In this document: piece by piece, positions 1 to 64,000 of the stretch
Numbering within the stretch: position 1 is the stretch's first letter
Layout of the letters: every line of letters begins with the position of its first letter
Origin: Albidovulum sediminicola
Lineage (GTDB): Bacteria > Pseudomonadota > Alphaproteobacteria > Rhodobacterales > Rhodobacteraceae
DNA: 64,000 bases
Assembly (NCBI RefSeq): GCF_025751575.1
Contig: NZ_JAOWLA010000011.1
Location: 1 to 64,000, forward strand
Reading direction: 5' to 3'
Translations under genes and position numbers: made by a program
Notes under the pieces: model-generated
What the model saw: only the letters and a program-made list of their open reading frames with translations
The model's database searches: none
What the model was told of the DNA's origin: nothing

Positions 1-59
1 GGCAGGAACGGCTTCAGACGCTTCATCTGCGCCTCCGACAGCCAGTATAGGTTGCTCAT
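1..59 (-). CDS. IS5-family transposase, N-terminal fragment cut by window edge
   Basis: The reverse strand from 59 encodes MSNLYWLSEAQMKRLKPFLP and runs off the window. This opening is characteristic of IS5-family DDE transposases of alphaproteobacteria (MSNLYWLSD-type start). An AGGAGAC ribosome-binding site lies upstream, at about 70-76. Only 19-20 residues are visible, so the catalytic DDE residues cannot be checked. The element end probably lies near 121, directly against the stop codon of the SDR pseudogene. The junction carries CTAG at 122-125, which fits the YTAR target duplication known for IS5 itself. The terminal inverted repeat cannot be confirmed because the other end lies outside the window. 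Confidence 0.8.
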   Translation of the reverse strand, partial: MSNLYWLSEAQMKRLKPFL

Positions 60-121
60 TAAACAGGTCTCCTTGCGGAGCCTGAATCATGCCAAAAGCC
101 TGAAATCAATGGGTCGGGAGC

Positions 122-817
122 CTAGAACGTCTCCACCCACGGCCGGACGCTGATCTCATTCGACCAGGCGCTGCAGTCCTGCTCGATCAGGTGGCGGTAG
201 GTGCGCGCGATGGCTTCTGGCTGCAGCATCGATCTCGGCCGGTCCTCGGGTTCGTCCCGACCAGGGACCAGGATCAGCCCATCGACGTTGATCCAGGCGA
301 CGTGGATGCCCTTCGGATGCAACTCGCGAGCCATGCTTTCTGCCAGGCCGCGCTGCGCGAACTTTCCCATCGCGAAGGGCGCAGATAGCGCATAGCCCTT
401 TACGCCCGCGGAGGCCCCGGTAAACAGGATCGTGCCGCGGCAGCCGGCAACGGGCTCGACCCCGAGCATGCGCCGCGCGGCGTGTTTCCCGGTCAGGAAG
501 GCGCCGATCGCGGAGACCTCAAGCACGCGCCGAACATCTTCGGCCGCAAGTTCCGCCACCGGGCCGCGCAGGCGCATCGAGGGGTTGTAGATGACGACCC
601 GAGGTGGCTCAGGCAGGGCGTCGAACAGCGCCTAGACCGCCGCCTTGTCGGTCGCGTCCAGCAGCACCATCTCCGCCCCGGTCTCCTCGGCAACCGCCTT
701 CATCCTCTCGCCGCTCCGCGCAGCAAGCGTCAGCCTGTGATCGCACGCGAGTTCCCGGGCGAGGGACGCCGAAAGCCCGTCCCCGGCCCCGATGATGACG
801 GCGCGTGCCTTCTCCAT
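122..817 (-). pseudogene. SDR-family oxidoreductase broken by an internal TAG
   Basis: Translating from ATG 817 gives an SDR-like start, MEKARAVIIGAGDGLSASLA, with a GAGDGLS nucleotide-binding loop behind a strong GGGAGGAG site. The frame continues through a single TAG codon at 632-634 and then, in the same frame, through LFDALPEPPRVVIYNPSMRLRGP to a C-terminus WVETF at 122. The two halves together are about 231 residues, close to a full SDR. One nonsense mutation (plausibly CAG or GAG to TAG) therefore accounts for the break; no frameshift is needed. The visible second half contains GTILFTGASAGVKGYA and an AFAMGKFAQRG stretch in the usual SDR active-site region, where the YxxxK motif is not canonical. 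The IS5-like end sits immediately beyond the stop codon. Suppression or a sequencing error are the alternatives. Confidence 0.75.
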
Positions 818-891
818 GATCTCCTCCCAGGCTGCCTTGGGGGCCCACTTGACCTCGCAGGTTACATCGCTTACCTCATAGCGCGGCCCGA

Positions 892-965
892 GCGGGCGTT
901 GTGTAATGGTAAGACCCCTGCCTTCCAAGCAGGAGACGCGGGTTCGATTCCCGCCGCCCGCTCCA
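892..965 (+). tRNA. tRNA-Gly (anticodon TCC)
   Basis: A full cloverleaf can be drawn. The acceptor arms are GCGGGCG (892-898) and CGCCCGC (955-961), with discriminator T and an encoded CCA at 963-965. The anticodon stem is CCTGC/GCAGG with loop CTTCCAA, giving anticodon TCC (glycine GGA/GGG codons). The T-arm reads GCGGGTTCGATTCCCGC with the TTCGATT loop. The gene is 74 nt including CCA. It lies between a decayed SDR gene carrying an IS end and an ABC exporter, a typical boundary for accessory DNA. Confidence 0.97.
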
Positions 966-1244
966 GCCGAAGCTTCCACCCATCGCGAAGATCAGACAAC
1001 CGGGCGGACACCGGCAAGGTGCTGGCCTGGCTGCAAAACCGCAGCAGGCCCGGCGGGCACAGGGCGCCATCGCGCGGGACCATGGCAAGCTGGCGCTATT
1101 TCTACCGCCCCGCACAGCCCTCCCCCTTGCCGAAAGAGACCGCCACCGGCCCCGTCCCTGCGCGGGCGCGATCCTGTCGCAGCAATTCTGCCTTGTTCCC
1201 GGCCTGACCTCCGCCTAAACCCGGTGTCGCACGAAGGAGGTTCC

Positions 1245-3035
1245 ATGGCGAGACGTTCCGATCCGACCCTGTCCGACCGGCAGTCGTCCCGGCGCATGCG
1301 CTCGCTTGGCGCGCTCTGGCCGTTCCTCAGGCCCTATCGGGTGATGGTGGCGCTGGCGGTTTGCGCGCTGGTGCTGACGGCCTCCGTCTCGCTTATCCTG
1401 CCGTTGGCGGTGCGCCGCGTGGTCGATCAGTTCAACGGCGCGACCCAGCTTCTGGACAGCTACTTCATGGTGGCGCTCGGCTTCGCCGCGCTGCTCGCCA
1501 TCGGGACGGGCGCGCGCTACTACCTTGTCACGCGGCTCGGCGAGCGGGTGGTGGCCGACATCCGCCGCGCGGTCTTCAGCCGCGTGATCGGGATGAGCCC
1601 TGCCTTCTTCGAACGCATCCTGACCGGCGAGGTGCTGAGCCGGATCACCACCGATACCACGCTGATCCTGTCGGTGATCGGATCCTCCGTCTCGATCGCG
1701 CTCAGGAACTTCCTCATCCTCATCGGCGGGGCGGGGCTGATGCTTCTGACCTCGGCCAAGCTGACGGCCTATGCGCTGCTGATCGTGCCCGTGGTGATCG
1801 TCCCGATCATCCTCCTGGGGCGGCGGCTGCGGGCGCTTAGCCGCGAGAACCAGGACTGGATCGCCCAAAGCTCCGGCAACGCGTCAGAGGCGCTGCTGTC
1901 GGTGCAGACCGTCCAGGCCTTCACCCATGAGGCCGAAAACCGCGCGGCCTTCGCCGAGGTCACCGAGCGGTCGTTCCTGGCGGCCAAGACCCGGATCGGG
2001 ACCCGCGCGGTGATGACGGTGATCGTGATCTTCCTGATCTTCGCCGGCGTGGTCGTCGTGCTTTGGTCCGGCGCGCGCGACGTGCGCGCGGGCGCGATGA
2101 GCGTGGGCGAACTGGTTCAGTTCGTGATCTACGCGGTCATGGTCGCGGGGGCCGCCGGTGCGCTTTCCGAGATCTGGGGCGAATTGCAGCGCGCGGCAGG
2201 CGCGACCGAACGGCTGGGCGAGTTGCTCGCGGCCGAGGATAGCGTCAAGGACCCCGCCACGCCGGTGACCTTGCCGCGGCCCGCCAAGGGCGCCGTCGCG
2301 TTCGAGGGCGTGACCTTCCGTTATCCCGCGCGGCCGGAGATCTCGGCGCTCGACGCCGTGGACCTTTCGGTGCAGCCGGGTGAGACGGTGGCGCTCGTCG
2401 GCCCCTCCGGCGCGGGCAAGACCACCGTGATCCAGCTTCTGCAACGGTTCTACGACCCGGACCAGGGCCGGGTGACCATCGACGGCCTCGACCTGCGCGA
2501 CATGGCGCGCGCCGACTTCCGCCGCACCATCGCGCTCGTACCGCAGGACCCGGTCGTCTTCGCCACCACCGCGCGCGAAAACATCCGCTTCGGCCGCCCC
2601 GAGGCCACCGATGAGGAGGTAGAGGTCGCGGCCCGTGCCGCCGCCGCGCATGACTTCCTGAGCGCGCTGCCCGAGGGCTACGACAGCTATGTGGGTGAAC
2701 GCGGCGTGATGCTCTCGGGCGGTCAGAAGCAGCGCATCGCCATCGCCCGCGCGATCCTGCGCGACGCGCCGATCCTGCTTCTGGACGAGGCGACATCGGC
2801 ACTCGACGCGGAAAGCGAGGTCGCCGTTCAGAAGGCCGTGGAACTGCTCGCGCGGGGGCGCACGACGCTGATCGTTGCCCACAGGCTTGCGACCGTGAAG
2901 AAAGCCGACCGCATCGTGGTCTTCGACCAGGGCCGGATCGTCGCCCAGGGCACGCATGAAAGCCTGGTGGCAGAGGGCGGCCTTTACGCGCGCCTTGCCC
3001 GGCTTCAGTTCACCGAAGGCCAGGCTACCGAATAG
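1245..3035 (+). CDS. ABC exporter, fused permease and ATPase (MsbA/lipid-multidrug type)
   Basis: A 596-residue half-transporter with an N-terminal six-helix transmembrane domain (about residues 25-310) followed by a nucleotide-binding domain. Walker A GPSGAGKTT is at about 386, the signature LSGGQKQR at about 490, and Walker B LLLDEATSALD at about 511 with the catalytic Glu. An H-loop AHR follows. Such proteins act as homodimers in the inner membrane and export lipids, drugs or peptides; the substrate cannot be read from sequence. The start is set by AAGGAGG at 1234-1240, five bases before ATG 1245; the longer upstream frame runs through the tRNA and is not coding. It is followed, 84 bases on, by an acyl-CoA synthetase on the same strand. 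Confidence 0.93.
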   Translation: MARRSDPTLSDRQSSRRMRSLGALWPFLRPYRVMVALAVCALVLTASVSLILPLAVRRVVDQFNGATQLLDSYFMVALGFAALLAIGTGARYYLVTRLGERVVADIRRAVFSRVIGMSPAFFERILTGEVLSRITTDTTLILSVIGSSVSIALRNFLILIGGAGLMLLTSAKLTAYALLIVPVVIVPIILLGRRLRALSRENQDWIAQSSGNASEALLSVQTVQAFTHEAENRAAFAEVTERSFLAAKTRIGTRAVMTVIVIFLIFAGVVVVLWSGARDVRAGAMSVGELVQFVIYAVMVAGAAGALSEIWGELQRAAGATERLGELLAAEDSVKDPATPVTLPRPAKGAVAFEGVTFRYPARPEISALDAVDLSVQPGETVALVGPSGAGKTTVIQLLQRFYDPDQGRVTIDGLDLRDMARADFRRTIALVPQDPVVFATTARENIRFGRPEATDEEVEVAARAAAAHDFLSALPEGYDSYVGERGVMLSGGQKQRIAIARAILRDAPILLLDEATSALDAESEVAVQKAVELLARGRTTLIVAHRLATVKKADRIVVFDQGRIVAQGTHESLVAEGGLYARLARLQFTEGQATE

Positions 3036-3119
3036 ATCGCGCCGCAGCGTCGCGCTTGCCGCAACCGCCGTTTGCCTCCATCCTTTCTTTCGGGGCCCGC
3101 CATGGGTCAGGGAGGAGAC

Positions 3120-5018
3120 ATGGTGAAGTTCGAGACCCGCGCCGACCGGGACGCGATCGAGCGCGAGATGCCTTGGGCCGATCGCGGGGTTCCAAAGACG
3201 CTTCATGCCTTTCTGGAACGCACGAAGCAGATGTTCGGCGCCCGCCCTGCGGTCAGCTTCCAGATCCTGTCGGACCCGCGCGCGGGGGCCGAAACGCTTG
3301 ACTGGCGCACGCTTCACGGGCGTGTCACGCAGGCCGCCAATCTGTTCCGAAGCCTCGGGGTCGGCGAACACGACGTGGTGGCCTACCTTCTGCCCAACGC
3401 GACGGAAACGGTCGTCACCCTGCTGGGCGGGGCGATCGCGGGGATCGTGAACCCGATCAATCCGCTTCAGGAACCCGAACAGATCGCCGGCATCCTGCGC
3501 GAGACGGGCGCGAGCGTCCTCGTCACCCTCAAGGCCTTTCCCAAGACCGACGTGCCGCAGAAGGCGGCGGAGGCGGTGCGCCTCGCGCCCAATATCCACA
3601 CGGTGCTCGAGGTCGACCTGAACCGCTACCTGCCGATCCCGAAGCGCTGGATCGTTCCCCTGATCCGGCCGAAGGTTGCGGTCGAACACCAGGCGGTGGT
3701 GAAGGATTTCAATGCCGAATGCGCGAAGATGCCGGCGGACCGGCTGACCTTTGCAGACAGCGCAGGCGACCGGGTCGCGGCCTATTTCCATACCGGCGGC
3801 ACCACCGGCCTGCCCAAGGTCGCCCAGCACAAGTATTCGGGCATGATCTACAACGGCTGGCTCGGCGGCACGCTCATGTTCGACGAGACCGACGTGCTGA
3901 TCTGCCCGCTGCCGCTGTTTCATGTCTTCGCGGCCTATCCGGTTTTCATGTCCGCGATCTGGTCCGGCGCCCATACCGTCTTTCCGACCCCGGCCGGATA
4001 CCGGGGCGATGGCGTCCTTGACAACTTCTGGAAGCTGATCGCGCGCTGGAAGGTCACGTTCCTGATCACCGTTCCCACCGCCATCGCCGCGCTGATGCAA
4101 CGTCCGGTCGATGCCGATGTCTCCTCGCTCAAGACCGCGATCTCGGGGTCGGCGCCGCTGCCGATCGAGCTTTACAACCGTTTCAAGGCGGCAACAGGCG
4201 TCGAGATCGCCGAGGGCTACGGCCTGACGGAGGCGACCTGCCTTGTCTCCTGCAACCCGCCCGAGGGCGGCAAGAAGGTCGGCTCCGTCGGCCTTGCCCT
4301 TCCCTATTGCGAGGTTCGCATCCTGCATTGCGACACCGATGGCAGCGTTGGCCGCGAATGCGCCACCGACGAGGTGGGGGAGATCTGCGTGTCGAGCCCC
4401 GGGGTCTTTGCCGGCTCCACCTATACCGAGGTCTCCAAGAACGAGGGGCTGTTCGCCGGGGGGCGTTTCCTGCGAACGGGTGACATGGGACGGATGGACG
4501 CCGACGGCTACCTCTGGATCACCGGCCGGGCGAAGGATCTGATCATCCGGGGCGGGCACAACATCGACCCCGCGCTGATCGAGGAGGCGCTGGCCGGGCA
4601 CCCGGCGGTCGCGCTGGCCGGGGCGATCGGCCAGCCGGATGCCTTCGCAGGCGAGCTTCCCTGTGCCTATGTGGAGCTAGTCGCGGGGGCCGAGGTGACG
4701 GCAGAAGAGCTGACGGCCTTCGCCGCAGAGCGCATCGCGGAGCGCGCGGCCATTCCGAAGCACGTCGAGATCCTGCCCGAACTTCCCAAGACCGCGGTCG
4801 GCAAGGTCTTCAAACCCGACCTGCGCAAACGCGCGATCCGCCGCGTCTATGACGCCGCACTTGGCAAGGCCGGAATCGCGGCCTCGGTGGCAGAGGTCTA
4901 TGAGGACAAGCGCCGCGGGCTTGTCGCCCGGCTTAGACGCGACGGCCCCGTGGACGAGGCGCGTCTGGGTCCTGTGCTCGACGCCTTCACCCGGCCGTGG
5001 GAGTGGGGCGAGGATTGA
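3120..5018 (+). CDS. acyl-CoA synthetase (AMP-binding, adenylate-forming)
   Basis: A 632-residue member of the adenylate-forming superfamily, which activates a carboxylic acid with ATP to an acyl-AMP and transfers it to CoA. Visible motifs are the P-loop HTGGTTGLPK (about 224), GYGLTEAT (about 366), RTGDMGRMDADGYLWITGR (about 451) and the C-terminal lysine motif KTAVGKVFKP (about 560). The start at 3120 is chosen because GGAGGA sits just before it (3111-3116); ATG 3072 and 3102 are in frame but lack a site. The length is longer than a typical 540-residue synthetase, with about 50 extra C-terminal residues. Substrate chain length is unknown. Confidence 0.92.
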   Translation: MVKFETRADRDAIEREMPWADRGVPKTLHAFLERTKQMFGARPAVSFQILSDPRAGAETLDWRTLHGRVTQAANLFRSLGVGEHDVVAYLLPNATETVVTLLGGAIAGIVNPINPLQEPEQIAGILRETGASVLVTLKAFPKTDVPQKAAEAVRLAPNIHTVLEVDLNRYLPIPKRWIVPLIRPKVAVEHQAVVKDFNAECAKMPADRLTFADSAGDRVAAYFHTGGTTGLPKVAQHKYSGMIYNGWLGGTLMFDETDVLICPLPLFHVFAAYPVFMSAIWSGAHTVFPTPAGYRGDGVLDNFWKLIARWKVTFLITVPTAIAALMQRPVDADVSSLKTAISGSAPLPIELYNRFKAATGVEIAEGYGLTEATCLVSCNPPEGGKKVGSVGLALPYCEVRILHCDTDGSVGRECATDEVGEICVSSPGVFAGSTYTEVSKNEGLFAGGRFLRTGDMGRMDADGYLWITGRAKDLIIRGGHNIDPALIEEALAGHPAVALAGAIGQPDAFAGELPCAYVELVAGAEVTAEELTAFAAERIAERAAIPKHVEILPELPKTAVGKVFKPDLRKRAIRRVYDAALGKAGIAASVAEVYEDKRRGLVARLRRDGPVDEARLGPVLDAFTRPWEWGED

Positions 5019-5021
5019 CCG

Positions 5022-5954
5022 CTAGCCACCGTGGCGGTGAAGGTGGCGGGCAAAAAGCGGGGTCAGATACATCGGGATCTGATAGCAGCCGACAAAGACC
5101 ATGAGCGGCGCGACGACCTCGGGCGGCAGCGCGACAACGAATAGGAGCACATTGCGGTTGCCGGCGATGATGCCGAAGGTCCCGGCTTCCGCGCCCCTGC
5201 CGCGCGCGCGCAGGATGGCCGAGGTCGCGGCCTGAAGCCCGAAGTTCAGCGCGAACGCCAAGGCCAGCCAGTAACACAGCCTGAGCGGATCGGAGAGCAG
5301 AACGGGGCCGACCTCGGCCATGAGGCCGATCACGATGACCGCGCCCAGGATCGCGCCCGCACCATCCGCCGCGCGGATCTGGGGCTCCGTCGCGCCGGGC
5401 AGAAACAGGCGGCGCAGAGCAAAGCCTGCCCCCGCCCCCAGGAGGATCGTGACGAGAAGCTTGCCCTCGGCCCAAAGGACGCCGGCGCCGGGGCCAAGGC
5501 CGGGCAGCGTCGCCAGGACCGGCAGCGCGCTCAGCGGCAAAAGCGCGGTGCCCAGCACCAGCTGGCGCAGGGCGGGCTCCGGCGGCAGGCCGCTCAGCAC
5601 CGCAAGGCCGGGCCCCATGCCGACCGGGGGCGCGGCCATCACCAGAAGCGCGATCACCGCCTCGGGCCGGTGCATCAACCCGACCGACGCAAGAGCCGCC
5701 AGCGCCGCCAGCGGCAGCAGGAATTGCAGCACGATCGCCATGCGCAGCGTCAGCACCAGATCGGACAGCGCACCAACGGCCCGGCGCAGCCCGATGCGGA
5801 AGGCCGCCAGCCCAATGAGCGCCGCGGCCATCGGGCCAAGCCAGGGCGCAAGCGCGCGGGCAAGGCCGGGGAGGCCCACCCCCGCCAGAAGGCCCAGGAT
5901 CAGGAGCAGGCGGCCATGCCGCGCGGCCAGCCGCAGGAGGTCGCCCACGTTCAT
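5022..5954 (-). CDS. BASS-like (bile acid:Na+ symporter fold) membrane protein
   Basis: A 310-residue, almost wholly hydrophobic protein with about ten predicted membrane spans. The internal stretches LLVMAAPPVGMGPGLAVLSG and AGTFGIIAGNRNVLLFVVAL resemble the paired core-domain crossover helices of the BASS/NhaA-type fold. The start ATG at 5954 overlaps the stop of the upstream TauE/SafE gene (5951-5953), so the two are translationally coupled and probably work together. The substrate is unknown; organic anions or sulfonates are typical for the fold. It ends three bases from the acyl-CoA synthetase stop, in convergent orientation. Membrane topology is clear; the family call is moderate. Confidence 0.65.
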   Translation of the reverse strand: MNVGDLLRLAARHGRLLLILGLLAGVGLPGLARALAPWLGPMAAALIGLAAFRIGLRRAVGALSDLVLTLRMAIVLQFLLPLAALAALASVGLMHRPEAVIALLVMAAPPVGMGPGLAVLSGLPPEPALRQLVLGTALLPLSALPVLATLPGLGPGAGVLWAEGKLLVTILLGAGAGFALRRLFLPGATEPQIRAADGAGAILGAVIVIGLMAEVGPVLLSDPLRLCYWLALAFALNFGLQAATSAILRARGRGAEAGTFGIIAGNRNVLLFVVALPPEVVAPLMVFVGCYQIPMYLTPLFARHLHRHGG

Positions 5955-6688
5955 CCCCAAAGCGCCCGGACGGTCAACAGCACCGCGGCGAGCGCGCTTG
6001 CCGCCAGCATCAGCCCGCGGTAGCGCCGGTCGAACGCCCCGCTGAAGCGCCCCGCGGTCCAAAGCCCCGCGACCATTGCCGGGGCCATCAGCGCGGCAAG
6101 GCCCAGATCCCCCCACCCCAGCCGCCCCGCGCCCCACAGCCCGGCAAGCGAGGCCGTGCAGCCGAGCGTGAAGAAGGCCGCCAGGGTCGCGCGCGCCTCG
6201 CGCGGCGGACGCTCCTTGTAGATCAGCGCCAGCGGCGGCGCCCCGACCGAGGTCAGCGTCCCCATGAGACCCGAAAGTGTCGAAAGGGCCACGAGCTTCG
6301 GCCTCGAGAAGCCCAATCGCCACCCCGCCGCCGAAAGCGCCACCGCGATCCCGATCATCGCCGCGAAGGCCAGCGAAAAGGCGCGCGGGTCAGAGGCCGC
6401 CACGAGGAAGGCCGTGGCCAGCGCCACGCCCGTGACGCGGCCCGCCGTCCCGATCCAGACCTCGGCCCAGCGGATCAGCGGCGGCGCCTGGACCGCGACC
6501 CAGAGAGAGGATGCGAAACCCAGGATCAGGACAGGCGCGGGCACCAGCGCGGAATCCAGCAACGCCAGAAGCGGCGCCGCCGCCAGCCCGAAGCCCATGC
6601 CAAGCCCCGCCTGCACGATCGCCGCGACGAAGACGATCGAGAGGACGGCGGCCAGCAGAAGCGGCGACCCCGCCAGGATCGGGTCCAT
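5951..6688 (-). CDS. TauE/SafE family (sulfite exporter-like) permease
   Basis: A 245-residue polytopic membrane protein with about eight helices. Two half-repeats resemble TauE/SafE (DUF81) proteins: the N-terminal QAGLGMGFGLAAAPLLALL and the central LSGLMGTLTSVGAPPLALIY. Family members are proposed exporters of sulfite, sulfoacetate or other small anions. The gene lies seven bases downstream of the TRAP large permease and overlaps the next gene by 4 bp, so all five genes from 9592 to 5022 may form one transcript. The specific substrate is not visible. Confidence 0.82.
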   Translation of the reverse strand: MDPILAGSPLLLAAVLSIVFVAAIVQAGLGMGFGLAAAPLLALLDSALVPAPVLILGFASSLWVAVQAPPLIRWAEVWIGTAGRVTGVALATAFLVAASDPRAFSLAFAAMIGIAVALSAAGWRLGFSRPKLVALSTLSGLMGTLTSVGAPPLALIYKERPPREARATLAAFFTLGCTASLAGLWGAGRLGWGDLGLAALMAPAMVAGLWTAGRFSGAFDRRYRGLMLAASALAAVLLTVRALWG

Positions 6689-6694
6689 GGGGCG

Positions 6695-8008
6695 CTATCC
6701 GGGCGTCTGGCGCATGTTCGCCGGCAGCCAGGTCGCAAGCTCCGGGAAGGCGATCAGGACAAAGACCATGACCACCATGATCAGGAACATCGGGAAGGCC
6801 GCGCGCGCGATGAAGTTCATCTCGTGCCGGGTCATGCCCTGAAGCACGAAGAGGTTGAAGCCGATGGGCGGCGTGATCTGCGCCATCTCCACCACGACAA
6901 CGATGAAGATGCCGAACCAGATGATGTCGATGCCTGCCTGACGGATCATCGGCTCCACCACCGCGATGGTCAGTACGACGGAGGAGATGCCGTCGAGGAA
7001 GCAGCCGATCACGATGTAGAAGACCAGAAGCGCCATCAGAAGCTCGAACCGCGAAAGGCCAAGCGAGCCGATCCATTCCGCCAGCGCCCGCGGCAGGCCG
7101 GTGAAGCCCATCGACAGCGACAGGAACGAGGCGCCCGCGAGGATCAGCGCGATCATCGCCGAAGTGCGAGTCGCCCCCATCAGGCTTTCCTTGAGGCTGG
7201 TCCAGGTGAGCGAGCGCTGGAATCCCGCCAGTGCCATGGCGCCGAGGACGCCGAAGGAAGCGGCCTCGGTCGCGGTCGCGAAGCCCAGGTACATCGAGCC
7301 GATGACAAGCAGGATCAGCAGCAGCACCGGGATCAGGAACCGAGAATTCGCCAGCTTCTGCCCCAGGCTCATCGCCGGCTCGGCGCTGGGGCGGTAGGTT
7401 TTCGAGAACCGCGAATAAAGCGCGATATAGCCCATGAAGAAGATGGCCAGCACCAGCCCCGGCAGGATGCCGGCGATAAAGAGCTTGGTGATCGATTCAT
7501 TGATCGTCACGCCGTAGACGATCAGCGTCAGCGAGGGCGGGATCATCAGGCCCAGCGTCGCCGCGCCGGCCAGCGTGCCGATGACCATGTGTTCGGGGTA
7601 GTTGCGGCGCAAAAGCTCGGGGATCGACATCTTGCCGACCGTCGTCAGGGTCGCGGCCGACGATCCCGAGACGGCGGCGAAGACCGTGCAACCGACGACG
7701 TTGGTGTGTAGAAGCCCGCCCGGCAGCCGCGCCATCCAGGGGCTGAGGCCGCGGAACATGTCCTCTGACAGGCGTGTTCGGTAAAGGATCTCGCCCATCC
7801 AGATGAACAGCGGCAGCGCCGTCAGCGACCAGGACGAAGATGACCGCCAGATCGTGGTCATCATCGCATCGCCCACCGGGCGGGTGGTGAAAAGCTCCAT
7901 CCCCACGAAGGCCACGCCAAGAAGCGCAAGCCCGATCCAGACCCCCGAGCCCAGCAGCAGGAACAGCGTGAACAGGAAGATGGCGAGCGGCCAGAATTCA
8001 TGTGCCAT
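6695..8008 (-). CDS. dctM: TRAP transporter large permease (DctM)
   Basis: A 437-residue inner-membrane protein with about twelve helices that forms the ion-coupled translocation subunit of a tripartite ATP-independent periplasmic transporter. Typical stretches are GSGVWIGLALLGVAF at the start, AVSGSSAATLTTVGKMSIPEL and GAATLGLMIPPSLTLIVYGV, the conserved DctM core. It lies ten bases after the small permease gene and belongs to a dctP-dctQ-dctM operon read right to left. Substrate specificity is set by DctP; the DadA-like oxidase next to it hints at an amino-acid-like or keto-acid substrate. Confidence 0.95.
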   Translation of the reverse strand: MAHEFWPLAIFLFTLFLLLGSGVWIGLALLGVAFVGMELFTTRPVGDAMMTTIWRSSSSWSLTALPLFIWMGEILYRTRLSEDMFRGLSPWMARLPGGLLHTNVVGCTVFAAVSGSSAATLTTVGKMSIPELLRRNYPEHMVIGTLAGAATLGLMIPPSLTLIVYGVTINESITKLFIAGILPGLVLAIFFMGYIALYSRFSKTYRPSAEPAMSLGQKLANSRFLIPVLLLILLVIGSMYLGFATATEAASFGVLGAMALAGFQRSLTWTSLKESLMGATRTSAMIALILAGASFLSLSMGFTGLPRALAEWIGSLGLSRFELLMALLVFYIVIGCFLDGISSVVLTIAVVEPMIRQAGIDIIWFGIFIVVVVEMAQITPPIGFNLFVLQGMTRHEMNFIARAAFPMFLIMVVMVFVLIAFPELATWLPANMRQTPG

Positions 8009-8017
8009 GGTCCGCTC

Positions 8018-8560
8018 CTACTCCGCGTGGGATTGATCCGCGAGTTCCTCGCGGATGTTGTCGCGCCCGGTCAGGAGCAGCGCGATCAGGTTGTCGGCAA
8101 AGGCCACGGCCAAAAGGCAGGCGCCAAAGGCCATCGGCACCTGAACGATCCAGAGGGGCGTGGCGTCCTGGCCCTGGCTGATGTCCTTGAGCTTCCAGGA
8201 CCAGTAGACGAGCCGGACCGCGTACCAGGCAAGATAGCCCGACGCGGCGGAGGCGATCACGAGGCACCAGAGCTCCCCCCAGAAGCGGTGGCGGCCCAGT
8301 GCTGTCAACGCCAGCCCCACGCGGATATGCGACCCGGCATTCAGCGCCGAAGCGAAGGCCAGGAATGAAGCCGCGGCCATCAGGTAGCCCGCGTATTCCG
8401 CAGATCCGGGAAAGGTGAAGGAAAACCAGCGCGCGCACATCTGCACGACGATCACGATCAGGATGCCCACCAGGCAAAGCGCTGCCACGACACTTGCGGC
8501 CGCGTAGATCCGGTCAAGCAACCCTCGCAGGATGCCGGCTCCCCGGTCCTGTTCCACCAT
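8018..8560 (-). CDS. dctQ: TRAP transporter small permease (DctQ)
   Basis: A 180-residue protein with four predicted helices (about residues 20-45, 55-75, 95-115 and 140-160). It includes GSAEYAGYLMAAASFLAFASAL followed by GSHIRVG, the charged motif that ends helix 2 in DctQ proteins. It partners DctM in the membrane complex. Its start, MVEQDRGAG, follows an AGGAGGCG site. The 60-base gap to dctP is short enough for one operon. Confidence 0.92.
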   Translation of the reverse strand: MVEQDRGAGILRGLLDRIYAAASVVAALCLVGILIVIVVQMCARWFSFTFPGSAEYAGYLMAAASFLAFASALNAGSHIRVGLALTALGRHRFWGELWCLVIASAASGYLAWYAVRLVYWSWKLKDISQGQDATPLWIVQVPMAFGACLLAVAFADNLIALLLTGRDNIREELADQSHAE

Positions 8561-8620
8561 CGGCGCCTCCTTCCTCGGGCGGCGGGGCCAGCGTATGAAC
8601 CGGCCCCGCCCTGTTCGGGC

Positions 8621-9592
8621 TCAGTTGCCGCGATAGGCCGCGATCGCTGCCCTGCCGGCATCGCCGGCGCTGGCGAGCCATTCCTCGGTCATCGTTGCGC
8701 CGAAGCCCTGCAACCCGGCCTTCAGCTCATCAGAGGGGCCGCCGACGGTCATCCCGTTCTCGGCAAGCGTCTTGAGATATTGGTCGGTCAGTTCCTTGGC
8801 GCGCGCCTCTCCGGCGGCGCCTGCCTTCGCACCGCAGTCCATCAGCGCCGCCTTGCCCGCGTCGTCAAGCGCGTTGAAGCTGTCCTTGTTCACGAAGATC
8901 GTGTTGCGCGGCAGCCAGGCCTGCACGTCGTAGAAATGCGTCAGGCTTTCCCAGACCTTGGAATCCACGCCCGTCGAGCCGGAGGAGATGAAGGATTCGG
9001 CAACGCCCGTGGCCAGCGCCTGGCTGAGTTCCGCGGCCTCGATCTGGACCGGGACCATGCCCGCAAGCTCAGCGATGCGCGCGGTCGCGGCGTTATAGGC
9101 GCGGAACTTCACCCCGGCCATGTCGGCAACGGAATTCACCTCTTTCTTGAAGTAGAAGCCCTGCGGCGGCCAGGGAACCGAGTAGACATAGACCAGGTTC
9201 TGTTCGTCAAGCGCGGCCGCCACAGCGTCCTTCGCCGCCGCCCAGAGCTTGTCGGAATCGTCGAACGAGGTCGCCAGGAACGGGATCGAGTCGACCCCGA
9301 ACAGCGGGTTTTCGTTGGCATGGGCCGAAAGCAGGCGCTCGCCGATCGGGGCCTGGCCGGTCTGCACCGCGCGCTTGATGTCGTTACCCGCAAAAAGCGA
9401 GCCGCCCGCATGCACCACAATGTCGATGGCGCCCTGCGTCGCGTCGCGCACGCAGGAGGCAAAGGCGGTGCCGTTTTCCGAATGGTAGTTGGTCGCCGGA
9501 TAGGCCATGGGCATATCCCAGGTTTCCGCCGAAAGCGCGGTCGCGCCAAGGCAAAGGGCGGCCGTGGCCATGAGTGTCGCAGTCGTCTTCAT
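8621..9592 (-). CDS. dctP: TRAP transporter periplasmic substrate-binding protein (DctP)
   Basis: A 323-residue secreted protein with a clear Sec signal peptide (MKTTATLMATAALCLGATALSA, cleavage near residue 22). The DctP fold signature includes AYNAATARIAELAGMVPVQI, equivalent to the P1-type region in which an arginine (here R of KFRAYN) binds the substrate carboxylate. It delivers ligand to DctQM. It is the first gene of the transporter operon, preceded by an AGGAGGAAG site, and lies 31 bases after the FAD oxidoreductase, which suggests that one transcript starts upstream of the oxidoreductase. Confidence 0.94.
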   Translation of the reverse strand: MKTTATLMATAALCLGATALSAETWDMPMAYPATNYHSENGTAFASCVRDATQGAIDIVVHAGGSLFAGNDIKRAVQTGQAPIGERLLSAHANENPLFGVDSIPFLATSFDDSDKLWAAAKDAVAAALDEQNLVYVYSVPWPPQGFYFKKEVNSVADMAGVKFRAYNAATARIAELAGMVPVQIEAAELSQALATGVAESFISSGSTGVDSKVWESLTHFYDVQAWLPRNTIFVNKDSFNALDDAGKAALMDCGAKAGAAGEARAKELTDQYLKTLAENGMTVGGPSDELKAGLQGFGATMTEEWLASAGDAGRAAIAAYRGN

Positions 9593-9623
9593 GTCTTCCT
9601 CCTGTCGGTCCTTGTTTTATCGT

Positions 9624-10874
9624 TCATAGAAAGCGGTCGGGCGCGTAGGGCGCAAGGTTTATGTTGGGCGGCTGCCCGTTGATCAGCGCGGCAAGGATAC
9701 GGCCCGTCCGCGGCCCCGCCGTCAGGCCGATATGGTGGTGGCCGAAGCCGGTGAAGGCGCCCCGGATCGCCGGGACCTCTCCGATGAAGGGCAGGGAATC
9801 GGTGGGGGCGGGTCGGTGGCCCAGCCATTCCTCCTTGCGGCTCCATGTCAGGCCGGGCAGCACGGCGCGCGCCCGGCGTTCCAGCAGCCTCAGCGGCGCC
9901 TCCGAGGCCGGCGCGTCCAGCCCCCCGAACTCGACAATGCCGGCCAGGCGCAGGCGCCCCTCCATCGGGGTCATGACGAACTTGCCCGAGGCGACCATGC
10001 TCGCCGCATTGGGGATGATCGAAGGGTCCCAAAGCTCAATATGATAGCCACGCTCGCTTTCCAGCGGCACCTTCAGCCCGAGTTGGCGGCCAAGCGGGCC
10101 GGACCAGACCCCGGCGGTCAGCACGACGCGGTCGGCCGCGATGGTCTCTCCGCCGGCGCGCACGCCGGTCGCGCGGCCCGCTTCGGTCACGATGGCCGAC
10201 ACCTCCGTTCGCAGCACCCGCCCGCCCTGGCGTTCGACATGGGCGGCAAGGGCCGTGACATAGGCGCCCGGGTTGCGGATGCGGCCATGGTCCGCAAAGC
10301 TGGCCGCGAAGCCGATCTCGGGGCCGAAGGCGGGTTCGTAGTCGCGCCAGGCCTGGCCCTCCAGTTCCCGCCAGGTCAAGCCCAGGTCGCGGCGCAGGCC
10401 AAAGCCGAAGGCATCGCCGGCGTAATGGGCCCGGTCGCGATAGAGAAAGTTGTAGTCGCAGGGCACGATGTAGCTTTCGGCGCCCGTCCCCTCGGCAAGC
10501 TGGCGGTGCTGGGCGAGGCTATCCCCCACGATCGGGGCCAGCCCTTCGGCGATGCGGCGGGCGTCAGCCGCGTTGGCGTGGCGCAGGTAAGGGAAAAGCC
10601 AGGGCAGAAGCCGCGGCAGGTAGGACCAGCGCAGGAACAACGGCTGGCTCGGGTCCAGCAGCATTCTGGGCGCCTTCGCCAAAAGGCCCGGCGCCGTGAC
10701 CGGCACCACCGAGCAGGACGCCAGCACCCCGCCGTTTCCGTAGCTCGTTCCCCCGGCCGGGCCGCGCGGGTCCAGGATCGTCACGCGGTGCCCCGCGCGC
10801 TGCAGCCACAGCGCCGTCGCGACGCCATTGATCCCGGCGCCGATGATCGCGACGTGAAGCGGGGCCTGGGTCAT
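9624..10874 (-). CDS. FAD-dependent oxidoreductase, D-amino-acid-dehydrogenase (DadA) like
   Basis: A 416-residue DAO-family flavoprotein. The dinucleotide-binding motif IIGAGINGVATALWLQRAG is at about residues 9-27, followed by the conserved acidic end of strand two (TILD). GTSYGNGG follows, as in DadA. The C-terminal FAD-contacting motif is FTGFGHHHIGLTAGPRTGR. DadA oxidises D-amino acids to keto acids, feeding electrons to quinone. It is the upstream gene of the TRAP operon and divergent from a GntR regulator plus an Asp/Glu racemase-family gene. A pathway that imports and oxidises a chiral amino acid is a reasonable inference, but the substrate is not known. Confidence 0.85.
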   Translation of the reverse strand: MTQAPLHVAIIGAGINGVATALWLQRAGHRVTILDPRGPAGGTSYGNGGVLASCSVVPVTAPGLLAKAPRMLLDPSQPLFLRWSYLPRLLPWLFPYLRHANAADARRIAEGLAPIVGDSLAQHRQLAEGTGAESYIVPCDYNFLYRDRAHYAGDAFGFGLRRDLGLTWRELEGQAWRDYEPAFGPEIGFAASFADHGRIRNPGAYVTALAAHVERQGGRVLRTEVSAIVTEAGRATGVRAGGETIAADRVVLTAGVWSGPLGRQLGLKVPLESERGYHIELWDPSIIPNAASMVASGKFVMTPMEGRLRLAGIVEFGGLDAPASEAPLRLLERRARAVLPGLTWSRKEEWLGHRPAPTDSLPFIGEVPAIRGAFTGFGHHHIGLTAGPRTGRILAALINGQPPNINLAPYAPDRFL

Positions 10875-10980
10875 CTGCGCAATCCTTTGGCGGCGCCCGC
10901 GGGATCGGTGAGCGGGCTCACCAGCGGGCGTTCGGGCTATTGGCTAGGGCCGTCGATACATTGAATGTCAGTCTGTATTC

Positions 10981-11010
10981 AGGGATGCATCTTGTGGATG
11001 CGAATGCCCT
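10981..11010. promoter_or_regulatory. imperfect inverted repeat in the DadA/GntR divergent region
   Basis: In the 190-base gap between the divergent oxidoreductase and the GntR gene, an inverted repeat has inner arms GCATC (10987-10991) and GATGC (10997-11001) and outer arms AGGG and CCCT. It could be the operator of the adjacent FadR-type regulator. The spacing and arm length are modest and no second copy was found. Confidence 0.3.
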
Positions 11011-11064
11011 GTGTCAACCTGCTCGGCATGGGGGAGACGCGGGCGAAGATCGCGGGAGGACGGG

Positions 11065-11763
11065 ATGGCCGAGGGCCGGGTCGAGGCGCTTTACGCGGCG
11101 CTCAAGGAACGGGCGGTCACATTCCGCATCCGTCCGGGCGAGCGCATCAACGAAGGCGCGCTGGCCCAGGAGCTTGAAGCCAGCCGCACGCCGCTGCGAG
11201 AGGCGTTGAACAGGCTGGTGGCCGAGCGGCTGGTCGATTTCCATCCCGGCCAAGGCTTCTTCTGCCGCACGCTCGACGCGACCACGATCCACGACCTTTA
11301 CGAGCTGCGCGAGGCGCTGGAGGTTCTCTCGATCCGGCTGGCCTGCCGCCGTGCCGGGGACGCGGAGCTTCGGGCGCTGGCGGAAGGTCTGGCGGCGCAG
11401 GAAACCGGGCTTGCCCGGCGCACCGTGGGCGAGGTGACGGCGGCGGACGAGGCCTTTCACCTGGCGATTGCCGAGGCGGGCGGGAACGCCGAACTCGCGC
11501 GCCAGATCGCGGCGGTGAACGATCGCATCCGTTTCATCCGCTGGGTCGACATGGGCCACCGCGTTCACGCGACCAAGGGCGAACACCGGGCCATGGCCGA
11601 GGCGCTTCTGGCGCGCGACGAAGACCGCGCGGCCATGACGATGCAGGCCCATATTTCAAAGCGCATGGACCAGATCGTGGCGGCGGTGAAGGAGGGTTAT
11701 TCCTCCATCTACGTCGATGGGCCCGAGGCGCTCTTCGGGCGGGTTCTGGAGGAGGGGACATGA
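11065..11763 (+). CDS. GntR-family transcriptional regulator (FCD domain)
   Basis: A 232-residue regulator. A winged helix occupies about residues 5-70, with INEGALAQELEASRTPLREALNRL, the classic GntR recognition helix. A helical FCD ligand domain follows (about 85-215), where ELREALEVL, DEAFHLAIAEAGGN and EHRAMAEALLARD contain the metal-ligand Asp/His positions. The start at 11065 is set by GGGAGGA at 11053-11059. It overlaps the downstream racemase-family gene by 4 bp and is divergent from the oxidoreductase-TRAP operon, which it most likely controls in response to the imported substrate. Confidence 0.93.
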   Translation: MAEGRVEALYAALKERAVTFRIRPGERINEGALAQELEASRTPLREALNRLVAERLVDFHPGQGFFCRTLDATTIHDLYELREALEVLSIRLACRRAGDAELRALAEGLAAQETGLARRTVGEVTAADEAFHLAIAEAGGNAELARQIAAVNDRIRFIRWVDMGHRVHATKGEHRAMAEALLARDEDRAAMTMQAHISKRMDQIVAAVKEGYSSIYVDGPEALFGRVLEEGT

Positions 11764-12479
11764 TCGCGACGGGCGGCAAGGCAGTCTACGGGGCCACGGT
11801 CGGCATCCTGATGCTGGAGGCGCGCTTCCCGCGCATTCCCGGCGACATGGGCAATGCCCTGACCTGGCCCTTTCCGGTGCATTACCGCGTGGTGCGCGAC
11901 GCCTCGCCCGACCGGGTGGTGCGCAGGGGGGCGGAGGGGCTGCTGGACCGCTTCATCGCCGCGGCGCGCGACTTGGTTGCCGATGGGGCGGACGGGATCA
12001 CGACCAACTGCGGGTTCCTGTCGCTTTACCAGCGTGAGCTCGCGGCGGCGGTGGGGGTGCCAGTGGCGGCGTCCTCGCTGATGCAGGTGGCGATGGTCAA
12101 TGCGACGCTGCCGCCGGGCAAGCGCGCCGGGGTTCTGACGATCTCGGCCTCGACCCTGACGCCCTTGCACCTGGAACGCGCGGGCGTGCCCGAGGGGACC
12201 CCGATCGGCACCACCGAAGGTCTGCGCGAGTTCACCCGCGCCATCCTCGACAACGAAGCGACGCTGGATGTGGAGGCCGCGCGCGCCGATAATGTTGAGG
12301 CGGCGAAGGCCCTTGTGGCGGCGCATCCCGACATGGGGGCCATCGTGCTTGAATGCACGAACATGCTGCCCTACGCCGCCGACATCCGGCGCGCGACCGG
12401 GTTGCCCGTCTATTCCATGTTCAGCTTCGTCAGCTGGTTCCAGTCCTCGCTTGCGCCGCCGCGCTTCCCCGCCCCCTGA
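11760..12479 (+). CDS. aspartate/glutamate racemase-family protein
   Basis: A 239-residue protein of the Asp/Glu/hydantoin racemase superfamily, which uses two cysteines as acid and base to invert a stereocentre without a cofactor. Both candidate cysteines are present: GITTNCGFLSLYQ (about residue 85) and IVLECTNMLPY (about 198). Maleate isomerases and arylmalonate decarboxylases share the fold, so racemisation is not certain. Translationally coupled to the GntR gene (ATGA overlap). Together with the DadA-like oxidase across the divergent promoter it suggests conversion of an imported isomer to the one that is oxidised. Confidence 0.82.
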   Translation: MIATGGKAVYGATVGILMLEARFPRIPGDMGNALTWPFPVHYRVVRDASPDRVVRRGAEGLLDRFIAAARDLVADGADGITTNCGFLSLYQRELAAAVGVPVAASSLMQVAMVNATLPPGKRAGVLTISASTLTPLHLERAGVPEGTPIGTTEGLREFTRAILDNEATLDVEAARADNVEAAKALVAAHPDMGAIVLECTNMLPYAADIRRATGLPVYSMFSFVSWFQSSLAPPRFPAP

Positions 12480-12482
12480 GGC

Positions 12483-14012
12483 TCAAAGGTCTTCCTCGAT
12501 CGGCAGGATGCCCCCCAGAAGTGCGACGAAACGCGCCAGGAAACCCGCGTCGGGATTGGGCAGGAAGGTCGTCCGCCCGGCACCCTTGCGGCGCAGCCAG
12601 CGCGGCAGGCCGGTCTCGCCGACCTCCACATGGTAGGCGGCCGTTTCGGCAATGCGCGCCCAGCCCGCCGCCAGGTGGCGCGCCAGGCCGGGGCTGTCGA
12701 TCCTGTAGACATGCTCGGTGTTCAGCTTCATCGAGCGCGGGTCGAAATTGGGCGAGCCGACCAGAAGGACGCGGCGGTCCACGATGATCAGCTTGGAATG
12801 CATCACGGTGCGGTCGACCGGATGGGCAGCACCGGGTTCAAGCACGGGACCGGCGTCGGCGCGGATCTCGTAAAAGTCGACGCCCTTCGCGGCCAGCCGG
12901 TCGCGGTAGCGCGAATAGCTGCCATGCACCAGCGAATGGTTCGTCGTCGCAAGAGAGTTGGTCACAACCGTGACATCGACCCCGCGACCCTCCAGCGCCT
13001 CAAGGATAGCGGAGCCCTGTTCCTGCGGCACGAAATAGGGGGTGACGATCAGCACCTCAGACTGCGCGGCGCGCAGCGTGGCGTAGAGCGCCTCGGCGAC
13101 CGGCTGCGGGGCGGCGCCGACGTTGCGTGCGAGCTTCGCGGGCGGGTCAATGATGAACTCCGCCGTTCCACTCCAGGCGCGCGCATCTCCTGCCGCCAGC
13201 CGCCGCATCGCGCTTTCGGGCAGGGCGGTAATCGCGCTTGGCGTCTCTCGCACGGCGGCAAAGGCGCCTGTGGCGCCGAAGCGCGGCTTCAGCCGCTGGT
13301 AGGGCACCGCCAGCCGGTCACGCCAGTAGATGTCGAACCCCGCCCGAAGCGGCGCGAGCGCCGGCCCCTGGATCAGGATGTCGAAATCGGCGAAATGGCG
13401 GACAGGGTCCTGGCCGAAATATTCGTCGCCCACGTTCCGGCCACCGAGGATCGCCACCTGCCCGTCCACGACCAGCGCCTTGTTATGCATCCGCCGGTTC
13501 ACGCGGGTGTGGTCAAGCACGTAGCCCAGAAGCGCCGGCGCATGGCGGGAAAACGGGTTGAAGGCGCGGATCTCGATATTGGGATGGCCCGTCAGACCGC
13601 CGATGCGGTCGTCTTTCATCGCCATGAACACATCGTCGATCAAGAGCCGTACGTGCACGCCCCGGTCGGCCGCGTCCAACAGCGCCTGAGACACCGCGCG
13701 GCCGGAACGGTCTGCGCGCATGATGTAGGTCATCACGTCGATGGATTGCTGTGCGCCGCCGATCAGGTCGAGCCAGGTGGCCAGCGCCTCCTCCCCTGAA
13801 ACGAGCGGATAGATCCGGGCCGGGGCGGGGCGCGGGACGGGCATCACCGCAGCCGGATTATGCGCCGCACCCGGATAGATGGCGGCGCGCTGGGGGCCAT
13901 CGAAGGGAACCGAGGTGCAGGCGGACAGTGCCAGCAGGCACAGGAGATGACGCAGCCCGCGCCAGCGCGCCGCGAGCGCCCTGAGGGCGAGGTGTCCGGA
14001 CACTCCACTCAT
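12483..14012 (-). CDS. phospholipase D family lipoprotein (cardiolipin-synthase-like)
   Basis: A 509-residue protein with an N-terminal lipoprotein signal (LLCLLALSAC, lipobox Cys near residue 31) and two HKD catalytic motifs: RMHNKALVVDG (about residue 180) and VMHSKLIIVD (about 410). Each supplies the His/Lys/Asp triad of the PLD superfamily. Paired HKD proteins of this length include cardiolipin synthase C (ClsC/YmdC type), which fits the PGAAHNP and HTRVNRRMHNK context. The chosen start, ATG 14012, has a GGGAGGG site; a longer frame to 14333 runs into the divergent MFS region and is unlikely. The substrate could be phospholipid or another phosphodiester. Confidence 0.85.
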   Translation of the reverse strand: MSGVSGHLALRALAARWRGLRHLLCLLALSACTSVPFDGPQRAAIYPGAAHNPAAVMPVPRPAPARIYPLVSGEEALATWLDLIGGAQQSIDVMTYIMRADRSGRAVSQALLDAADRGVHVRLLIDDVFMAMKDDRIGGLTGHPNIEIRAFNPFSRHAPALLGYVLDHTRVNRRMHNKALVVDGQVAILGGRNVGDEYFGQDPVRHFADFDILIQGPALAPLRAGFDIYWRDRLAVPYQRLKPRFGATGAFAAVRETPSAITALPESAMRRLAAGDARAWSGTAEFIIDPPAKLARNVGAAPQPVAEALYATLRAAQSEVLIVTPYFVPQEQGSAILEALEGRGVDVTVVTNSLATTNHSLVHGSYSRYRDRLAAKGVDFYEIRADAGPVLEPGAAHPVDRTVMHSKLIIVDRRVLLVGSPNFDPRSMKLNTEHVYRIDSPGLARHLAAGWARIAETAAYHVEVGETGLPRWLRRKGAGRTTFLPNPDAGFLARFVALLGGILPIEEDL

Positions 14013-14257
14013 CCCTCCCTCTTGCCCCATTTCGCCGCGTGAACCAAGCGGACATGCAGCCTTGCCATGACCCGACGTGCGCGCGTTGCCCCGAAGCCTC
14101 CACGAATGCCGGCGGCGGTGCCCATGGGGCGGTGCCTGCCCCCGGGGCACCGCCCGAAATCTCCAAGGGAAATGGCGTTGACCGTTGACCTCCGCCGCGC
14201 TGCATCCGACGATTTCGGCGATGCGACGGCGGCCCGCGCCGCCAGGAGGATGACGCG

Positions 14258-15889
14258 ATGCCGAATGCCGAACCGACTCTGGCGGTCTTCCGCAACCAGA
14301 CGTTCCGCATGCTCTGGATCGCGACGCTGGCATCGAACTTCGGCGGGCTTGTCCAGTCGGTCGGGGCCGCCTGGATGATGACCTCGCTTTCCGGGTCCGA
14401 AAGCATGGTGGCGCTGGTCCAGACCTCGATCACGCTGCCGATCATGATCTTCTCGCTTGCGGCGGGCGTCTTTGCCGACAACTTCGACCGCCGCCGGATC
14501 ATGCTGGCGGCTCAGGGCTTCATGCTTCTGGTCTCGCTCGGCCTGGCCTTCATGGCCTATGAGGGGCTGCTGACGCCCTGGCTGCTTTTGTCCTTCACCT
14601 TCCTGATCGGCTGCGGGACGGCGCTTCATAACCCGTCTTGGCAGGCCTCGGTTGGCGACATCGTCACCCGCGCGGAGCTTTCGGCCGCCGTCTCGGTCAA
14701 CAGCATGGGCTTCAACATGATGCGCAGCGTCGGTCCCGCCGCCGGCGGGGCGATCGTGGCCATCGCAGGCGCCGCGGCGGCTTTTGCCGTCAACGCGCTG
14801 AGCTATGTCGCCATCATCGCGGCGCTCTTCAACTGGCGCCCTGCCCTGCCACCCCGCCGCCTGCCGCGCGAACCCTTCGGCAGCGCCTTTTCGGCGGGGC
14901 TGCGCTATGTGGCGATGTCGCCCAACCTTCTGCGCGTGATCTTCCGCGGCTTCCTGTTCGGATCTTCGGCGGTGGCCCTTCAGGCGCTTCTGCCGCTGGT
15001 GGTGCGCGATCACATGCAGGGGACCGCGCTTGACTACGGCTTCCTGTTGGGCAGCTTCGGGTTCGGGGCGGTCGCCGGCGCCTTCGCCAACGCCCGGCTG
15101 CGCGCGCGGCTGCGAAACGAGTTCATCACGCGGCTGGCGTTCCTGGGTTTCGCTGCCAGCGCCGCCACGCTGTCGCTGAGCGGCGGCTTCGCCTCAAGCA
15201 TTGCCGCGATGTTCGTCGCGGGGATCTGCTGGGTGGTGGCGCTTTCCCTCTTCAACGTCACCATGCAGCTTTCGACCCCGCGCTGGGTGGTGGGTCGGGT
15301 CCTCGCACTTTATCAGACCGGCGTCTTCGGGGGCATGGCGGGCGGCGGCTGGCTTTGGGGCGCCGTGGCGGAGAGCAATGGCGTGCAGGGCGCGCTTCTG
15401 ACCGCGGCCGCGTTCCTTGTCGTCGGGGCGCTTGCGGGTCTGCTTGCACCCCTGCCGGACGCGGCGGAGCTTAACCTCGACCCGCTGAACCGCTTCCGGG
15501 AACCGCCGCTGCAACTCGATCTGACCCAGCGCAGCGGCCCGATCATGATCATGGTGGACTACGAGATTGCCCAGGCGGACGTTCCGGCCTTCCTCACCTT
15601 GATGAGTGAGCGGCGGCGCATCCGCATCCGCGACGGCGCCCAGCATTGGACGATCCTGCGCGACCTGGAAAACCCGGACATCTGGACGGAAACCTACCAT
15701 GTCCCGACCTGGGTCGAGTACATCCGCCACCACGAACGCCGCACCCAGTCCGATGCGGAGATCACCGACAAGCTGATCGCGCTGCACAAGGGCGCGGAGC
15801 CGGTGCGCGTCCACCGCATGATCGAGCGCCAGACGGTTTCGGCACGCGACGACATGCCACGCAGGCAGGCCGCCGCGCCGCCGCGATAG
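14258..15889 (+). CDS. MFS transporter (enterobactin-exporter/EntS-like) with C-terminal extra domain
   Basis: A 543-residue protein. About residues 1-410 form a twelve-helix major facilitator of the MFS_3 (EntS) group, with the loop DNFDRRRIM as motif A variant and HNPSWQASVGDIV after helix 4. The last roughly 115 residues are soluble: GPIMIMVDYEIAQADVPAFL, AQHWTILRDLENPDIWTETY and WVEYIRHHER. They resemble a dimeric alpha-beta barrel (ABM-like) domain, seen at the end of a subset of bacterial EntS-like proteins. AGGAGG lies 12 bases before ATG 14258. Export of a siderophore-like or other small molecule is possible; no biosynthetic genes are nearby. Confidence 0.85.
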   Translation: MPNAEPTLAVFRNQTFRMLWIATLASNFGGLVQSVGAAWMMTSLSGSESMVALVQTSITLPIMIFSLAAGVFADNFDRRRIMLAAQGFMLLVSLGLAFMAYEGLLTPWLLLSFTFLIGCGTALHNPSWQASVGDIVTRAELSAAVSVNSMGFNMMRSVGPAAGGAIVAIAGAAAAFAVNALSYVAIIAALFNWRPALPPRRLPREPFGSAFSAGLRYVAMSPNLLRVIFRGFLFGSSAVALQALLPLVVRDHMQGTALDYGFLLGSFGFGAVAGAFANARLRARLRNEFITRLAFLGFAASAATLSLSGGFASSIAAMFVAGICWVVALSLFNVTMQLSTPRWVVGRVLALYQTGVFGGMAGGGWLWGAVAESNGVQGALLTAAAFLVVGALAGLLAPLPDAAELNLDPLNRFREPPLQLDLTQRSGPIMIMVDYEIAQADVPAFLTLMSERRRIRIRDGAQHWTILRDLENPDIWTETYHVPTWVEYIRHHERRTQSDAEITDKLIALHKGAEPVRVHRMIERQTVSARDDMPRRQAAAPPR

Positions 15890-16019
15890 TCGGGGGGTGA
15901 ATGCGTCAGCCGCCCGGCGACCGGGGGGCGCCCGGACGGCCCCACAAGGGGCGCCGCGAATTGCGCAATTGACCGGCGGGGTTGAAGCGACCACGTTGGA
16001 GCCGGCGAAAGGACCCGCG

Positions 16020-17534
16020 ATGAGCAAGCAGAGCGCGCCCGGCAACGGGCTGAAGATACGGCGCCTGGGCATCGACACCGGCCATGACTTTGTCATCTAC
16101 ATGCGCCGGGATTGCCATGTCTGCCGGTCCGAGGGGTTCACGGCCCATACCCGCATCGAGGTCGATTCAGGCGACCGCAAGATCACCGCGGTCCTGAACA
16201 TCGTCAATCACGGCCTTCTCCTGCAGGGCGAGGCAGGCTTGTCGGAGCGGGCCTGGACGAAACTCGGCGTGTCCGAGGGGCATGTCGTCACGGTGCGCTA
16301 CGCCAAACCGCTCGATTCCCTCAGCCAGGTGCGGGCGAAGATCTATGGCAAGCGCATCGACCCGGACGGTTTCCTCGACGTGCTGGGCGATGTCGTCTCG
16401 GGGCGCTATTCGGACATTCACCTGTCCTCCTTCATCACGGCCTGCGCGGCCCAGGCGCTCGACACCAATGAGGTCAGCGCCCTGACCGCCGCCATGATCG
16501 AGACCGGCGACCAGGTCAGCTGGCCCAACAGTCCCATCGCGGACAAGCATTGCGTGGGCGGCCTGCCCGGCAACCGGACGACGCCGATCGTCGTTTCCAT
16601 CGCGGCGGCCTGCGGGCTGACCATTCCCAAGACCTCGTCGCGGGCGATCACCTCGCCGGCGGGGACGGCCGACACGATGGAGACCCTCGCCCCCGTCAAC
16701 CTGAGCGCCGCGGCGATGCGGCGCGTCGTCGAGCGCGAGGGGGGATGCATCGTCTGGGGTGGCGCGGTCGATCTGAGCCCGGCGGACGATATCCTGATCC
16801 GGGTGGAACGGGCGCTCGACCTCGACAGCGAGGGGCAGCTGGTCGCCTCGGTCCTGTCGAAGAAGATCGCGGCGGGCTCATCCCACGTCGTCATCGACAT
16901 TCCCGTCGGCGAGACGGCAAAGATCCGCAGCGCCGCCGCGGCCGCCTCGCTCGCGCGGATCATGACCGAGGTCGCGCATCGCTTCGACCTCAAGCTCGCG
17001 GTGACGACCAGCGACGGCAGCCAGCCCGTCGGCCGCGGCATCGGCCCGGCTCTGGAGGCGCGCGATGTGCTTGCGGTGCTGCAGGGCAAGGACAGCGCCC
17101 CCGCCGATCTGAGGGCACATGCCCTGACGCTGGCCGGGTCGCTTCTGGAACTCTGCGGCACGGCAGCAGAGGGCGCGGGGGAGGATATGGCCGCGCAGAC
17201 CCTGGCCAGCGGTCAGGCCTGGGCCAAGTTCCAGGCCATCTGCGAGGCGCAGGGCGGCATGCGCGTGCCCCCGGTCGCGGACCATCGCAAGCCTGTCCTG
17301 GCGACCCGAAGCGGCCGGGTGAGCGCCCTCGACAACCGCAAGATCGCGCGTGCCGCGAGGCTCGCCGGTGCGCCGGTCTCCAAGGCGGCGGGGCTGGAGA
17401 TGCACATCCGGCTTGGCGACACGGTCGAGGCCGGGCAACCGCTTTTCACCCTGCACGCCTCGGCATCCGGTGAACTGAACTACGCACTGGATTACATCGG
17501 CACCCACCAGCCCGTCATCGTGATCGAGCCATGA
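16020..17534 (+). CDS. NMP (AMP/thymidine) phosphorylase family protein
   Basis: A 504-residue member of the pyrimidine-nucleoside/AMP phosphorylase family. The signature SSRAITSPAGTADTMETL (about residues 202-219) matches the thymidine-phosphorylase pattern. The N-terminal extension of about 90 residues before the helical domain is characteristic of the archaeal AMP phosphorylase type (about 500 residues) and not of ordinary DeoA (about 440). AMP phosphorylases release a base and ribose-1,5-bisphosphate from nucleoside 5'-monophosphates. The C-terminal HIRLGDTVEAGQPLFTLHA is the usual barrel-sandwich end. The start at 16020 (MSKQSAPG) is the first reasonable ATG; AAAGGACC precedes it. It overlaps the PRPP-synthetase-like gene by 4 bp, so the two are coupled. 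Confidence 0.85.
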   Translation: MSKQSAPGNGLKIRRLGIDTGHDFVIYMRRDCHVCRSEGFTAHTRIEVDSGDRKITAVLNIVNHGLLLQGEAGLSERAWTKLGVSEGHVVTVRYAKPLDSLSQVRAKIYGKRIDPDGFLDVLGDVVSGRYSDIHLSSFITACAAQALDTNEVSALTAAMIETGDQVSWPNSPIADKHCVGGLPGNRTTPIVVSIAAACGLTIPKTSSRAITSPAGTADTMETLAPVNLSAAAMRRVVEREGGCIVWGGAVDLSPADDILIRVERALDLDSEGQLVASVLSKKIAAGSSHVVIDIPVGETAKIRSAAAAASLARIMTEVAHRFDLKLAVTTSDGSQPVGRGIGPALEARDVLAVLQGKDSAPADLRAHALTLAGSLLELCGTAAEGAGEDMAAQTLASGQAWAKFQAICEAQGGMRVPPVADHRKPVLATRSGRVSALDNRKIARAARLAGAPVSKAAGLEMHIRLGDTVEAGQPLFTLHASASGELNYALDYIGTHQPVIVIEP

Positions 17535-18415
17535 CCTGCGCCCTTGTCGCCCTGCCCGGAAACGAAGCCTTTACAGCAACCCTTGCCAAGGCCCTAGGGA
17601 CGGAGGTTCTGAAGGTCACCTGGCACCGCTTCCCCGACGGGGAAACCAACCTTCGCTTCGACACTTCGCCCGCGGGGCGCAGCATCGCGATCGTCGCCAC
17701 GCTCGACCGCCCCGACGCGAAACTTCTGCCGCTGGCCTTCTGCGCCGCCACGGCGCGCGACCTGGGCGCCCCGCGCGTGGGGCTCGTCGCCCCCTATCTT
17801 TGCTACATGCGCCAGGACCGCCGGTTCGTCGCAGGTGAAGGGATCACCGCGCATTACTTCCCCCGGATGATTGCCCAGTGGTTCGACTGGATGGTCACCG
17901 CCGACCCGCATCTGCACCGCATCCACGACCTGTCCGAGGTCTATCCGATCCCGACGCGCGTGGTGCATTGCGCCGAAGCAGCGGGCCGCTGGATCAAGGC
18001 GCATATCGACCGGCCGCTGATCGTCGGTCCGGACGAGGAAAGCGCGCAATGGGCCGACGTCATCGCGCAAACAGCCGGCGCGCCCGCGATCGTCCTGCGC
18101 AAGACGCGCCACGGCGACAAGGACGTGACCGTCGAAATCCCGAACCTTTCCGAATGGGCGGGCTACCAGCCGGTCCTGGTGGACGACATCGTCTCAAGCG
18201 GGCATTCGATGGTGGAAACCATCCGTCGCCTCCGGGCGCAGGGTCTGGCGGCCCCCTGGAGCGTCGCGGTCCACGCCGTCTTCGCGGGCAGCGCCGAGGC
18301 AGAGATCCGCGCCGCCGGCATCACGGGCCTGGCGACCTGCAACACGATCGTGCATCCGACGAACGCGATCGACGTGGCCGGGCTCTTCATCGACCCGGTC
18401 CGCGACCTGGTCTGA
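17531..18415 (+). CDS. ribose-phosphate pyrophosphokinase (PRPP synthetase) homologue
   Basis: A 294-residue protein of the PRPP synthetase family. It has the N-terminal FPDGETNLRF motif, the ATP-binding YMRQDRRFVAGEG loop (about residue 91) and the C-terminal PRPP loop VLVDDIVSSGHSM (about 217-229, canonical VVDDIxxTGxT). It is a little shorter than housekeeping Prs (about 310) and its loop differs from canonical (SSGHS for TGGT), so it is probably a secondary paralogue. The ATGA overlap with the NMP phosphorylase suggests a shared pathway linking nucleotide breakdown to PRPP. The substrate (ribose-5-phosphate or ribose-1,5-bisphosphate) cannot be told from sequence. Confidence 0.85.
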   Translation: MTCALVALPGNEAFTATLAKALGTEVLKVTWHRFPDGETNLRFDTSPAGRSIAIVATLDRPDAKLLPLAFCAATARDLGAPRVGLVAPYLCYMRQDRRFVAGEGITAHYFPRMIAQWFDWMVTADPHLHRIHDLSEVYPIPTRVVHCAEAAGRWIKAHIDRPLIVGPDEESAQWADVIAQTAGAPAIVLRKTRHGDKDVTVEIPNLSEWAGYQPVLVDDIVSSGHSMVETIRRLRAQGLAAPWSVAVHAVFAGSAEAEIRAAGITGLATCNTIVHPTNAIDVAGLFIDPVRDLV

Positions 18416-18425
18416 CCGCGCCCGA

Positions 18426-18960
18426 TCAAAGCGTGAAGCGCCAATGCTTGCGGGGCATGTGGAGCCGCGTCTTTCGCATCGCCCGGGCGAATGCCTTCAT
18501 CGCTCTCTCGTCGCCACCGGCAAGGCAGGTGTCGGCGGGGCGAACGTCCTTCTGCGAAGCCAGAAGCTCCTGCTGATGGCATGGGCGGAAAAGCCGTCGA
18601 TCGTGTGGACGGTCGCGCGAATGCCGGCGCGACCTCGATCTCCTTCCCATCGGCCACCTGGCGGCCTAAGCAATCGAAGGCGTTGTTGGCGTCGAGGGTG
18701 CCCGTAGAGCGGGCCCGGCACCCTGCCGCCCACGGGCGATGGTGGCGCAACCGGTTCCGGTGATCCGCTTCCTGGATATGCGCCGGATCCAGTAGGACCA
18801 GCCGCGCAGGTTTCTGCGCGGGTCCCGTCGCGATGACATCCCCTGCGAAGCCGCGCCTGCGCAGAAGCGGAACGCGGCCGCAATGGTCCAGATGCGCATG
18901 CTTGAACCGGAGGCAGCCGTTCGCCGCCGGGGTCGAAGCCGAAGTCGCCACAATGACAAG
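18426..18960 (-). pseudogene. decayed beta-CASP metallo-beta-lactamase nuclease (RNase J/CPSF-like)
   Basis: Fragments of one protein are read in different reverse-strand frames. First, FKHAHLDHCGRVPLLRRRGF carries the HxHxDH zinc motif; then LVLLDPAHIQEAD; then VHTIDGFSAHA, the motif-4 SAHAD region with D missing. The end is RPADTCLAGGDERAMKAFAR with KTRLHMPRKHWRFTL*, typical of the C-terminus of MBL/beta-CASP RNA-processing enzymes. About 530 nt remain of an expected 1350, so a large internal part and the N-terminus are gone and at least two frameshifts exist. It faces the phosphorylase/PRPP-synthetase pair tail to tail. Confidence is high for the family and moderate for exact ends. Confidence 0.75.
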
Positions 18961-19157
18961 GATCAGAGGCGCGCACGCAACGCGGATTTGTATATTTGCG
19001 CGACGCGACACAATTGCAGGTAGAAGCTCGACGGCCTCCATGAGAAATCGACGAATACTATCATGTTTTTGAATATACTTCCCGCATTTGCCCGCTTGCG
19101 CCGCCATATGTTGGCATCCATTGCGTCCATTTTCGAAACGCGGCGCTTTACCGACTC

Positions 19158-19174
19158 GTTAACAAAAGGTTAAC
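19158..19174. promoter_or_regulatory. CtrA-like binding site (TTAA-N7-TTAA)
   Basis: The sequence GTTAACAAAAGGTTAAC contains TTAA at 19159-19162 and TTAA at 19170-19173, separated by exactly seven bases, and ends in TTAAC. This is the full consensus for CtrA, the alphaproteobacterial master regulator. It lies about 50 bases upstream of the start of the 143-residue gene, a normal promoter position. The same sequence is also a pair of GTTAAC palindromes, so another regulator is possible. Confidence 0.55.
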
Positions 19175-19222
19175 ATGCGGGGCATTCGGTCAGTCTCGGC
19201 CCTCAGTTCTTAGGAGAGACGA

Positions 19223-19654
19223 ATGACGCTAACCGACGCGGTCATTAGTCAAAATGCGGTTAATGCAACCCTGTGTTCCTTTCTCGGATTGTCCGCGCGC
19301 GATCTTGCCGAAATTGGCGGCTTCTCGGACAGCTTCGCCAGGGAACTGCTGGCCGGGCAACGCCCGTTCCCGCAAGAGACCCAGAGCGCCCTTGAACAGC
19401 TTCTCGACGATTTCGAACGGATCACCCAGGCCTTCGCCCAGGAGATGCGGGAGGGTGAGCGGCGCATCTACATCTATCGCACCAACGAACAGCTCAGGGC
19501 CTCTCCGGTCGGGCGGGTCTGGCCGGCGCGGGGACGGGCGGCCGGCGGTTTCATCGGGGCCTACCGGGCAGCGGTATTCAACGCCTGGCGCAACCTGCAG
19601 AACCAGGGGATCAACGCCCAGCTGATCTTTGCAGAAACGCCGGAAGTGTCCTGA
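19223..19654 (+). CDS. hypothetical protein, possible N-terminal helix-turn-helix
   Basis: A 143-residue protein that I do not recognise. Residues about 15-60 (FLGLSARDLAEIGGFSDSFARELLAGQRPFPQETQSAL) read like a small XRE-type helix-turn-helix, with a middle helical part (LDDFERITQAFAQEMREGERRIYIY) and a basic, Gly-rich end. No signal peptide or membrane segment is seen. AGGAGA lies 6 bases before ATG 19223. Its promoter region carries a CtrA-like TTAA-N7-TTAA site, and it sits alone between a decayed nuclease gene and the convergent transglutaminase operon. It could be a small DNA-binding protein in the cell-cycle/motility regulon. Confidence 0.7.
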   Translation: MTLTDAVISQNAVNATLCSFLGLSARDLAEIGGFSDSFARELLAGQRPFPQETQSALEQLLDDFERITQAFAQEMREGERRIYIYRTNEQLRASPVGRVWPARGRAAGGFIGAYRAAVFNAWRNLQNQGINAQLIFAETPEVS

Positions 19655-19690
19655 TCGCCAAGGCGCGCAGGTATCGACGCCGCCGCGCGC

Positions 19691-20488
19691 CTATTGCTGC
19701 GACACCTGGATCTGGATGTCCATCGACTCGCCTTGGCCGCCCAACCGGGTCCCGATGACGGGCGCCGCGTCTGCGTAGTCGAGGCCCGCCGCCAGACGCA
19801 CATAGCGATCATCCGGGCAGATCGCGTTCGCCACGTCGAAGCCGACCCAGCCCAGACCATCGACATGCGCCTCGGCCCAGGCGTGCATCGCCTCCTGCTC
19901 GATCCGACCGTCCAGCATCAGATAGCCCGAGACATAGCGCGCCGGCACGCCCATCTCTCGCGCGCAGGCGATGAAGGCGTGGGCCTGATCCTGGCAGACG
20001 CCGCGTCCGGCCGACAGTGCCGCCTCCGCGTCCCAGCCCGGGTCTGACGCGCCGACCTCGTAGACAACCGCCTGTTCCACCGCGGCCATGAGCGCGTGCA
20101 TCCGCGCCAGGGTGCCCTCGCCCTCGACCTGCCGCAGCAGCGCCTTGACCCCGACCCCGGCCCGCGTGCGCGGGCTGGGCCTGGCATAGAGCCAAAGCGG
20201 CGTAGGGCCGCGGTGCCGCCCGATGACGCCGTTGCCGTCGGCAAGCTCGACCTCCCCCACGCAGGTCACGACCAGTTCCGTCGCGTCGCGCTCGAAGCTG
20301 ATCAGTTCGACCATGTTGCCGTGGTGATCCCTGAAGGACAGCTCCTTGCGCCCGCCCGCCACCTGCGTGTCCCAGGACAGGACCCGCTGCGTGTCGCTGT
20401 CCCATGGGGTCTTGCGCAGTTGCTGGAGCCCGTATCTGACCGGATGGTCGAACCGATAGCGTGTCGCGTGAGAGATCTTCAGGCGCAT
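19691..20488 (-). CDS. transglutaminase-like family protein
   Basis: A 265-residue cytoplasmic protein with an N-terminal beta domain (MRLKISHATRYRFDHPVRYGLQQLRKTP) and a C-terminal transglutaminase core. The catalytic cysteine lies in GRGVCQDQAHAFIACARE (about residue 161), the histidine in MHAWAEAHVDGLGWVGFD and the Asp in the last FD. Proteins of this type sit in a conserved trio with an alpha-E protein and a circularly permuted ATP-grasp, predicted in the literature to form or process a peptide-like conjugate. It is the last gene of the operon, 4 bases from the alpha-E gene. Confidence 0.92.
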   Translation of the reverse strand: MRLKISHATRYRFDHPVRYGLQQLRKTPWDSDTQRVLSWDTQVAGGRKELSFRDHHGNMVELISFERDATELVVTCVGEVELADGNGVIGRHRGPTPLWLYARPSPRTRAGVGVKALLRQVEGEGTLARMHALMAAVEQAVVYEVGASDPGWDAEAALSAGRGVCQDQAHAFIACAREMGVPARYVSGYLMLDGRIEQEAMHAWAEAHVDGLGWVGFDVANAICPDDRYVRLAAGLDYADAAPVIGTRLGGQGESMDIQIQVSQQ

Positions 20489-20491
20489 GGC

Positions 20492-21433
20492 TTACTCATA
20501 GAAGCGATAACCGACCTCGATCTGGCGCCCGATCTCGGCCAGCAGGGTCAGCTGTTTCTGGATGAACTCGTACAGGCCGAAATCGAAGACCGCGTCGATG
20601 TCGCGCCTGAGGAAGGTCTGCTCGATATCCTCAACCCGGCCGAGCGCGGGGGACCGTTCCCCGTAGGCGCCCGCCAGGTATTCGAGGTTGTCGCGGATCT
20701 TGCCCATGCAGAAGGCCAGGCTGCGCGGCATCCGCCGGTCGAGGATCAGGAACTGCGCGATCTCCCTCGGGCCGGCGCCGGCGCCATATTCCATCCGGAA
20801 GCCGCCCCGCCCCGAGACGGCACGCAGGATCGTTTCCCATTGCACATTGTCCACCGCGGAGCCGACCGATGAAGCGGAGGGCAACAGGACGTAGTATTTC
20901 ACGTCAAGAATGCGCGCCGTGTTGTCGGCGCGTTCAAGGAACGTACCAATGCGCGCGAAATCGTAGATGTCGTTGCGCAGCATGGTGCCCTGCGTCGCCC
21001 CCCGCACCAGCGCGGCGCGCTGCCGGATCGTCCCCAGGACGCCCGGCAGGTCGCGTTCGCCAACCTTGCGCGAAAGAAGCTCCTGCGCGCGCATGTAGGC
21101 GCTGTTGGTCGCCTCCCAGACCTCATGGGTCAACGCGGTCCGCACCATCCGTGCGTTCTGCCGCGCCGCCGCGATGGAGGAAAGCACCGACGACGGGTTC
21201 GCCGGATCGCGCAACATCCAGTCGATGGCGGCGTCCTTGGTCAGCGTCTCATGCGCCGCGTCGTAGCCCGCCGCAACGCCCGCGGTCTGAAGAATGGACC
21301 GCCATTCGTCGTCCGAGGCCCCCAGCCGGGTCAGGGCAATGCGCTGGCCCGTCTCGATCAGGCGAGAGGTGTTTTCCGCCCGTTCCAGGTAGCGGTACAT
21401 CCAGAAAAGCCCGTTGGCCGTCTTGCCCAGCAC
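20492..21433 (-). CDS. alpha-E domain-containing protein
   Basis: A 313-residue, almost all-helical protein of the alpha-E family. It opens with MLGKTANGLFWMYRYLERAENTSRLI, the family hallmark (GLFWMyRYlERAEntARL), and later shows FLERADNTARILDVKYYVLLP, a repeat of the same helix motif. The biochemical role is unproven. It always accompanies ATP-grasp and transglutaminase genes, as here, and may hold the substrate or act as a scaffold. It is coupled to both neighbours, with 3-4 base gaps. Confidence 0.93.
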   Translation of the reverse strand: MLGKTANGLFWMYRYLERAENTSRLIETGQRIALTRLGASDDEWRSILQTAGVAAGYDAAHETLTKDAAIDWMLRDPANPSSVLSSIAAARQNARMVRTALTHEVWEATNSAYMRAQELLSRKVGERDLPGVLGTIRQRAALVRGATQGTMLRNDIYDFARIGTFLERADNTARILDVKYYVLLPSASSVGSAVDNVQWETILRAVSGRGGFRMEYGAGAGPREIAQFLILDRRMPRSLAFCMGKIRDNLEYLAGAYGERSPALGRVEDIEQTFLRRDIDAVFDFGLYEFIQKQLTLLAEIGRQIEVGYRFYE

Positions 21434-21436
21434 CGC

Positions 21437-22861
21437 TCAGTCCTCCAGCACCCAGGTGTCCTTCGTGCCGCCCCCCTGAGAGGAGTTGACGACGAGCGAT
21501 CCCTTCTTGAGCGCGACACGCGTCAGCCCGCCGGGCGTGATCTTGATCCCGTCGGGGCCCATCAGCACGAAGGGGCGAAGATCGACATGCCGCGGGCTCA
21601 GCCCCGCGCGCGAGAAGACGGGCACGGTGGACAGGCTGAGCGTCGGCTGCGCGATGTAGTTCGAGGGCCGCGCCATCAGTTTCTGGCGGAACGCGGCCAG
21701 TTCCTTCTTGCTTGATGTGGGGCCGATCAGCATGCCGTAGCCGCCCGACCCGTGGACCTCCTTCACGACCAGTTCGTCGAGATGGGCAAGCACATGGGCC
21801 AGCGCCTCCGGCTCGGAACAGCGCCAGGTCGGCACATTGCCCAGAAGCGGCCGTTCGCCGGTATAGAACTCCACGATCTCGGGCATGTAGGAATAGATCG
21901 CCTTGTCGTCGGCGATCCCGGTGCCGGGCGCGTTGGCGATCGTGATGCCCCCGGCGCGGTAGACATCCATGATACCGGGCACGCCCAGCGCGCTTTCAGG
22001 ATTGAAGTTCAGCGGGTCGAGGAAATCGTCGTCAACCCGGCGATAGAGCACGTCGATGGGTTTGTAGCCCTGCGTGGTGCGCATCGCGACGCGCCCATCG
22101 ACCACGCGCAGGTCATGCCCCTCGACCAGTTCGACGCCCATTTGGTCGGCTAGGAAGGCGTGTTCGAAGTAGGCGGAATTGTAGATCCCCGGCGTCAGCA
22201 CCGCCACCGTCGGGTTGGACCCGGCGCATTGCGGCGCCGAAGCCGCGAGCGATCGCAGCAGATCGGCCGGATAGGTCTGCACCGGCTGCACCCGGTTGCG
22301 CGCGAAAAGCTCCGGGAACATCTGGAGCATGGTTTCGCGGTTTTCGAGCATGTAGCTCACCCCGGAGGGCGTGCGGGCGTTGTCCTCCAGCACATAGAAT
22401 TCATCCGGGCCGGTCCGAACCAGGTCGATCCCCACGATATGGGTGTAGATCCCGCCCGGTGGCGAAACACCGATCATATGGGGCAGGAAGGCCTCATTCC
22501 GGCTGATCATCTCGGCGGGCAGGCGGCCGGCCTTGATCATCTCCTGCCCATGGTAGATGTCGTAGAGGAAGGCGTTGATGGCGCGGACACGCTGTTCGAT
22601 CCCGCGCGACAGGCGGAGCCACTCGCCCCCCGACACGATGCGCGGGATGATGTCGAAGGGGATCAGACGCTCCTCGGCCTCGGCGCGGCCGTAGACGTTG
22701 AAGGTGATGCCGGTCAGGCGGAACAGGTCCTCCGCCTCGCGTTGCTTGGCGCGCAGGCGTTTGGGGTCCTCCGCGCCGAGCCAGTCGTTGAAACTGCGAT
22801 AGGGCTCACGCAGCGCCCCCGCGCGGCCCCACATCTCATCAAAGATCGATTCTTCGCCCAT
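21437..22861 (-). CDS. circularly permuted ATP-grasp protein (type 2)
   Basis: A 474-residue ATP-grasp ligase in which the ATP-binding subdomains are permuted. Visible motifs include GIEQRVRAINAFLYDIYHGQ near the N-terminus, GIDLVRTGPDEFYVLEDNAR (about 155) with acidic ligands, and ELVVKEVHGSGGYGMLIGP (about 370), containing the glycine-rich ATP-lid. ATP-grasp enzymes join a carboxylate to an amine or thiol with ATP hydrolysis. The start chosen at 22861 (MGEESIFDEM) gives the usual family length; the longer upstream frame overlaps the divergent region. First gene of the trio with alpha-E and transglutaminase. Confidence 0.93.
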   Translation of the reverse strand: MGEESIFDEMWGRAGALREPYRSFNDWLGAEDPKRLRAKQREAEDLFRLTGITFNVYGRAEAEERLIPFDIIPRIVSGGEWLRLSRGIEQRVRAINAFLYDIYHGQEMIKAGRLPAEMISRNEAFLPHMIGVSPPGGIYTHIVGIDLVRTGPDEFYVLEDNARTPSGVSYMLENRETMLQMFPELFARNRVQPVQTYPADLLRSLAASAPQCAGSNPTVAVLTPGIYNSAYFEHAFLADQMGVELVEGHDLRVVDGRVAMRTTQGYKPIDVLYRRVDDDFLDPLNFNPESALGVPGIMDVYRAGGITIANAPGTGIADDKAIYSYMPEIVEFYTGERPLLGNVPTWRCSEPEALAHVLAHLDELVVKEVHGSGGYGMLIGPTSSKKELAAFRQKLMARPSNYIAQPTLSLSTVPVFSRAGLSPRHVDLRPFVLMGPDGIKITPGGLTRVALKKGSLVVNSSQGGGTKDTWVLED

Positions 22862-23135
22862 GGCCCACCTTCGACGCGCAATCGTGCCGGAATCCATCCG
22901 CCAGCAGGCCCGGCGACCACGCATTCCGGATTTGCCCGCAATTCGCGCAATTCCCAGCCCCGACGGGCAAAAAAAGCGGCGCCCCCAAAGGCGCCGGACC
23001 TTGCCCGGCGGGCTTGACCCGCCCCCAAAAAGCGCCGAAGCCTCTGCCATGGGCTTCCCGCCACTGGTCCCGCGACGCGGAGCGCATGGCGCCCAGCCGG
23101 CCGAAGCCCCGGTCGCCCCCGGGCGGAGAGGACGG

Positions 23136-24377
23136 ATGGTCAAGCGCAGAACGACCCTGACCACGTTGCTTGGCCTGATCTTTCTGGCCACATGGGCCGC
23201 ATTTCCGCTTCATGCCGAAACGCGGCTTCGCGCGCTTTTCATGGAGGGGAGCGCCTACGGCGATGCCGAAATCCGCGCAATGACCGGGCGTTTCACCGCC
23301 GCCCATCCCGAGATGCGCGTGACGCTGGATTTCGCCCCATATGAGGATCTGAGGGATCTGACGCTGGGCGCCACCGACAGCGGCACGGGCTATGACGTGG
23401 TGGTCTTCGATGCGATCTGGCCCGCTGAGTATGCGGACCGCCAAATCCTCCTCGACGTGACGGCGCGCATCACGCCTGAGATGCGCGCGGGCATCCTGCC
23501 TGGCGCCTGGACGACGGTCGATTACGCGGGCCATAGCTATGGGCTGCCATGGCTGCTCGACACCAAGTACCTGTTCTACAACAAGCAGATCCTGGCGCGC
23601 GCAGGCATCCCGGCGCCCCCCGCCACCTGGGAGGCGCTCCTGGAACAGGCGCGGATCATCGCGGACAAGGGGATCCTTGACCATCCCGTGGTCTGGGGCT
23701 GGGCCGGCACCGAGGGGATCGTCTGCGACTTCACGACGCTGGTCGCAGCCTTCGGCGGGCGCTTCGCGCCGGATGGAACGACCACCGGGAACCCCGGCGC
23801 GGCGGGCGAGGCGCTGCGCTACATGGTGGAAAGCCATGCCTCGGGCCTCGCGCATCCCGGCTCGATCGGGTTTCAGGACGAGGACGTGCGCCGCGTCTTC
23901 GAAAGCGGCCAGGCGGCTTTCGCCCTCAACTGGTCCTACATGTACCGGCTTTCGAACAATCACCGCGACAGTGGGGTCGCGGGCAGCGTCGGCATCGCCC
24001 CCGCACCCGGTGCGGTGGGCCACAGCCTGTCCGCCGCCGTCAATGGGTCCATGGGCCTCGGGATCACCGCGCGAAGCCCCAACCCCGACGCGGCATGGGA
24101 CTACGTCGCGTTCCTTACGAACCCGGCAGAGCAGAACGCCCAAGCGCAGTCGAGCCTGCCGGTCTGGGCGGCGTCTTATGATGATCCTGCGGTGACCACC
24201 GGCCAGCGCGCGTTGGTCGATGCCGGCCGAATCGCCCTTCGCGACATGATCCCGCGGCCCGCGACCCCACGCTACCAAGGCCTGTCAGAGGCATTGCAGA
24301 CCGCGATCCGCGACGCCCTTCTTGGCCGCGCAACCCCCGAAGAGGCACTCGCCGCAGCAGCGGCAATCGGCAACTGA
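23136..24377 (+). CDS. ABC-type extracellular solute-binding protein (sugar type), orphan
   Basis: A 413-residue secreted protein with a Sec signal (MVKRRTTLTTLLGLIFLATWAAFPLHA, cleavage after about residue 27) and a family-1 sugar-binding fold: DVVVFDAIWPAEYADRQIL, YGLPWLLDTKYLFYNKQILA and the aromatic YLFYNK motif typical of maltose-binding-protein-like proteins. GGAGAGG precedes ATG 23136. No permease or ATPase gene is next to it; it lies between the divergent ATP-grasp operon and a lipoprotein gene, so it must work with distant components or act as a sensor. Confidence 0.88.
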   Translation: MVKRRTTLTTLLGLIFLATWAAFPLHAETRLRALFMEGSAYGDAEIRAMTGRFTAAHPEMRVTLDFAPYEDLRDLTLGATDSGTGYDVVVFDAIWPAEYADRQILLDVTARITPEMRAGILPGAWTTVDYAGHSYGLPWLLDTKYLFYNKQILARAGIPAPPATWEALLEQARIIADKGILDHPVVWGWAGTEGIVCDFTTLVAAFGGRFAPDGTTTGNPGAAGEALRYMVESHASGLAHPGSIGFQDEDVRRVFESGQAAFALNWSYMYRLSNNHRDSGVAGSVGIAPAPGAVGHSLSAAVNGSMGLGITARSPNPDAAWDYVAFLTNPAEQNAQAQSSLPVWAASYDDPAVTTGQRALVDAGRIALRDMIPRPATPRYQGLSEALQTAIRDALLGRATPEEALAAAAAIGN

Positions 24378-24662
24378 TCGCCACCTCTCGGAACTTTTCC
24401 GCTCAGCGTCGGACCTTCTTGTGTCGTCGCCTTCACAACCCGGCGGGCCTTTCCATATATTCAACCCGCCATATCTGTCCCGACTTCGCGACGGGCGCGA
24501 TCTTGGCACAAAACGGGTAACGGCAGCACGTCGGTCATCCTTCGACCTCGCCGGGTTCACAGCCCGACGACCACCTCACGGGACGGGCTGCCCATTTTTT
24601 GCCCCGAATTGTTGCTAGGACCGAAACTGGCGCAGTCGGAAGTTGAAAACGGGAGACAGAAC

Positions 24663-25292
24663 ATGCGCAAGAGCGTGGCGGCGATCTTTACCCTCGGAAC
24701 TTTTCTGACACTGTCGGGATGCTTGGGCGAAACCAATGCGCAGGCACAGCGGGCGCAACTGCGCCTGCCCGAGCCGCCCGCCCAGACGCGAACCCAGACG
24801 CCCGAGGTCACCAAGGCCGCTGCGGCCGCCTCGCGAAACTTCTCCATCTACCTGACCGGCTACACCTATTGGGATAATACACCGCCCGGCTCCTCCGCGA
24901 TCGCGCGCCCTGTCGTGCACCGGCGCGCGGGTGGATCCGGCACCTGGGCCGACCCGATCACGATCGCCGTCGGACACCGGATCGAGGGTGGCCGGCAGTC
25001 GCTCGACTACCCGGCGGGAAGCCGCTTCTACCTGCCGCGCCTGCGCAAGTACGCCATCGTCGAGGACGTGTGCGGTGATGGTGCCAAGCCCCAGGACGGA
25101 CCCTGCCATACCGGCCATCGCGGCCACCCGTGGCTCGACATCTGGATCGGCGGGCGCGGGCAGTCGCCCGAGGCCTCGGACGCCTGCGCGCGCCGCATCA
25201 CGGCGGTCCAGCAGGCGATCTTCAATCCGCCGCGCGACCTGCCGGTCGAGCCCGGTGAAATCGCCGCGAACGGCTGCCGCGTCTTTGGCTGA
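24663..25292 (+). CDS. lipoprotein, possible double-psi beta-barrel domain
   Basis: A 209-residue protein. The signal MRKSVAAIFTLGTFLTLSGC ends in a lipobox (LSGC, Cys about 20). After an Ala/Gln-rich linker the rest (FSIYLTGYTYWDNTPPGSS, ITIAVGHRIEGG, YPAGSRFYLPRLRKYAIVED, PWLDIWIGG) has the strand/turn pattern of a barwin/RlpA-like double-psi beta-barrel. Four cysteines around VCGDGAKPQDGPCHTGH could form disulphides. A peptidoglycan or carbohydrate-binding envelope role is inferred. Convergent with the giant polysaccharide protein. No close named family is recognised. Confidence 0.7.
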   Translation: MRKSVAAIFTLGTFLTLSGCLGETNAQAQRAQLRLPEPPAQTRTQTPEVTKAAAAASRNFSIYLTGYTYWDNTPPGSSAIARPVVHRRAGGSGTWADPITIAVGHRIEGGRQSLDYPAGSRFYLPRLRKYAIVEDVCGDGAKPQDGPCHTGHRGHPWLDIWIGGRGQSPEASDACARRITAVQQAIFNPPRDLPVEPGEIAANGCRVFG

Positions 25293-25310
25293 TGCCCTGC
25301 GGGCAGAGCG

Positions 25311-28300
25311 TTAGCGCGGCGGGAGGCCGAGCGCGGTTCCGCGACGCACCAGCTTGCCCCAGGCTGCCACATGCCCGACCAGCGCGCGCCCGACCGCGCG
25401 CCAGACGGTGATGTAGAGGAGCGGCCGGTAGACAAGCCGGTAGAGCGGAAAGAACAGGATCAGAGCCTTGCTTTCCCGCCGCTCGAACAGCAGCGCCACG
25501 AGGATGAAGACAAGATCGGTCGCGGGAAGCGCCAGCCAGCCCAGCAGGATCGGCAGGTCGCGCCCTGCCATGGTGGGCAGTTCCCCCGATGCCCAACCCC
25601 GCGCGGCATCGACAAGCGCCCAGAGGAACACGAAATCGGCGACCGGGGCGAGCAGCCCCAGCGCCACCCCCGTCAGGAACAGGTCGGGGATGGAGAACAG
25701 CCCCGCGCCCGGCGCCGTGGCCGCGGCGCGCCGGTGCTTCCAGGCCGTCTGCATCATCCCGAAGGTCCAGCGCAGGCGCTGCCGCAGGAAGGCGCGCACC
25801 GTCTCGGGCACCTCGGTCCGCGACTGGGCGCGCTCCTCGAAGACCACGCGGTAGCCCGCGCGCAGGACCGCGACGGTCAGGTCGGCGTCCTCGGTGATGG
25901 TGTCGCCCGAATAAAGCCCGGCCCTGGCCACGGCAGAGACGCGCCAGGCCCCGATCGAACCCGGCACGACCAGCATGGCGTTCAACCGCTCGGCCGCACG
26001 GCGGTCGATGTTCTGGGCCGTCACATATTCCAGCGTTTGCAACCAGGGCAGCAGGCCGCTGCGGTTACCGACCTTGACGTTCCCGGCGACCGCCCCGACC
26101 GCAGGATCGGCGAAGTGGCGCGCGAGCAGGCCGATCGCGTCCGGCAGCAGCAGCGTGTCGGCATCGACGGCCACCACGACCTCGGTCGCGACGCGGGTAT
26201 AGGCGGCGTTGATCGCGCTCCACTTGCCGCCGTTCGCCTGCCGTATCAGCGAGACGCGCGGATCGGCGCCGAACGCCTCGGACACCACCTTGGCGGTGTC
26301 GTCGGTCGAGCCGTCATCCACGACGATCACGCGCAGGTCGGGGTGGTCCGAGGCAAGCGCCGCCTGCACCCCCTCGACGATCACGTTTTCCTCGTTCAGC
26401 GCGGGGATGATCACGGTGACCGACACCGGCGCCCCACCGTCAGGCGCACGGTGCCGACGCCGCAGGAGCGCCAGCGCAAGAACAAGCGACGAACGCGTGA
26501 CCCCGTAGACGATCGCGCCCCAGAAGAGCCAGTAAAGCACCTTTCCGACGCTGGCCATGACGGCAAAGGCCACGTCGTCGAGGAAGCCGTAGCGCGGCCC
26601 GACCTCCGGCATCACCTGGTCCCGCGTCAGCCCGATCAGGGAGGACAGCGGGACGAACCCGTACCCCTCGGCCCGCAGCCGGTCGATGATCAGCCCGACC
26701 GAGGTGGCGGTCGCGGATCGGTCGCCGCCCGCGTCATGAAGGACGATGACCTGGCTTCCCGGCGTCGTGAGACCCGCCATCACGTCCTCGGCGATCTCTT
26801 CGGCGCTCAGGTTCTCCCAGTCGCGCGGCACGATGTCCGACCCCGCGACGACATAACCCATACCCTCCACGATCTGCATCGGAGCCGCTTCGAAGGCAGT
26901 CAGCGGCCCCTCGCTGCGCCCATAGGGCATGCGGAACAGGTAGGTCGTCCGGCCGGTGATGCTCGCCAGCAGGCGCTGGACCGAGTTCAGCTCGACCCGC
27001 AGACGCTCTTCGCTCATCGCATCGTTGCCGGGATGGAAGAAGGTGTGGGAGCCGACCTCGTGCCCCTCCGCCACCATGCGGCGCACGATGTCGGGTTCCT
27101 GCAGCATCCCGGTCCCGACGAGGAAGAACGTCGCGGGCACGGCTTGCGCCTTCAGCGTATCGAGGATCGCAGTCGTATAGGCGGGATCGGGACCGTCGTC
27201 AAAGGTGAGCGCGACGATCTTGTCCTCGCGCTTGCCGTAGCGCTCGACCAGGAATGGCCGCGGCAGCGGATCGTAGAAGACACCGCTGACCAGCCCGGTA
27301 TCGGTATCCCTGTAAAGCTGCCGCTGGCCGTCGGCCGCCGCGCGCAGGGTCCGGCGGAAGGGGCCTTCCCCCTCATAGGCGACGAAATCCTTCAGCCGCA
27401 CCGCCTCGATGTCGGCGGCGCGGACGGGCGGCGCGCCCTTGGCCAGGAATGGCCAGACACCAGGGTCCTCAAGCCCCGCGGTCCAGAGCACGATGCCCGC
27501 GGGCGCGAGCGCCTCAAGCATTGAGATCTGGTTTCTGAGCGACGGGGCGTCGAGCAGCCAGATCTCCCGGCGCGCGCCCGCAGCATCATCGAAGGCGATG
27601 TGCGTATTCAGGTCAGGCGGCGCGAAGCCGAGGGTCGAGGCGTTGCGCGTCGCAAGGTCCATCGTATCGGCATAGGACAGCGGGATCGGGTCCAACCTGC
27701 CATCGATCCACTGGCGCCCGAATGCGCCCAGCGCGATGCGAAGCCTTTGCGGCCCGATGACCTCCCTCGCCTCGGCGATCAGCGTCTCGAACCACGGTTG
27801 CGGGGCCAGCGCCTCGGGGGCGGAGGTGCTGTCGGGCAGGCGAAAGGCCTGAAGCACGACGCTGTCCACAGCGGCCGTGATCGCCGGGTCGCGCCACAGC
27901 GCGCCCTCGGCTTCGGCGATCAGGCAGGTCGTCTTTCCAGCCGGCAGGCGCGTTCGCAGGTCCGCCAGGAACGCGCGCAGGCCCTCGCGGTGAATATCCG
28001 CATAGCCTTCGGGATAAAGGCAAAGGCCCGCGTAAGGCCCGCCCGCAAGCTTTCCGGTCAGGGCGTCAAGGATCGCGCGCCGGGCCTCCGCGTCCTCCAG
28101 CGCCCCGGCGCTGAGCGAAAAGGCGGAAGGTAGTTCGATCCGCGCGACAAGTTCGAGGCGCGTCGCGGGTGCCGTGCCCGCAAGGGCACGCAGCGGCGCG
28201 TCGGAGCGCGCCTCACCCAGCCACTCCACTGTCCGGGCGCGCAGGTCGATCCGCAGCCACTCCGCCAGCACCTGGTCAAGGCGCCCGCAGTTGGGCGCAA

Positions 28301-28664
28301 GCGCGGCCAGCGATGCGTCCGGCCAGACCCGCAGATAGGCCGCCGTGCCCCAGCCACGCGCGCCGACCAGGTCCGCCCCGGGCGGAATCGGATCGCCGGT
28401 GCAGGTCGGTTGGACAACCATGTCCGCCGCCCCTTGGGGCGAAGCGCCCTGCCCGGTCGCGCCCACGACTAGGTCCGTCTCCGGCAAGATCCGGACGTAG
28501 TAAAGGTTGAGCGCGAAGGCCGCCGCCCAGGCCAGCGCGATCACGAACGAGAGCGCGGCCGCGCCTTTCACCACCCGCGCCCGCGTCGTACCTGCGTCCA
28601 GGAATACCGGATTTCGCCTTCGGGAGCGCAGGCGCGCGCGCAGACCGTGTTTGCTTTGCGCCAT
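25311..28664 (-). CDS. giant envelope polysaccharide protein: hydrolase-like + NodB deacetylase + GT2 synthase
   Basis: A 1117-residue membrane protein in three parts. One N-terminal transmembrane helix (about residues 28-50) is followed by a periplasmic domain (about 90-430) of glycoside-hydrolase-18-like appearance. A polysaccharide deacetylase (NodB) domain follows, with TFDDGPDP (about 483) and HTFFHPG as metal/catalytic motifs. A GT2 synthase comes last, with VIIPALNEEN (about 750), VDDGSTDD (about 782), DADTLLL (about 832) and QRLRW (about 963), plus several membrane helices at the end. It would therefore polymerise, deacetylate and trim an N-acetylhexosamine-type polymer, like PgaC and PgaB combined. 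ATG 28664 has AGGAG six bases upstream; ATG 28670 sits too close to that site. Confidence 0.88.
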   Translation of the reverse strand: MAQSKHGLRARLRSRRRNPVFLDAGTTRARVVKGAAALSFVIALAWAAAFALNLYYVRILPETDLVVGATGQGASPQGAADMVVQPTCTGDPIPPGADLVGARGWGTAAYLRVWPDASLAALAPNCGRLDQVLAEWLRIDLRARTVEWLGEARSDAPLRALAGTAPATRLELVARIELPSAFSLSAGALEDAEARRAILDALTGKLAGGPYAGLCLYPEGYADIHREGLRAFLADLRTRLPAGKTTCLIAEAEGALWRDPAITAAVDSVVLQAFRLPDSTSAPEALAPQPWFETLIAEAREVIGPQRLRIALGAFGRQWIDGRLDPIPLSYADTMDLATRNASTLGFAPPDLNTHIAFDDAAGARREIWLLDAPSLRNQISMLEALAPAGIVLWTAGLEDPGVWPFLAKGAPPVRAADIEAVRLKDFVAYEGEGPFRRTLRAAADGQRQLYRDTDTGLVSGVFYDPLPRPFLVERYGKREDKIVALTFDDGPDPAYTTAILDTLKAQAVPATFFLVGTGMLQEPDIVRRMVAEGHEVGSHTFFHPGNDAMSEERLRVELNSVQRLLASITGRTTYLFRMPYGRSEGPLTAFEAAPMQIVEGMGYVVAGSDIVPRDWENLSAEEIAEDVMAGLTTPGSQVIVLHDAGGDRSATATSVGLIIDRLRAEGYGFVPLSSLIGLTRDQVMPEVGPRYGFLDDVAFAVMASVGKVLYWLFWGAIVYGVTRSSLVLALALLRRRHRAPDGGAPVSVTVIIPALNEENVIVEGVQAALASDHPDLRVIVVDDGSTDDTAKVVSEAFGADPRVSLIRQANGGKWSAINAAYTRVATEVVVAVDADTLLLPDAIGLLARHFADPAVGAVAGNVKVGNRSGLLPWLQTLEYVTAQNIDRRAAERLNAMLVVPGSIGAWRVSAVARAGLYSGDTITEDADLTVAVLRAGYRVVFEERAQSRTEVPETVRAFLRQRLRWTFGMMQTAWKHRRAAATAPGAGLFSIPDLFLTGVALGLLAPVADFVFLWALVDAARGWASGELPTMAGRDLPILLGWLALPATDLVFILVALLFERRESKALILFFPLYRLVYRPLLYITVWRAVGRALVGHVAAWGKLVRRGTALGLPPR

Positions 28665-28835
28665 GCGCATCTCCTCCGCCGGGGCTTGCGGTCGCACTGC
28701 ACGCTGGTCGGCGCCTCTGTCTGTGCTATATCAAAGCAAGGGGCGAGAACAGTTATACAAATGACGCAGCGCACCGCCGTTCGAGGGAGAGCGGGGCGCA
28801 GATAGCCGCCGCAGGGACGGGATTGCCGAGCGCCG

Positions 28836-31370
28836 ATGGACATTGATCGCCGAACCTTGCTCAGATGGTCTCTGCCGGGGATCGCCGCCCCCTTTCTGGG
28901 CCGTCCCGCGCGGGCCGAAAGCGCGCCCGCACCCCTCTTCGTCCTGATCGAGGGGATCGGCCCGGCGACGACATCCGCCACGCTGGAAGCCGTGCTTGAA
29001 CCGCTGCTCGTCGCCAGCGTCCCGGTCGCGCTTGTGCTGCCGATGGGCGCGGGGTCCGAGGGTGCCCTGCCTGAGGACGCCGGAACCCTGGTGCGCCATC
29101 TGGTCACGCGCTTTCCCGAACTGGTCGAACCGGTGCCGGAGATTCCGGGTCTGGCTGGCCAGTCAACCTACTTCCGGCGCCGCACGGCAAGCGAGGCGCT
29201 GGCAAGCTTGCGCCAGTTGCTGGCACCGGGGCCGGTATCGCCGCCCCCGCTGAGCGTGGCGACCAAGGGCGTGGGGACGGCCAATCTCGACGCCCTGCGC
29301 GCGCTCGGCGTCCGGCAGGTCATCGACACCGGGACCGGCCCGGGCGGTGCCACGACCTCGACCGGCTGCGCCATGCGGATGATCTGCATGTCGGGCGCGG
29401 CGCGGCTGGATCTAACGGGCACGCAGGACTGCGGCCGGTGGACGACACGGGCGCTCGCCACCAAAGACGCGGTGGCAATGGTGATCGACGTCTCCGGCGC
29501 CGAAGGCATCCCGGTGCAGGACCTGCGTCGACGCTCCGAAGAGGTGGTGGGCGCCATCGCGCAGGCGGTGCAGGCCAACCGCCGTTTCGTGTCCCTGCCT
29601 CGCGACCAGATCGGCTGGTTCGCCGCAGCCCAGCCGCGCCGCATCGCGCTGCTTCTGATCCGCCCCACCCCGGGGGACGCGGCAGCCGGACAGGCCTTTG
29701 AGGCGATGCAAGGGGCGCTTGGCGCACGCGGCCTTGCGTTCTCGGTCGCGGGCCGGCCGTGGGAGGGTGACGGGCCGGACGCCTGCCTCGCGCTCGACGG
29801 GGCTGATGCGGCGAAGGCCCTCCCTTGGTTCAAGGCCGCGAACGAAGCCGGGGTCTCCTGCGCCCTGGGGGCGGTCGCCGGAGCACTGCCGCCAGACCTC
29901 GCCCTTGGTCTCGACCTCCTCATCGGGCCGGGTGCCTGGCCCGCTTTCGACGGCGACGGCCCCTTGCGGACCGGCACCTTGACCCTTACCGATGCGCTGA
30001 GCGAAGGAAACGCAACACAGGCGCGCGATCTCATCCTGACGCTGGACAAGACGGCCTATGCAACGGAGGAAGCGCGGCAGGCCACGCTGGCCCAACTGGA
30101 TGGGCTTGTCGATGCGGGCGGCGCGGTCCTCGGCGATCTGCCCGATCATATGGCCGCAACCCAGGAGCCCGACCGCCTGTTCGCAATCCTGCGGGACACC
30201 GAGCGGGCGCCCCCCGCCCCCGACCCGCAGGGCGACCTTTCGCGCGAGGAGCTTCTGGCCGATGCCCGCCTTGCCTGGCAGTTCTTCGAGAAATACTCGA
30301 ATGCGGCCAGCGGGCTCTGCATCGCGACCGCGCATGAATCCGACGGGACGACCTACCTGCATCAGGAACTGACGATGTGGGATCTGGCGAGCCTTCTGGC
30401 CGCGCTCATGGCGGCGCAGGAACTTGGGCTGATCGGCGATGACGACTATGCCGCCCGGACCGCCAGGATCGTCGCGGCGATCCCCACGGCCCGGATCAGC
30501 GCAAGGCGCCTGCCCGCGGCGGTCGTGTCGGTGCGCAGCGGCGCGGCGCTTTCGAACGATTTCAACGCTTGCGACACCGGTCGCCTGCTCAGCGTGCTGC
30601 GTGAGGTCGACGCGCATCCCCTGACGCGCGGGCTTGCCGCCGAGGCGGTCGGTCGCTGGGACCTCGATGCGATCATCCCGGGTGGCCGGGCGAACTCGGT
30701 CATCAAGGGCCGCTTCGTCGATCAGTCAGAGACCCACTGCAGCCATTACACCGCCCGCGCTTTCTTCCACTGGGGCTTCCCGGTCCAGTCCCCCTACATG
30801 ATCGCGGAGGACGGTCCGGTTGCCGACCGCCGGATGCGGCTGATGGAGCGGGTGCGCGCCATCGGCCCTTTCGGCGCCGAGCCGCTTTTGCTGGAAGGGG
30901 TGGAGATGCCGTTCTCGGAACCAAGCGCGTTTCTGGCCGACCTGCTGCTGGACCGCCAGCGCCGCGGATACGAAGCGACCGGGGACCTGATCTGCGTGTC
31001 GGAGGCCCCGCTCGACCGGGCGCCCTGGTTCATGTACCAGGGCCTGAGCCTTGCCACGCCGGACCACCCTTGGGTGGTTCAGACGCTCGACAGTGGCAGC
31101 GAATGGCAGGACGAGAGCTTCTGGCGCGCGGTGCGGCTCGTGAACACCAAGGCGGCCTATCTTTGGGCCGCCACCCGCCCCGGCGCGTTTTCCTTCCGGC
31201 TCGCGCGCCATGTGCGGGACCGCGCCCGCATCGAGGGCGCGGGCTTCTGCCCGGGCGTCTTCTCGGCCACGGGCGAGCCGATGAACGGCTATGTCGACGT
31301 GAACACCAACGGCATCATGCTGCAGGCGATCAGCTACATCCTCAGGGGCCGGAAGCCGCGCTTTGACTAG
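28836..31370 (+). CDS. DUF3131-containing exported protein (envelope polysaccharide partner)
   Basis: An 844-residue protein divergent from the giant GT2/deacetylase protein. The start MDIDRRTLLRWSLPGIAAPF contains a twin-arginine-type signal (RRTLL). A middle region of unclear fold follows (about 30-440, deacetylase-like in places). The C-terminal about 375 residues match the DUF3131 (glucoamylase-like, alpha-toroid) pattern: ADARLAWQFFEKYSNAASG, THCSHYTARAFFHWGF, GYVDVNTNGIMLQAISYIL. Such proteins occur in polysaccharide loci and may act on a glycan. A shared divergent promoter in the 171-base gap suggests co-expression with the synthase. Binding and catalytic residues are not established. 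Confidence 0.78.
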   Translation: MDIDRRTLLRWSLPGIAAPFLGRPARAESAPAPLFVLIEGIGPATTSATLEAVLEPLLVASVPVALVLPMGAGSEGALPEDAGTLVRHLVTRFPELVEPVPEIPGLAGQSTYFRRRTASEALASLRQLLAPGPVSPPPLSVATKGVGTANLDALRALGVRQVIDTGTGPGGATTSTGCAMRMICMSGAARLDLTGTQDCGRWTTRALATKDAVAMVIDVSGAEGIPVQDLRRRSEEVVGAIAQAVQANRRFVSLPRDQIGWFAAAQPRRIALLLIRPTPGDAAAGQAFEAMQGALGARGLAFSVAGRPWEGDGPDACLALDGADAAKALPWFKAANEAGVSCALGAVAGALPPDLALGLDLLIGPGAWPAFDGDGPLRTGTLTLTDALSEGNATQARDLILTLDKTAYATEEARQATLAQLDGLVDAGGAVLGDLPDHMAATQEPDRLFAILRDTERAPPAPDPQGDLSREELLADARLAWQFFEKYSNAASGLCIATAHESDGTTYLHQELTMWDLASLLAALMAAQELGLIGDDDYAARTARIVAAIPTARISARRLPAAVVSVRSGAALSNDFNACDTGRLLSVLREVDAHPLTRGLAAEAVGRWDLDAIIPGGRANSVIKGRFVDQSETHCSHYTARAFFHWGFPVQSPYMIAEDGPVADRRMRLMERVRAIGPFGAEPLLLEGVEMPFSEPSAFLADLLLDRQRRGYEATGDLICVSEAPLDRAPWFMYQGLSLATPDHPWVVQTLDSGSEWQDESFWRAVRLVNTKAAYLWAATRPGAFSFRLARHVRDRARIEGAGFCPGVFSATGEPMNGYVDVNTNGIMLQAISYILRGRKPRFD

Positions 31371-31392
31371 GGGGCGGTACGATTACCCCCCT
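31369..31392. terminator. hairpin between convergent DUF3131 and crotonase genes
   Basis: Directly after the DUF3131 stop codon, GGGGCGGTA and TACCCCCC pair across a CGAT loop with one bulged base. No T-run follows on either strand. It may serve as a shared, weak bidirectional terminator; the evidence is the fold only. Confidence 0.35.
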
Positions 31393-31408
31393 GTCCCGGC
31401 AATGCACC

Positions 31409-32206
31409 CTAGTCCGGCCGCACCCGCGCCGCGGTCTTGTTGGCGAAGGCCTCAAGTCGGCCGCGCGAGGCAGGCTGGGTGTTGACAATGCCCGCCACGA
31501 CGGCCTCGGCATAGGCGGCATCAAGCGCCGACATGTTCTGCATGTGGCTGATCGCCGAACAGATCGCGAAATTCGTGAGCGGCGGGTTCTGCGCCGCCGC
31601 GCGGGCAAGCTCCATCGCCTTGGCCTCGGAATCCTCGACGAGGTACTGGCAGAGGCCCACCGCCATCGCCTCCTCGCCCTTGTAGACACGGCCTGTGAGC
31701 ATCATGTCGATCATCCGCGCCTTGCCGACCAGATCGGCCACGCGGATGGTGGCACCGCCGCCGGTGAAAAGGCCCCTCTGCCCCTCGGGCAGCGCGAAAT
31801 AGGTGCTCGCATCGGCGACCCGGACATGCGCGGAGGAGGCAAGCTCCAACCCGCCGCCCACTACCGCGCCCTTCAACGCGGCGATGACGGGGATGCCGCC
31901 GTATTCCATCTTGTTGAAGGCCTCGTGCCAGCGCAGGCAGATGTGCATGAATTCGGCCGGGCTGCGGTCCTCGCGGTGATGTTCGACCAGGTCCAGGCCG
32001 GCGCAGAAATGCGTGCCCTCGGCCCGCAGGAGGACGGCCTTGACCCCGGTGCGCGGCAGGAGCGTGAAGAGCGAGACGAGCTCCTCCACCGTCGCGGCGT
32101 TCAGCGCGTTGCGCTTGTCGGGCCGGTTCAGGCTGACGGTCGCGATTCCCTCGTCGTCCACCTCGACCTTCAGGTTTTGCAGTCCCAGATCCTCGATCGC
32201 TTGCAT
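31409..32206 (-). CDS. crotonase-family enoyl-CoA hydratase/isomerase
   Basis: A 265-residue crotonase-fold protein. [11 protein letters not shown] (about 60) and [23 protein letters not shown] (about 105) supply the oxyanion-hole glycines. At the equivalents of the hydratase glutamates, the [11 protein letters not shown] segment has one Glu. Such proteins hydrate, isomerise or hydrolyse enoyl-CoA thioesters. The start at 32206 ([10 protein letters not shown]) is chosen for its GGAGG site; the longer frame to 32374 is not needed. No fatty-acid operon is near; it stands alone between a polysaccharide locus and a TRAP operon. Confidence 0.88.
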
Positions 32207-32531
32207 CGCATCCTCCAATTCGGCCTCCACGTCGGAGCGCGCGCACCCTGCCAGAACGCAACGGCCCCGATCAATGCGGCGCGCGCCCTTACGCTGCGTC
32301 ACAAACGCGCTCAGCCCAATCGGCGGGTCGGATTTCGACCGACGCGGAGCGGCGCAGGGGGCAGGGGCTCCCACTCAGGCAAGGTTCCGCCTTGACGCGG
32401 GCAAGGCCTTGCCCGCCAACTCGGCCGTGCAGCCTGCTGGCGCTTGCCTCATGGCGATCGCGCGCTAGGCTTCGGTGCCATGGACACGCTTCCGTGCGGA
32501 AAGCCGTGTGCGAAGATCGGAGGAGGATCTC
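32207..32531. other. intergenic region with no recognised feature
   Basis: This 325-base stretch separates the divergent crotonase gene and the TAXI binding protein. It presumably holds both promoters. I see no ORF with a coding signature, no RNA fold and no clear repeat; only an AGGAGGA site at its right end (32521-32527) belonging to the next gene. Confidence 0.5.
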
Positions 32532-33497
32532 ATGAACGAACTCAAGACGACGCGGCGCAGCTTCTGCGTCGGCGCCGCGGCCGCCGTTTCCGCGACCGCA
32601 CTGCCGATGGCGGCCCGGGCCGAGGAATTCATCAATATCCTGACCGGCGGCACGTCGGGGGTCTACTACCCGCTCGGCGTCGCGCTTTCGAAGCTTTACG
32701 GCGACAACATCGCGGATGCGCGCACGCAGGTGCAATCGACCAAGGCCAGCGTCGAGAACCTGAACCTCTTGCAGAAGGCCAAGGGCGAACTGGCGTTGGC
32801 GCTCGGCGACAGCGTGAAGCACGCCTGGGACGGCAATGCCGACGTTGGCTTCGCCCAGCCGCTCGACCGTATCCGCGGGGTGGCCGCGGCCTATCCGAAC
32901 TACATCCAGATCGCCGCCGCCGCCGAGAGCGGGATCAAGACGCTTGCCGACATCAAGGGCAAGAGCATGTCGGTCGGGGCGCCCAAGTCGGGAACCGAGT
33001 TGAACGCCCGCGCGATCTTCGCCGCCGCGGGGATGAGCTACGACGACATGGCCAAGACCGAGTACCTGCCCTTCGCGGAATCGGTCGAACTGATGAAGAA
33101 CCGCCAGCTCGACGGGACCTTGCAGTCGGCAGGGCTGGGCGTGGCCTCGATCAAGGACCTGTCGACCTCGATGCCGACCACGATCGTCTCGATCCCGGCC
33201 GAGATCGCCGAGACGCTCGGCGCCCCCTATGAGGCCGCGACGATCCCGGCGGGCACCTACGAGGGCCAGACCGAGGATGTGCCAACGCTCGCGGTGCGCA
33301 ACTTCTTCGTCACGCACGAGGGCGTGCCCGAGGAGGCCGTCTACATGATGACCAAGCTCATGTTCGAAAACCTGCCGGAGCTTGTCGCGGCCCACAAGGC
33401 GGCAGGCGGCATCACCCTCGAAGGGGCACTGTCGGGCATGCCGGTCCCGCTCCACCCCGGCGCTGAACGCTACTACAAGGAAGCAGGCCTGCTCTGA
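32532..33497 (+). CDS. TAXI-family TRAP transporter periplasmic binding protein
   Basis: A 321-residue protein with a twin-arginine-like signal (TTRRSFCVGAAAAVSATALPMAARA, cleavage about residue 29). The TAXI signature ILTGGTSGVYYPLGVALSKLY follows directly, with KTLADIKGKSMSVGAPKSGTELNARAIF further in. TAXI proteins bind small organic acids such as glutamate and pass them to a TRAP membrane unit. AGGAGGA lies five bases before ATG 32532. First gene of an operon that continues with a fused permease and DUF1850, then a two-component system. Confidence 0.95.
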   Translation: MNELKTTRRSFCVGAAAAVSATALPMAARAEEFINILTGGTSGVYYPLGVALSKLYGDNIADARTQVQSTKASVENLNLLQKAKGELALALGDSVKHAWDGNADVGFAQPLDRIRGVAAAYPNYIQIAAAAESGIKTLADIKGKSMSVGAPKSGTELNARAIFAAAGMSYDDMAKTEYLPFAESVELMKNRQLDGTLQSAGLGVASIKDLSTSMPTTIVSIPAEIAETLGAPYEAATIPAGTYEGQTEDVPTLAVRNFFVTHEGVPEEAVYMMTKLMFENLPELVAAHKAAGGITLEGALSGMPVPLHPGAERYYKEAGLL

Positions 33498-33566
33498 GGC
33501 CAGCCTGTACCAGGGCGGGTGCGCCGACCGCGCGCCCGCCGCCTTCGGTTTCGGGGAGGATACCGG

Positions 33567-35660
33567 ATGCGCCCACAGACAGCCGCGCGCGACGCCGCGC
33601 TTGATCACGCCCTGCACGACCCGCTTGCCGCGGGCTTTCCGAAAGGGGCGCAGGGAAGGCTCCTGTTCTGGATCGCGGTGGTCTTTTCCCTGTTCCAGAT
33701 CGCGACCGCCGCGCATTTCCTCGACATGCCAAGCCAGGTGACGCGGGCGATCCATGTCGGATTCCTGGGGCTTCTGGCCTTTCCGCTGATCGCCCTGGTC
33801 GGCAATCGCGGCCCGATCGCCCTGACGCTTGCCTGGATCGCGGCGCTCGCCGCGGTGGTCGTGGCGGGGTATCAATGGTGGGAATACGTGCCGCTTCTGA
33901 TGCGGGCGGGCGATCCCCTTGGGCGCGACGTCGTGCTGGGTGTGATCGCGCTTTTCCTGGTCTTTGCCGCCGCCTGGGTGCTGATGGGGCCTGCCCTGCC
34001 GATCATCGCCGGGACGTTCCTGGCCTACTGCTTCTTCGGCCAGCACCTGCCCTCGCCGCTCAACCATCGCGGCTACGACTTCGCGCAGGTCGTCGATCAC
34101 ATGGCCTACGGGACCGAGGGGATCTACGGCATCCCGGTCTATGTCTCCTCGACCTATATCTTCCTGTTCATCCTCTTCGGCGCCTTCCTGGAAAAGGCCG
34201 GGATGATCAAGCTGTTCACCGATGTCTCCATGGGGCTTGTCGGGCACAAGATCGGCGGCCCGGCCAAGGTCGCCGTACTGTCCTCGGGGCTGATGGGCAC
34301 GATCTCGGGCTCGGGCGTCGCCAACGTGGTCACCACGGGCCAGTTCACGATCCCGCTGATGAAGCGCTTCGGCTACCGGCCCGCCTTTGCCGGAGGGGTC
34401 GAAAGCACGGCCTCGATGGGGGGGCAACTCATGCCCCCGGTGATGGGCGCCGTCGCCTTCATCATGGCCGAGACGCTGGGCGTGGAGTATGTGGAGGTCG
34501 TCACGGCCGCCGTGATCCCCGCGATTCTCTATTTCGGCTCCGCCTTCTGGATGGTGCATCTGGAGGCCGGCCGCGCCGGTCTGACCGGGTTGGCCCGGTC
34601 CGAACTCCCCTCGCCCCTGCGGGCGGTGAAGGACGGCTGGCACCTGCTTTTCCCGCTGGCGGCCCTCGTCTACCTTCTGTTCTCGGGCTATACGCCGCTT
34701 TTCGCGGGCACCACGGGGCTGGCGCTGACGCTGGTGCTGATCCTTGGGGCCTCGGCCGCGCTGGGTCTGCCGGAGGGCTGGATCAGGATCTTGTTCTGGA
34801 TCGGGCTGGGGCTGCTGGCGGCCACGTCGCTGAAGCTCGGCATCGGCATCGTCGCGATTGCCATCGCCGCGCTGATCGCCTGGAACGCCCTGTCGAAGGG
34901 CGGGCGGGAGACGCTGATCCTGTGCCGCGACAGTCTGGCAGACGGCGCGCGCACCGCGATCCCGGTGGGTGTAGCCTGCGCGCTTGTCGGCGTGATCATC
35001 GGGACGATGACCCTGACCGGGGCGGCCAACACCTTCGGGCAGTTCATCGTCAGCGTGGGCGACAAGTCGCTGTTCCTGTCGCTGGTGCTGACCATGCTGA
35101 CCTGCATCGTTCTGGGCATGGGGATCCCGACGATCCCGAACTACATCATCACCTCCTCGATCGCGGGGCCGGCACTTCTGGGGCTGGGCGTGCCGTTGAT
35201 CGTCAGCCACATGTTCGTCTTCTACTTCGGCATCCTCGCCGACCTGACGCCGCCGGTGGCGCTGGCCTGTTTCGCGGCGGCCCCCATCGCCAAGGAAAAC
35301 GGGCTGAAGATCTCGCTCAACGCGGTGAAGATCGCGGCGGCGGGCTTCGTGATCCCCTTCATGGCGGTCTATACCCCGGCGCTGATGCTGCAACCCGGCG
35401 GCCCGCTGGCCGAGGCGGTGGGCTTTATCCCGGCCGTTGCCTATGTGGTCGCGAAGGCCGTGATCTCCATCGGGTTCTGGGGCGCGGCGGTCATCGGGTG
35501 GCTGGGCCGGCCGCTCGCGCTGTGGGAACGCGCGCTGGCGATGGCCGCGGCCTTCACCCTGATCGCCGCCCTGCCCCTGACGGATGAGGCAGGCTTCATC
35601 CTGGCCGCGGCCTTCGCGCTTCGTCTGTGGCTGACGCGGGCCAAGGTGCCCGCGGCATGA
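33567..35660 (+). CDS. TRAP transporter fused permease (TAXI-type, DctQM fusion)
   Basis: A 697-residue membrane protein with about 16-19 helices, in which the small (DctQ-like, about residues 25-150) and large (DctM-like, about 160-620) subunits are fused as is usual for TAXI systems. Typical motifs are GSGVANVVTTGQFTIPLMKR (about 249) and GGQLMPPVMGAVAF, then GMGIPTIPNYIITSSI in the second half. GGGGAGGA sits 6 bases before ATG 33567. It couples ligand import to an ion gradient (sodium or proton). The stop overlaps the start of the DUF1850 gene. Confidence 0.94.
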   Translation: MRPQTAARDAALDHALHDPLAAGFPKGAQGRLLFWIAVVFSLFQIATAAHFLDMPSQVTRAIHVGFLGLLAFPLIALVGNRGPIALTLAWIAALAAVVVAGYQWWEYVPLLMRAGDPLGRDVVLGVIALFLVFAAAWVLMGPALPIIAGTFLAYCFFGQHLPSPLNHRGYDFAQVVDHMAYGTEGIYGIPVYVSSTYIFLFILFGAFLEKAGMIKLFTDVSMGLVGHKIGGPAKVAVLSSGLMGTISGSGVANVVTTGQFTIPLMKRFGYRPAFAGGVESTASMGGQLMPPVMGAVAFIMAETLGVEYVEVVTAAVIPAILYFGSAFWMVHLEAGRAGLTGLARSELPSPLRAVKDGWHLLFPLAALVYLLFSGYTPLFAGTTGLALTLVLILGASAALGLPEGWIRILFWIGLGLLAATSLKLGIGIVAIAIAALIAWNALSKGGRETLILCRDSLADGARTAIPVGVACALVGVIIGTMTLTGAANTFGQFIVSVGDKSLFLSLVLTMLTCIVLGMGIPTIPNYIITSSIAGPALLGLGVPLIVSHMFVFYFGILADLTPPVALACFAAAPIAKENGLKISLNAVKIAAAGFVIPFMAVYTPALMLQPGGPLAEAVGFIPAVAYVVAKAVISIGFWGAAVIGWLGRPLALWERALAMAAAFTLIAALPLTDEAGFILAAAFALRLWLTRAKVPAA

Positions 35661-36022
35661 CCGCTTGCCTGATGGCCGGGGCGCTGATGCTGGCCCTGCC
35701 TGCGTCGTCCTTCACGCTCGAATGGACGCACTCGGTCGAAAAGACCGCCTGGAGGGAGGAGTGGCACGTCGAGGGCGGCGCGTTGCATTTGGACCGGGCG
35801 ATGGTGAAAGGGTCCGGTGCCGGGATGGAGCCGGGCGAGGGCGCGGTGCTTGAGGACGGCTGGTGGGTCTGGCGGCCCGACCTGCCGCCGCAGGCCGAAC
35901 TGTTACTGGCGGCTTCGGGCGCGACGATCTCGGCCTGGCGGCTCTGTTCGGCGGTCGAATGCCATGAGCTTGGCGCCGCCCCCGGGGCGGCGTTGCATCT
36001 GGCGCCCTGCCCCGCGCCCTGA
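35657..36022 (+). CDS. DUF1850 domain-containing small protein of TAXI-TRAP operon
   Basis: A 121-residue protein with an N-terminal signal (MTACLMAGALMLALPASSFT). The DUF1850 pattern FTLEWTHSVEKTAWREEWHV is followed by MVKGSGAGMEPGEGA and WWVWRPDLPP. The family is consistently found just after TAXI permeases; its function is unknown, perhaps an envelope accessory. Its ATG (35657) overlaps the permease stop (ATGA). Three cysteines lie near the C-terminus (CSAVEC and PC), a possible disulphide. Confidence 0.85.
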   Translation: MTACLMAGALMLALPASSFTLEWTHSVEKTAWREEWHVEGGALHLDRAMVKGSGAGMEPGEGAVLEDGWWVWRPDLPPQAELLLAASGATISAWRLCSAVECHELGAAPGAALHLAPCPAP

Positions 36023-36066
36023 GCGCCGCTTTTCATTGCGCAACCCGCGCGTTTGGGTCTTTCTGG

Positions 36067-37871
36067 ATGAATGAGAACCCGCCTCCCCGCCCCCCGACGC
36101 CAGCGCAAGGCGGCCGCCCCGACATGACCGGCCTGCGCGTGCTTGGCCTTCTGGCGGCCGTGGGGCTTGCGGCGGCGCTCATCGCCTATGCGATGGCCGA
36201 ACGCGTCCTTCTGGCCGATCTCGACACGCAACTGGACCGCTCGCTGATCCTGTCGTCCCGCGCCGTGGAGTCCGAGATCGAGCGGCTGCGCCCGCTGCCC
36301 GACATCGCGGCGGAGGATGCGCGCATCCGGGCGGCCGTCGGGGCGCCGCGCGACGCGCAGGCGATCGACACCGCGAACCGCTATCTTGAGGCGATCGCGG
36401 GCCATAGCGGCGCGGACCAGCTTTACCTGATGGACGCGACCGGCCTGACCGTCGCCGCGTCGAACTGGAACACGCCGGAAAGCTTCGTCGGCCAGCGCTA
36501 CGACTTCCGCCCCTACTTCAAGCGCGCCCTCGCCTCGGGCCGGGGGACCTATTACGGCATCGGCGCGACGACACGGCGGGCGGGCTACTTCCAGTCGTTG
36601 CGCATCGATGCGCCGGGCGGGACGACCGGCGTCCTTGTCGTCAAGATCGAGCTTCAGTCGCTCCAGGACACCTGGCGCAGCGCCGAGCTTGCGACCGCCG
36701 TCGCCGACCGGGACGGGGTGATCTTCCTGTCGGGCGTGGACGACTGGCTTTACCGGCCGCTGTCGCCGCTTCCCGCCGGGGCACTGACGGCGCTGACCTC
36801 GGCGCGCACCTACGACGGGGCCGCGCTCGATACGGCCGCGCCGTTGTTGCAAGCCGGAACCATCCAGGACGCCGAGGGCGCGCCCATGCGCCTGCGCAGC
36901 GCGCCCATCGCGCGGGAGGGCTGGACGCTGCTGGCCGCCGCGCCGCTCGCGCCCGTGCGCGCCTCGGCACGGCTCTGGGCGGCGGCGGCGGCGCTGGTTG
37001 CCGCACTTCTGACCGGAACGGTGAAGATCTGGCGCCAGCGGCACGAGCTGACACAACTCCGGCTGCGCCAGTCCGCCATGCTCGAAACCCAGGTGGCCGA
37101 GCGCACCGCCGATCTGGCGCGGGAGGTGGAAGCGCGCAAGCGCACCGAGGCAGACCTGCGCGCGGCGCAAGACAGCCTGATCCAGTCGGCCAAGATGGCC
37201 GCCCTCGGCCGCATGTCGGCGGCGATCGTTCATGAGGTCAGCCAGCCGCTCGCCGCGATGGAGGCGACGCTGGCCGCCGCGGACCTGACCCTGCCCGAAG
37301 GGGACACCCGCACCGGCCCGCGGATCGAGACCGCGCGCGGCCTGATCCGGCGCATGCAGCGCACGGTCAAGAACCTCAAGTCCTTCGGCCGCCGCGCCCC
37401 TTCGACGCCCGAGATCGTCGATCTGCGCCAGGTCGTTGCAAATGCGCTTGAGATCGTGGCGCCCCGCGCACGAACGCTGGGTGTCACGCCGCAGGTCACG
37501 GGGAGCGACGCCCCCCTTCGCGCGCGCGTCGGTCCCGTCAGGATGGAACAGGTCTGCGTGAACCTGCTTCTCAATGCGCTCGACGCCGTGGCCGAGAATG
37601 GCGGCACGGTTCAGCTGCGGCTTGGACCCGGCCCGGTGCTTTCGGTCCTCGACACCGGCCCCGGCATCCCGGCCGACCGCCTTTCGCAGGTCTGGGAGCC
37701 GTTCTTTTCCACCAAGACCGGCGGCGAGGGGTTGGGGCTGGGCCTTTCCATCTCGCGCGAGATCGTGGAGGAATTCGGCGGCCGGATGGAGATCCAGTCG
37801 CCCCCCGGCCTCGGGACGGAGGTCAAGGTCAGCTTGCCGCCCGTGGAAGATGACCGGAAGGAGGACGCGGC

Positions 37872-37875
<4 letters not shown>
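36067..37875 (+). CDS. sensor histidine kinase (DctB-like)
   Basis: A 602-residue membrane kinase. Helix 1 is at about residues 23-42 (LRVLGLLAAVGLAAALIAYAM), followed by a periplasmic double-Cache-like sensor (about 45-295) and helix 2 at about 300-318. A HisKA H-box MSAAIVHEVSQPLAAMEA has phospho-acceptor H at about 389, then comes an HATPase domain with NLLLNALDAV, DTGPGIP and GGEGLGLGLSISREIV. This arrangement is typical of DctB, the C4-dicarboxylate sensor. It overlaps the response regulator by 4 bp and follows the TAXI operon by 44 bases, so it probably senses that transporter's substrate. An in-frame ATG 36124 is an alternative start. Confidence 0.93.
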
Positions 37876-39200
<1,325 letters not shown>

Positions 39201-39215
39201 GACCGCCCCGGCCGG

Positions 39216-40148
39216 CTACGACGCCAGTTCCAGCCCCTCGGTCGCGCGGGCCAGATCGGCCTTGCAGCGGGCGATGATGAAATCGGTAAAGGCGCGGATC
39301 TTGGGATCGCGCAGGCGCCGGTGCTGGGTCAGGCAGGTCAGCTGCACCGGCAGCGGCGGGGTTGCCCGCGCGACCGGAACCAGGCGGCCCTCGCGCAGAT
39401 GCTCGGCCACCTCGAAGATCGGCTTGAGGATGATGCCCCGCCCATCCAGAGCCCACCCCGTCAGCACGTCGCCGTCGTCGGTCTCGAACGGGCCGGAAAC
39501 GTCGTAGCGGCGCGGGCCCTCTGCGGTGACCAGCGTCCACTGGAATTCACGCGCGCCGGGGAAGCGCAGGTTCAGGCAGGCGTGGCCGTCGCGGATCAGC
39601 GCCTCCCCGTCCGCCGGATCGCCACGCCGCGCGATGTAGGAGGGGGCGGCACAAAGGATGCGCGGGCAATCGGCCACAAGGCGCATCTTCAGCGTGCTGT
39701 CCTCAAGCATGCCAAGGTGGAAGGCCATGTCGAGCCCCTCGCCGATCACGTCGATCATCCGGTCCGACAGCCGCAGCCGCACGTCGATCTGCGAATACTG
39801 ATCCTTGAAGGACGGGACATGTGAGGCGATGAAACGCCGCCCGACGCCCAGGGGAGCGGCCACGAAGATCGTGCCCCTGAGGTTCTGGGTCGAGGTCATG
39901 ACCGCCGCCTCGGCCTCATCGATGGCGTCAAGCACCTTGCGCGCGCCCTCGTAGAAAAGCCGCCCGTTCTCGGTCGGCTTCAGCCGCCGCGTGGTGCGGT
40001 TGAAAAGCCGTATCCCGAGATGCCGTTCCAGATCCGCGATCCGGGCCGATGCGACGGCCGGAGAGGTGCGCTGGTCCCGCGCGGCCGCGCTCATGTTGCC
40101 CAGTTCATAGACCCGGACGAACATCTTCAGGTTGTTGACATAGGACAT
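39216..40148 (-). CDS. LysR-family transcriptional regulator
   Basis: A 310-residue protein. The N-terminal winged helix (about 1-65) has AARDQRTSPAVASARIADLERHLGIRLFNRTTRRLKPTE, the LysR recognition region. A LysR substrate-binding domain follows (about 92-300) with PLGVGRRFIASHVPSFKDQY and GRGIILKPIFEVAEHLREG. The chosen start at 40148 (MSYVNNLK) has GGGAGGGCG before it. It is divergent from puuD (117-base gap), so regulation of purine or urate catabolism is likely; it may instead act on distant genes. Confidence 0.93.
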   Translation of the reverse strand: MSYVNNLKMFVRVYELGNMSAAARDQRTSPAVASARIADLERHLGIRLFNRTTRRLKPTENGRLFYEGARKVLDAIDEAEAAVMTSTQNLRGTIFVAAPLGVGRRFIASHVPSFKDQYSQIDVRLRLSDRMIDVIGEGLDMAFHLGMLEDSTLKMRLVADCPRILCAAPSYIARRGDPADGEALIRDGHACLNLRFPGAREFQWTLVTAEGPRRYDVSGPFETDDGDVLTGWALDGRGIILKPIFEVAEHLREGRLVPVARATPPLPVQLTCLTQHRRLRDPKIRAFTDFIIARCKADLARATEGLELAS

Positions 40149-40264
40149 CCGCGCCCTCCCGCCGCATTCTTTGGGTATCTTTGAAAGTTCTGCGGCATTC
40201 AAAGGATTATCAGGAAGATCGCTTTCGGTATAGCGTAAAGCCCAAAGCCGCGGAGGGATCTGGC

Positions 40265-41491
40265 ATGTACGACTTCATCGTCCTGAGCGAATGGCTCGAA
40301 TTCGCCGTGCGCTGGCTGCACGTGATCACGGCCATCGCCTGGATCGGGTCAAGCTTCTACTTCATCGCGCTCGACCTTGGCCTGCACCGCGACCGCAACC
40401 TCGCCTCCGGCGCGGATGGCGAGGAATGGCAGGTCCACGGCGGCGGCTTCTACCATATCCAGAAGTACCTCGTGGCGCCGGAAACGATGCCCTCGGACCT
40501 GATCTGGTTCAAATGGGAAAGCTACGCGACCTGGCTTTCGGGCTTCGCACTGCTTTGCCTCGTTTACTACCTGGGCGCCGACCTTTACCTGGTCGATCCC
40601 AATGTGCTCGACATTCCGGTCTGGCAGGCGATCGGCATCTCGCTGGCCTCGCTCGCGGTGGGCTGGCTGCTTTACGACACGCTCTGCAAGTCGCCGATGG
40701 GGGATAACCCGACGGCGCTGATGGTGCTGCTTTACCTCATCCTGGTCGCGCTGGCCTGGTTCTACACGCAGGTCTTCACCGGCCGCGCGGCACTGCTGCA
40801 TCTTGGCGCGATCACCGCGACGATCATGTCCGCCAACGTCTTCATGGTCATCATTCCCAACCAGAAGGTCGTGGTCGCCGACCTGATCGCGGGCCGGGCA
40901 CCCGACCCGAAATACGGCAAGATCGCCAAGCTGCGCTCGACCCACAACAACTACCTGACGCTGCCTGTCATCTTCATGATGCTGTCGAACCACTACCCGC
41001 TGGCGTTCGCGACCGAGTACAACTGGATCCTCGCCAGCCTCGTGTTCCTGATGGGGGTCACGATCCGGCACTGGTTCAACACCCGCCACGCCCGCAAAGG
41101 CAGCCCGACCTGGACCTGGGCGGCAACGGTGGTCCTGTTCCTGACCGTCGCCTGGCTGTCCACCGCGCCGATGTTCCGGGCCGAGGACAGCGAGACGGTG
41201 GAGCTGACCCCGGCGGGGCAGAGGTTCGCCGCGGCCGAGCATTTCGAGGAGGTTTCGGACATCGTCCTTGGCCGCTGCTCGATGTGCCACGCGGCGGAGC
41301 CCGCCTATGACGGCATCCCTTGGGCCCCCAAGGGCGTCATCCTCGAGACCCCGGTTCAGGTCGCCAACTGGGCGCGGGAGATCTATGTGCAGGCCGGGGC
41401 CAGCCACGCCATGCCGCCCGCCAATGTGTCCTATATCGAACCCGAGGAGCGGGCGAAGATCGTCGCCTGGTATCGCGGCGCGGCGGGCTGA
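40265..41491 (+). CDS. puuD: urate hydroxylase PuuD, membrane subunit with C-terminal cytochrome c
   Basis: A 408-residue membrane protein. The N-terminal region EWLEFAVRWLHVITAIAWIGSSFYFIALD and eight helices match PuuD, which oxidises urate to 5-hydroxyisourate in bacteria lacking soluble uricase. A cytochrome-c domain follows (from about 325) with CSMCH haem motif (C338, C341, H342). Electrons pass from urate to the respiratory chain, so no hydrogen peroxide forms. GGAGGG precedes ATG 40265. Usual partners for hydroxyisourate and allantoin processing are not in the window. The LysR gene is divergent. Confidence 0.93.
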   Translation: MYDFIVLSEWLEFAVRWLHVITAIAWIGSSFYFIALDLGLHRDRNLASGADGEEWQVHGGGFYHIQKYLVAPETMPSDLIWFKWESYATWLSGFALLCLVYYLGADLYLVDPNVLDIPVWQAIGISLASLAVGWLLYDTLCKSPMGDNPTALMVLLYLILVALAWFYTQVFTGRAALLHLGAITATIMSANVFMVIIPNQKVVVADLIAGRAPDPKYGKIAKLRSTHNNYLTLPVIFMMLSNHYPLAFATEYNWILASLVFLMGVTIRHWFNTRHARKGSPTWTWAATVVLFLTVAWLSTAPMFRAEDSETVELTPAGQRFAAAEHFEEVSDIVLGRCSMCHAAEPAYDGIPWAPKGVILETPVQVANWAREIYVQAGASHAMPPANVSYIEPEERAKIVAWYRGAAG

Positions 41492-41595
41492 GACGACAGA
41501 CCGAACGCGCCATAACGACAAAGGGCCGGGGACCGCTGCTGCCGCGAGCGCGGCAATAGACCTAATGATTTCCTTTTCCGGCCTCATATCCTTTT

Positions 41596-41619
41596 TGCGA
41601 GGCGTAAATGTGCCTCGCA
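41596..41619. repeat. perfect 8-bp inverted repeat downstream of puuD
   Basis: TGCGAGGC and GCCTCGCA pair across the loop GTAAATGT. The stem is perfect, but there is no T-run on the plus strand after it, only a T-rich run before it. It may end puuD transcription or be a leftover of the AT-rich insert that separates puuD from the pseudogene. Confidence 0.4.
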
Positions 41620-41747
41620 TTGGATTATCTGATCTTAAATTTTCATAAGCCTAGCGGCGAAGCCTCTCGCCGCACCGCAAGGCGATGGCTGGGCGCGCGC
41701 GTTTCGAAACGCACACTGATCCAACCGCTTACGCCGAAGCGCCGCCC

Positions 41748-42410
41748 TCAGACGGCGACGCGCATCAGGTGGGGGAACCAGTCTTCCCGCAGGCGCTGGC
41801 CGGGCTGCATCTCATGGCCCGGAAAAGGCGGAGAGGTGCGCCCGGGCCGTTGGACGCAATGGGCGTCCGCGCCGGGAACGGCGCATATAGGCCTCCTGGT
41901 CGGGGTGGAAATCGGTTTCCGCGCGCCAGCGCTTGGGCAAGGCCTCCTTCGGACAGCGATGGATCCGGCGGCACAGCGCAGCGGCGCCTCGTGGACCGGG
42001 TCGAGGGGCGACCAGGAACTGACCGTCTGGCTGCCCTTGACGAAGTAACAGGGGCCGTCCTAGTGCCAGGGCGTGGACTTCGCCGTTCCCGGTCCCTTGA
42101 TCAGGACGTGGTCGTGAAACACTTGCACCGTGTCCCGCCGCATCAGGCGCGCGGCCACCGTTGCCACCTCGGAATTCCCGATCACCTCCCGGAACTCGGA
42201 GATCCGGGTCCAGTGGCAGTCGTCATCGAAGAACCGCCCGCCCTCGCCGGGCTTGAGGTTCTCGGCGGCAGAGGGGCCGGGCTTGGCCAAGTTGCGCTCG
42301 CCCCCGGCGCGAAGCACGTCGGCCCAATCCGTTCAAAGCCCCCGGACCGGCACCGCACCGTCGCGCTCGAGATCTTCGACCACCGAATGCGCAGCCGACG
42401 GCACGCCTTG
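41748..42410 (-). pseudogene. phytanoyl-CoA dioxygenase (PhyH) family, decayed
   Basis: Reverse-strand pieces read as one PhyH-like protein: ENLKPGEGGRFFDDDCHWTR, DTVQVFHDHVLIKGPGTAKS with TPWH, then DGPCYFVKGSQTVSSWSPLDPVHEAPL, and at the end PGRTSPPFPGHEMQPGQRLR. HDH and PWH-D are the iron-ligand neighbourhood of these Fe(II)/2-oxoglutarate oxygenases. TAG at 42060-42062 replaces the Gln normally found in PWHQD, and TGA at 42333-42335 interrupts the N-terminal part. The middle of the C-terminal half is shifted and shortened. It is clearly non-functional. The exact ends are approximate. Confidence 0.75.
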
Positions 42411-42431
42411 CGCCGGGCTTCCCCGCCTATG

Positions 42432-43199
42432 TCAATATCGCGTCGTCATGCGGTAGCCGCGGGCGAAACTCAGCCGCACATGGGTGATCGCGCGGCTCTG
42501 CCACCAGGTCGTCCGCTCGGCCGTGAAGGTCGGCTCGCCGGGCTCGATACCCAGGGCGGCCGCGACATCGACGGTCGCCGCCGCGGCCAGGAAGCTGATC
42601 TCAACCTCCGAATAGGGGACCGCCTGCACCAGCCATTCGTTCGGCCCTTGCAGGGCGAAGTCCGCAGTTTCAGCCTGCGGCAGGGCCTGCAGGTTGATCC
42701 AGCGATCCTCGAACTGGTAGGGCCGCCCGTCGGCCGAATGCAGACAGCGCAGATGCAGCGCGCGGGCGCCGGCGCGAAGCCCAAGGCGGTCGCGCAGCCA
42801 GTCCGGGGCGGGCACGGTCTGCGTCGAAAGAAGGGCGTAGTGATAGGCCGCACCCATGGCGGTGATTTCCGCGCGCACCAGGGGGATCTCGAACCGCGCC
42901 TGGCGCAGGGGCATCGCGCGCACCCGCGTCCCGGCCTTGCGCTTGCGTTCCAGAAGCCCTTCCTCGGTCAGTTCTCGCATCGCCCGGTTGACCGTCGCTC
43001 GCGCGCAGCCGAAGTCCTCGGCCAGGTCGATCTCGCCGGGAACCAGGTCGCCCGGCCCCCAGATCCGCCGCTCGATCCGGCGACGGATCTCGGCCTTCAC
43101 GTCGCGGAAGGATATCTTGTCGCCCCCGGAAGGGTCTGGCGTCTGGTCGGCGGGCATCGCGGATCTGACTTCTGGATTTTGCCGGTGAAGCTGTTTCAT
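42432..43199 (-). CDS. hutC: HutC-type histidine-utilisation repressor (GntR/UTRA)
   Basis: A 255-residue regulator. The winged-helix domain (about 25-95) contains PGEIDLAEDFGCARATVNRAMRELTEEGLLERKRKAGT; the UTRA ligand domain (about 105-250) contains ALHLRCLHSADGRPYQFEDRWI and EPTFTAERTTWWQSRAITH. This matches HutC, which represses hut genes until urocanate binds. It is surrounded by hutD, hutF, hutI, hutH, hutG and hutU. The start codon (43199) coincides with the candidate operator, so HutC should repress itself. Confidence 0.92.
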   Translation of the reverse strand: MKQLHRQNPEVRSAMPADQTPDPSGGDKISFRDVKAEIRRRIERRIWGPGDLVPGEIDLAEDFGCARATVNRAMRELTEEGLLERKRKAGTRVRAMPLRQARFEIPLVRAEITAMGAAYHYALLSTQTVPAPDWLRDRLGLRAGARALHLRCLHSADGRPYQFEDRWINLQALPQAETADFALQGPNEWLVQAVPYSEVEISFLAAAATVDVAAALGIEPGEPTFTAERTTWWQSRAITHVRLSFARGYRMTTRY

Positions 43200-43212
43200 A
43201 TGTATAGACCTA
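43199..43212. promoter_or_regulatory. candidate HutC operator at hutC/hutD start
   Basis: TATGTATAGACCTA matches the perfect palindrome TATGTCTAGACATA found between hutF and hutI at 12 of 14 positions. It overlaps the start codon of hutC and lies 18 bases before hutD, a position that would shut off both genes. The match between two sites in the same regulon makes a real operator likely. Confidence 0.6.
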
Positions 43213-43230
43213 AGCAGAATCGGTGCGCAA

Positions 43231-43770
43231 ATGCGGATATTCGCCCCTGAGGATTTCGACACCCAGCCCTGGAAGAACGGCAGCGGTGTCACCCATGAGA
43301 TCGCGCGCGAGGACCACGGGGCGGGGCTGCTCTGGCGGCTCTCGATCGCGGAGGTCGGAACCGACGGGCCGTTCTCTGCCTTTCCGGGGCTGGCGCGCGT
43401 CCTGACGGTGATCGAGGGCGCGGGTCTGCATCTGCACACGCCCGAGGGGCGGCTGGACGCGCTGCCCCTCGCCCCGGTAGCCTTTTCCGGCGACACGCCG
43501 GTGCGGTCCCGGCTGATCGACGGGCCGGTTCGCGATTTCAACGTGATCTACGATCCCGCCTGGCTTTCCGCGCATGTCGAACAGCCACCCATGGGCCGAT
43601 CGGACTATCCCTTGGCGCCGGGGCATTTCTATGCCTGTCTCGCGCTCGCATCCGGCGTTTCGGTCGATGGCGTCACGCTGCCGACGCTCGGCGTTGCGCA
43701 GTTCGAGGCCGGGCATGTCGAATGCCCGGCCGGTATCGCTGCCCTGCTGGTCCGCTTCGCGCCGTCCTGA
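43231..43770 (+). CDS. hutD: HutD family protein
   Basis: A 179-residue cupin-fold protein of the HutD/Ves family. The opening FDTQPWKNGSGVTHEIA is followed by WRLSIAEVGTDGPFSAFPGLARVLTVIEG, the usual HutD core. In other bacteria HutD is thought to limit hut expression or clear intermediates; the mechanism is not settled. Divergent from hutC with a shared operator-like site; convergent with hutF (gap 21 bases). Confidence 0.93.
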   Translation: MRIFAPEDFDTQPWKNGSGVTHEIAREDHGAGLLWRLSIAEVGTDGPFSAFPGLARVLTVIEGAGLHLHTPEGRLDALPLAPVAFSGDTPVRSRLIDGPVRDFNVIYDPAWLSAHVEQPPMGRSDYPLAPGHFYACLALASGVSVDGVTLPTLGVAQFEAGHVECPAGIAALLVRFAPS

Positions 43771-43791
43771 CCGCAGGACGCGCGGGCGAGA

Positions 43792-45150
43792 TCAGGCCCC
43801 GGCGACAAGCTCGGCAACGGCGCGGCGGTAGCGTCCGGCAATCGCGTCGCGCGCGACGTGACGCCCCCCGCGGACCTGATGGCGCCCGGCAGCCCAGACA
43901 TCGGTCACGACCCCGTCAGGCGCCGCGAAGCAAAGCCCGTCCAGAAGCTGCGCCTCGTTCAGGGCGCAGAGCGTGGCATGGCCGCTGTCGATCGCGACAA
44001 GGTCGGCCAGACGGCCCTGCGCGATCGTCCCCGCGTCCCGGCCACAGGCGCGCGCGCCCCCGCTGGCCGCAGCCTGGTAAAGGAACGTGCCCACCGACCC
44101 GGCCTCGGGCACCAGGACGTTGCGCGCGAGGTCCCGCAGGCGCTGAGAGTATTCGAGCGTGCGAAGCTCCTCGGTCAATGAGATGCGGACGTTCGAATCC
44201 GATCCAAGCCCGAAGGCGCCCCCGGCGGCGATCCAGCCCGGGCCGTTGAAGGGGCCGTCGCCCAGGTTCGCCTCGGTAATCGGGCAAAGCCCGGCGACGG
44301 CCCCCGACCGCGCCAGCGCGGCGGTTTCCCCGGCGGCCATATGGGTAGCATGTATGGCGCACCATCCGGCATCCACCGGCGCGTTCGCCAGCAGCCATTC
44401 GACCGGCCGCGCGCCCAGCCAGTCCCCGATTTCCGCGACCTCGCGCGGCTGTTCGGCGATGTGGATGTGGATGGGCGCGCCCTGTGCCAGCGGGATCGCC
44501 TGCGCCAGATCCTCGGGGCAGGTCGCGCGCAGCGAGTGGGGGGCGATACCGACGACCGTGTCGGCGGGCAGATCCCGCGCCGCGCCACGTGCGGCCTCCA
44601 AGAGCCGGGCGAACCCCGCGACGTCATTGCCGAAGCGTAGCTGCCCCCCCGCCAGCGGCGCCTTCCCGGCCCCGCCGTAGCTGTAAAGCACGGGCAGATG
44701 GGTCAATCCGATCCCGGTTTCCGCCGCCGCGGCCATGATCCGCGCCGAAAGCTCCGAAGGATCGTCATAGGGCGCGCCGCCGGGCTGGTGGTGGACATAG
44801 TGGAACTCCCCCACCGCGGCGTAGCCCGCCTCCAGCATCTCGACCTGCACCTGGGCGGCGATGACCTCCACCTGCTCCGGCGTCAACCGGTCGAGGAACC
44901 GGTACATGAGATCACGCCAGGTCCAGAAGCTTTCCCGCCCCGCGGCGCGGTATTCGGTCATGCCCGCCATGGCGCGCTGGAAGGCGTGGGAATGCAGGTT
45001 CGAAAGCGCGGGCAAAAGCGTGTCCACGGCCACGTCGCCCGGCGCCGGGGCGGTCCCCGCGGCAACCGCCGCAATGCGCCCCTCCTCCACTGTCACCCGC
45101 ACGTTTCCAGCCCAGCCCGAAGGCAAGAGCGCCCGTTTGGCGAAGATCAT
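43792..45150 (-). CDS. hutF: formimidoylglutamate deiminase
   Basis: A 452-residue amidohydrolase of the HutF type. It deaminates N-formimidoyl-L-glutamate to N-formyl-L-glutamate and ammonia, step four in the five-step histidine pathway. Metal ligands are seen in ALSNLHSHAFQRAMAGMTE (HxH, about 55), IHIHIAEQ (about 235), AIHATHM and GLGSDSNVRISLTEELR (Asp, about 315). Two starts are possible; ATG 45150 (MIFAKRALL) is favoured because GGAG lies six bases before it, while ATG 45162 overlaps the operator region. It is divergent from hutI. Confidence 0.95.
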   Translation of the reverse strand: MIFAKRALLPSGWAGNVRVTVEEGRIAAVAAGTAPAPGDVAVDTLLPALSNLHSHAFQRAMAGMTEYRAAGRESFWTWRDLMYRFLDRLTPEQVEVIAAQVQVEMLEAGYAAVGEFHYVHHQPGGAPYDDPSELSARIMAAAAETGIGLTHLPVLYSYGGAGKAPLAGGQLRFGNDVAGFARLLEAARGAARDLPADTVVGIAPHSLRATCPEDLAQAIPLAQGAPIHIHIAEQPREVAEIGDWLGARPVEWLLANAPVDAGWCAIHATHMAAGETAALARSGAVAGLCPITEANLGDGPFNGPGWIAAGGAFGLGSDSNVRISLTEELRTLEYSQRLRDLARNVLVPEAGSVGTFLYQAAASGGARACGRDAGTIAQGRLADLVAIDSGHATLCALNEAQLLDGLCFAAPDGVVTDVWAAGRHQVRGGRHVARDAIAGRYRRAVAELVAGA

Positions 45151-45162
45151 CGCTTGCTCCAT

Positions 45163-45176
45163 TATGTCTAGACATA
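45163..45176. promoter_or_regulatory. candidate HutC operator (perfect palindrome) between hutF and hutI
   Basis: TATGTCTAGACATA is a perfect 14-base palindrome in the 78-base gap between the divergent hutF and hutI genes. A related 14-mer (12 of 14 identical) overlaps the hutC start. The short gap means one site can control both directions, as expected for a HutC repressor site. Confidence 0.7.
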
Positions 45177-45228
45177 TATCGTATAAACTCATAAAAGCCG
45201 ACTCGGCAACCGGAAAACCGAGACATCA

Positions 45229-46434
45229 ATGCGCCAGCCAAACAGCCTTTTCGTGAACTGCCGCGCCGCGACCCTTACGGGCCCCGACTACGGCCTGATC
45301 GACGATGCGGCCATCGCCGTGACGCCGGACGGCATCCTTTGGGTAGGACCCCGATCGGACATTCCCGCAGCCGTCGCGACCTTTCCCCAGACCGACCTTG
45401 GCGGGCGGCTGGTCACCCCCGCGCTGATCGATTGCCACACCCATGTCGTCCACGGCGGCAATCGCGCCGGCGAGTTCGAGATGCGGCTCAAGGGCGCAAG
45501 CTACGAAGAGGTCGCGCGGGCGGGGGGCGGCATAGTCTCGACCGTGCGCGCCACCCGTGCGGCGCGCGAGGAGGATCTGATCGCCTCCACCCTGCCCCGC
45601 GTCGACGCGATGATCGCGGAAGGGGTCGCGGTCATCGAGATCAAGTCGGGCTACGGCCTCGACATCGAGACCGAGCTTCGGATGCTGCGCGCCGCGCGCC
45701 GGATCGGGGAGCTCCGGCCGGTCGAGGTGCACACCACCTTCCTCGGCGCCCACGCCGCGCCCGCCGACTACAAGGGACGCGAGGACGCCTATATCGAGGA
45801 GATCTGCCTGCCCGCCCTGCGCGCCGCGCATGCGGAAGGGCTGGTCGATGCCGTCGACGGCTTTTGCGAGGGGATCGCCTTCACCCCCGCCCAGATCGCC
45901 CGCGTCTTTGACGCGGCCCAGGCGCTGGGTCTGCCGGTCAAGCTTCACGCCGAACAGCTCTCGAACCTGGGCGGCGCGGCACTGGCCGCGCGCTACGGCG
46001 CGCTGTCGGCCGACCATCTGGAGTATCTGGACGAGGCGGGCGTCAAGGCCATGGCCGAGGCGGGCAGCGTCGCGGTAATCCTGCCCGGCGCCTTCTACAC
46101 GCTGCGCGAGACCAAGGCACCGCCGATCGAGCTGTTGCGCGCCCATGGCGTGCCGATGGCGGTGGCGACCGACATGAACCCCGGCTCCTCGCCCATGTGT
46201 TCGCCGCTCCTTGCGATGAACATGGCCTGCACACTTTTCCGCATGACCCCGGAAGAGGCGCTGATGGGCGCGACGCGCCATGCCGCCCGTGCATTGGGTC
46301 TGGCCGATCGCGGCACCATCGTTCCCGGCAACCGCGCCGACCTCGCGGTCTGGAACCTCGAACACCCGGCCGAGCTTGCCTATCGCATCGGCTTCAATCC
46401 CCTTCACCAACGCATCATCGGAGGCCGCAGTTGA
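45229..46434 (+). CDS. hutI: imidazolonepropionase
   Basis: A 401-residue amidohydrolase that opens the ring of 4-imidazolone-5-propanoate to formimidoylglutamate, the third step of histidine breakdown. Metal/active-site motifs are [22 protein letters not shown] (HxH, about 70), [12 protein letters not shown] (about 243) and [10 protein letters not shown] (Asp, about 318). It opens the hutI-hutH-hutG-hutU operon. Its stop overlaps the TTG start of hutH, indicating translational coupling. Confidence 0.96.
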
Positions 46435-47966
46435 GCGTTCTCACCCTGACCCCGGGCGAGGTCACGCTCGCCCAACTCGCCCGCGTGTATTTCGAGGAAC
46501 TGCCCGTCCGGCTTGACCGGTCGGCAAAGACCGGCGTGGACCGCGCCGCCGCCGCGATCGCCGCCGCAGCGGCGGGCGACGTGCCCGTCTATGGCGTCAA
46601 CACAGGCTTCGGCAAGCTGGCGAGCCTGCGCATCGCCCCGAAGGACACGGCAACGCTGCAACGCAACCTGATCCTGAGCCATTGCTGCGGCGTGGGCGAA
46701 CCCATCGCCCGCGCCCATGCCCGGCTGATGATGGCGCTGAAGCTGCTGTCGCTGGGGCGGGGCGCCTCGGGCGTACGCTGGGAGTTGATCGAGCTGCTGG
46801 AGGCGATGCTGGAACGCGGCGTGACCCCGGTCATCCCGGCCCAGGGCTCCGTTGGCGCCTCGGGCGATCTCGCGCCCTTGGCCCATATGACCGCCGTCCT
46901 GATCGGCGCGGGCGAGGCAGAGTTTGCCGGCCGCGTGATGACGGGGGCCGAGGCGCTGGCGGCGGCCGGCCTGAAGCCCATCCCGCTTGGCCCGAAAGAG
47001 GGTCTTGCCTTCATCAACGGCACGCAGTTTTCGACCGCCTTCGCGCTCGCCGGGCTTTTCGAGGCCTGGCGCGCCGCCCAGGGGGCGCTGGTGATCTCGG
47101 CCATGTCGACCGACGCGATCATGGGCTCGACCGCGCCGCTCCAGCCGGAAATCCACGCCCTGCGCGGCCATGCCGGACAGATCGAGGCCGCCGCCACGCT
47201 GCGCGCGCTTCTGGACGGGTCCGAGATCCGCGAAAGCCACCGCGAAGGCGACAGCCGCGTGCAGGACCCCTACTGCATCCGCTGCCAGCCCCAGGTAACC
47301 GGCGCGGCGATGGATGTTCTGCGCATGGCCGCCCGCACGCTTGAGGTCGAGGCCAATGCCGCCACCGACAATCCGCTGGTGCTGACCGGGGCCGGGCTGA
47401 TCGTCTCGGGCGGGAACTTCCACGCCGAACCCGTGGGCTTCGCCGCCGACATGATCGCCCTTGCGGTCAGCGAGATCGGCGCCATCGCCCAGCGCCGCGT
47501 CGCGCTGATGGTGGACCCGACGCTGAGCTTCGACCTGCCGCCGTTCCTGACGCCCGATCCCGGGCTCAACTCCGGCCTGATGATCGCAGAGGTCACCACG
47601 GCCGCGCTGATGAGCGAGAACAAGCATCTGGCAAACCCCTGCGTGACCGATTCCACCCCCACCTCCGCCAACCAGGAGGATCACGTCTCCATGGCCGCGC
47701 ACGGCGCGCGCCGGCTGATCCGGATGGTCGCGAACCTCGACCGAATCCTGGGGGTGGAGTTGCTGTGCGCCGCACAAGGGATCGAGTTCCGCGCGCCGCT
47801 TCAGACCTCCGCCCCTCTGACCCGCGCGCTCGACCGGCTCCGCCGCAATGTCGCGACGCTGGGCGAGGACCGCTACCTGGCCCCCGACCTCGAGGCCGCT
47901 GCGCGCCTTGTCGCCAGCGGAGATATCGCGATTGCCGCAGGCGTGACCCTGCCGGAGCTCTGGTGA
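46431..47966 (+). CDS. hutH: histidine ammonia-lyase (TTG start)
   Basis: A 511-residue lyase that removes ammonia from L-histidine to give urocanate, the committed step. The MIO cofactor precursor Ala-Ser-Gly is in [14 protein letters not shown] (A143-S144-G145). [14 protein letters not shown] (about 52) supplies the conserved Tyr loop. The start is TTG 46431, overlapping the hutI stop, with GGAGG at 46420-46424; later in-frame ATGs would lose the conserved N-terminus ([16 protein letters not shown]). Confidence 0.96.
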
Positions 47967-48769
47967 TGCAGCCATTCGTTGTCACCCAAGGCGACAGCCC
48001 CGTCATCCTCGGCATGCCGCATGGCGGCACCTGGCTGCCGGACGACCTGACCGCGCGCCTCAACCCCACCGGCCGGGCGCTGGCCGACACCGACTGGCAC
48101 ATCGCAGCACTTTACCAAGGGCTCCTGCCCGGCGCGACTGTCGTCGCCTCGACCGTCCACCGCTACGCCATCGACGCCAACCGCGACCCGGCGGGTGTCT
48201 CGCTCTACCCCGGGCAGAACACGACGACGCTCTGCCCCCTGACCGATTTCGACGGCAACCCGATCTGGCAGCCCGGCCAGCCCCCCTCCGAAGACGAGGT
48301 CCGGGCGCGTCGCGCAGCCTTCCACGCGCCCTATCACGCGGCGCTGCAGGCCGAGATCGACCGGGTCCGGGCGCGCCACGGCGTCGCGATCCTTTACGAC
48401 TGCCACTCCATCCGTTCGCGTATCCCGTTCCTGTTCGACGGGCTGCTGCCGGTGTTTTCCATCGGCACCAACGGCGGCGAAACCTGCGCCCACGGGATCG
48501 AGGCCGCGACCCTGACGCGCTGCGCCGAAGCGGAGGGCTTCACCCATGTGCTCAACGGACGCTTCAAGGGCGGCTGGAGCACGCGCCACTATGGCCAGCC
48601 CGCCAAGGGCGTTCACGCGATCCAGATGGAACTTGCCCAGCGCGCCTACCTGACCGCCGAAGCGGCCCCCTGGGCCTATGACCCGGCCCATGCCGCCCCC
48701 CTGCGCGCGGTGCTTGGCGCCATCCTTTCCGACCTCGACACACTCGCCCGATCCGGCGCCCTTTCCTGA
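47966..48769 (+). CDS. hutG: N-formylglutamate deformylase
   Basis: A 267-residue enzyme of the N-formylglutamate amidohydrolase family that releases formate and glutamate, the last step of the five-step hut pathway. Motifs: [11 protein letters not shown] (metal His), [10 protein letters not shown] and [15 protein letters not shown], with [12 protein letters not shown] near the substrate. It starts in the TGATG overlap with the hutH stop. It pairs with HutF, confirming the formate-yielding route over the formamide-yielding HutG of the four-step route. Confidence 0.95.
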
Positions 48770-48780
48770 CGGAGCCCCCC

Positions 48781-50484
48781 ATGACCAACCTCGACCGCAA
48801 GAACACCCGCGACATCTTCCCGCCGACCGGCCCCGAACTGAACGCGAAAAGCTGGCAGACCGAGGCACCCCTCCGGATGCTGATGAACAACCTGCATCCC
48901 GACGTGGCCGAAAACCCGCATGAACTCGTCGTCTACGGCGGCATCGGCCGCGCCGCGCGGACCTGGACCGACTTCGACCGCATCGTGGCGACGCTGAAGG
49001 ACCTGGAGATCGACGAAACCCTCGTCGTCCAGTCCGGACGCCCCGTCGCCGTGGTCCGCACGCATGCCGACGCCCCGCGCGTGCTGATCGCCAACTCCAA
49101 CCTCGTGCCGCACTGGGCGACGTGGGAACATTTCAACGAGCTCGACCGCAAGGGCCTGATGATGTACGGCCAGATGACCGCCGGGTCCTGGATCTACATC
49201 GGCACCCAAGGGATCGTGCAGGGCACCTATGAGACCTTCGCCGAAGCCGGCCGCCAGCACTACGGCGGCGACCTGACCGGCAAATGGATCCTGACCGGGG
49301 GCCTGGGCGGCATGGGCGGCGCACAGCCGCTGGCCGCCGTCTTTGCCGGCGCCTGCTGTCTGGCCGTCGAATGCGACGAAACCCGCATCGACTTCCGCAT
49401 CCGCACGAAATACCTCGACGCCAAGGCCCACACCCTCGACGAGGCGCTGGCGCTCATCGCCGACTGGACCGCGAAGGGGGAGGCGAAGTCCGTGGGCCTT
49501 CTGGGCAACGCGGCAGAGGTGTTCCCCGAGCTTGTCCGCCGCATGCAGGCCGGGGGCGAGGGCGTCCCGAACGGCCGGCCCGACATCGTCACCGACCAGA
49601 CCTCCGCCCATGACCCGCTGCACGGCTACCTGCCCCTAGGCTGGACCGTCGCCGAGTGGCGCGCGAAACAGGAAACCGACCCCAAGGCCGTCGAGAAAGC
49701 CGCCCGCGCCTCGATGCGCCAGCATGTCGCGGCGATGGTGGATTTCTGGAACGCGGGTGTCCCCACGCTCGATTATGGCAACAACATCCGCCAGGTCGCT
49801 AAGGACGAAGGGCTTGAAAACGCCTTCGCCTTCCCCGGCTTCGTGCCCGCCTATATCCGGCCGCTTTTCTGCAAGGGCATCGGACCCTTCCGCTGGTGCG
49901 CGCTCTCGGGGGACCCGGAGGACATCCGCAAGACCGACGCCGCGATGAAGCGGCTCTTCCCCGAGAACCACCACCTGCACCGCTGGCTCGACATGGCCTC
50001 CGAACGGATCGCCTTCCAGGGCCTGCCCGCCCGCATCTGCTGGATCGGACTTGGTGACCGTCACCGGGCGGGGCTGATGTTCAACGAGATGGTGGCATCG
50101 GGCGAACTCAAGGCCCCCGTCGTCATCGGCCGCGACCACCTGGACGCGGGCTCCGTCGCAAGCCCCAACCGCGAGACCGAGGCGATGAGGGACGGCTCCG
50201 ACGCGGTCTCCGACTGGCCGCTCCTGAACGCGCTCGTCAACACCGCGTCCGGCGCGACCTGGGTCTCGATCCACCACGGCGGTGGGGTCGGCATGGGGTT
50301 CTCGCAGCACGCGGGCGTCGTGATCGTCGCCGACGGCACGCCAGAGGCCGCCAAGCGCCTCGAACGGGTGCTGTGGAACGATCCCGCCTCCGGCGTCTGG
50401 CGCCACGCCGACGCGGGCTATGACATCGCGGTCCAGCACGCCAAGGACATGGGGCTGCGCCTGCCCTCGATCCTGGGGAACTGA
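48781..50484 (+). CDS. hutU: urocanate hydratase
   Basis: A 567-residue NAD-dependent enzyme that hydrates urocanate to 4-imidazolone-5-propanoate, the second step. Motifs typical of urocanase are [17 protein letters not shown] near the start, [19 protein letters not shown] (about 180, NAD binding) and [22 protein letters not shown] (about 500). Last gene of the hutIHGU run, 11 bases after hutG with GGAG before ATG 48781. Cytoplasmic. The whole set hutH, hutU, hutI, hutF and hutG is present, so the pathway is complete. Confidence 0.97.
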
Positions 50485-50520
50485 TCCCCTCTTCTTCATT
50501 GCCCAAATACCCCGGGGGGC

Positions 50521-50540
50521 GCGGGGGGCTGGCCCCCCGC
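50521..50540. terminator. GC-rich hairpin after hutU
   Basis: GCGGGGGG and CCCCCCGC pair across CTGG, 37 bases after the hutU stop. The arm before it contains CATTGCCCAAATACCCC, a short sequence repeated in inverted orientation near 53907-53926. No T-run follows, so it may be a processed or Rho-linked end rather than a classical intrinsic terminator. Confidence 0.5.
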
Positions 50541-50584
50541 ACTAGCTTGCCGCCGCGCGCCCCCTGTGCAAGATCGTCGCCACG

Positions 50585-51859
50585 ATGTGGCTCTATCGAC
50601 TGATCCTGACGCTTTTCGCCCTGCCCGCGCTTCTCATGCGCCGGGTGGCGCTTGCGCTTGCGGGGCGCAAGGAGCCGCGCGGGCTGACCGAGCGCCTTGC
50701 CCTCGCCCCGCCCCGGCCCGAAGGTCCGACGATCTGGCTCCACGCGGCCTCGAACGGCGAACTGGCCTCGGCCCGCGCCACGGTCATCGCGATCCTGGAC
50801 CGACATCCCAGCGCCACGCTCGTGGTCACGACCAACACCACGACAGGCCGCGCCCTGGCCGAAAGCTGGCACCTGCCACGCCTCATCGCCGTGCTTGCGC
50901 CGGTGGACACACCTTTCGCCACGCGGCGCTTCCTCGACGCCCTTCGCCCCGCCGCGCTGATCGTGGTCGAGAATGAGCTCTGGCCCGTTCGCCTGACCCT
51001 CGCGGCGGCGCGCGCGATCCCCGTCTTCGTGCTGGGCGCACGCATGTCCGCGAAAAGCCACCGCAACTGGTCGCGCCTGCCCGGCCTCTCACGCCGGGTC
51101 ATGGGGGCCATCACCTGGCTTTCCGCGCAGGATCAGGACAGCGCCCGCCGCTTCCTGGACCTCGGCCTGCCCCAGCCGCGGCTTGGCCCGGTCCTGAACC
51201 TCAAGGCCGCCTTCGTCCCGCAAGCCGGGGCACCCATCCTGCCCTGGGCGCGCGCAACCTCGCTTCTGGCCGCCTCCACCCACCCCGGAGAGGAAGAGGT
51301 GATCCTGGCCGCCTTCGCCGCCGCCCGCGCCGCAAACCCCGCGCTGCGGCTTGTCCTCGCCCCCCGGCATCCCCGCCGCAGCGCCGAAATCGCGCGGCTG
51401 ATCCAAGGCGCGGGCCTACCCTTCGCAACACGCTCTCTGGACCAGGTGCCGCAGGACGCAACACCGGTTTATCTTGCCGACACGATGGGGGAGATGGATC
51501 TTTGGTACGCAGGCGCGGGCATGACCTTCGTCGCCGGATCGCTGACCGGCCGGGGCGGGCACACACCCTATGAGCCTGCCGCCCACGGCTCGGCGATCCT
51601 GCACGGACCGGATGTGGCGAATTTCGCCCCCGCCTACGCGGCCCTTCATGCCGCAGGTGCGGCGGTGCGGGTGGAGACCGCCCAAGACCTCGCGGCCGCG
51701 ATCCTGCGGCTGGCAGACGCGGAGGCGCAGGCGGCCATGGCGGCACGGGCGCGTGAGGCGCTGTCCGCCGCCGATCCGGCCACCCTTGCCCCCTTCTTCG
51801 CGGCGCTCGACGCCACCCTCGCCGAAAGGACGCCCGATGTTCACCCTGCCCGAGCTTGA
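50585..51859 (+). CDS. waaA: 3-deoxy-D-manno-octulosonic acid (Kdo) transferase
   Basis: A 424-residue GT-B glycosyltransferase that adds Kdo to lipid A in LPS synthesis. It has a membrane anchor at the start (LYRLILTLFALPALLM), IWLHAASNGELASARATVIAI (the usual HAASVGE motif with Asn for Val), LIVVENELWP (conserved Glu) and GGHTPYEPAAHGSAILHGP near the C-terminus. It overlaps the downstream dehydratase by 23 bases. Inner-membrane associated. Confidence 0.93.
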   Translation: MWLYRLILTLFALPALLMRRVALALAGRKEPRGLTERLALAPPRPEGPTIWLHAASNGELASARATVIAILDRHPSATLVVTTNTTTGRALAESWHLPRLIAVLAPVDTPFATRRFLDALRPAALIVVENELWPVRLTLAAARAIPVFVLGARMSAKSHRNWSRLPGLSRRVMGAITWLSAQDQDSARRFLDLGLPQPRLGPVLNLKAAFVPQAGAPILPWARATSLLAASTHPGEEEVILAAFAAARAANPALRLVLAPRHPRRSAEIARLIQGAGLPFATRSLDQVPQDATPVYLADTMGEMDLWYAGAGMTFVAGSLTGRGGHTPYEPAAHGSAILHGPDVANFAPAYAALHAAGAAVRVETAQDLAAAILRLADAEAQAAMAARAREALSAADPATLAPFFAALDATLAERTPDVHPARA

Positions 51860-52805
51860 GGCCGCCGCCCGTCTTGTCCACCGCCAGATGGAACCGACAC
51901 CGCAATACGCCTGGCCCGCGCTTTCTGACCGGATCGGGGCCGAGGTCTGGGTGAAGCACGAGAATCACGGCCCGACCGGCGCCTTCAAGGTCCGGGGCGG
52001 GATCACCTTCATGGACTGGCTCGCCCGCGAACATCCGGGCTATGGCGGCATCATCACCGCGACGCGGGGCAACCACGGCCAGTCGCAGGCCCGCGCCGCG
52101 ACGGCGATGGGCCTGCGCGCGGTGGTCTACGTCCCCCACGGCAACTCGACCGAGAAAAACGCCGCGATGCGCGCCTTCGGGGCGGAACTTCGCGAACATG
52201 GCGCGGATTTCGACGAGGCCCGGCAAGAGGCGATGCGCGTGGCCGAGGCCGAAGGGCTCTACCCCGTCCCACCCTTTCATCCGGAACTCGTCCGTGGCGT
52301 GGCGAGCTATGCGCTGGAGTTCTTCCGCGCCGCCCCACGGCTGCACACGGTCTATGTCCCCATCGGCTGCGGCTCGGGGATCTGCGGCGTCATCGCCGCG
52401 CGCGACGCGCTTCGCCTGCCGACCCAGATCGTCGGTGTGGTGTCGGACCGGGCGCAGACCGCGAAACTCTCCGCTGAGGCGGGCCGGCCCATCCCCACGG
52501 ACAGCGCCCGCACCTTCGCCGACGGCATGGCGGTGCGCGTCCCGGTCGAGGCGGCGCTGGCCGTCTACGGCCCCGGCGCCGCCCGAATCGTCGCGGTCAG
52601 CGAGGATGAGATCGCCGAGGCGATCCGCATCTACTTCACCGATATCCACAACCTTGCCGAGGGCGCCGGCGCGGCGGCGCTGGCCGCGCTGATCCAGGAA
52701 CGGGGCCAGATGCAGGGCCGCAAGGTGGGCGTGATCCTGTCGGGTGGCAATATCGACACCGGCCCCTATCGCAGCATTCTGGCCGGCGGCACGCCCGCGC
52801 CGTGA
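51837..52805 (+). CDS. PLP-dependent threonine dehydratase-like enzyme
   Basis: A 322-residue fold-type II PLP protein. The cofactor lysine is in HGPTGAFKVRGG (about residue 52), the phosphate-binding loop in PIGCGSGICG (about 180), and ATRGNHGQSQARAATAMG is the substrate-binding Asn loop. It lacks the regulatory domain of biosynthetic IlvA, so it resembles catabolic Thr/Ser dehydratases or the related ectoine/hydroxyectoine-type EutB. The start at 51837, with GAAAGGA before it, overlaps the waaA end. The context gives no clear substrate. Confidence 0.88.
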   Translation: MFTLPELEAAARLVHRQMEPTPQYAWPALSDRIGAEVWVKHENHGPTGAFKVRGGITFMDWLAREHPGYGGIITATRGNHGQSQARAATAMGLRAVVYVPHGNSTEKNAAMRAFGAELREHGADFDEARQEAMRVAEAEGLYPVPPFHPELVRGVASYALEFFRAAPRLHTVYVPIGCGSGICGVIAARDALRLPTQIVGVVSDRAQTAKLSAEAGRPIPTDSARTFADGMAVRVPVEAALAVYGPGAARIVAVSEDEIAEAIRIYFTDIHNLAEGAGAAALAALIQERGQMQGRKVGVILSGGNIDTGPYRSILAGGTPAP

Positions 52806-52911
52806 CGGTGGAAAAGCCATACCCGTCGTGCTAGGATTCCCGTCAGCCCCTTACAGGCAGGAACAAGGACCCTCAACGACAGGCGGGCGGCTAAACGCCC
52901 GGAATCGCGCA

Positions 52912-53379
52912 GTGAAGAAACTCGACAAGGCCAGCAGCAGCGCCCAGGAGGCGCTGACCCAATATGCCGCCCTCTGCCATCGCAAGACCGCGAAGGGCAG
53001 GACCGAGGTCTTGCTGATCACCAGCCGCGACACCGGCCGCTGGGTCATCCCGAAGGGCTGGCCCATGAAGGGCAAGAGCGGCGCGGAATGCGCCCTGCGC
53101 GAGGCCTATGAGGAGGCGGGCGTCGAGGGCAAGCCCGACAGCCGCTGCATCGGCATCTACGCCTATGACAAGGTCATGAAGGACGGCACCAGGCAGCCCT
53201 GCATCGTCGCGGTCTATCCGGTCAGCGTCCAGCGCATGAAGGACGAGTTTCCCGAAAAGGGCCAGCGGGTGCGCAAATGGTTCTCGCCCAAGAAGGCGGG
53301 AAGCCGGGTCGCCGAGCCCGAGCTTGCGCTTCTGCTTGCCAATTTCGACCCCGACCGGCAAGCTGAGGAAATCAGTTGA
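52912..53379 (+). CDS. Nudix hydrolase (DIPP/Aps1-like group)
   Basis: A 155-residue protein, probably initiated by GTG 52912 (VKKLDKASSSAQ), because the longer frame overlaps the dehydratase and gives an atypical N-terminus. The Nudix box region WVIPKGWPMKGKSGAEC continues into ALREAYEEAGVEG; it keeps REAYEEAG, but the first Glu of the consensus is Lys, as in several alphaproteobacterial PKGWPM-type proteins of the diphosphoinositol-polyphosphate-hydrolase group. The likely role is hydrolysis of nucleoside diphosphate-linked or polyphosphate substrates. Confidence 0.87.
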   Translation: MKKLDKASSSAQEALTQYAALCHRKTAKGRTEVLLITSRDTGRWVIPKGWPMKGKSGAECALREAYEEAGVEGKPDSRCIGIYAYDKVMKDGTRQPCIVAVYPVSVQRMKDEFPEKGQRVRKWFSPKKAGSRVAEPELALLLANFDPDRQAEEIS

Positions 53380-53431
53380 ATTCCGGCCGCGCATCCATAA
53401 ATCAGGGCGCAGGCCCAAACCGCGCAAGAAC

Positions 53432-53854
53432 ATGATCCGTTATTCGCTTACCTGCGACCGCGACCACAGCTTCGAAAGCTGGTTCAAGTCGGCCGATGCC
53501 TTCGACCGGCTTCTGGCCGCGGGCCATGTGGCTTGCCTTACCTGCGGGTCCACCAGGGTCACGAAGGATCTGATGGCCCCCGCCGTCCGCCCCGCCCGCC
53601 AGGCCGAGACCCGCCCCTTGGCCACGCCGCAGGGGGAGATGGAGCAGGCCCTCGCCGCCATGCGCCGACAGGTCGAGGAGAATTCCGAATATGTCGGGCT
53701 GAACTTCGCCTCCGAGGCGCGGCGCATCCATGAGGGCGAGGCGCCGGGCCGCTCGATCTACGGCGAGGCACGGATCGACGAGGCGAAGAAGCTTCTGGAG
53801 GACGGCGTGCCGGTGGCCACGCTTCCCTTCATGCCGGCGCGCAAGACGAACTGA
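53432..53854 (+). CDS. DUF1178 family protein
   Basis: A 140-residue protein. The N-terminus MIRYSLTCDRDHSFESWFKS followed by VACLTCGSTRVTKDLMAP matches DUF1178, with CxxC and a preceding Cys forming a likely zinc knuckle. The function is unknown. The C-terminus (SIYGEARIDEAKKLLEDGVPVATLPF) is the family end. Located right after the Nudix gene, a common neighbourhood in Rhodobacterales. Two hairpins follow. Confidence 0.93.
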   Translation: MIRYSLTCDRDHSFESWFKSADAFDRLLAAGHVACLTCGSTRVTKDLMAPAVRPARQAETRPLATPQGEMEQALAAMRRQVEENSEYVGLNFASEARRIHEGEAPGRSIYGEARIDEAKKLLEDGVPVATLPFMPARKTN

Positions 53855-53862
53855 TGCCGGGA

Positions 53863-53898
53863 AGGGGGCGTTTCGCCCCCTCTGCGCCTTGGGGCGCA
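53863..53898. terminator. two tandem GC hairpins after DUF1178 gene
   Basis: AGGGGGCG/CGCCCCCT pair perfectly across TTT (53863-53881), and TGCGCC/GGCGCA pair across TTGG (53883-53898). They lie just after the DUF1178 stop codon and before the next gene. No T-run follows, but double stems of this strength are likely transcript ends or a stability element. Confidence 0.6.
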
Positions 53899-53906
53899 TT
53901 CACCCC

Positions 53907-53935
53907 CGAGGGTATTTGGGCAATAGAGAAGGATG
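53907..53935. repeat. copy of a short intergenic repeat, inverted relative to 50495-50513
   Basis: The segment GGGTATTTGGGCAATAGAG (53913-53931) is, on the opposite strand, nearly the same as CTTCATTGCCCAAATACCC (50495-50513), with GC-rich flanks on both. It appears in two gene-free gaps only 3.4 kb apart in opposite orientation, which suggests a dispersed repetitive element. Only two copies were noticed in this window. Confidence 0.5.
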
Positions 53936-53938
53936 GCG

Positions 53939-54589
53939 ATGGAGGTCCTTGTAACCGGCGCGAACCGGGGCATCGGCGCGGCCCTGCGCGCAGCGTTTCA
54001 GGCGCGCGGAGATACGGTTTGGGCGACGCGGCGCGACGCAGGCGACGCCGCGGGCTGGTTCCATCTGGACGTAGCGGACCCGGCGTCGGTGGCGGCGCTT
54101 GCGGCATCCCTTGCTGGGCGGCCGCTCGATCTCTTGGTCTGCAACGCGGGGGTTTACCTCGACAGGGATGACTGGCTGGCCGAAGGCTACCCGGCGGCGG
54201 CCTGGGCCGAAACCTTCGCGGTCAATGTCACGGGCGTATTCCTGACCATCCAGGCGCTGTTGCCCAACCTTCGGGCGGCGCGGGGGAGGATCGCCATCAT
54301 CGGTTCCCGCATGGGCTCGGACGCGCGGGCCCCCGGCGGCAGCTATATCTACCGGGCGAGCAAGGCGGCGGTCCTGAACCTCGGGCGCAACCTGGCAGCC
54401 GATCTGCGGCCGGATGGGATCGCGCTTGGCGTCTACCACCCTGGCTGGGTCACAACCGAGATCGGTGGCCCGGGCGCCCAGATCGCGCCGGATGCCTCGG
54501 CCCGCGATCTGCTGCGCCGTTTCGATGCGCTCTCGCTCACCACCTCGGGTTGCTTCGAGAGCCACGACGGAACGCCGATCCCCTTCTGA
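53939..54589 (+). CDS. short-chain dehydrogenase/reductase
   Basis: A 216-residue SDR. VTGANRGIGAALRAAFQARG (about residues 5-24) is the NAD(P)-binding TGxxxGIG motif, VCNAGVY the NAG motif, and SYIYRASKAAVLNLGRNL contains the catalytic YxxxK (YRASK). Start 53939 is preferred because AGAAGG lies six bases before it; ATG 53933 is also in frame. Its substrate is unknown. No operon partner besides lysC further downstream. Confidence 0.92.
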   Translation: MEVLVTGANRGIGAALRAAFQARGDTVWATRRDAGDAAGWFHLDVADPASVAALAASLAGRPLDLLVCNAGVYLDRDDWLAEGYPAAAWAETFAVNVTGVFLTIQALLPNLRAARGRIAIIGSRMGSDARAPGGSYIYRASKAAVLNLGRNLAADLRPDGIALGVYHPGWVTTEIGGPGAQIAPDASARDLLRRFDALSLTTSGCFESHDGTPIPF

Positions 54590-54719
54590 AACGGCGTGGC
54601 CTGCCTGCCGCAGCGCGGCGCGCCGCTGCGGAACGCCCTTGCCCTTCGCCCGGCGCGCGCCTATGAAACGCGCGGTTTGACTCGGGGCGCATGCGTGCGC
54701 GCAGCTTGGGGGGGCTCGG

Positions 54720-55976
54720 ATGCCGCTTCTCGTGATGAAATTCGGCGGCACCTCGGTGGCCGATCTCGACCGCATCGCCAACGCAGCCCAGAAGGTCAAA
54801 CGCGAGGTGGAGCGTGGCTATGACGTGATCGTCATCGTCTCGGCCATGTCGGGCAAGACCAATGAGCTTGTCGGCTGGGTCGAGCAGACCTCCCACCTCT
54901 ATGACGCGCGCGAATACGACGCCGTCGTCGCGAGCGGCGAAAACGTGACCGCCGGGCTGATGGCGCTGCGCCTGCAGGAGATGGGCGTGCCCGCGCGGTC
55001 CTGGCAGGGCTGGCAGGTGCCGATCAATACGACCTCTGCCCACTCCTCGGCCCGCTTCGTCTCGATCCCGCGCGACAACATCGACGCGAAATTCGCCGAG
55101 GGGTTCAAGGTCGCGGTGGTGGCTGGGTTCCAGGGCGTCTCGGACGAAGGCCGGATCACAACGCTGGGGCGTGGCGGGTCGGACACCACCGCTGTGGCCT
55201 TCGCCGCCGCTTTCGGCGCGGCGCGCTGCGATATCTATACCGACGTGGACGGCGTCTACACGACCGACCCGCGGATCTGCGGCAAGGCCCGCAAGCTGGA
55301 GCGCATCGCCTTCGAGGAGATGCTGGAGCTGGCCTCGCTGGGCGCCAAGGTGCTGCAAACCCGCTCGGTCGAGCTGGCCATGCGTTACAAGGTGAAGCTG
55401 CGGGTGCTCTCCAGCTTCGAGGAAACAGACGAAAGCTCCGGGACCCTGGTCTGCGACGAGGAGGATATCATGGAATCCAAGGCCGTTTCTGGCGTCGCCT
55501 ACAGCCGCGACGAAGCCAAGATCACGCTCGTCACGGTCGAGGACCGGCCGGGCATCGCCGCCGCGATCTTCGGCCCCTTGGCCGACGCGGGCGTGAACGT
55601 GGACATGATCGTCCAGAACATTTCCGAGAAGAACTACGAAGGCCACACCATGGCCGTCACCGACATGACCTTCTCCTGCCCGACGAACCAGGTGGCGCGG
55701 GCAAAGAAGGCGCTGGAGGACGCCCGCACCGCTGGCGTGATCAACTACGACGACCTCGTCGTGGATACCGAAGTCGCGAAGGTCTCGGTCGTCGGCATCG
55801 GCATGCGCTCGCAGTCCGGCGTGGCCGCCAAGATGTTCGCGGCACTCGCCGCCGAGAACGTGAACATCAAAGTCATCGCAACTTCTGAGATCAAGGTCTC
55901 GGTGCTGATCGACCGCAAGTACATGGAGCTTGCCGTGCAGGCCCTGCACGACGCGTTCCAGCTCGACCAGGCCTGA
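54720..55976 (+). CDS. lysC: aspartate kinase
   Basis: A 418-residue enzyme that phosphorylates L-aspartate as the first step to lysine, threonine and methionine. MKFGGTSVADLDRI near the start, YDVIVIVSAMSGKTNELV and GRGGSDTTAVAFAAA (about 148-160) form the kinase core. Two ACT-type regulatory segments follow (about 265-340 and 345-415; for example RPGIAAAIFGPLADAGVNVDMIV), consistent with feedback control. The gene ends before a strong terminator-like hairpin. Start ATG 54720 lacks a strong ribosome site, but the family start is conserved (MPLLVMKFGGTS). Confidence 0.96.
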   Translation: MPLLVMKFGGTSVADLDRIANAAQKVKREVERGYDVIVIVSAMSGKTNELVGWVEQTSHLYDAREYDAVVASGENVTAGLMALRLQEMGVPARSWQGWQVPINTTSAHSSARFVSIPRDNIDAKFAEGFKVAVVAGFQGVSDEGRITTLGRGGSDTTAVAFAAAFGAARCDIYTDVDGVYTTDPRICGKARKLERIAFEEMLELASLGAKVLQTRSVELAMRYKVKLRVLSSFEETDESSGTLVCDEEDIMESKAVSGVAYSRDEAKITLVTVEDRPGIAAAIFGPLADAGVNVDMIVQNISEKNYEGHTMAVTDMTFSCPTNQVARAKKALEDARTAGVINYDDLVVDTEVAKVSVVGIGMRSQSGVAAKMFAALAAENVNIKVIATSEIKVSVLIDRKYMELAVQALHDAFQLDQA

Positions 55977-55995
55977 ACGGCCACCGTCCAAGCAA

Positions 55996-56042
55996 AAGAA
56001 AGCCCGCCCGGCAACCCCGGGCGCATTCCGGAATCTGGGACA
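55996..56042 (-). repeat. left arm of a 47-bp inverted repeat bounding the 56-57.7 kb island
   Basis: Read on the reverse strand, this arm (starting TGTCCCAGATTCCGG and ending CGGGCTTTCTT) matches the arm at 57698-57744 at 36 of 47 positions with no gaps. The first 21 and last 11 bases are best conserved. The TGT-ACA style ends resemble terminal repeats of IS481-like elements, but both TGT ends face the island, so these could be leftovers of two deleted flanking elements. Confidence 0.65.
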
Positions 56043-56050
56043 CAAAAGCA

Positions 56051-56092
56051 ACGCCAACCGGGAAATCTCCCGGTAGGCGTATGATTTTTATG
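56051..56092 (+). terminator. strong rho-independent terminator downstream of lysC
   Basis: The arms ACGCC-A-ACCGGGA and TCCCGGT-A-GGCGT pair across the loop AATC with a single A/A mismatch (56051-56080). They are followed by ATGATTTTTATGG, which has a short T-run. This is the best terminator-like structure in the window. It lies between the lysC stop and the next ORF, just inside the left repeat arm. Confidence 0.75.
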
Positions 56093-56638
56093 GTGATTTC
56101 GAACTGTCTGCCGATGGCGCGCGCGGGCGGCAAAGGCGCGCGCAATGGACCCGCCTACATCGACGGGGCGGTGTTCAACCCGGCAGTTCTTATCGCCCTC
56201 ATCAACATCTACCGCTTCTACTACAACTGGTTCGAGCCTAGGCAATACGTCGAACCCGGGGCGGCAGGTGATAGCACCGTCGAGGTGGAACAGGGCTTGT
56301 TAGCGATCAAGGTTCCCTGGTCGGACGAGACGATCCAAATCCCAAAGCGGCGTGCTGTCGCTCCCGTCCTTCGGGCACCAGCAATGAGGCGCGGCGTGGA
56401 CCCGGTCCGGGACCCGAACAAGGTCGTCCTGGTTCAGCTCAACCACTCACAAAACAGCGGGCATTGCCGCCTGACTGCTGGTGAATGCCAGCCTTCCCGG
56501 CGCGCAGGAATGGAGAGACGGCAAGAAGCGATTTGCCGCTCGGCGTCGTCCCGAAGCGCCGCAAGTAGTAGTACCCCCATGACGATTTCGCTTCCGAGGC
56601 CCACCGCCTATCCTGGTTTTCTGCGGAGTACCCCTTGA
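56081..56638 (+). CDS. ORF fragment of unclear, possibly mobile-element, origin
   Basis: A 185-codon frame whose first about 120 residues look like a real protein (GPAYIDGAVFNPAVLIALIN, YRFYYNWFEPRQYVEPG, IQIPKRRAVAPVLRAPAMRRG). I associate YRFYYNWFE-type sequence with small proteins of IS-rich alphaproteobacterial regions, but cannot name the family. The last about 65 residues are antisense to the alginate-lyase-like gene and look non-coding. The start at 56081 lies in the T-run of the lysC terminator, so it may not be expressed; ATG 56090 is an alternative. Probably a truncated gene. Confidence 0.35.
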   Translation: MIFMVISNCLPMARAGGKGARNGPAYIDGAVFNPAVLIALINIYRFYYNWFEPRQYVEPGAAGDSTVEVEQGLLAIKVPWSDETIQIPKRRAVAPVLRAPAMRRGVDPVRDPNKVVLVQLNHSQNSGHCRLTAGECQPSRRAGMERRQEAICRSASSRSAASSSTPMTISLPRPTAYPGFLRSTP

Positions 56639-57503
56639 ATGAACCCGTTCCTTTGGCTGTGGAACGAGCATAAGCTGCAATCAGGCTTGGGTCGGATTGC
56701 GCGGCGGCCAGAAAACCAACCGCCGTGTGCAGCGATTTTTCGCCGGAGCTATAGGAATAGAGATCTATGTCGGCATCAGTGGCGAGCTCTGCGATCGCAA
56801 CGAGGTTGGCGAGTGCAAGATTGGTATAGTGAAGCGAGCTGCCTCCGCGCGCGGTGTCGCCGGGAAGGGAACCGTCCTTCCGCATGCTTCTAACAGCAGT
56901 CTTGTAGATACGAACGCCTTTCGATAGATGAGCCTGCTTGCCAGTGACCACGCCATATGCGGCGCTGAGGGCGCCAAACTGGTATTTCTTGTTGTCTGTC
57001 TTCCACTTCGCAATCTGCGGTGTGCGACCAAGCCGATCCACGATGGAGCCGGCCCAATCCTCGAAACGTTGACGCTCCGCGGGCGAAAATGCATCGCGGT
57101 TCTGACCGTAGGCGATCAGGGCCGGGAACAAGGTTTCCATCGTATGGTAGATCGTGCTTGGTGGGCGATCGTAACCTTGCGACCAATTCGAAGGCCAGGA
57201 CATCGCGTTCTCCATCGCAGCAGCCATCAATTGATCGTGGAGCTGACGGCGCGTCTGGGAAGAACGTCGGGCATTCGAGCCGAGACGCATGATGTGATCG
57301 GCCCAAGCCTTCATCGCCGAAGTGACTGGGTCTGGCGTGTTGGCGGTATAAGCGTCAGGAACGTTCACGACGGTGGGTAGCGCCGCTGACCTTCCCGTGC
57401 TGATTGCGCAGGTCTTACCGGACCCGCCGGATAGAAGGGGAGAAGCCTGAGCTGGCATCGCGGAGGCCAACAAGGAAAAGACAATCGCATTGAATAACCG
57501 CAT
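56439..57503 (-). CDS. secreted alginate-lyase-like protein (lower-GC island)
   Basis: A 354-residue protein with a Sec signal (MRLFNAIVFSLLASAMPAQA). It is helix-rich, with SIVDRLGRTPQIAKWKTDNKKYQFGALSAAY (central) and DGSLPGDTARGGSSLHYTNLALANLVAIAE, resembling the (alpha/alpha) toroid of alginate lyase-type (PL5-like) proteins; the RGGSSLHYTN region corresponds to the catalytic His/Tyr neighbourhood. The start at 57503 has AGGAG before it. The gene has visibly lower GC and different codon use than all neighbours, suggesting horizontal acquisition. A role in degrading or trimming an exopolysaccharide is likely. Confidence 0.7.
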   Translation of the reverse strand: MRLFNAIVFSLLASAMPAQASPLLSGGSGKTCAISTGRSAALPTVVNVPDAYTANTPDPVTSAMKAWADHIMRLGSNARRSSQTRRQLHDQLMAAAMENAMSWPSNWSQGYDRPPSTIYHTMETLFPALIAYGQNRDAFSPAERQRFEDWAGSIVDRLGRTPQIAKWKTDNKKYQFGALSAAYGVVTGKQAHLSKGVRIYKTAVRSMRKDGSLPGDTARGGSSLHYTNLALANLVAIAELATDADIDLYSYSSGEKSLHTAVGFLAAAQSDPSLIAAYARSTAKGTGSFKGYSAENQDRRWASEAKSSWGYYYLRRFGTTPSGKSLLAVSPFLRAGKAGIHQQSGGNARCFVSG

Positions 57504-57660
57504 CGGGTTTCTCCTGCCCAAACAAGAGATGCGTTGTCATGATGCCCCGGGGGCGCAGAACCTGTCAAACTCGCGATAACAGATCGGTATGTACTTCCGA
57601 CGCAATCTGGCCAACTTCCCGAAGAAGATCCAACAATCCAGAACTCGACGGAACATGTGG

Positions 57661-57694
57661 ATTAGGGCTGGCGAGAGTTTTCGTCAGCCCTAAT
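57661..57694. repeat. 10-bp perfect inverted repeat (hairpin) at island right edge
   Basis: ATTAGGGCTG and CAGCCCTAAT pair perfectly around GCGAGAGTTTTCGT, which can extend the stem. It lies three bases inside the right 47-bp repeat arm, as the lysC-side hairpin lies inside the left arm. It could be a terminator for the leftward gene ending at 57787 or part of the element's end. Confidence 0.5.
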
Positions 57695-57697
57695 CCA

Positions 57698-57744
57698 TGT
57701 CCCAAATTCCGGAGTGCGTCAGGAAACCCAGAGCGGGCTTTCTT
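57698..57744 (+). repeat. right arm of the 47-bp inverted repeat bounding the island
   Basis: This arm opens TGTCCCAAATTCCGG and closes CGGGCTTTCTT. It is 36/47 identical, gap-free, to the reverse complement of 55996-56042. The segment between the arms holds one lower-GC gene and an ORF fragment. Which mobile element the arms belong to is not known; the other end of the island DNA is immediately beside lysC and the dehydrogenase gene. Confidence 0.65.
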
Positions 57745-57786
57745 ATTTGCCCTTCCGCGAAGCCCCGGTCGCGGCGCCCGCCGCTC

Positions 57787-58587
57787 CTAGTGAAGCGCGC
57801 GGCTGCGGAGGTTGCGGAACGCGTCCCTGATGGCCGCAGGCGGCGTCAGATGGGCGTCGGACAGCGCGGCGTCAAGCGCCCCCTCCACGTCGCGCACAAG
57901 GGCCATCACCGTTTCATCCGAGGCTGGCGCGTCGATCGCGAATTCGGCTGCGTCGAATTCAGCCGCAACCATACTGCGGGCGGGCGTCGCTTCCAGCATG
58001 TCCAGGAGCTTTGGCTCGTCGAGCCCCTGCGCCTCCGCCCAGTCGAGCGCAAGCCGCGTCATCGCCGAGGAGGACGCCGAGAGGAAATCGCGCAGCACCT
58101 TGGCGGAGGTTCCCGCCCCCAGGCCACCCATCCGGCCGACCGTCGTCCCCAGCGCGTGCAGGATCGGCGTGATCGCCTCCACCGCCTCGACGGTTCCGCC
58201 GACGAGGAAGGTCATGCGGCCCTCCGCCGCCTGCCGGGCGCTGCCCACCGCAGGCGCATCGACAAGCGCGATGCGCTTGGCAACGCGGTGCCGCAAGGCG
58301 CGCACATAGCGCGGCGTCAATGTTCCGCAGATGATGATGGTTTCAAGGCTTGGCGCGCGGGTTGCCAGCGCGCTCGCCTCAAAGAGCAGGTCCTCCGTCT
58401 CCGCGATATCGGCGGCCATGACGATCAGCGTGCCGAGGCCATGAAGGAACTCGGTCTCTGCGCTACCGGGGTCCTCGGCCGCGCTGGACGGCAGGAAGCC
58501 GCGCGCGTCGAACCCCGCCTCGCGCAGGCGGCGCAGCGCGGGAACCGACAGACGGCTGAAGCCCGCAATTCCAAGGAAGCCTGTCAA
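57787..58587 (-). CDS. 3-hydroxyisobutyrate-dehydrogenase-like (beta-hydroxyacid dehydrogenase) protein
   Basis: A 266-residue protein. The middle stretch LVDAPAVGSARQAAEGRMTFLVGG (about 120) is the typical substrate-binding motif (DAPVSGG-A--G-LT) of 3-hydroxyisobutyrate and related dehydrogenases. GLGAGTSAKVLRDFLSASSSAM holds the catalytic-Lys helix (K in SAKVLRD). The NAD-binding loop at the start reads GFLGIAGFS, weaker than GxGxxG. The 3' side lies at the island boundary. It overlaps the AAA ATPase gene by 4 bases. Confidence 0.8.
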   Translation of the reverse strand: MTGFLGIAGFSRLSVPALRRLREAGFDARGFLPSSAAEDPGSAETEFLHGLGTLIVMAADIAETEDLLFEASALATRAPSLETIIICGTLTPRYVRALRHRVAKRIALVDAPAVGSARQAAEGRMTFLVGGTVEAVEAITPILHALGTTVGRMGGLGAGTSAKVLRDFLSASSSAMTRLALDWAEAQGLDEPKLLDMLEATPARSMVAAEFDAAEFAIDAPASDETVMALVRDVEGALDAALSDAHLTPPAAIRDAFRNLRSRALH

Positions 58588-59900
58588 TGTACGATCCTTT
58601 CGTCACGAACGAACATGTTGGCCCAGGCGCGGTCGATCAGTTCCGGGGACATCTGGTAGGGGATGCCCTCGAAGTTGCAGATCGCGATGATCTGGTCGAT
58701 CAGGAAGACCGGCTGGTAGTTGGCGTAGATGTTGTCGATCTTGGGGTATTTGTCCTTCAGCAGGTGGATCAGAGAGGCCTCGTCCAGCGGCACCTTCTTC
58801 TTCTTCGCCACCATCGCGAAGATCTTGAGGTACATTTCCTGGTCCGGCCCATCGATCTTGATCTTGAAGAAGATCCGGCGCAGCGCCGCCTTGTCGAAGA
58901 TCTCGTTCGGATGGAAGTTGGTCGAGAAAACCACCAGCGTGTCGAAGGGAACCTCGAACTTTTCGCCGGACTGGAGCGCGAGGATATCGCGGTGTTCTTC
59001 CAGCGGCACGATCCAGCGGTTGACGATCTTCTGCGGCGGTTCCTGCTGACGTCCAAGGTCGTCGATGATGAAGACGCCGCCGGTGGCCTTCATCTGCAAC
59101 GACGCGGTGTAGGTCCGCGCCGTCGGGTTGTAGGTCAGGTCCAGCATGTCGAGCGACAGTTCGCCGCCCGTGATCACCGTCGGGCGGTCGCAAAGGACGT
59201 AGCGGCTGTCAAAACGGTTCGTGGTCCGGCGCAGCGCCGTGGGGTCGTCCTGCTGCTCTTCAGCGGCGGAATGGACGATCGGGTCGTAGACCGTGATCAC
59301 CTGGCCCGCGTATTCGACGGCGCGTGGCACATAGATCTTGTCGCCCAGGGCATCGCGGATACCGTTGGCGATCGAGGATTTGCCGTTGCCCGGCGGGCCG
59401 TACATCAGGATGGAGCGGCCGGCGCTGACAGCGGGGCCGAGGTGGTCGAGAAGCTCGTTCGGAAGGATCAGGTGACCCATCGCGCCGATCAGTTGCTGGC
59501 GCGTCATCTGGATGTTGCGGATCGACTGCTTCTTGATCTGCTCCCGGTAAAGGTCCAGCGGGACGGGCATGGCGCCATAGTATTCCGACTGCGCCAAGGC
59601 ATCGAGCGCGCGCGCCTTCCCCGCATCGGTCAGCTGGAATCCCATCTCGTTGCCGGAGTTGGCGTGAAGCGTGCCCGTCGCCTCCAGAAGCCTCTGGCCA
59701 CGGGCGAGGTCGATCAGTTCCTGGACGATCGGCACCGGGATGCACATCGCCCGCGCCAGTTCACTCGCCCGGTCAAGGTTCATGCGGAACATCGTCTTGA
59801 GGAAGATGTCGCGCATCATCACCGTGTTGAGACCCACTTCCGCCATCGAGCGCGGAGAGGCCGGTGCAACCACGTTGGACACCAGCATGTTCATCGGCAA
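58584..59900 (-). CDS. AAA-type ATPase (MoxR/ClpX-like) of unknown partner
   Basis: A 438-residue ATPase with a helical N-terminal domain (about 1-135, containing LARGQRLLEATGTLHANSGNEMGFQL). Walker A GPPGNGKSS lies near residue 167 and Walker B-like GGVFIIDDLGRQ near 275; sensor/arginine region FSTNFHPNEIFDKAALRRIFFKI. This full-length pattern is seen in ATPases beside Tad or similar loci in Rhodobacteraceae, whose function is not defined. Start MPMNMLVSN; ATG 59894 is an alternative. It lies upstream of the Tad genes with the polytopic protein between. Confidence 0.85.
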   Translation of the reverse strand: MPMNMLVSNVVAPASPRSMAEVGLNTVMMRDIFLKTMFRMNLDRASELARAMCIPVPIVQELIDLARGQRLLEATGTLHANSGNEMGFQLTDAGKARALDALAQSEYYGAMPVPLDLYREQIKKQSIRNIQMTRQQLIGAMGHLILPNELLDHLGPAVSAGRSILMYGPPGNGKSSIANGIRDALGDKIYVPRAVEYAGQVITVYDPIVHSAAEEQQDDPTALRRTTNRFDSRYVLCDRPTVITGGELSLDMLDLTYNPTARTYTASLQMKATGGVFIIDDLGRQQEPPQKIVNRWIVPLEEHRDILALQSGEKFEVPFDTLVVFSTNFHPNEIFDKAALRRIFFKIKIDGPDQEMYLKIFAMVAKKKKVPLDEASLIHLLKDKYPKIDNIYANYQPVFLIDQIIAICNFEGIPYQMSPELIDRAWANMFVRDERIVH

Positions 59901-60041
59901 TTCCCCCTACCGACTATTCCGAAGCGGACAATCCCGCGGGATTGGCCAGATTATTCAGCCGGAATCCCGATCAGGATTCCCTTGCGCATCCTGCGAAGCT
60001 AATGTGGCTAAAAAATGGAAATCGAGGCGGGATTCAGGGAC

Positions 60042-61709
60042 ATGAACAAAGCGCAATTGTGGCGGCTTTCGGGATTTTCGGCTCTTTTTGTGGGTATTGT
60101 CGCCGCCCTCACCCTCGCGAAAGGGGGTGTTTACCTCGGTATGCACGAGGGGGACGCCATTCACCTGGCGGACATCGTTCTGCGCACGGCAAGGGGCGAA
60201 TGGCCGCATATCGATTTCATGACGCCGCTGGGTGTGCTCTCCATCGCGCCGATCGCGGCCTTTATCCCGCTTGGCTTCGGCGTCGGGCACGCGATCTTGC
60301 TGGCGCAGATCCTGGTCGCGGTTCTTGTCGCCCCCTTTGCCATCCGCGCCGCCGCGACACGGCTGCGGGGAGGGCTTGTCTATGCCTTCGTGGGCTACGT
60401 CCTGATCCTCTGCCTGGCGCTCGTGCATGGCGGGGACACCTCCACCGCGTCGATCTCGATGCACTACAACCGCTGGGCCTGGGCGGTCAGCTACGTCATT
60501 CTGCTGCAAGTCCTGATCGCACCCCGTGACCCGCTCCACCAAGGGGTCGAGGGCCTGTCGCTGGGCCTGGGCCTCGCGGCGCTCGCCCTGATCAAGGTCA
60601 CCTATTTCGTGGCCTTCGCGCCGGTGATCGCCGTCGCGTTGATCGCACGGCGCTGGTGGCGCGCGATGCTGGTCGCCATCGTCACCGGGCTTGCGGTCGC
60701 GCTGATCCTGACACTTCTGGCGGGGCCAGCGTTCTGGCTGGCCTACCTGTCGGACCTGATCACCGTCGCCACCTCGTCGGTCCGAGAGGAGCCGGGCGAC
60801 AAGTTCACCGAGGTTCTCGGCGGAACCGGCTATCTGGCGGTCAACATGGCGCTGGTCGGGGTGGTGATCCTGGTGCGCAAGGCTGGCCACATGACCGAGG
60901 GGATGCTGCTTTTGCTGCTCTATGTCCCCTTCGCCTATGTCGTCTACCAGAACTACGGAAACGATCCGCAATGGATCGTCCTGACGTTGATCTGCCTCTT
61001 CACGCTCTGGCCGCAGGGCGGAGACCAAAGGTTTTTCGGCCTCAAGCTCGCGCAATGGGCGCTTGTCGTCGCCGGCGTGCTCGGCGGGTCGGGCTATGCC
61101 TCGGTCCACAACCTCGTGATGAGCCCCGTTCGCCACCTGACCCTGCCCGCCAAGGGCATGCGCCCGCTGCTGGGACTTGAATCGCAGCACGACCTTCTCG
61201 CCAACCGCAACCGCATGGTGGCGCTGCGGGCAAACGTCCCCATCGACGGCCCGGAGTGGGAGGTCGCGTCCCTGGCCGCCGATGCGGAGGAGGCCAAGAG
61301 CGAGGCGGAAAAAAAGACCATCCTGCCCGGCGGGGAGGTTCTTGCGGACTGTTCGCTCCAGGGCGGGTTCACGACCTGGCTCGCCGCGGCGGCAAGCGAC
61401 CTGGAGCGCAACGGCTATGCCGGCAAGGCCGTGGTTGCGGCCGACCTTTACGGCGCCTTCTGGCTTTACGGCGATCTTGCGCCGGTTCGCGGCGCGGCAC
61501 CCTGGTACTACGGAAAGGTCTCAGGACTGGCCCAGGCCGACTACCTTCTGGTGCCGCTCTGCCCCGTTTCCGGAACGGCCCGTCACGCCTTCCTCGATGA
61601 CATGGAGAAGCAGGGGTGGACGGCGACGGAAGTTCTCCGCACGCCGCTTTACATCCTCATGGAGACCACGGCGATGGTCAACGCGGGGAACGCCAAGGAC
61701 GCCAAGTAG
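60042..61709 (+). CDS. large polytopic membrane protein (GT-C-like, function unknown)
   Basis: A 555-residue protein with about ten membrane helices in the first two-thirds and a soluble C-terminal part (from about residue 390). The early loop LGMHEGDAIHLADIVLRTARGEWPHIDFMTPLG has the Asp-rich first loop typical of GT-C-type glycosyltransferases, which use a lipid-linked sugar. No named family is recognised. AGGGA is four bases before ATG 60042; ATG 60015 is possible. Its 3' end overlaps that of the convergent prepilin peptidase by 61 bases. Confidence 0.7.
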   Translation: MNKAQLWRLSGFSALFVGIVAALTLAKGGVYLGMHEGDAIHLADIVLRTARGEWPHIDFMTPLGVLSIAPIAAFIPLGFGVGHAILLAQILVAVLVAPFAIRAAATRLRGGLVYAFVGYVLILCLALVHGGDTSTASISMHYNRWAWAVSYVILLQVLIAPRDPLHQGVEGLSLGLGLAALALIKVTYFVAFAPVIAVALIARRWWRAMLVAIVTGLAVALILTLLAGPAFWLAYLSDLITVATSSVREEPGDKFTEVLGGTGYLAVNMALVGVVILVRKAGHMTEGMLLLLLYVPFAYVVYQNYGNDPQWIVLTLICLFTLWPQGGDQRFFGLKLAQWALVVAGVLGGSGYASVHNLVMSPVRHLTLPAKGMRPLLGLESQHDLLANRNRMVALRANVPIDGPEWEVASLAADAEEAKSEAEKKTILPGGEVLADCSLQGGFTTWLAAAASDLERNGYAGKAVVAADLYGAFWLYGDLAPVRGAAPWYYGKVSGLAQADYLLVPLCPVSGTARHAFLDDMEKQGWTATEVLRTPLYILMETTAMVNAGNAKDAK

Positions 61710-62176
61710 ATCATCAGCACGGCGGCCAGCGCGACACCCATCGGGAACTCCTTGCGCGACCAGGAGGCCCAGTCGGGCGCAAGCGCGCGGACTGCGCGGA
61801 TTCGGCGCACCAGCCGGTGCGCGACGAAGGCCGCCAGAAGGCAGGCCGCGAGCAGAAAGAGCGCGACCGAACTGTGCGCCGGCGCAAAGAACGGCGCGGC
61901 GGCGGCGGCAAACTTCACATCACCCTCGCCGACGCGGGCCACGACATGCAGGACGACCCCCACGGCCAGGACCACCGCGAGGTTGACCCAACGCCAGAGC
62001 CAGACATCGATCGGCAGCACGATGAAGCCCGCGACCGCAAAGACCAGCACCGTCGCCGCCACCGCGCGGTTCGGAATGCGCATCGTGCGCAGGTCCGACA
62101 GCATGACCCAAAGCGCGATGGGCAGCATCAGCACGAAAAAGACGAGGTGCACTTGCTGTGAGTTCAGTTCAAGCAT
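61649..62176 (-). CDS. tadV: A24-family prepilin peptidase (TadV/CpaA)
   Basis: A 175-residue membrane aspartic protease that cleaves the leader of Flp pilin. Six helices; catalytic Asp are in LSDLRTMRIPN (about residue 28) and GEGDVKF (about 83, the GxGD motif). It forms the end of a row of Tad genes on the reverse strand with two TPR lipoproteins and TadC upstream. Its 3' end overlaps that of the membrane protein on the opposite strand by 61 bases (61649-61709). Confidence 0.93.
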   Translation of the reverse strand: MLELNSQQVHLVFFVLMLPIALWVMLSDLRTMRIPNRAVAATVLVFAVAGFIVLPIDVWLWRWVNLAVVLAVGVVLHVVARVGEGDVKFAAAAAPFFAPAHSSVALFLLAACLLAAFVAHRLVRRIRAVRALAPDWASWSRKEFPMGVALAAVLMIYLASLAFPALTIAVVSMRM

Positions 62177-62188
62177 TTCCGCCCCTCG

Positions 62189-63034
62189 TCAGTGGTTGAG
62201 TGCTTCGAGCGCACGGACCGCTTCCTCGAAGTGTTGGGGATGCGTCTCGATCGCTTCCTCAAGAAGCCCGCGGCCGATCACGACATCGCCCTGCTTGATG
62301 GCCGAAAGCGCGATCGTGTAGAGCAGCTGCGCGCGCTCCACCTGGGTCATCGGAATGATCGGCAGATCGTATTTGCGCTGCGCCGCGCGGGCCAGGACGA
62401 GGTTGTTCTTGGCCACGAACATGTTGCGATCGTGGGTCAGGGCCTGGCCGAACAGCTTTTCCGCGCCGGGATAGTCGCCGCGCGTCAGTTTCGAATAGCC
62501 CCAGTTGTTCAGCACACCGGCTGGGCGCGTGGTCATGCCCGCCGCGGTGTCATAGTAACTGTCGGCCTTGTCCCAGCGCTTGTTGGCGTCGGCGATCATC
62601 GCCTCAAGCCGGTAGCGGTCGAAGGTCTCGTAGGTCGGCGGCACGGCGTTCAACTCCGTCTCCGCCCGCTTCCACTCGTTGGAGCGGATCAACGCATCGG
62701 CCAGAAGCACGCGGTCCTCGCTCGTCCCGCTGCCGCCCTGGATGATGTCATTGAGCACCTTCGTCGCCTCGACCGCACGGTTGGCGCGGACCAGCGACTT
62801 CGCGAGGCCGCGCTTGAGATCCACCCGATCGGGCTTTTCACGCACCGCCCGCTGGAAGTAGGCAACCGCCTCCTCCGGGTCGGCCGAGGTCAGCATCACG
62901 TCGTTGAGATTGCTCTCATCGATGACGTTGATGCTTTCCAACGCCTTCTTGACGTCTTGGTCTTTGTTCTTGTCGCAGGCGGACAGCGCAAGCGCGCCCG
63001 CGAGAATGGCGATAAAATGAACCGATTGGCGCAT
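62189..63034 (-). CDS. tadD: TPR lipoprotein of the Tad locus (TadD-like)
   Basis: A 281-residue lipoprotein with a signal peptide ending in LSAC (lipobox, about residue 20). The rest contains about five TPR helix pairs (for example EEAVAYFQRAVREKPDRVDLKRGLAKSLVRANR). TadD proteins help assemble the Tad secretin in the outer membrane. The chosen start (63034, MRQSVHF) has AGGGA upstream. It follows the second TPR gene by 26 bases. Confidence 0.88.
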   Translation of the reverse strand: MRQSVHFIAILAGALALSACDKNKDQDVKKALESINVIDESNLNDVMLTSADPEEAVAYFQRAVREKPDRVDLKRGLAKSLVRANRAVEATKVLNDIIQGGSGTSEDRVLLADALIRSNEWKRAETELNAVPPTYETFDRYRLEAMIADANKRWDKADSYYDTAAGMTTRPAGVLNNWGYSKLTRGDYPGAEKLFGQALTHDRNMFVAKNNLVLARAAQRKYDLPIIPMTQVERAQLLYTIALSAIKQGDVVIGRGLLEEAIETHPQHFEEAVRALEALNH

Positions 63035-63060
63035 TTGCTGCGTCCCTTGCTGCTCTGGCC

Positions 63061-63627
63061 TCACTTCACCGTCAGCAGAAGGTAGACACCGCCCCCACGC
63101 CGCACCAGTGAAAATTCTTCTTCATTATCCTCGGGAGCATAGTCGGGATTGTCTCGCATGGCGAGGGCACGGCGCAGATTTTCGCGTATGGCGTCCGTTC
63201 GGCCACTGTCGAGCGCGAAGGCAGTCTGGAAGGTCTGTGCGGCCTCTGCGACCTCGCCCTTTTCCATCAGCACGACGCCCAGGTTGTTCCAGGCCGGAAC
63301 GAAGCTGTCGTCGAGATCGATCGCATCGCGCAGCGTGCTTTCCGCCTGGCCCAGGCGCCCCAGGTGAAGGTTCGCCGAACCGATCGCGGAATAGACATCG
63401 ACAGTGGCCCCGTGCTGCGAGGCGGCACGGTAATAGGCCTTGAGCGCCAGTTCGTATTCGCCTGCGGCCATCAGGCGGTGGCCGACGATCAGACCGTCGA
63501 TATCCTCGGCCGAGGCGTCGATCGAAGGCGCGAAAGGGGAATCCTTGCTTCGAAAGCCATCGCCGCCCATCTGGCAGGCGGCGAGCAGCAAGACTGAGGC
63601 GGCAAGGGCCGGTAGGTGGCGCGGCAT
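63061..63627 (-). CDS. TPR lipoprotein (second TadD-like protein)
   Basis: A 188-residue lipoprotein (MPRHLPALAASVLLLAAC, lipobox Cys about residue 18) with three or four TPR-like repeats (AWNNLGVVLMEKGEVAEAAQTFQTAFALDSG). Two such proteins in tandem are usual in Rhodobacterales Tad loci. They are likely outer-membrane accessory factors. It starts four bases downstream of tadC. Confidence 0.87.
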   Translation of the reverse strand: MPRHLPALAASVLLLAACQMGGDGFRSKDSPFAPSIDASAEDIDGLIVGHRLMAAGEYELALKAYYRAASQHGATVDVYSAIGSANLHLGRLGQAESTLRDAIDLDDSFVPAWNNLGVVLMEKGEVAEAAQTFQTAFALDSGRTDAIRENLRRALAMRDNPDYAPEDNEEEFSLVRRGGGVYLLLTVK

Positions 63628-63631
63628 GAAC

Positions 63632-64000
63632 CTAGATTTTGAAGTTCGCGAACGCCTCTACCATAGCGTATACGGAGGGGCCGACAATGACGATCAGCAG
63701 CGGCGGCACCGTAAACATCATCGTGCCCAGCGTGATCTTCGTCGGCAGCTTGTTCGCGGCTTCCTCGGCGCGCATGACACGCTTGTCGCGCATTTCCGAG
63801 GCATAGACCCGCAGCGCCTCGGCGATCGAGGTGCCGAAGGTCTGCGACTGGATCATCACGGTCACGAAGGAGGACACATCCGGCACCCCCGCGCGATCCG
63901 CAAAGGCGCGCAGTACCGAGGTCTTTTCCTTGCCGGCCTTCACCTCGGCGGAGACGGTCGAAAGCTCCTCCGCCAGCGCGGGGTAGCCGATGGCGATCTC
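63632..64000 (-). CDS. tadC: type II/IV secretion system F-family protein TadC, C-terminal part
   Basis: The frame runs off the right edge, so only the last 122 codons are seen (starting EIAIGYPALAEELSTVSAEV, ending AMVEAFANFKI). The motif VTVMIQSQTFGTSIAEALRVYA with MRAEEAANKLPTKITLGTMMFTVPPLLIVI is the F-domain and last helix of TadC, an inner-membrane platform protein for Flp pili. The gene is the most upstream of the four visible reverse-strand Tad genes. Confidence 0.93.
   Translation of the reverse strand, partial: EIAIGYPALAEELSTVSAEVKAGKEKTSVLRAFADRAGVPDVSSFVTVMIQSQTFGTSIAEALRVYASEMRDKRVMRAEEAANKLPTKITLGTMMFTVPPLLIVIVGPSVYAMVEAFANFKI

Follow-up and report, generated by a model that had tools for sequence, protein, structure and literature searches.

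Background

A phosphorylase of the archaeon Thermococcus kodakarensis yields ribose-1,5-bisphosphate (R15P) from nucleoside monophosphates (NMPs), as the first enzyme of a pathway that continues through R15P isomerase and RuBisCO (PMC9700705), and salvage by an NMP phosphorylase and RuBisCO has been described in CPR bacteria (PMC7304191). In the PRPP synthetase (Prs) of E. coli, ribose-5-phosphate (R5P) is contacted by D170, D220, D221, T225, and T228, and the nucleotide by F35, D37, R99, and H131 (PMC9232217). Genes annotated as a phosphorylase, a Prs, and an MBL protein form a predicted operon in Bradyrhizobium diazoefficiens (bll3117-bll3116-bll3115), listed as raised in microoxia beside the phosphoketolase bll2518 (PMC6515984). 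A FixK2 box was placed at -74 for this operon, and deletion of fixK2 lowered bll3117 6.6-fold, bll3115 30.6-fold, the phosphoketolase bll2518 10.0-fold, and the acetate kinase bll2517 10.2-fold (PMC9104804). These statements follow the cited excerpts of the papers named, and the excerpts of PMC6515984 and PMC9104804 propose no pathway for bll3117-bll3115. In the open-licence literature, no description of the combination of a beta-CASP nuclease and a thymidine phosphorylase was found.

Here we analyze the corresponding genes in a 64,000-nucleotide stretch of DNA from Albidovulum sediminicola (the window). The gene set is a widespread, conserved, and patchily spread bacterial operon that has been reduced in the window's genome, and the chemistry of its Prs homologue has probably changed, judging from an invariant rewriting of one loop.

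The gene pair and the nuclease remnant

Table 1. Features of the locus, with positions in the window
Feature	Position	Strand	Evidence
Long-form NMP/AMP-phosphorylase homologue (elsewhere annotated thymidine phosphorylase family protein)	16020..17534	+	Profile models, conserved sites
Phosphorylase/Prs gene overlap, 4 bp	17531..17534	+	ORF coordinates
PRPP-synthetase (Prs) paralogue with altered pyrophosphate loop GPDEESAQW at residues 166-174	17531..18415	+	NF005537, loop alignment, structure model
Beta-CASP nuclease remnant of the operon, facing Prs tail to tail	about 18581..18930	-	tblastn; motifs HAHLDH and DGFSAH

The phosphorylase reading frame extends over 15897-17534 (+), with an ATG at 16020 and a possible start at 15897. 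The protein exceeds the cut-offs of NF003338 (683 bits against 434) and of TIGR02645, which describes archaeal-type long phosphorylases (614.5 bits against 434.6), and falls below that of the AMP phosphorylase equivalog TIGR03327 (500.2 bits against 535). Its nearest solved structure is the archaeal AMP phosphorylase 4ga5 (369 bits). In place of the canonical GGxGD it carries GGxPGN[RK]T, a signature derived here from alignments and not a published rule; the pattern PGNRT is present in 74 of 75 triad phosphorylases, the archaeal enzyme reads PGNKT, and the genome's own canonical phosphorylase has GGIGDST at this position. A separate canonical thymidine/pyrimidine phosphorylase is encoded on C1 of the same genome. 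The predicted activity of the window's phosphorylase is phosphorolysis of NMPs to R15P.

The preliminary description had the phosphorylase gene overlapping that of the Prs homologue by 4 bp and a broken beta-CASP nuclease lying tail to tail with the pair, and both statements are borne out. The exact 4-bp overlap recurs in 23/75 same-strand phosphorylase-Prs pairs of relatives. When intact relatives were used as tblastn queries, 55 of 56 matched the remnant at E <= 1e-3. The top 40 rows all fall within 18930-18622 (minus strand; best E 3.4e-10 at a search size of 5 Mb), corresponding to approximately residues 52-165 of a protein of about 460. HAHLDH (18883-18900) and DGFSAH (18581-18598) lie in different frames about 300 nt apart, whereas roughly 1 kb separates them in L041, an intact copy; neither the beta-CASP domain nor the N-terminus is therefore left in the window. 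Complete MBL, beta-CASP, and RMMBL domains are thus lacking in the window; all three are present in L041, the nearest solved relative of which is the RNase TTHA0252. The window's genome has a single RMMBL match, on C22. The G+C content is 68.6% and 67.9% in the pair, 63.9% in the remnant region, and 67.6% in the window.

Conservation among relatives

Genome contigs were scanned with a Prs alignment, and the best 80 of at least 576 confirmed matches were taken as relatives; with those of the four other carriers in the window's order they make 84 loci in all, 58 of which had at least 4.5 kb of flank on both sides and were used for counts of gene arrangement. An intact beta-CASP gene is present in 50/58 of these full-flank loci and a phosphorylase in 56/58, and a chance neighbourhood was rejected on these frequencies, the loci being partly non-independent (same organism or look-alike, as in L093/L096 and L090/L092) and many of them MAG contigs. 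The order beta-CASP, phosphorylase, Prs on one strand is found in 43/58, the order Prs, beta-CASP, phosphorylase in 4/58, and three other nuclease-containing orders once each. No nuclease at all is seen in 8/58: seven loci have the phosphorylase and Prs alone and one has Prs alone. Other genomes with the three-gene set and intact nucleases in relatives, the checks proposed in the preliminary description, were therefore both found. Among the 26/84 short-flank loci set aside, a nuclease is seen in 15 and a phosphorylase in 22.

Nuclease-bearing loci among the best 80 matches belong to Alpha-, Beta-, and Gammaproteobacteria, Bacteroidota, and Nitrospirota, and loci from Planctomycetota (L108) and Acidobacteriota (L115) have the phosphorylase and Prs without the nuclease. 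The tail-to-tail layout of the window, with the nuclease intact, recurs in the gammaproteobacterial MAG locus L101. In the nearest relative, of the same genus (G205), the flanking MFS gene is present; the contig diverges after it and then ends.

Similarity to the Prs of the window had decided the choice of these loci, and the phylum was therefore also sampled evenly. The paralogue exceeds the cut-off in 23/160 of its genomes, the window's included, and the question is therefore not confined to one strain. The 22 other carriers in this sample have 23 loci; the phosphorylase is adjacent in 22/23, and a nuclease is visible in 5/23 within flanks of 1.5 kb, a length at which it could be missed in the remaining loci. 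A single stop falls within five of the matches (G233, G235, G225, G215, and G250). Within the order, the paralogue exceeds the cut-off in only 5/196 genomes, the window's included, and in the other four carriers the cluster includes an intact beta-CASP gene (4/4).

This scarcity within the order would fit a relic, in which the two genes of the window drift and do little after the loss of the nuclease. The Prs gene might be read in the same way: it keeps 51/54 conserved sites, its three departures are a number equalled but not exceeded among the 85 rows, and its end branch measures 0.58 against a median of 0.26. Both frames are nevertheless full length, the departures are conservative, the phosphorylase retains 120/122 of the sites conserved at >=95%, and seven other full-flank loci have kept the pair without a nuclease, which makes decay of the pair a rather unlikely account. 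The end branch of the phosphorylase measures 0.36 against a median of 0.26.

Gene neighbours and low-oxygen expression

Clusters of neighbouring genes were named from one representative each; the label of one of them, USP, is our own presumption from its sequence. A heavy-metal P-type ATPase occurs in 50 of the relative loci, and a protein with ATP-cone and Mrr_cat domains in 29, mostly from Bacteroidota and usually directly upstream of the nuclease. Catabolic neighbours include D-lactate dehydrogenase (15 loci), type II GAPDH (15), class I aldolase (9), and PFK (7), and acetate kinase is present in L102. A phosphoketolase cluster covers 14 loci: two with canonical copies (L083 and L087) and 12 whose proteins form a divergent family, which is thus linked to the operon in 12/84 loci. 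The divergent proteins are 51-58% identical to that of L101 and 20-22% identical to the canonical L087. Half of them (6/12; L100, L102, L110, L116, L122, and L123) share 4 bp with a triad gene and three lie within 34 bp of the triad (L040, L101, and L113); the one in L118 is beside the triad, its start being uncertain, and those in L089 and L120 are not next to it. Phosphoketolase exceeds the cut-off in 14/34 further carriers (two marginally) and in 1/5 order carriers, and in the window's genome none does. In some of the relatives, the linkage to phosphoketolase, acetate kinase, and glycolytic enzymes speaks for sugar catabolism no less than for nucleotide salvage.

Expression of the operon is probably tied to low oxygen, as the Bradyrhizobium data suggest. 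Upstream of the triad, the exact FNR-like pattern TTGA-N6-TCAA occurs 5 times in 31,466 bp against 1.6 expected (75 in 1,464,812 bp overall), an enrichment that is weak at best, from a pattern that would fail to detect the published box of Bradyrhizobium as well. No exact FNR/FixK box lies within 400 bp upstream in the window, and a one-mismatch match at 16194 was discarded as lying inside the gene.

The Prs paralogue and its pyrophosphate loop

The Prs homologue scores 388 bits against NF005537 (cut-off 322), a family named ribose-phosphate diphosphokinase in NCBIfam, and its predicted structure (pLDDT 92.1) matches Prs. Both family and fold are those of a PRPP synthetase, and the nearest solved relatives, by sequence and by structure, are the archaeal enzymes. 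A role as housekeeping Prs was rejected: a full Prs is encoded on C10 of the genome (363 bits), and the homologue is a second copy, which removes a doubt raised in the preliminary description.

The pyrophosphate loop is the loop that holds the pyrophosphoryl part of PRPP. After D168, it reads GPDxES.QW in 85/85 paralogues as against SPDVGG with a following Arg in 26/26 housekeeping copies, the latter all from one order. Further paralogues, taken from 22 of the 23 phylum-sample loci, have E170 (22/22), W174 (22/22), S171 (20/22), and Q173 (16/22); the motif is also seen in the locus outside this set, L145. The PDxG[GA] form of the loop is therefore replaced in the window by PDEES, with Glu at the position of the first Gly (85/85 and 22/22 paralogues); archaeal Prs, as read from two alignments, have PDRGA or PDKGA. 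In a tree with housekeeping rows from one order and without archaeal rows, all 107 paralogue rows are grouped on the same side of a branch that has support 100. The loop expected to hold the pyrophosphoryl part of PRPP therefore bears an acidic side chain in the paralogue.

The rest of the active site is preserved. By motif matching, F34, D36, H127, D168, D218, and D219 correspond to contact residues of the E. coli enzyme and the R5P loop is similar; all compared R5P and nucleotide contact residues are kept. The catalytic-site residues H127, K191, R193, D218, and D219 (K191 and R193 in the flexible loop) are retained in 85/85 paralogues. Because the substrate-site residues are retained, the paralogue could still make PRPP. 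It might then be an ordinary PRPP synthetase, acting on R5P and ATP and serving, with the phosphorylase, for base exchange on nucleotides, as its complete set of compared contacts and its NCBIfam name would allow. However, the genome has a full housekeeping Prs, the operon includes an RNase, and the loop change is invariant; the last argues against ordinary PRPP chemistry, and we regard this assignment as improbable.

An altered catalytic loop in an otherwise intact fold also recalls human PAP39 and PAP41, the non-catalytic partners of PRPS, which appear among the structural matches of the paralogue as proteins of the same fold. By analogy, the role of the operon could be to process RNA in a regulated way under stress, and the Prs homologue would then be a partner devoid of activity, but the universal retention of the five catalytic-site residues makes this highly improbable.

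Possible fates of ribose-1,5-bisphosphate

R15P isomerase (TIGR00511) has no match at all in the five order carriers, the window's genome included, and none over the cut-off in 34 further carriers (0/39 carriers overall). Ten of the 34 have matches below the cut-off (136-219 bits), which we take to be relatives of methylthioribose-phosphate isomerase. RuBisCO (PF00016) has no match in the window's genome, and RuBisCO-family genes are found in 2/5 order carriers (G100 and G195). With neither isomerase nor RuBisCO matched, an exit of R15P through RuBP and RuBisCO was rejected for the window's genome, which lies outside the pentose bisphosphate pathway; RuBisCO, which the preliminary description noted as not being nearby, is unmatched in the whole genome. 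PhnN exceeds the cut-off in 2/5 order carriers (G054 and G195), is just under it in a third, and reaches 32 bits, below the cut-off, in the window's genome. Another possible R15P user, of the RuBisCO family or PhnN, is thus kept in 3/5 order carriers. In the window's genome, the Prs paralogue is the only R15P-using candidate found in a comparison that covered R15P isomerase, RuBisCO, and PhnN.

The preliminary description had read the locus as an RNA/nucleotide salvage cassette leading from RNA through NMPs and R15P to PRPP. The cassette itself is real and widespread, and its nuclease is lost here as described; the conversion of R15P to PRPP is not supported as written. For that step, the Prs homologue would phosphorylate R15P with ATP in the manner of PhnN, and the operon would salvage RNA into PRPP. 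The Prs fold, the retained nucleotide and R5P sites, and the sub-threshold PhnN score of the window's genome are in line with such an activity. The pyrophosphate loop is, however, rewritten in 85/85 paralogues, PhnN accompanies the paralogue in 2/5 carriers, and the neighbours are catabolic, so that PRPP is an unlikely product.

Proposed pathway

On balance, we slightly favour a pathway from RNA through NMPs and R15P to the Prs-like enzyme, whatever the last reaction. In the intact operon, the beta-CASP RNase would degrade RNA to NMPs, the long-form phosphorylase would convert NMP and phosphate to base and R15P, and the Prs-like enzyme would take up R15P through the nucleotide and R5P sites of a PRPP synthetase. 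We infer each of the enzyme activities and the direction of the Prs-like step.

Since the pyrophosphate pocket is altered, transfer of a single phosphoryl group is the likeliest last step, and R15P + AMP -> R5P + ADP the likeliest single reaction, itself put forward only tentatively and with considerable doubt. Phosphoryl transfer from R15P to AMP or ADP would involve the same bond and nucleotide site as reversed PRPP synthesis, and the reaction with AMP would conserve the energy of the 1-phosphate of R15P. We know of no citable precedent for it. The R5P could then enter central metabolism by the pentose-phosphate or phosphoketolase route. With the nuclease broken and phosphoketolase absent, the pair in the window's genome would draw on NMPs from general RNA turnover, or its decay may have begun.

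In most cells, more ribose is stored in RNA than anywhere else. A speculative extension, which is unlikely to hold in full, is a widespread and unnamed bacterial pathway in which RNA acts as a low-oxygen survival reserve and its ribose is converted, without RuBisCO, to acetyl phosphate and ATP. The enzymes would be an RNase, an NMP phosphorylase, an R15P:AMP phosphotransferase derived from Prs, and a dedicated divergent phosphoketolase in some lineages. An operon that feeds RNA ribose into fermentation would provide a mechanism by which bacteria survive in soil, sediment, and nodules poor in oxygen; the genes annotated 'MBL fold metallo-hydrolase', 'ribose-phosphate diphosphokinase', and 'thymidine phosphorylase family protein' would acquire a shared function. 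For the Prs paralogue, the extension would mean a new enzyme activity, with the pyrophosphate pocket closed by an invariant Glu. Owing to the rewritten loop, the idea can be tested directly in vitro.

Comparison with known systems

The Bradyrhizobium bll3117-bll3115 operon, of the FixK2 regulon, carries the same three annotations as the triad, a likeness of annotation names and not of compared sequences; it differs from the window, in the cited excerpts, in having phosphorylase, Prs, and MBL genes on one strand, with the annotated nuclease gene present. The operon-linked phosphoketolase matches PF03894/PF09364 and retains the shared His residues of the canonical xylulose-5-phosphate/fructose-6-phosphate enzyme, but scores 144 bits against a cut-off of 777, at the 20-22% identity given above. 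With the bacterial class I and archaeal PRPP synthetases, the paralogue shares the fold and the nucleotide and R5P contact residues; it differs in reading GPDxESxQW where they have SPDVGG (bacterial) or PDRGA/PDKGA (archaeal). CPR bacteria likewise use a bacterial AMP phosphorylase, but their salvage proceeds via RuBisCO, and the cited excerpt names neither a Prs-like enzyme nor an RNase (PMC7304191). The phosphorylase is homologous to that of the T. kodakarensis pathway; instead of R15P isomerase and RuBisCO, the genetic partners in the bacterial operon are an RNase and a Prs-like enzyme.

Additional motifs and neighbouring genes

The N-terminal DCHVCRSEG motif of the window phosphorylase comprises one histidine and two cysteines, lies beyond the stretch aligned to the archaeal AMP phosphorylase 4ga5, and constitutes a possible metal or redox site; motifs of this type occur in at least 41 of the 75 phosphorylases of the triad (beta-CASP nuclease, phosphorylase and PRPP-synthetase paralogue). 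Transglutaminase-like, Alpha-E and circularly permuted ATP-grasp genes form a consecutive row, presumably a recurrent uncharacterised set.

Features in the window and in loci of relatives (L-numbers)
Feature	Location	Strand	Basis
DCHVCRSEG motif, N-terminal	residues ~31-39 of window phosphorylase 16020-17534		
Transglutaminase-like, Alpha-E, ATP-grasp row	window 19691-23191	-	Pfam
ATP-cone + Mrr_cat	L055:5957-6799		
Type II GAPDH	L096:3185-4201		
Divergent phosphoketolase-like	L101:6108-8477		
Divergent phosphoketolase-like	L040:6535-8904		
Divergent phosphoketolase-like	L102:7569-9983		

A restriction-endonuclease-like ATP-cone + Mrr_cat protein (280 aa), possibly an ATP-sensing nuclease, is encoded at L055 and 28 more loci, mostly from Bacteroidota; its gene usually lies immediately upstream of the beta-CASP gene. 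Archaeal-type (type II) GAPDH genes lie close to the triad in bacteria at L096 and 14 more loci.

A phosphoketolase search of the window's genome gave no match. The divergent phosphoketolase-like family spans 12 loci (the three tabulated and nine more), is contained in or adjoins the triad operon in 10 of them, and shares 20-22% identity with a canonical phosphoketolase copy.
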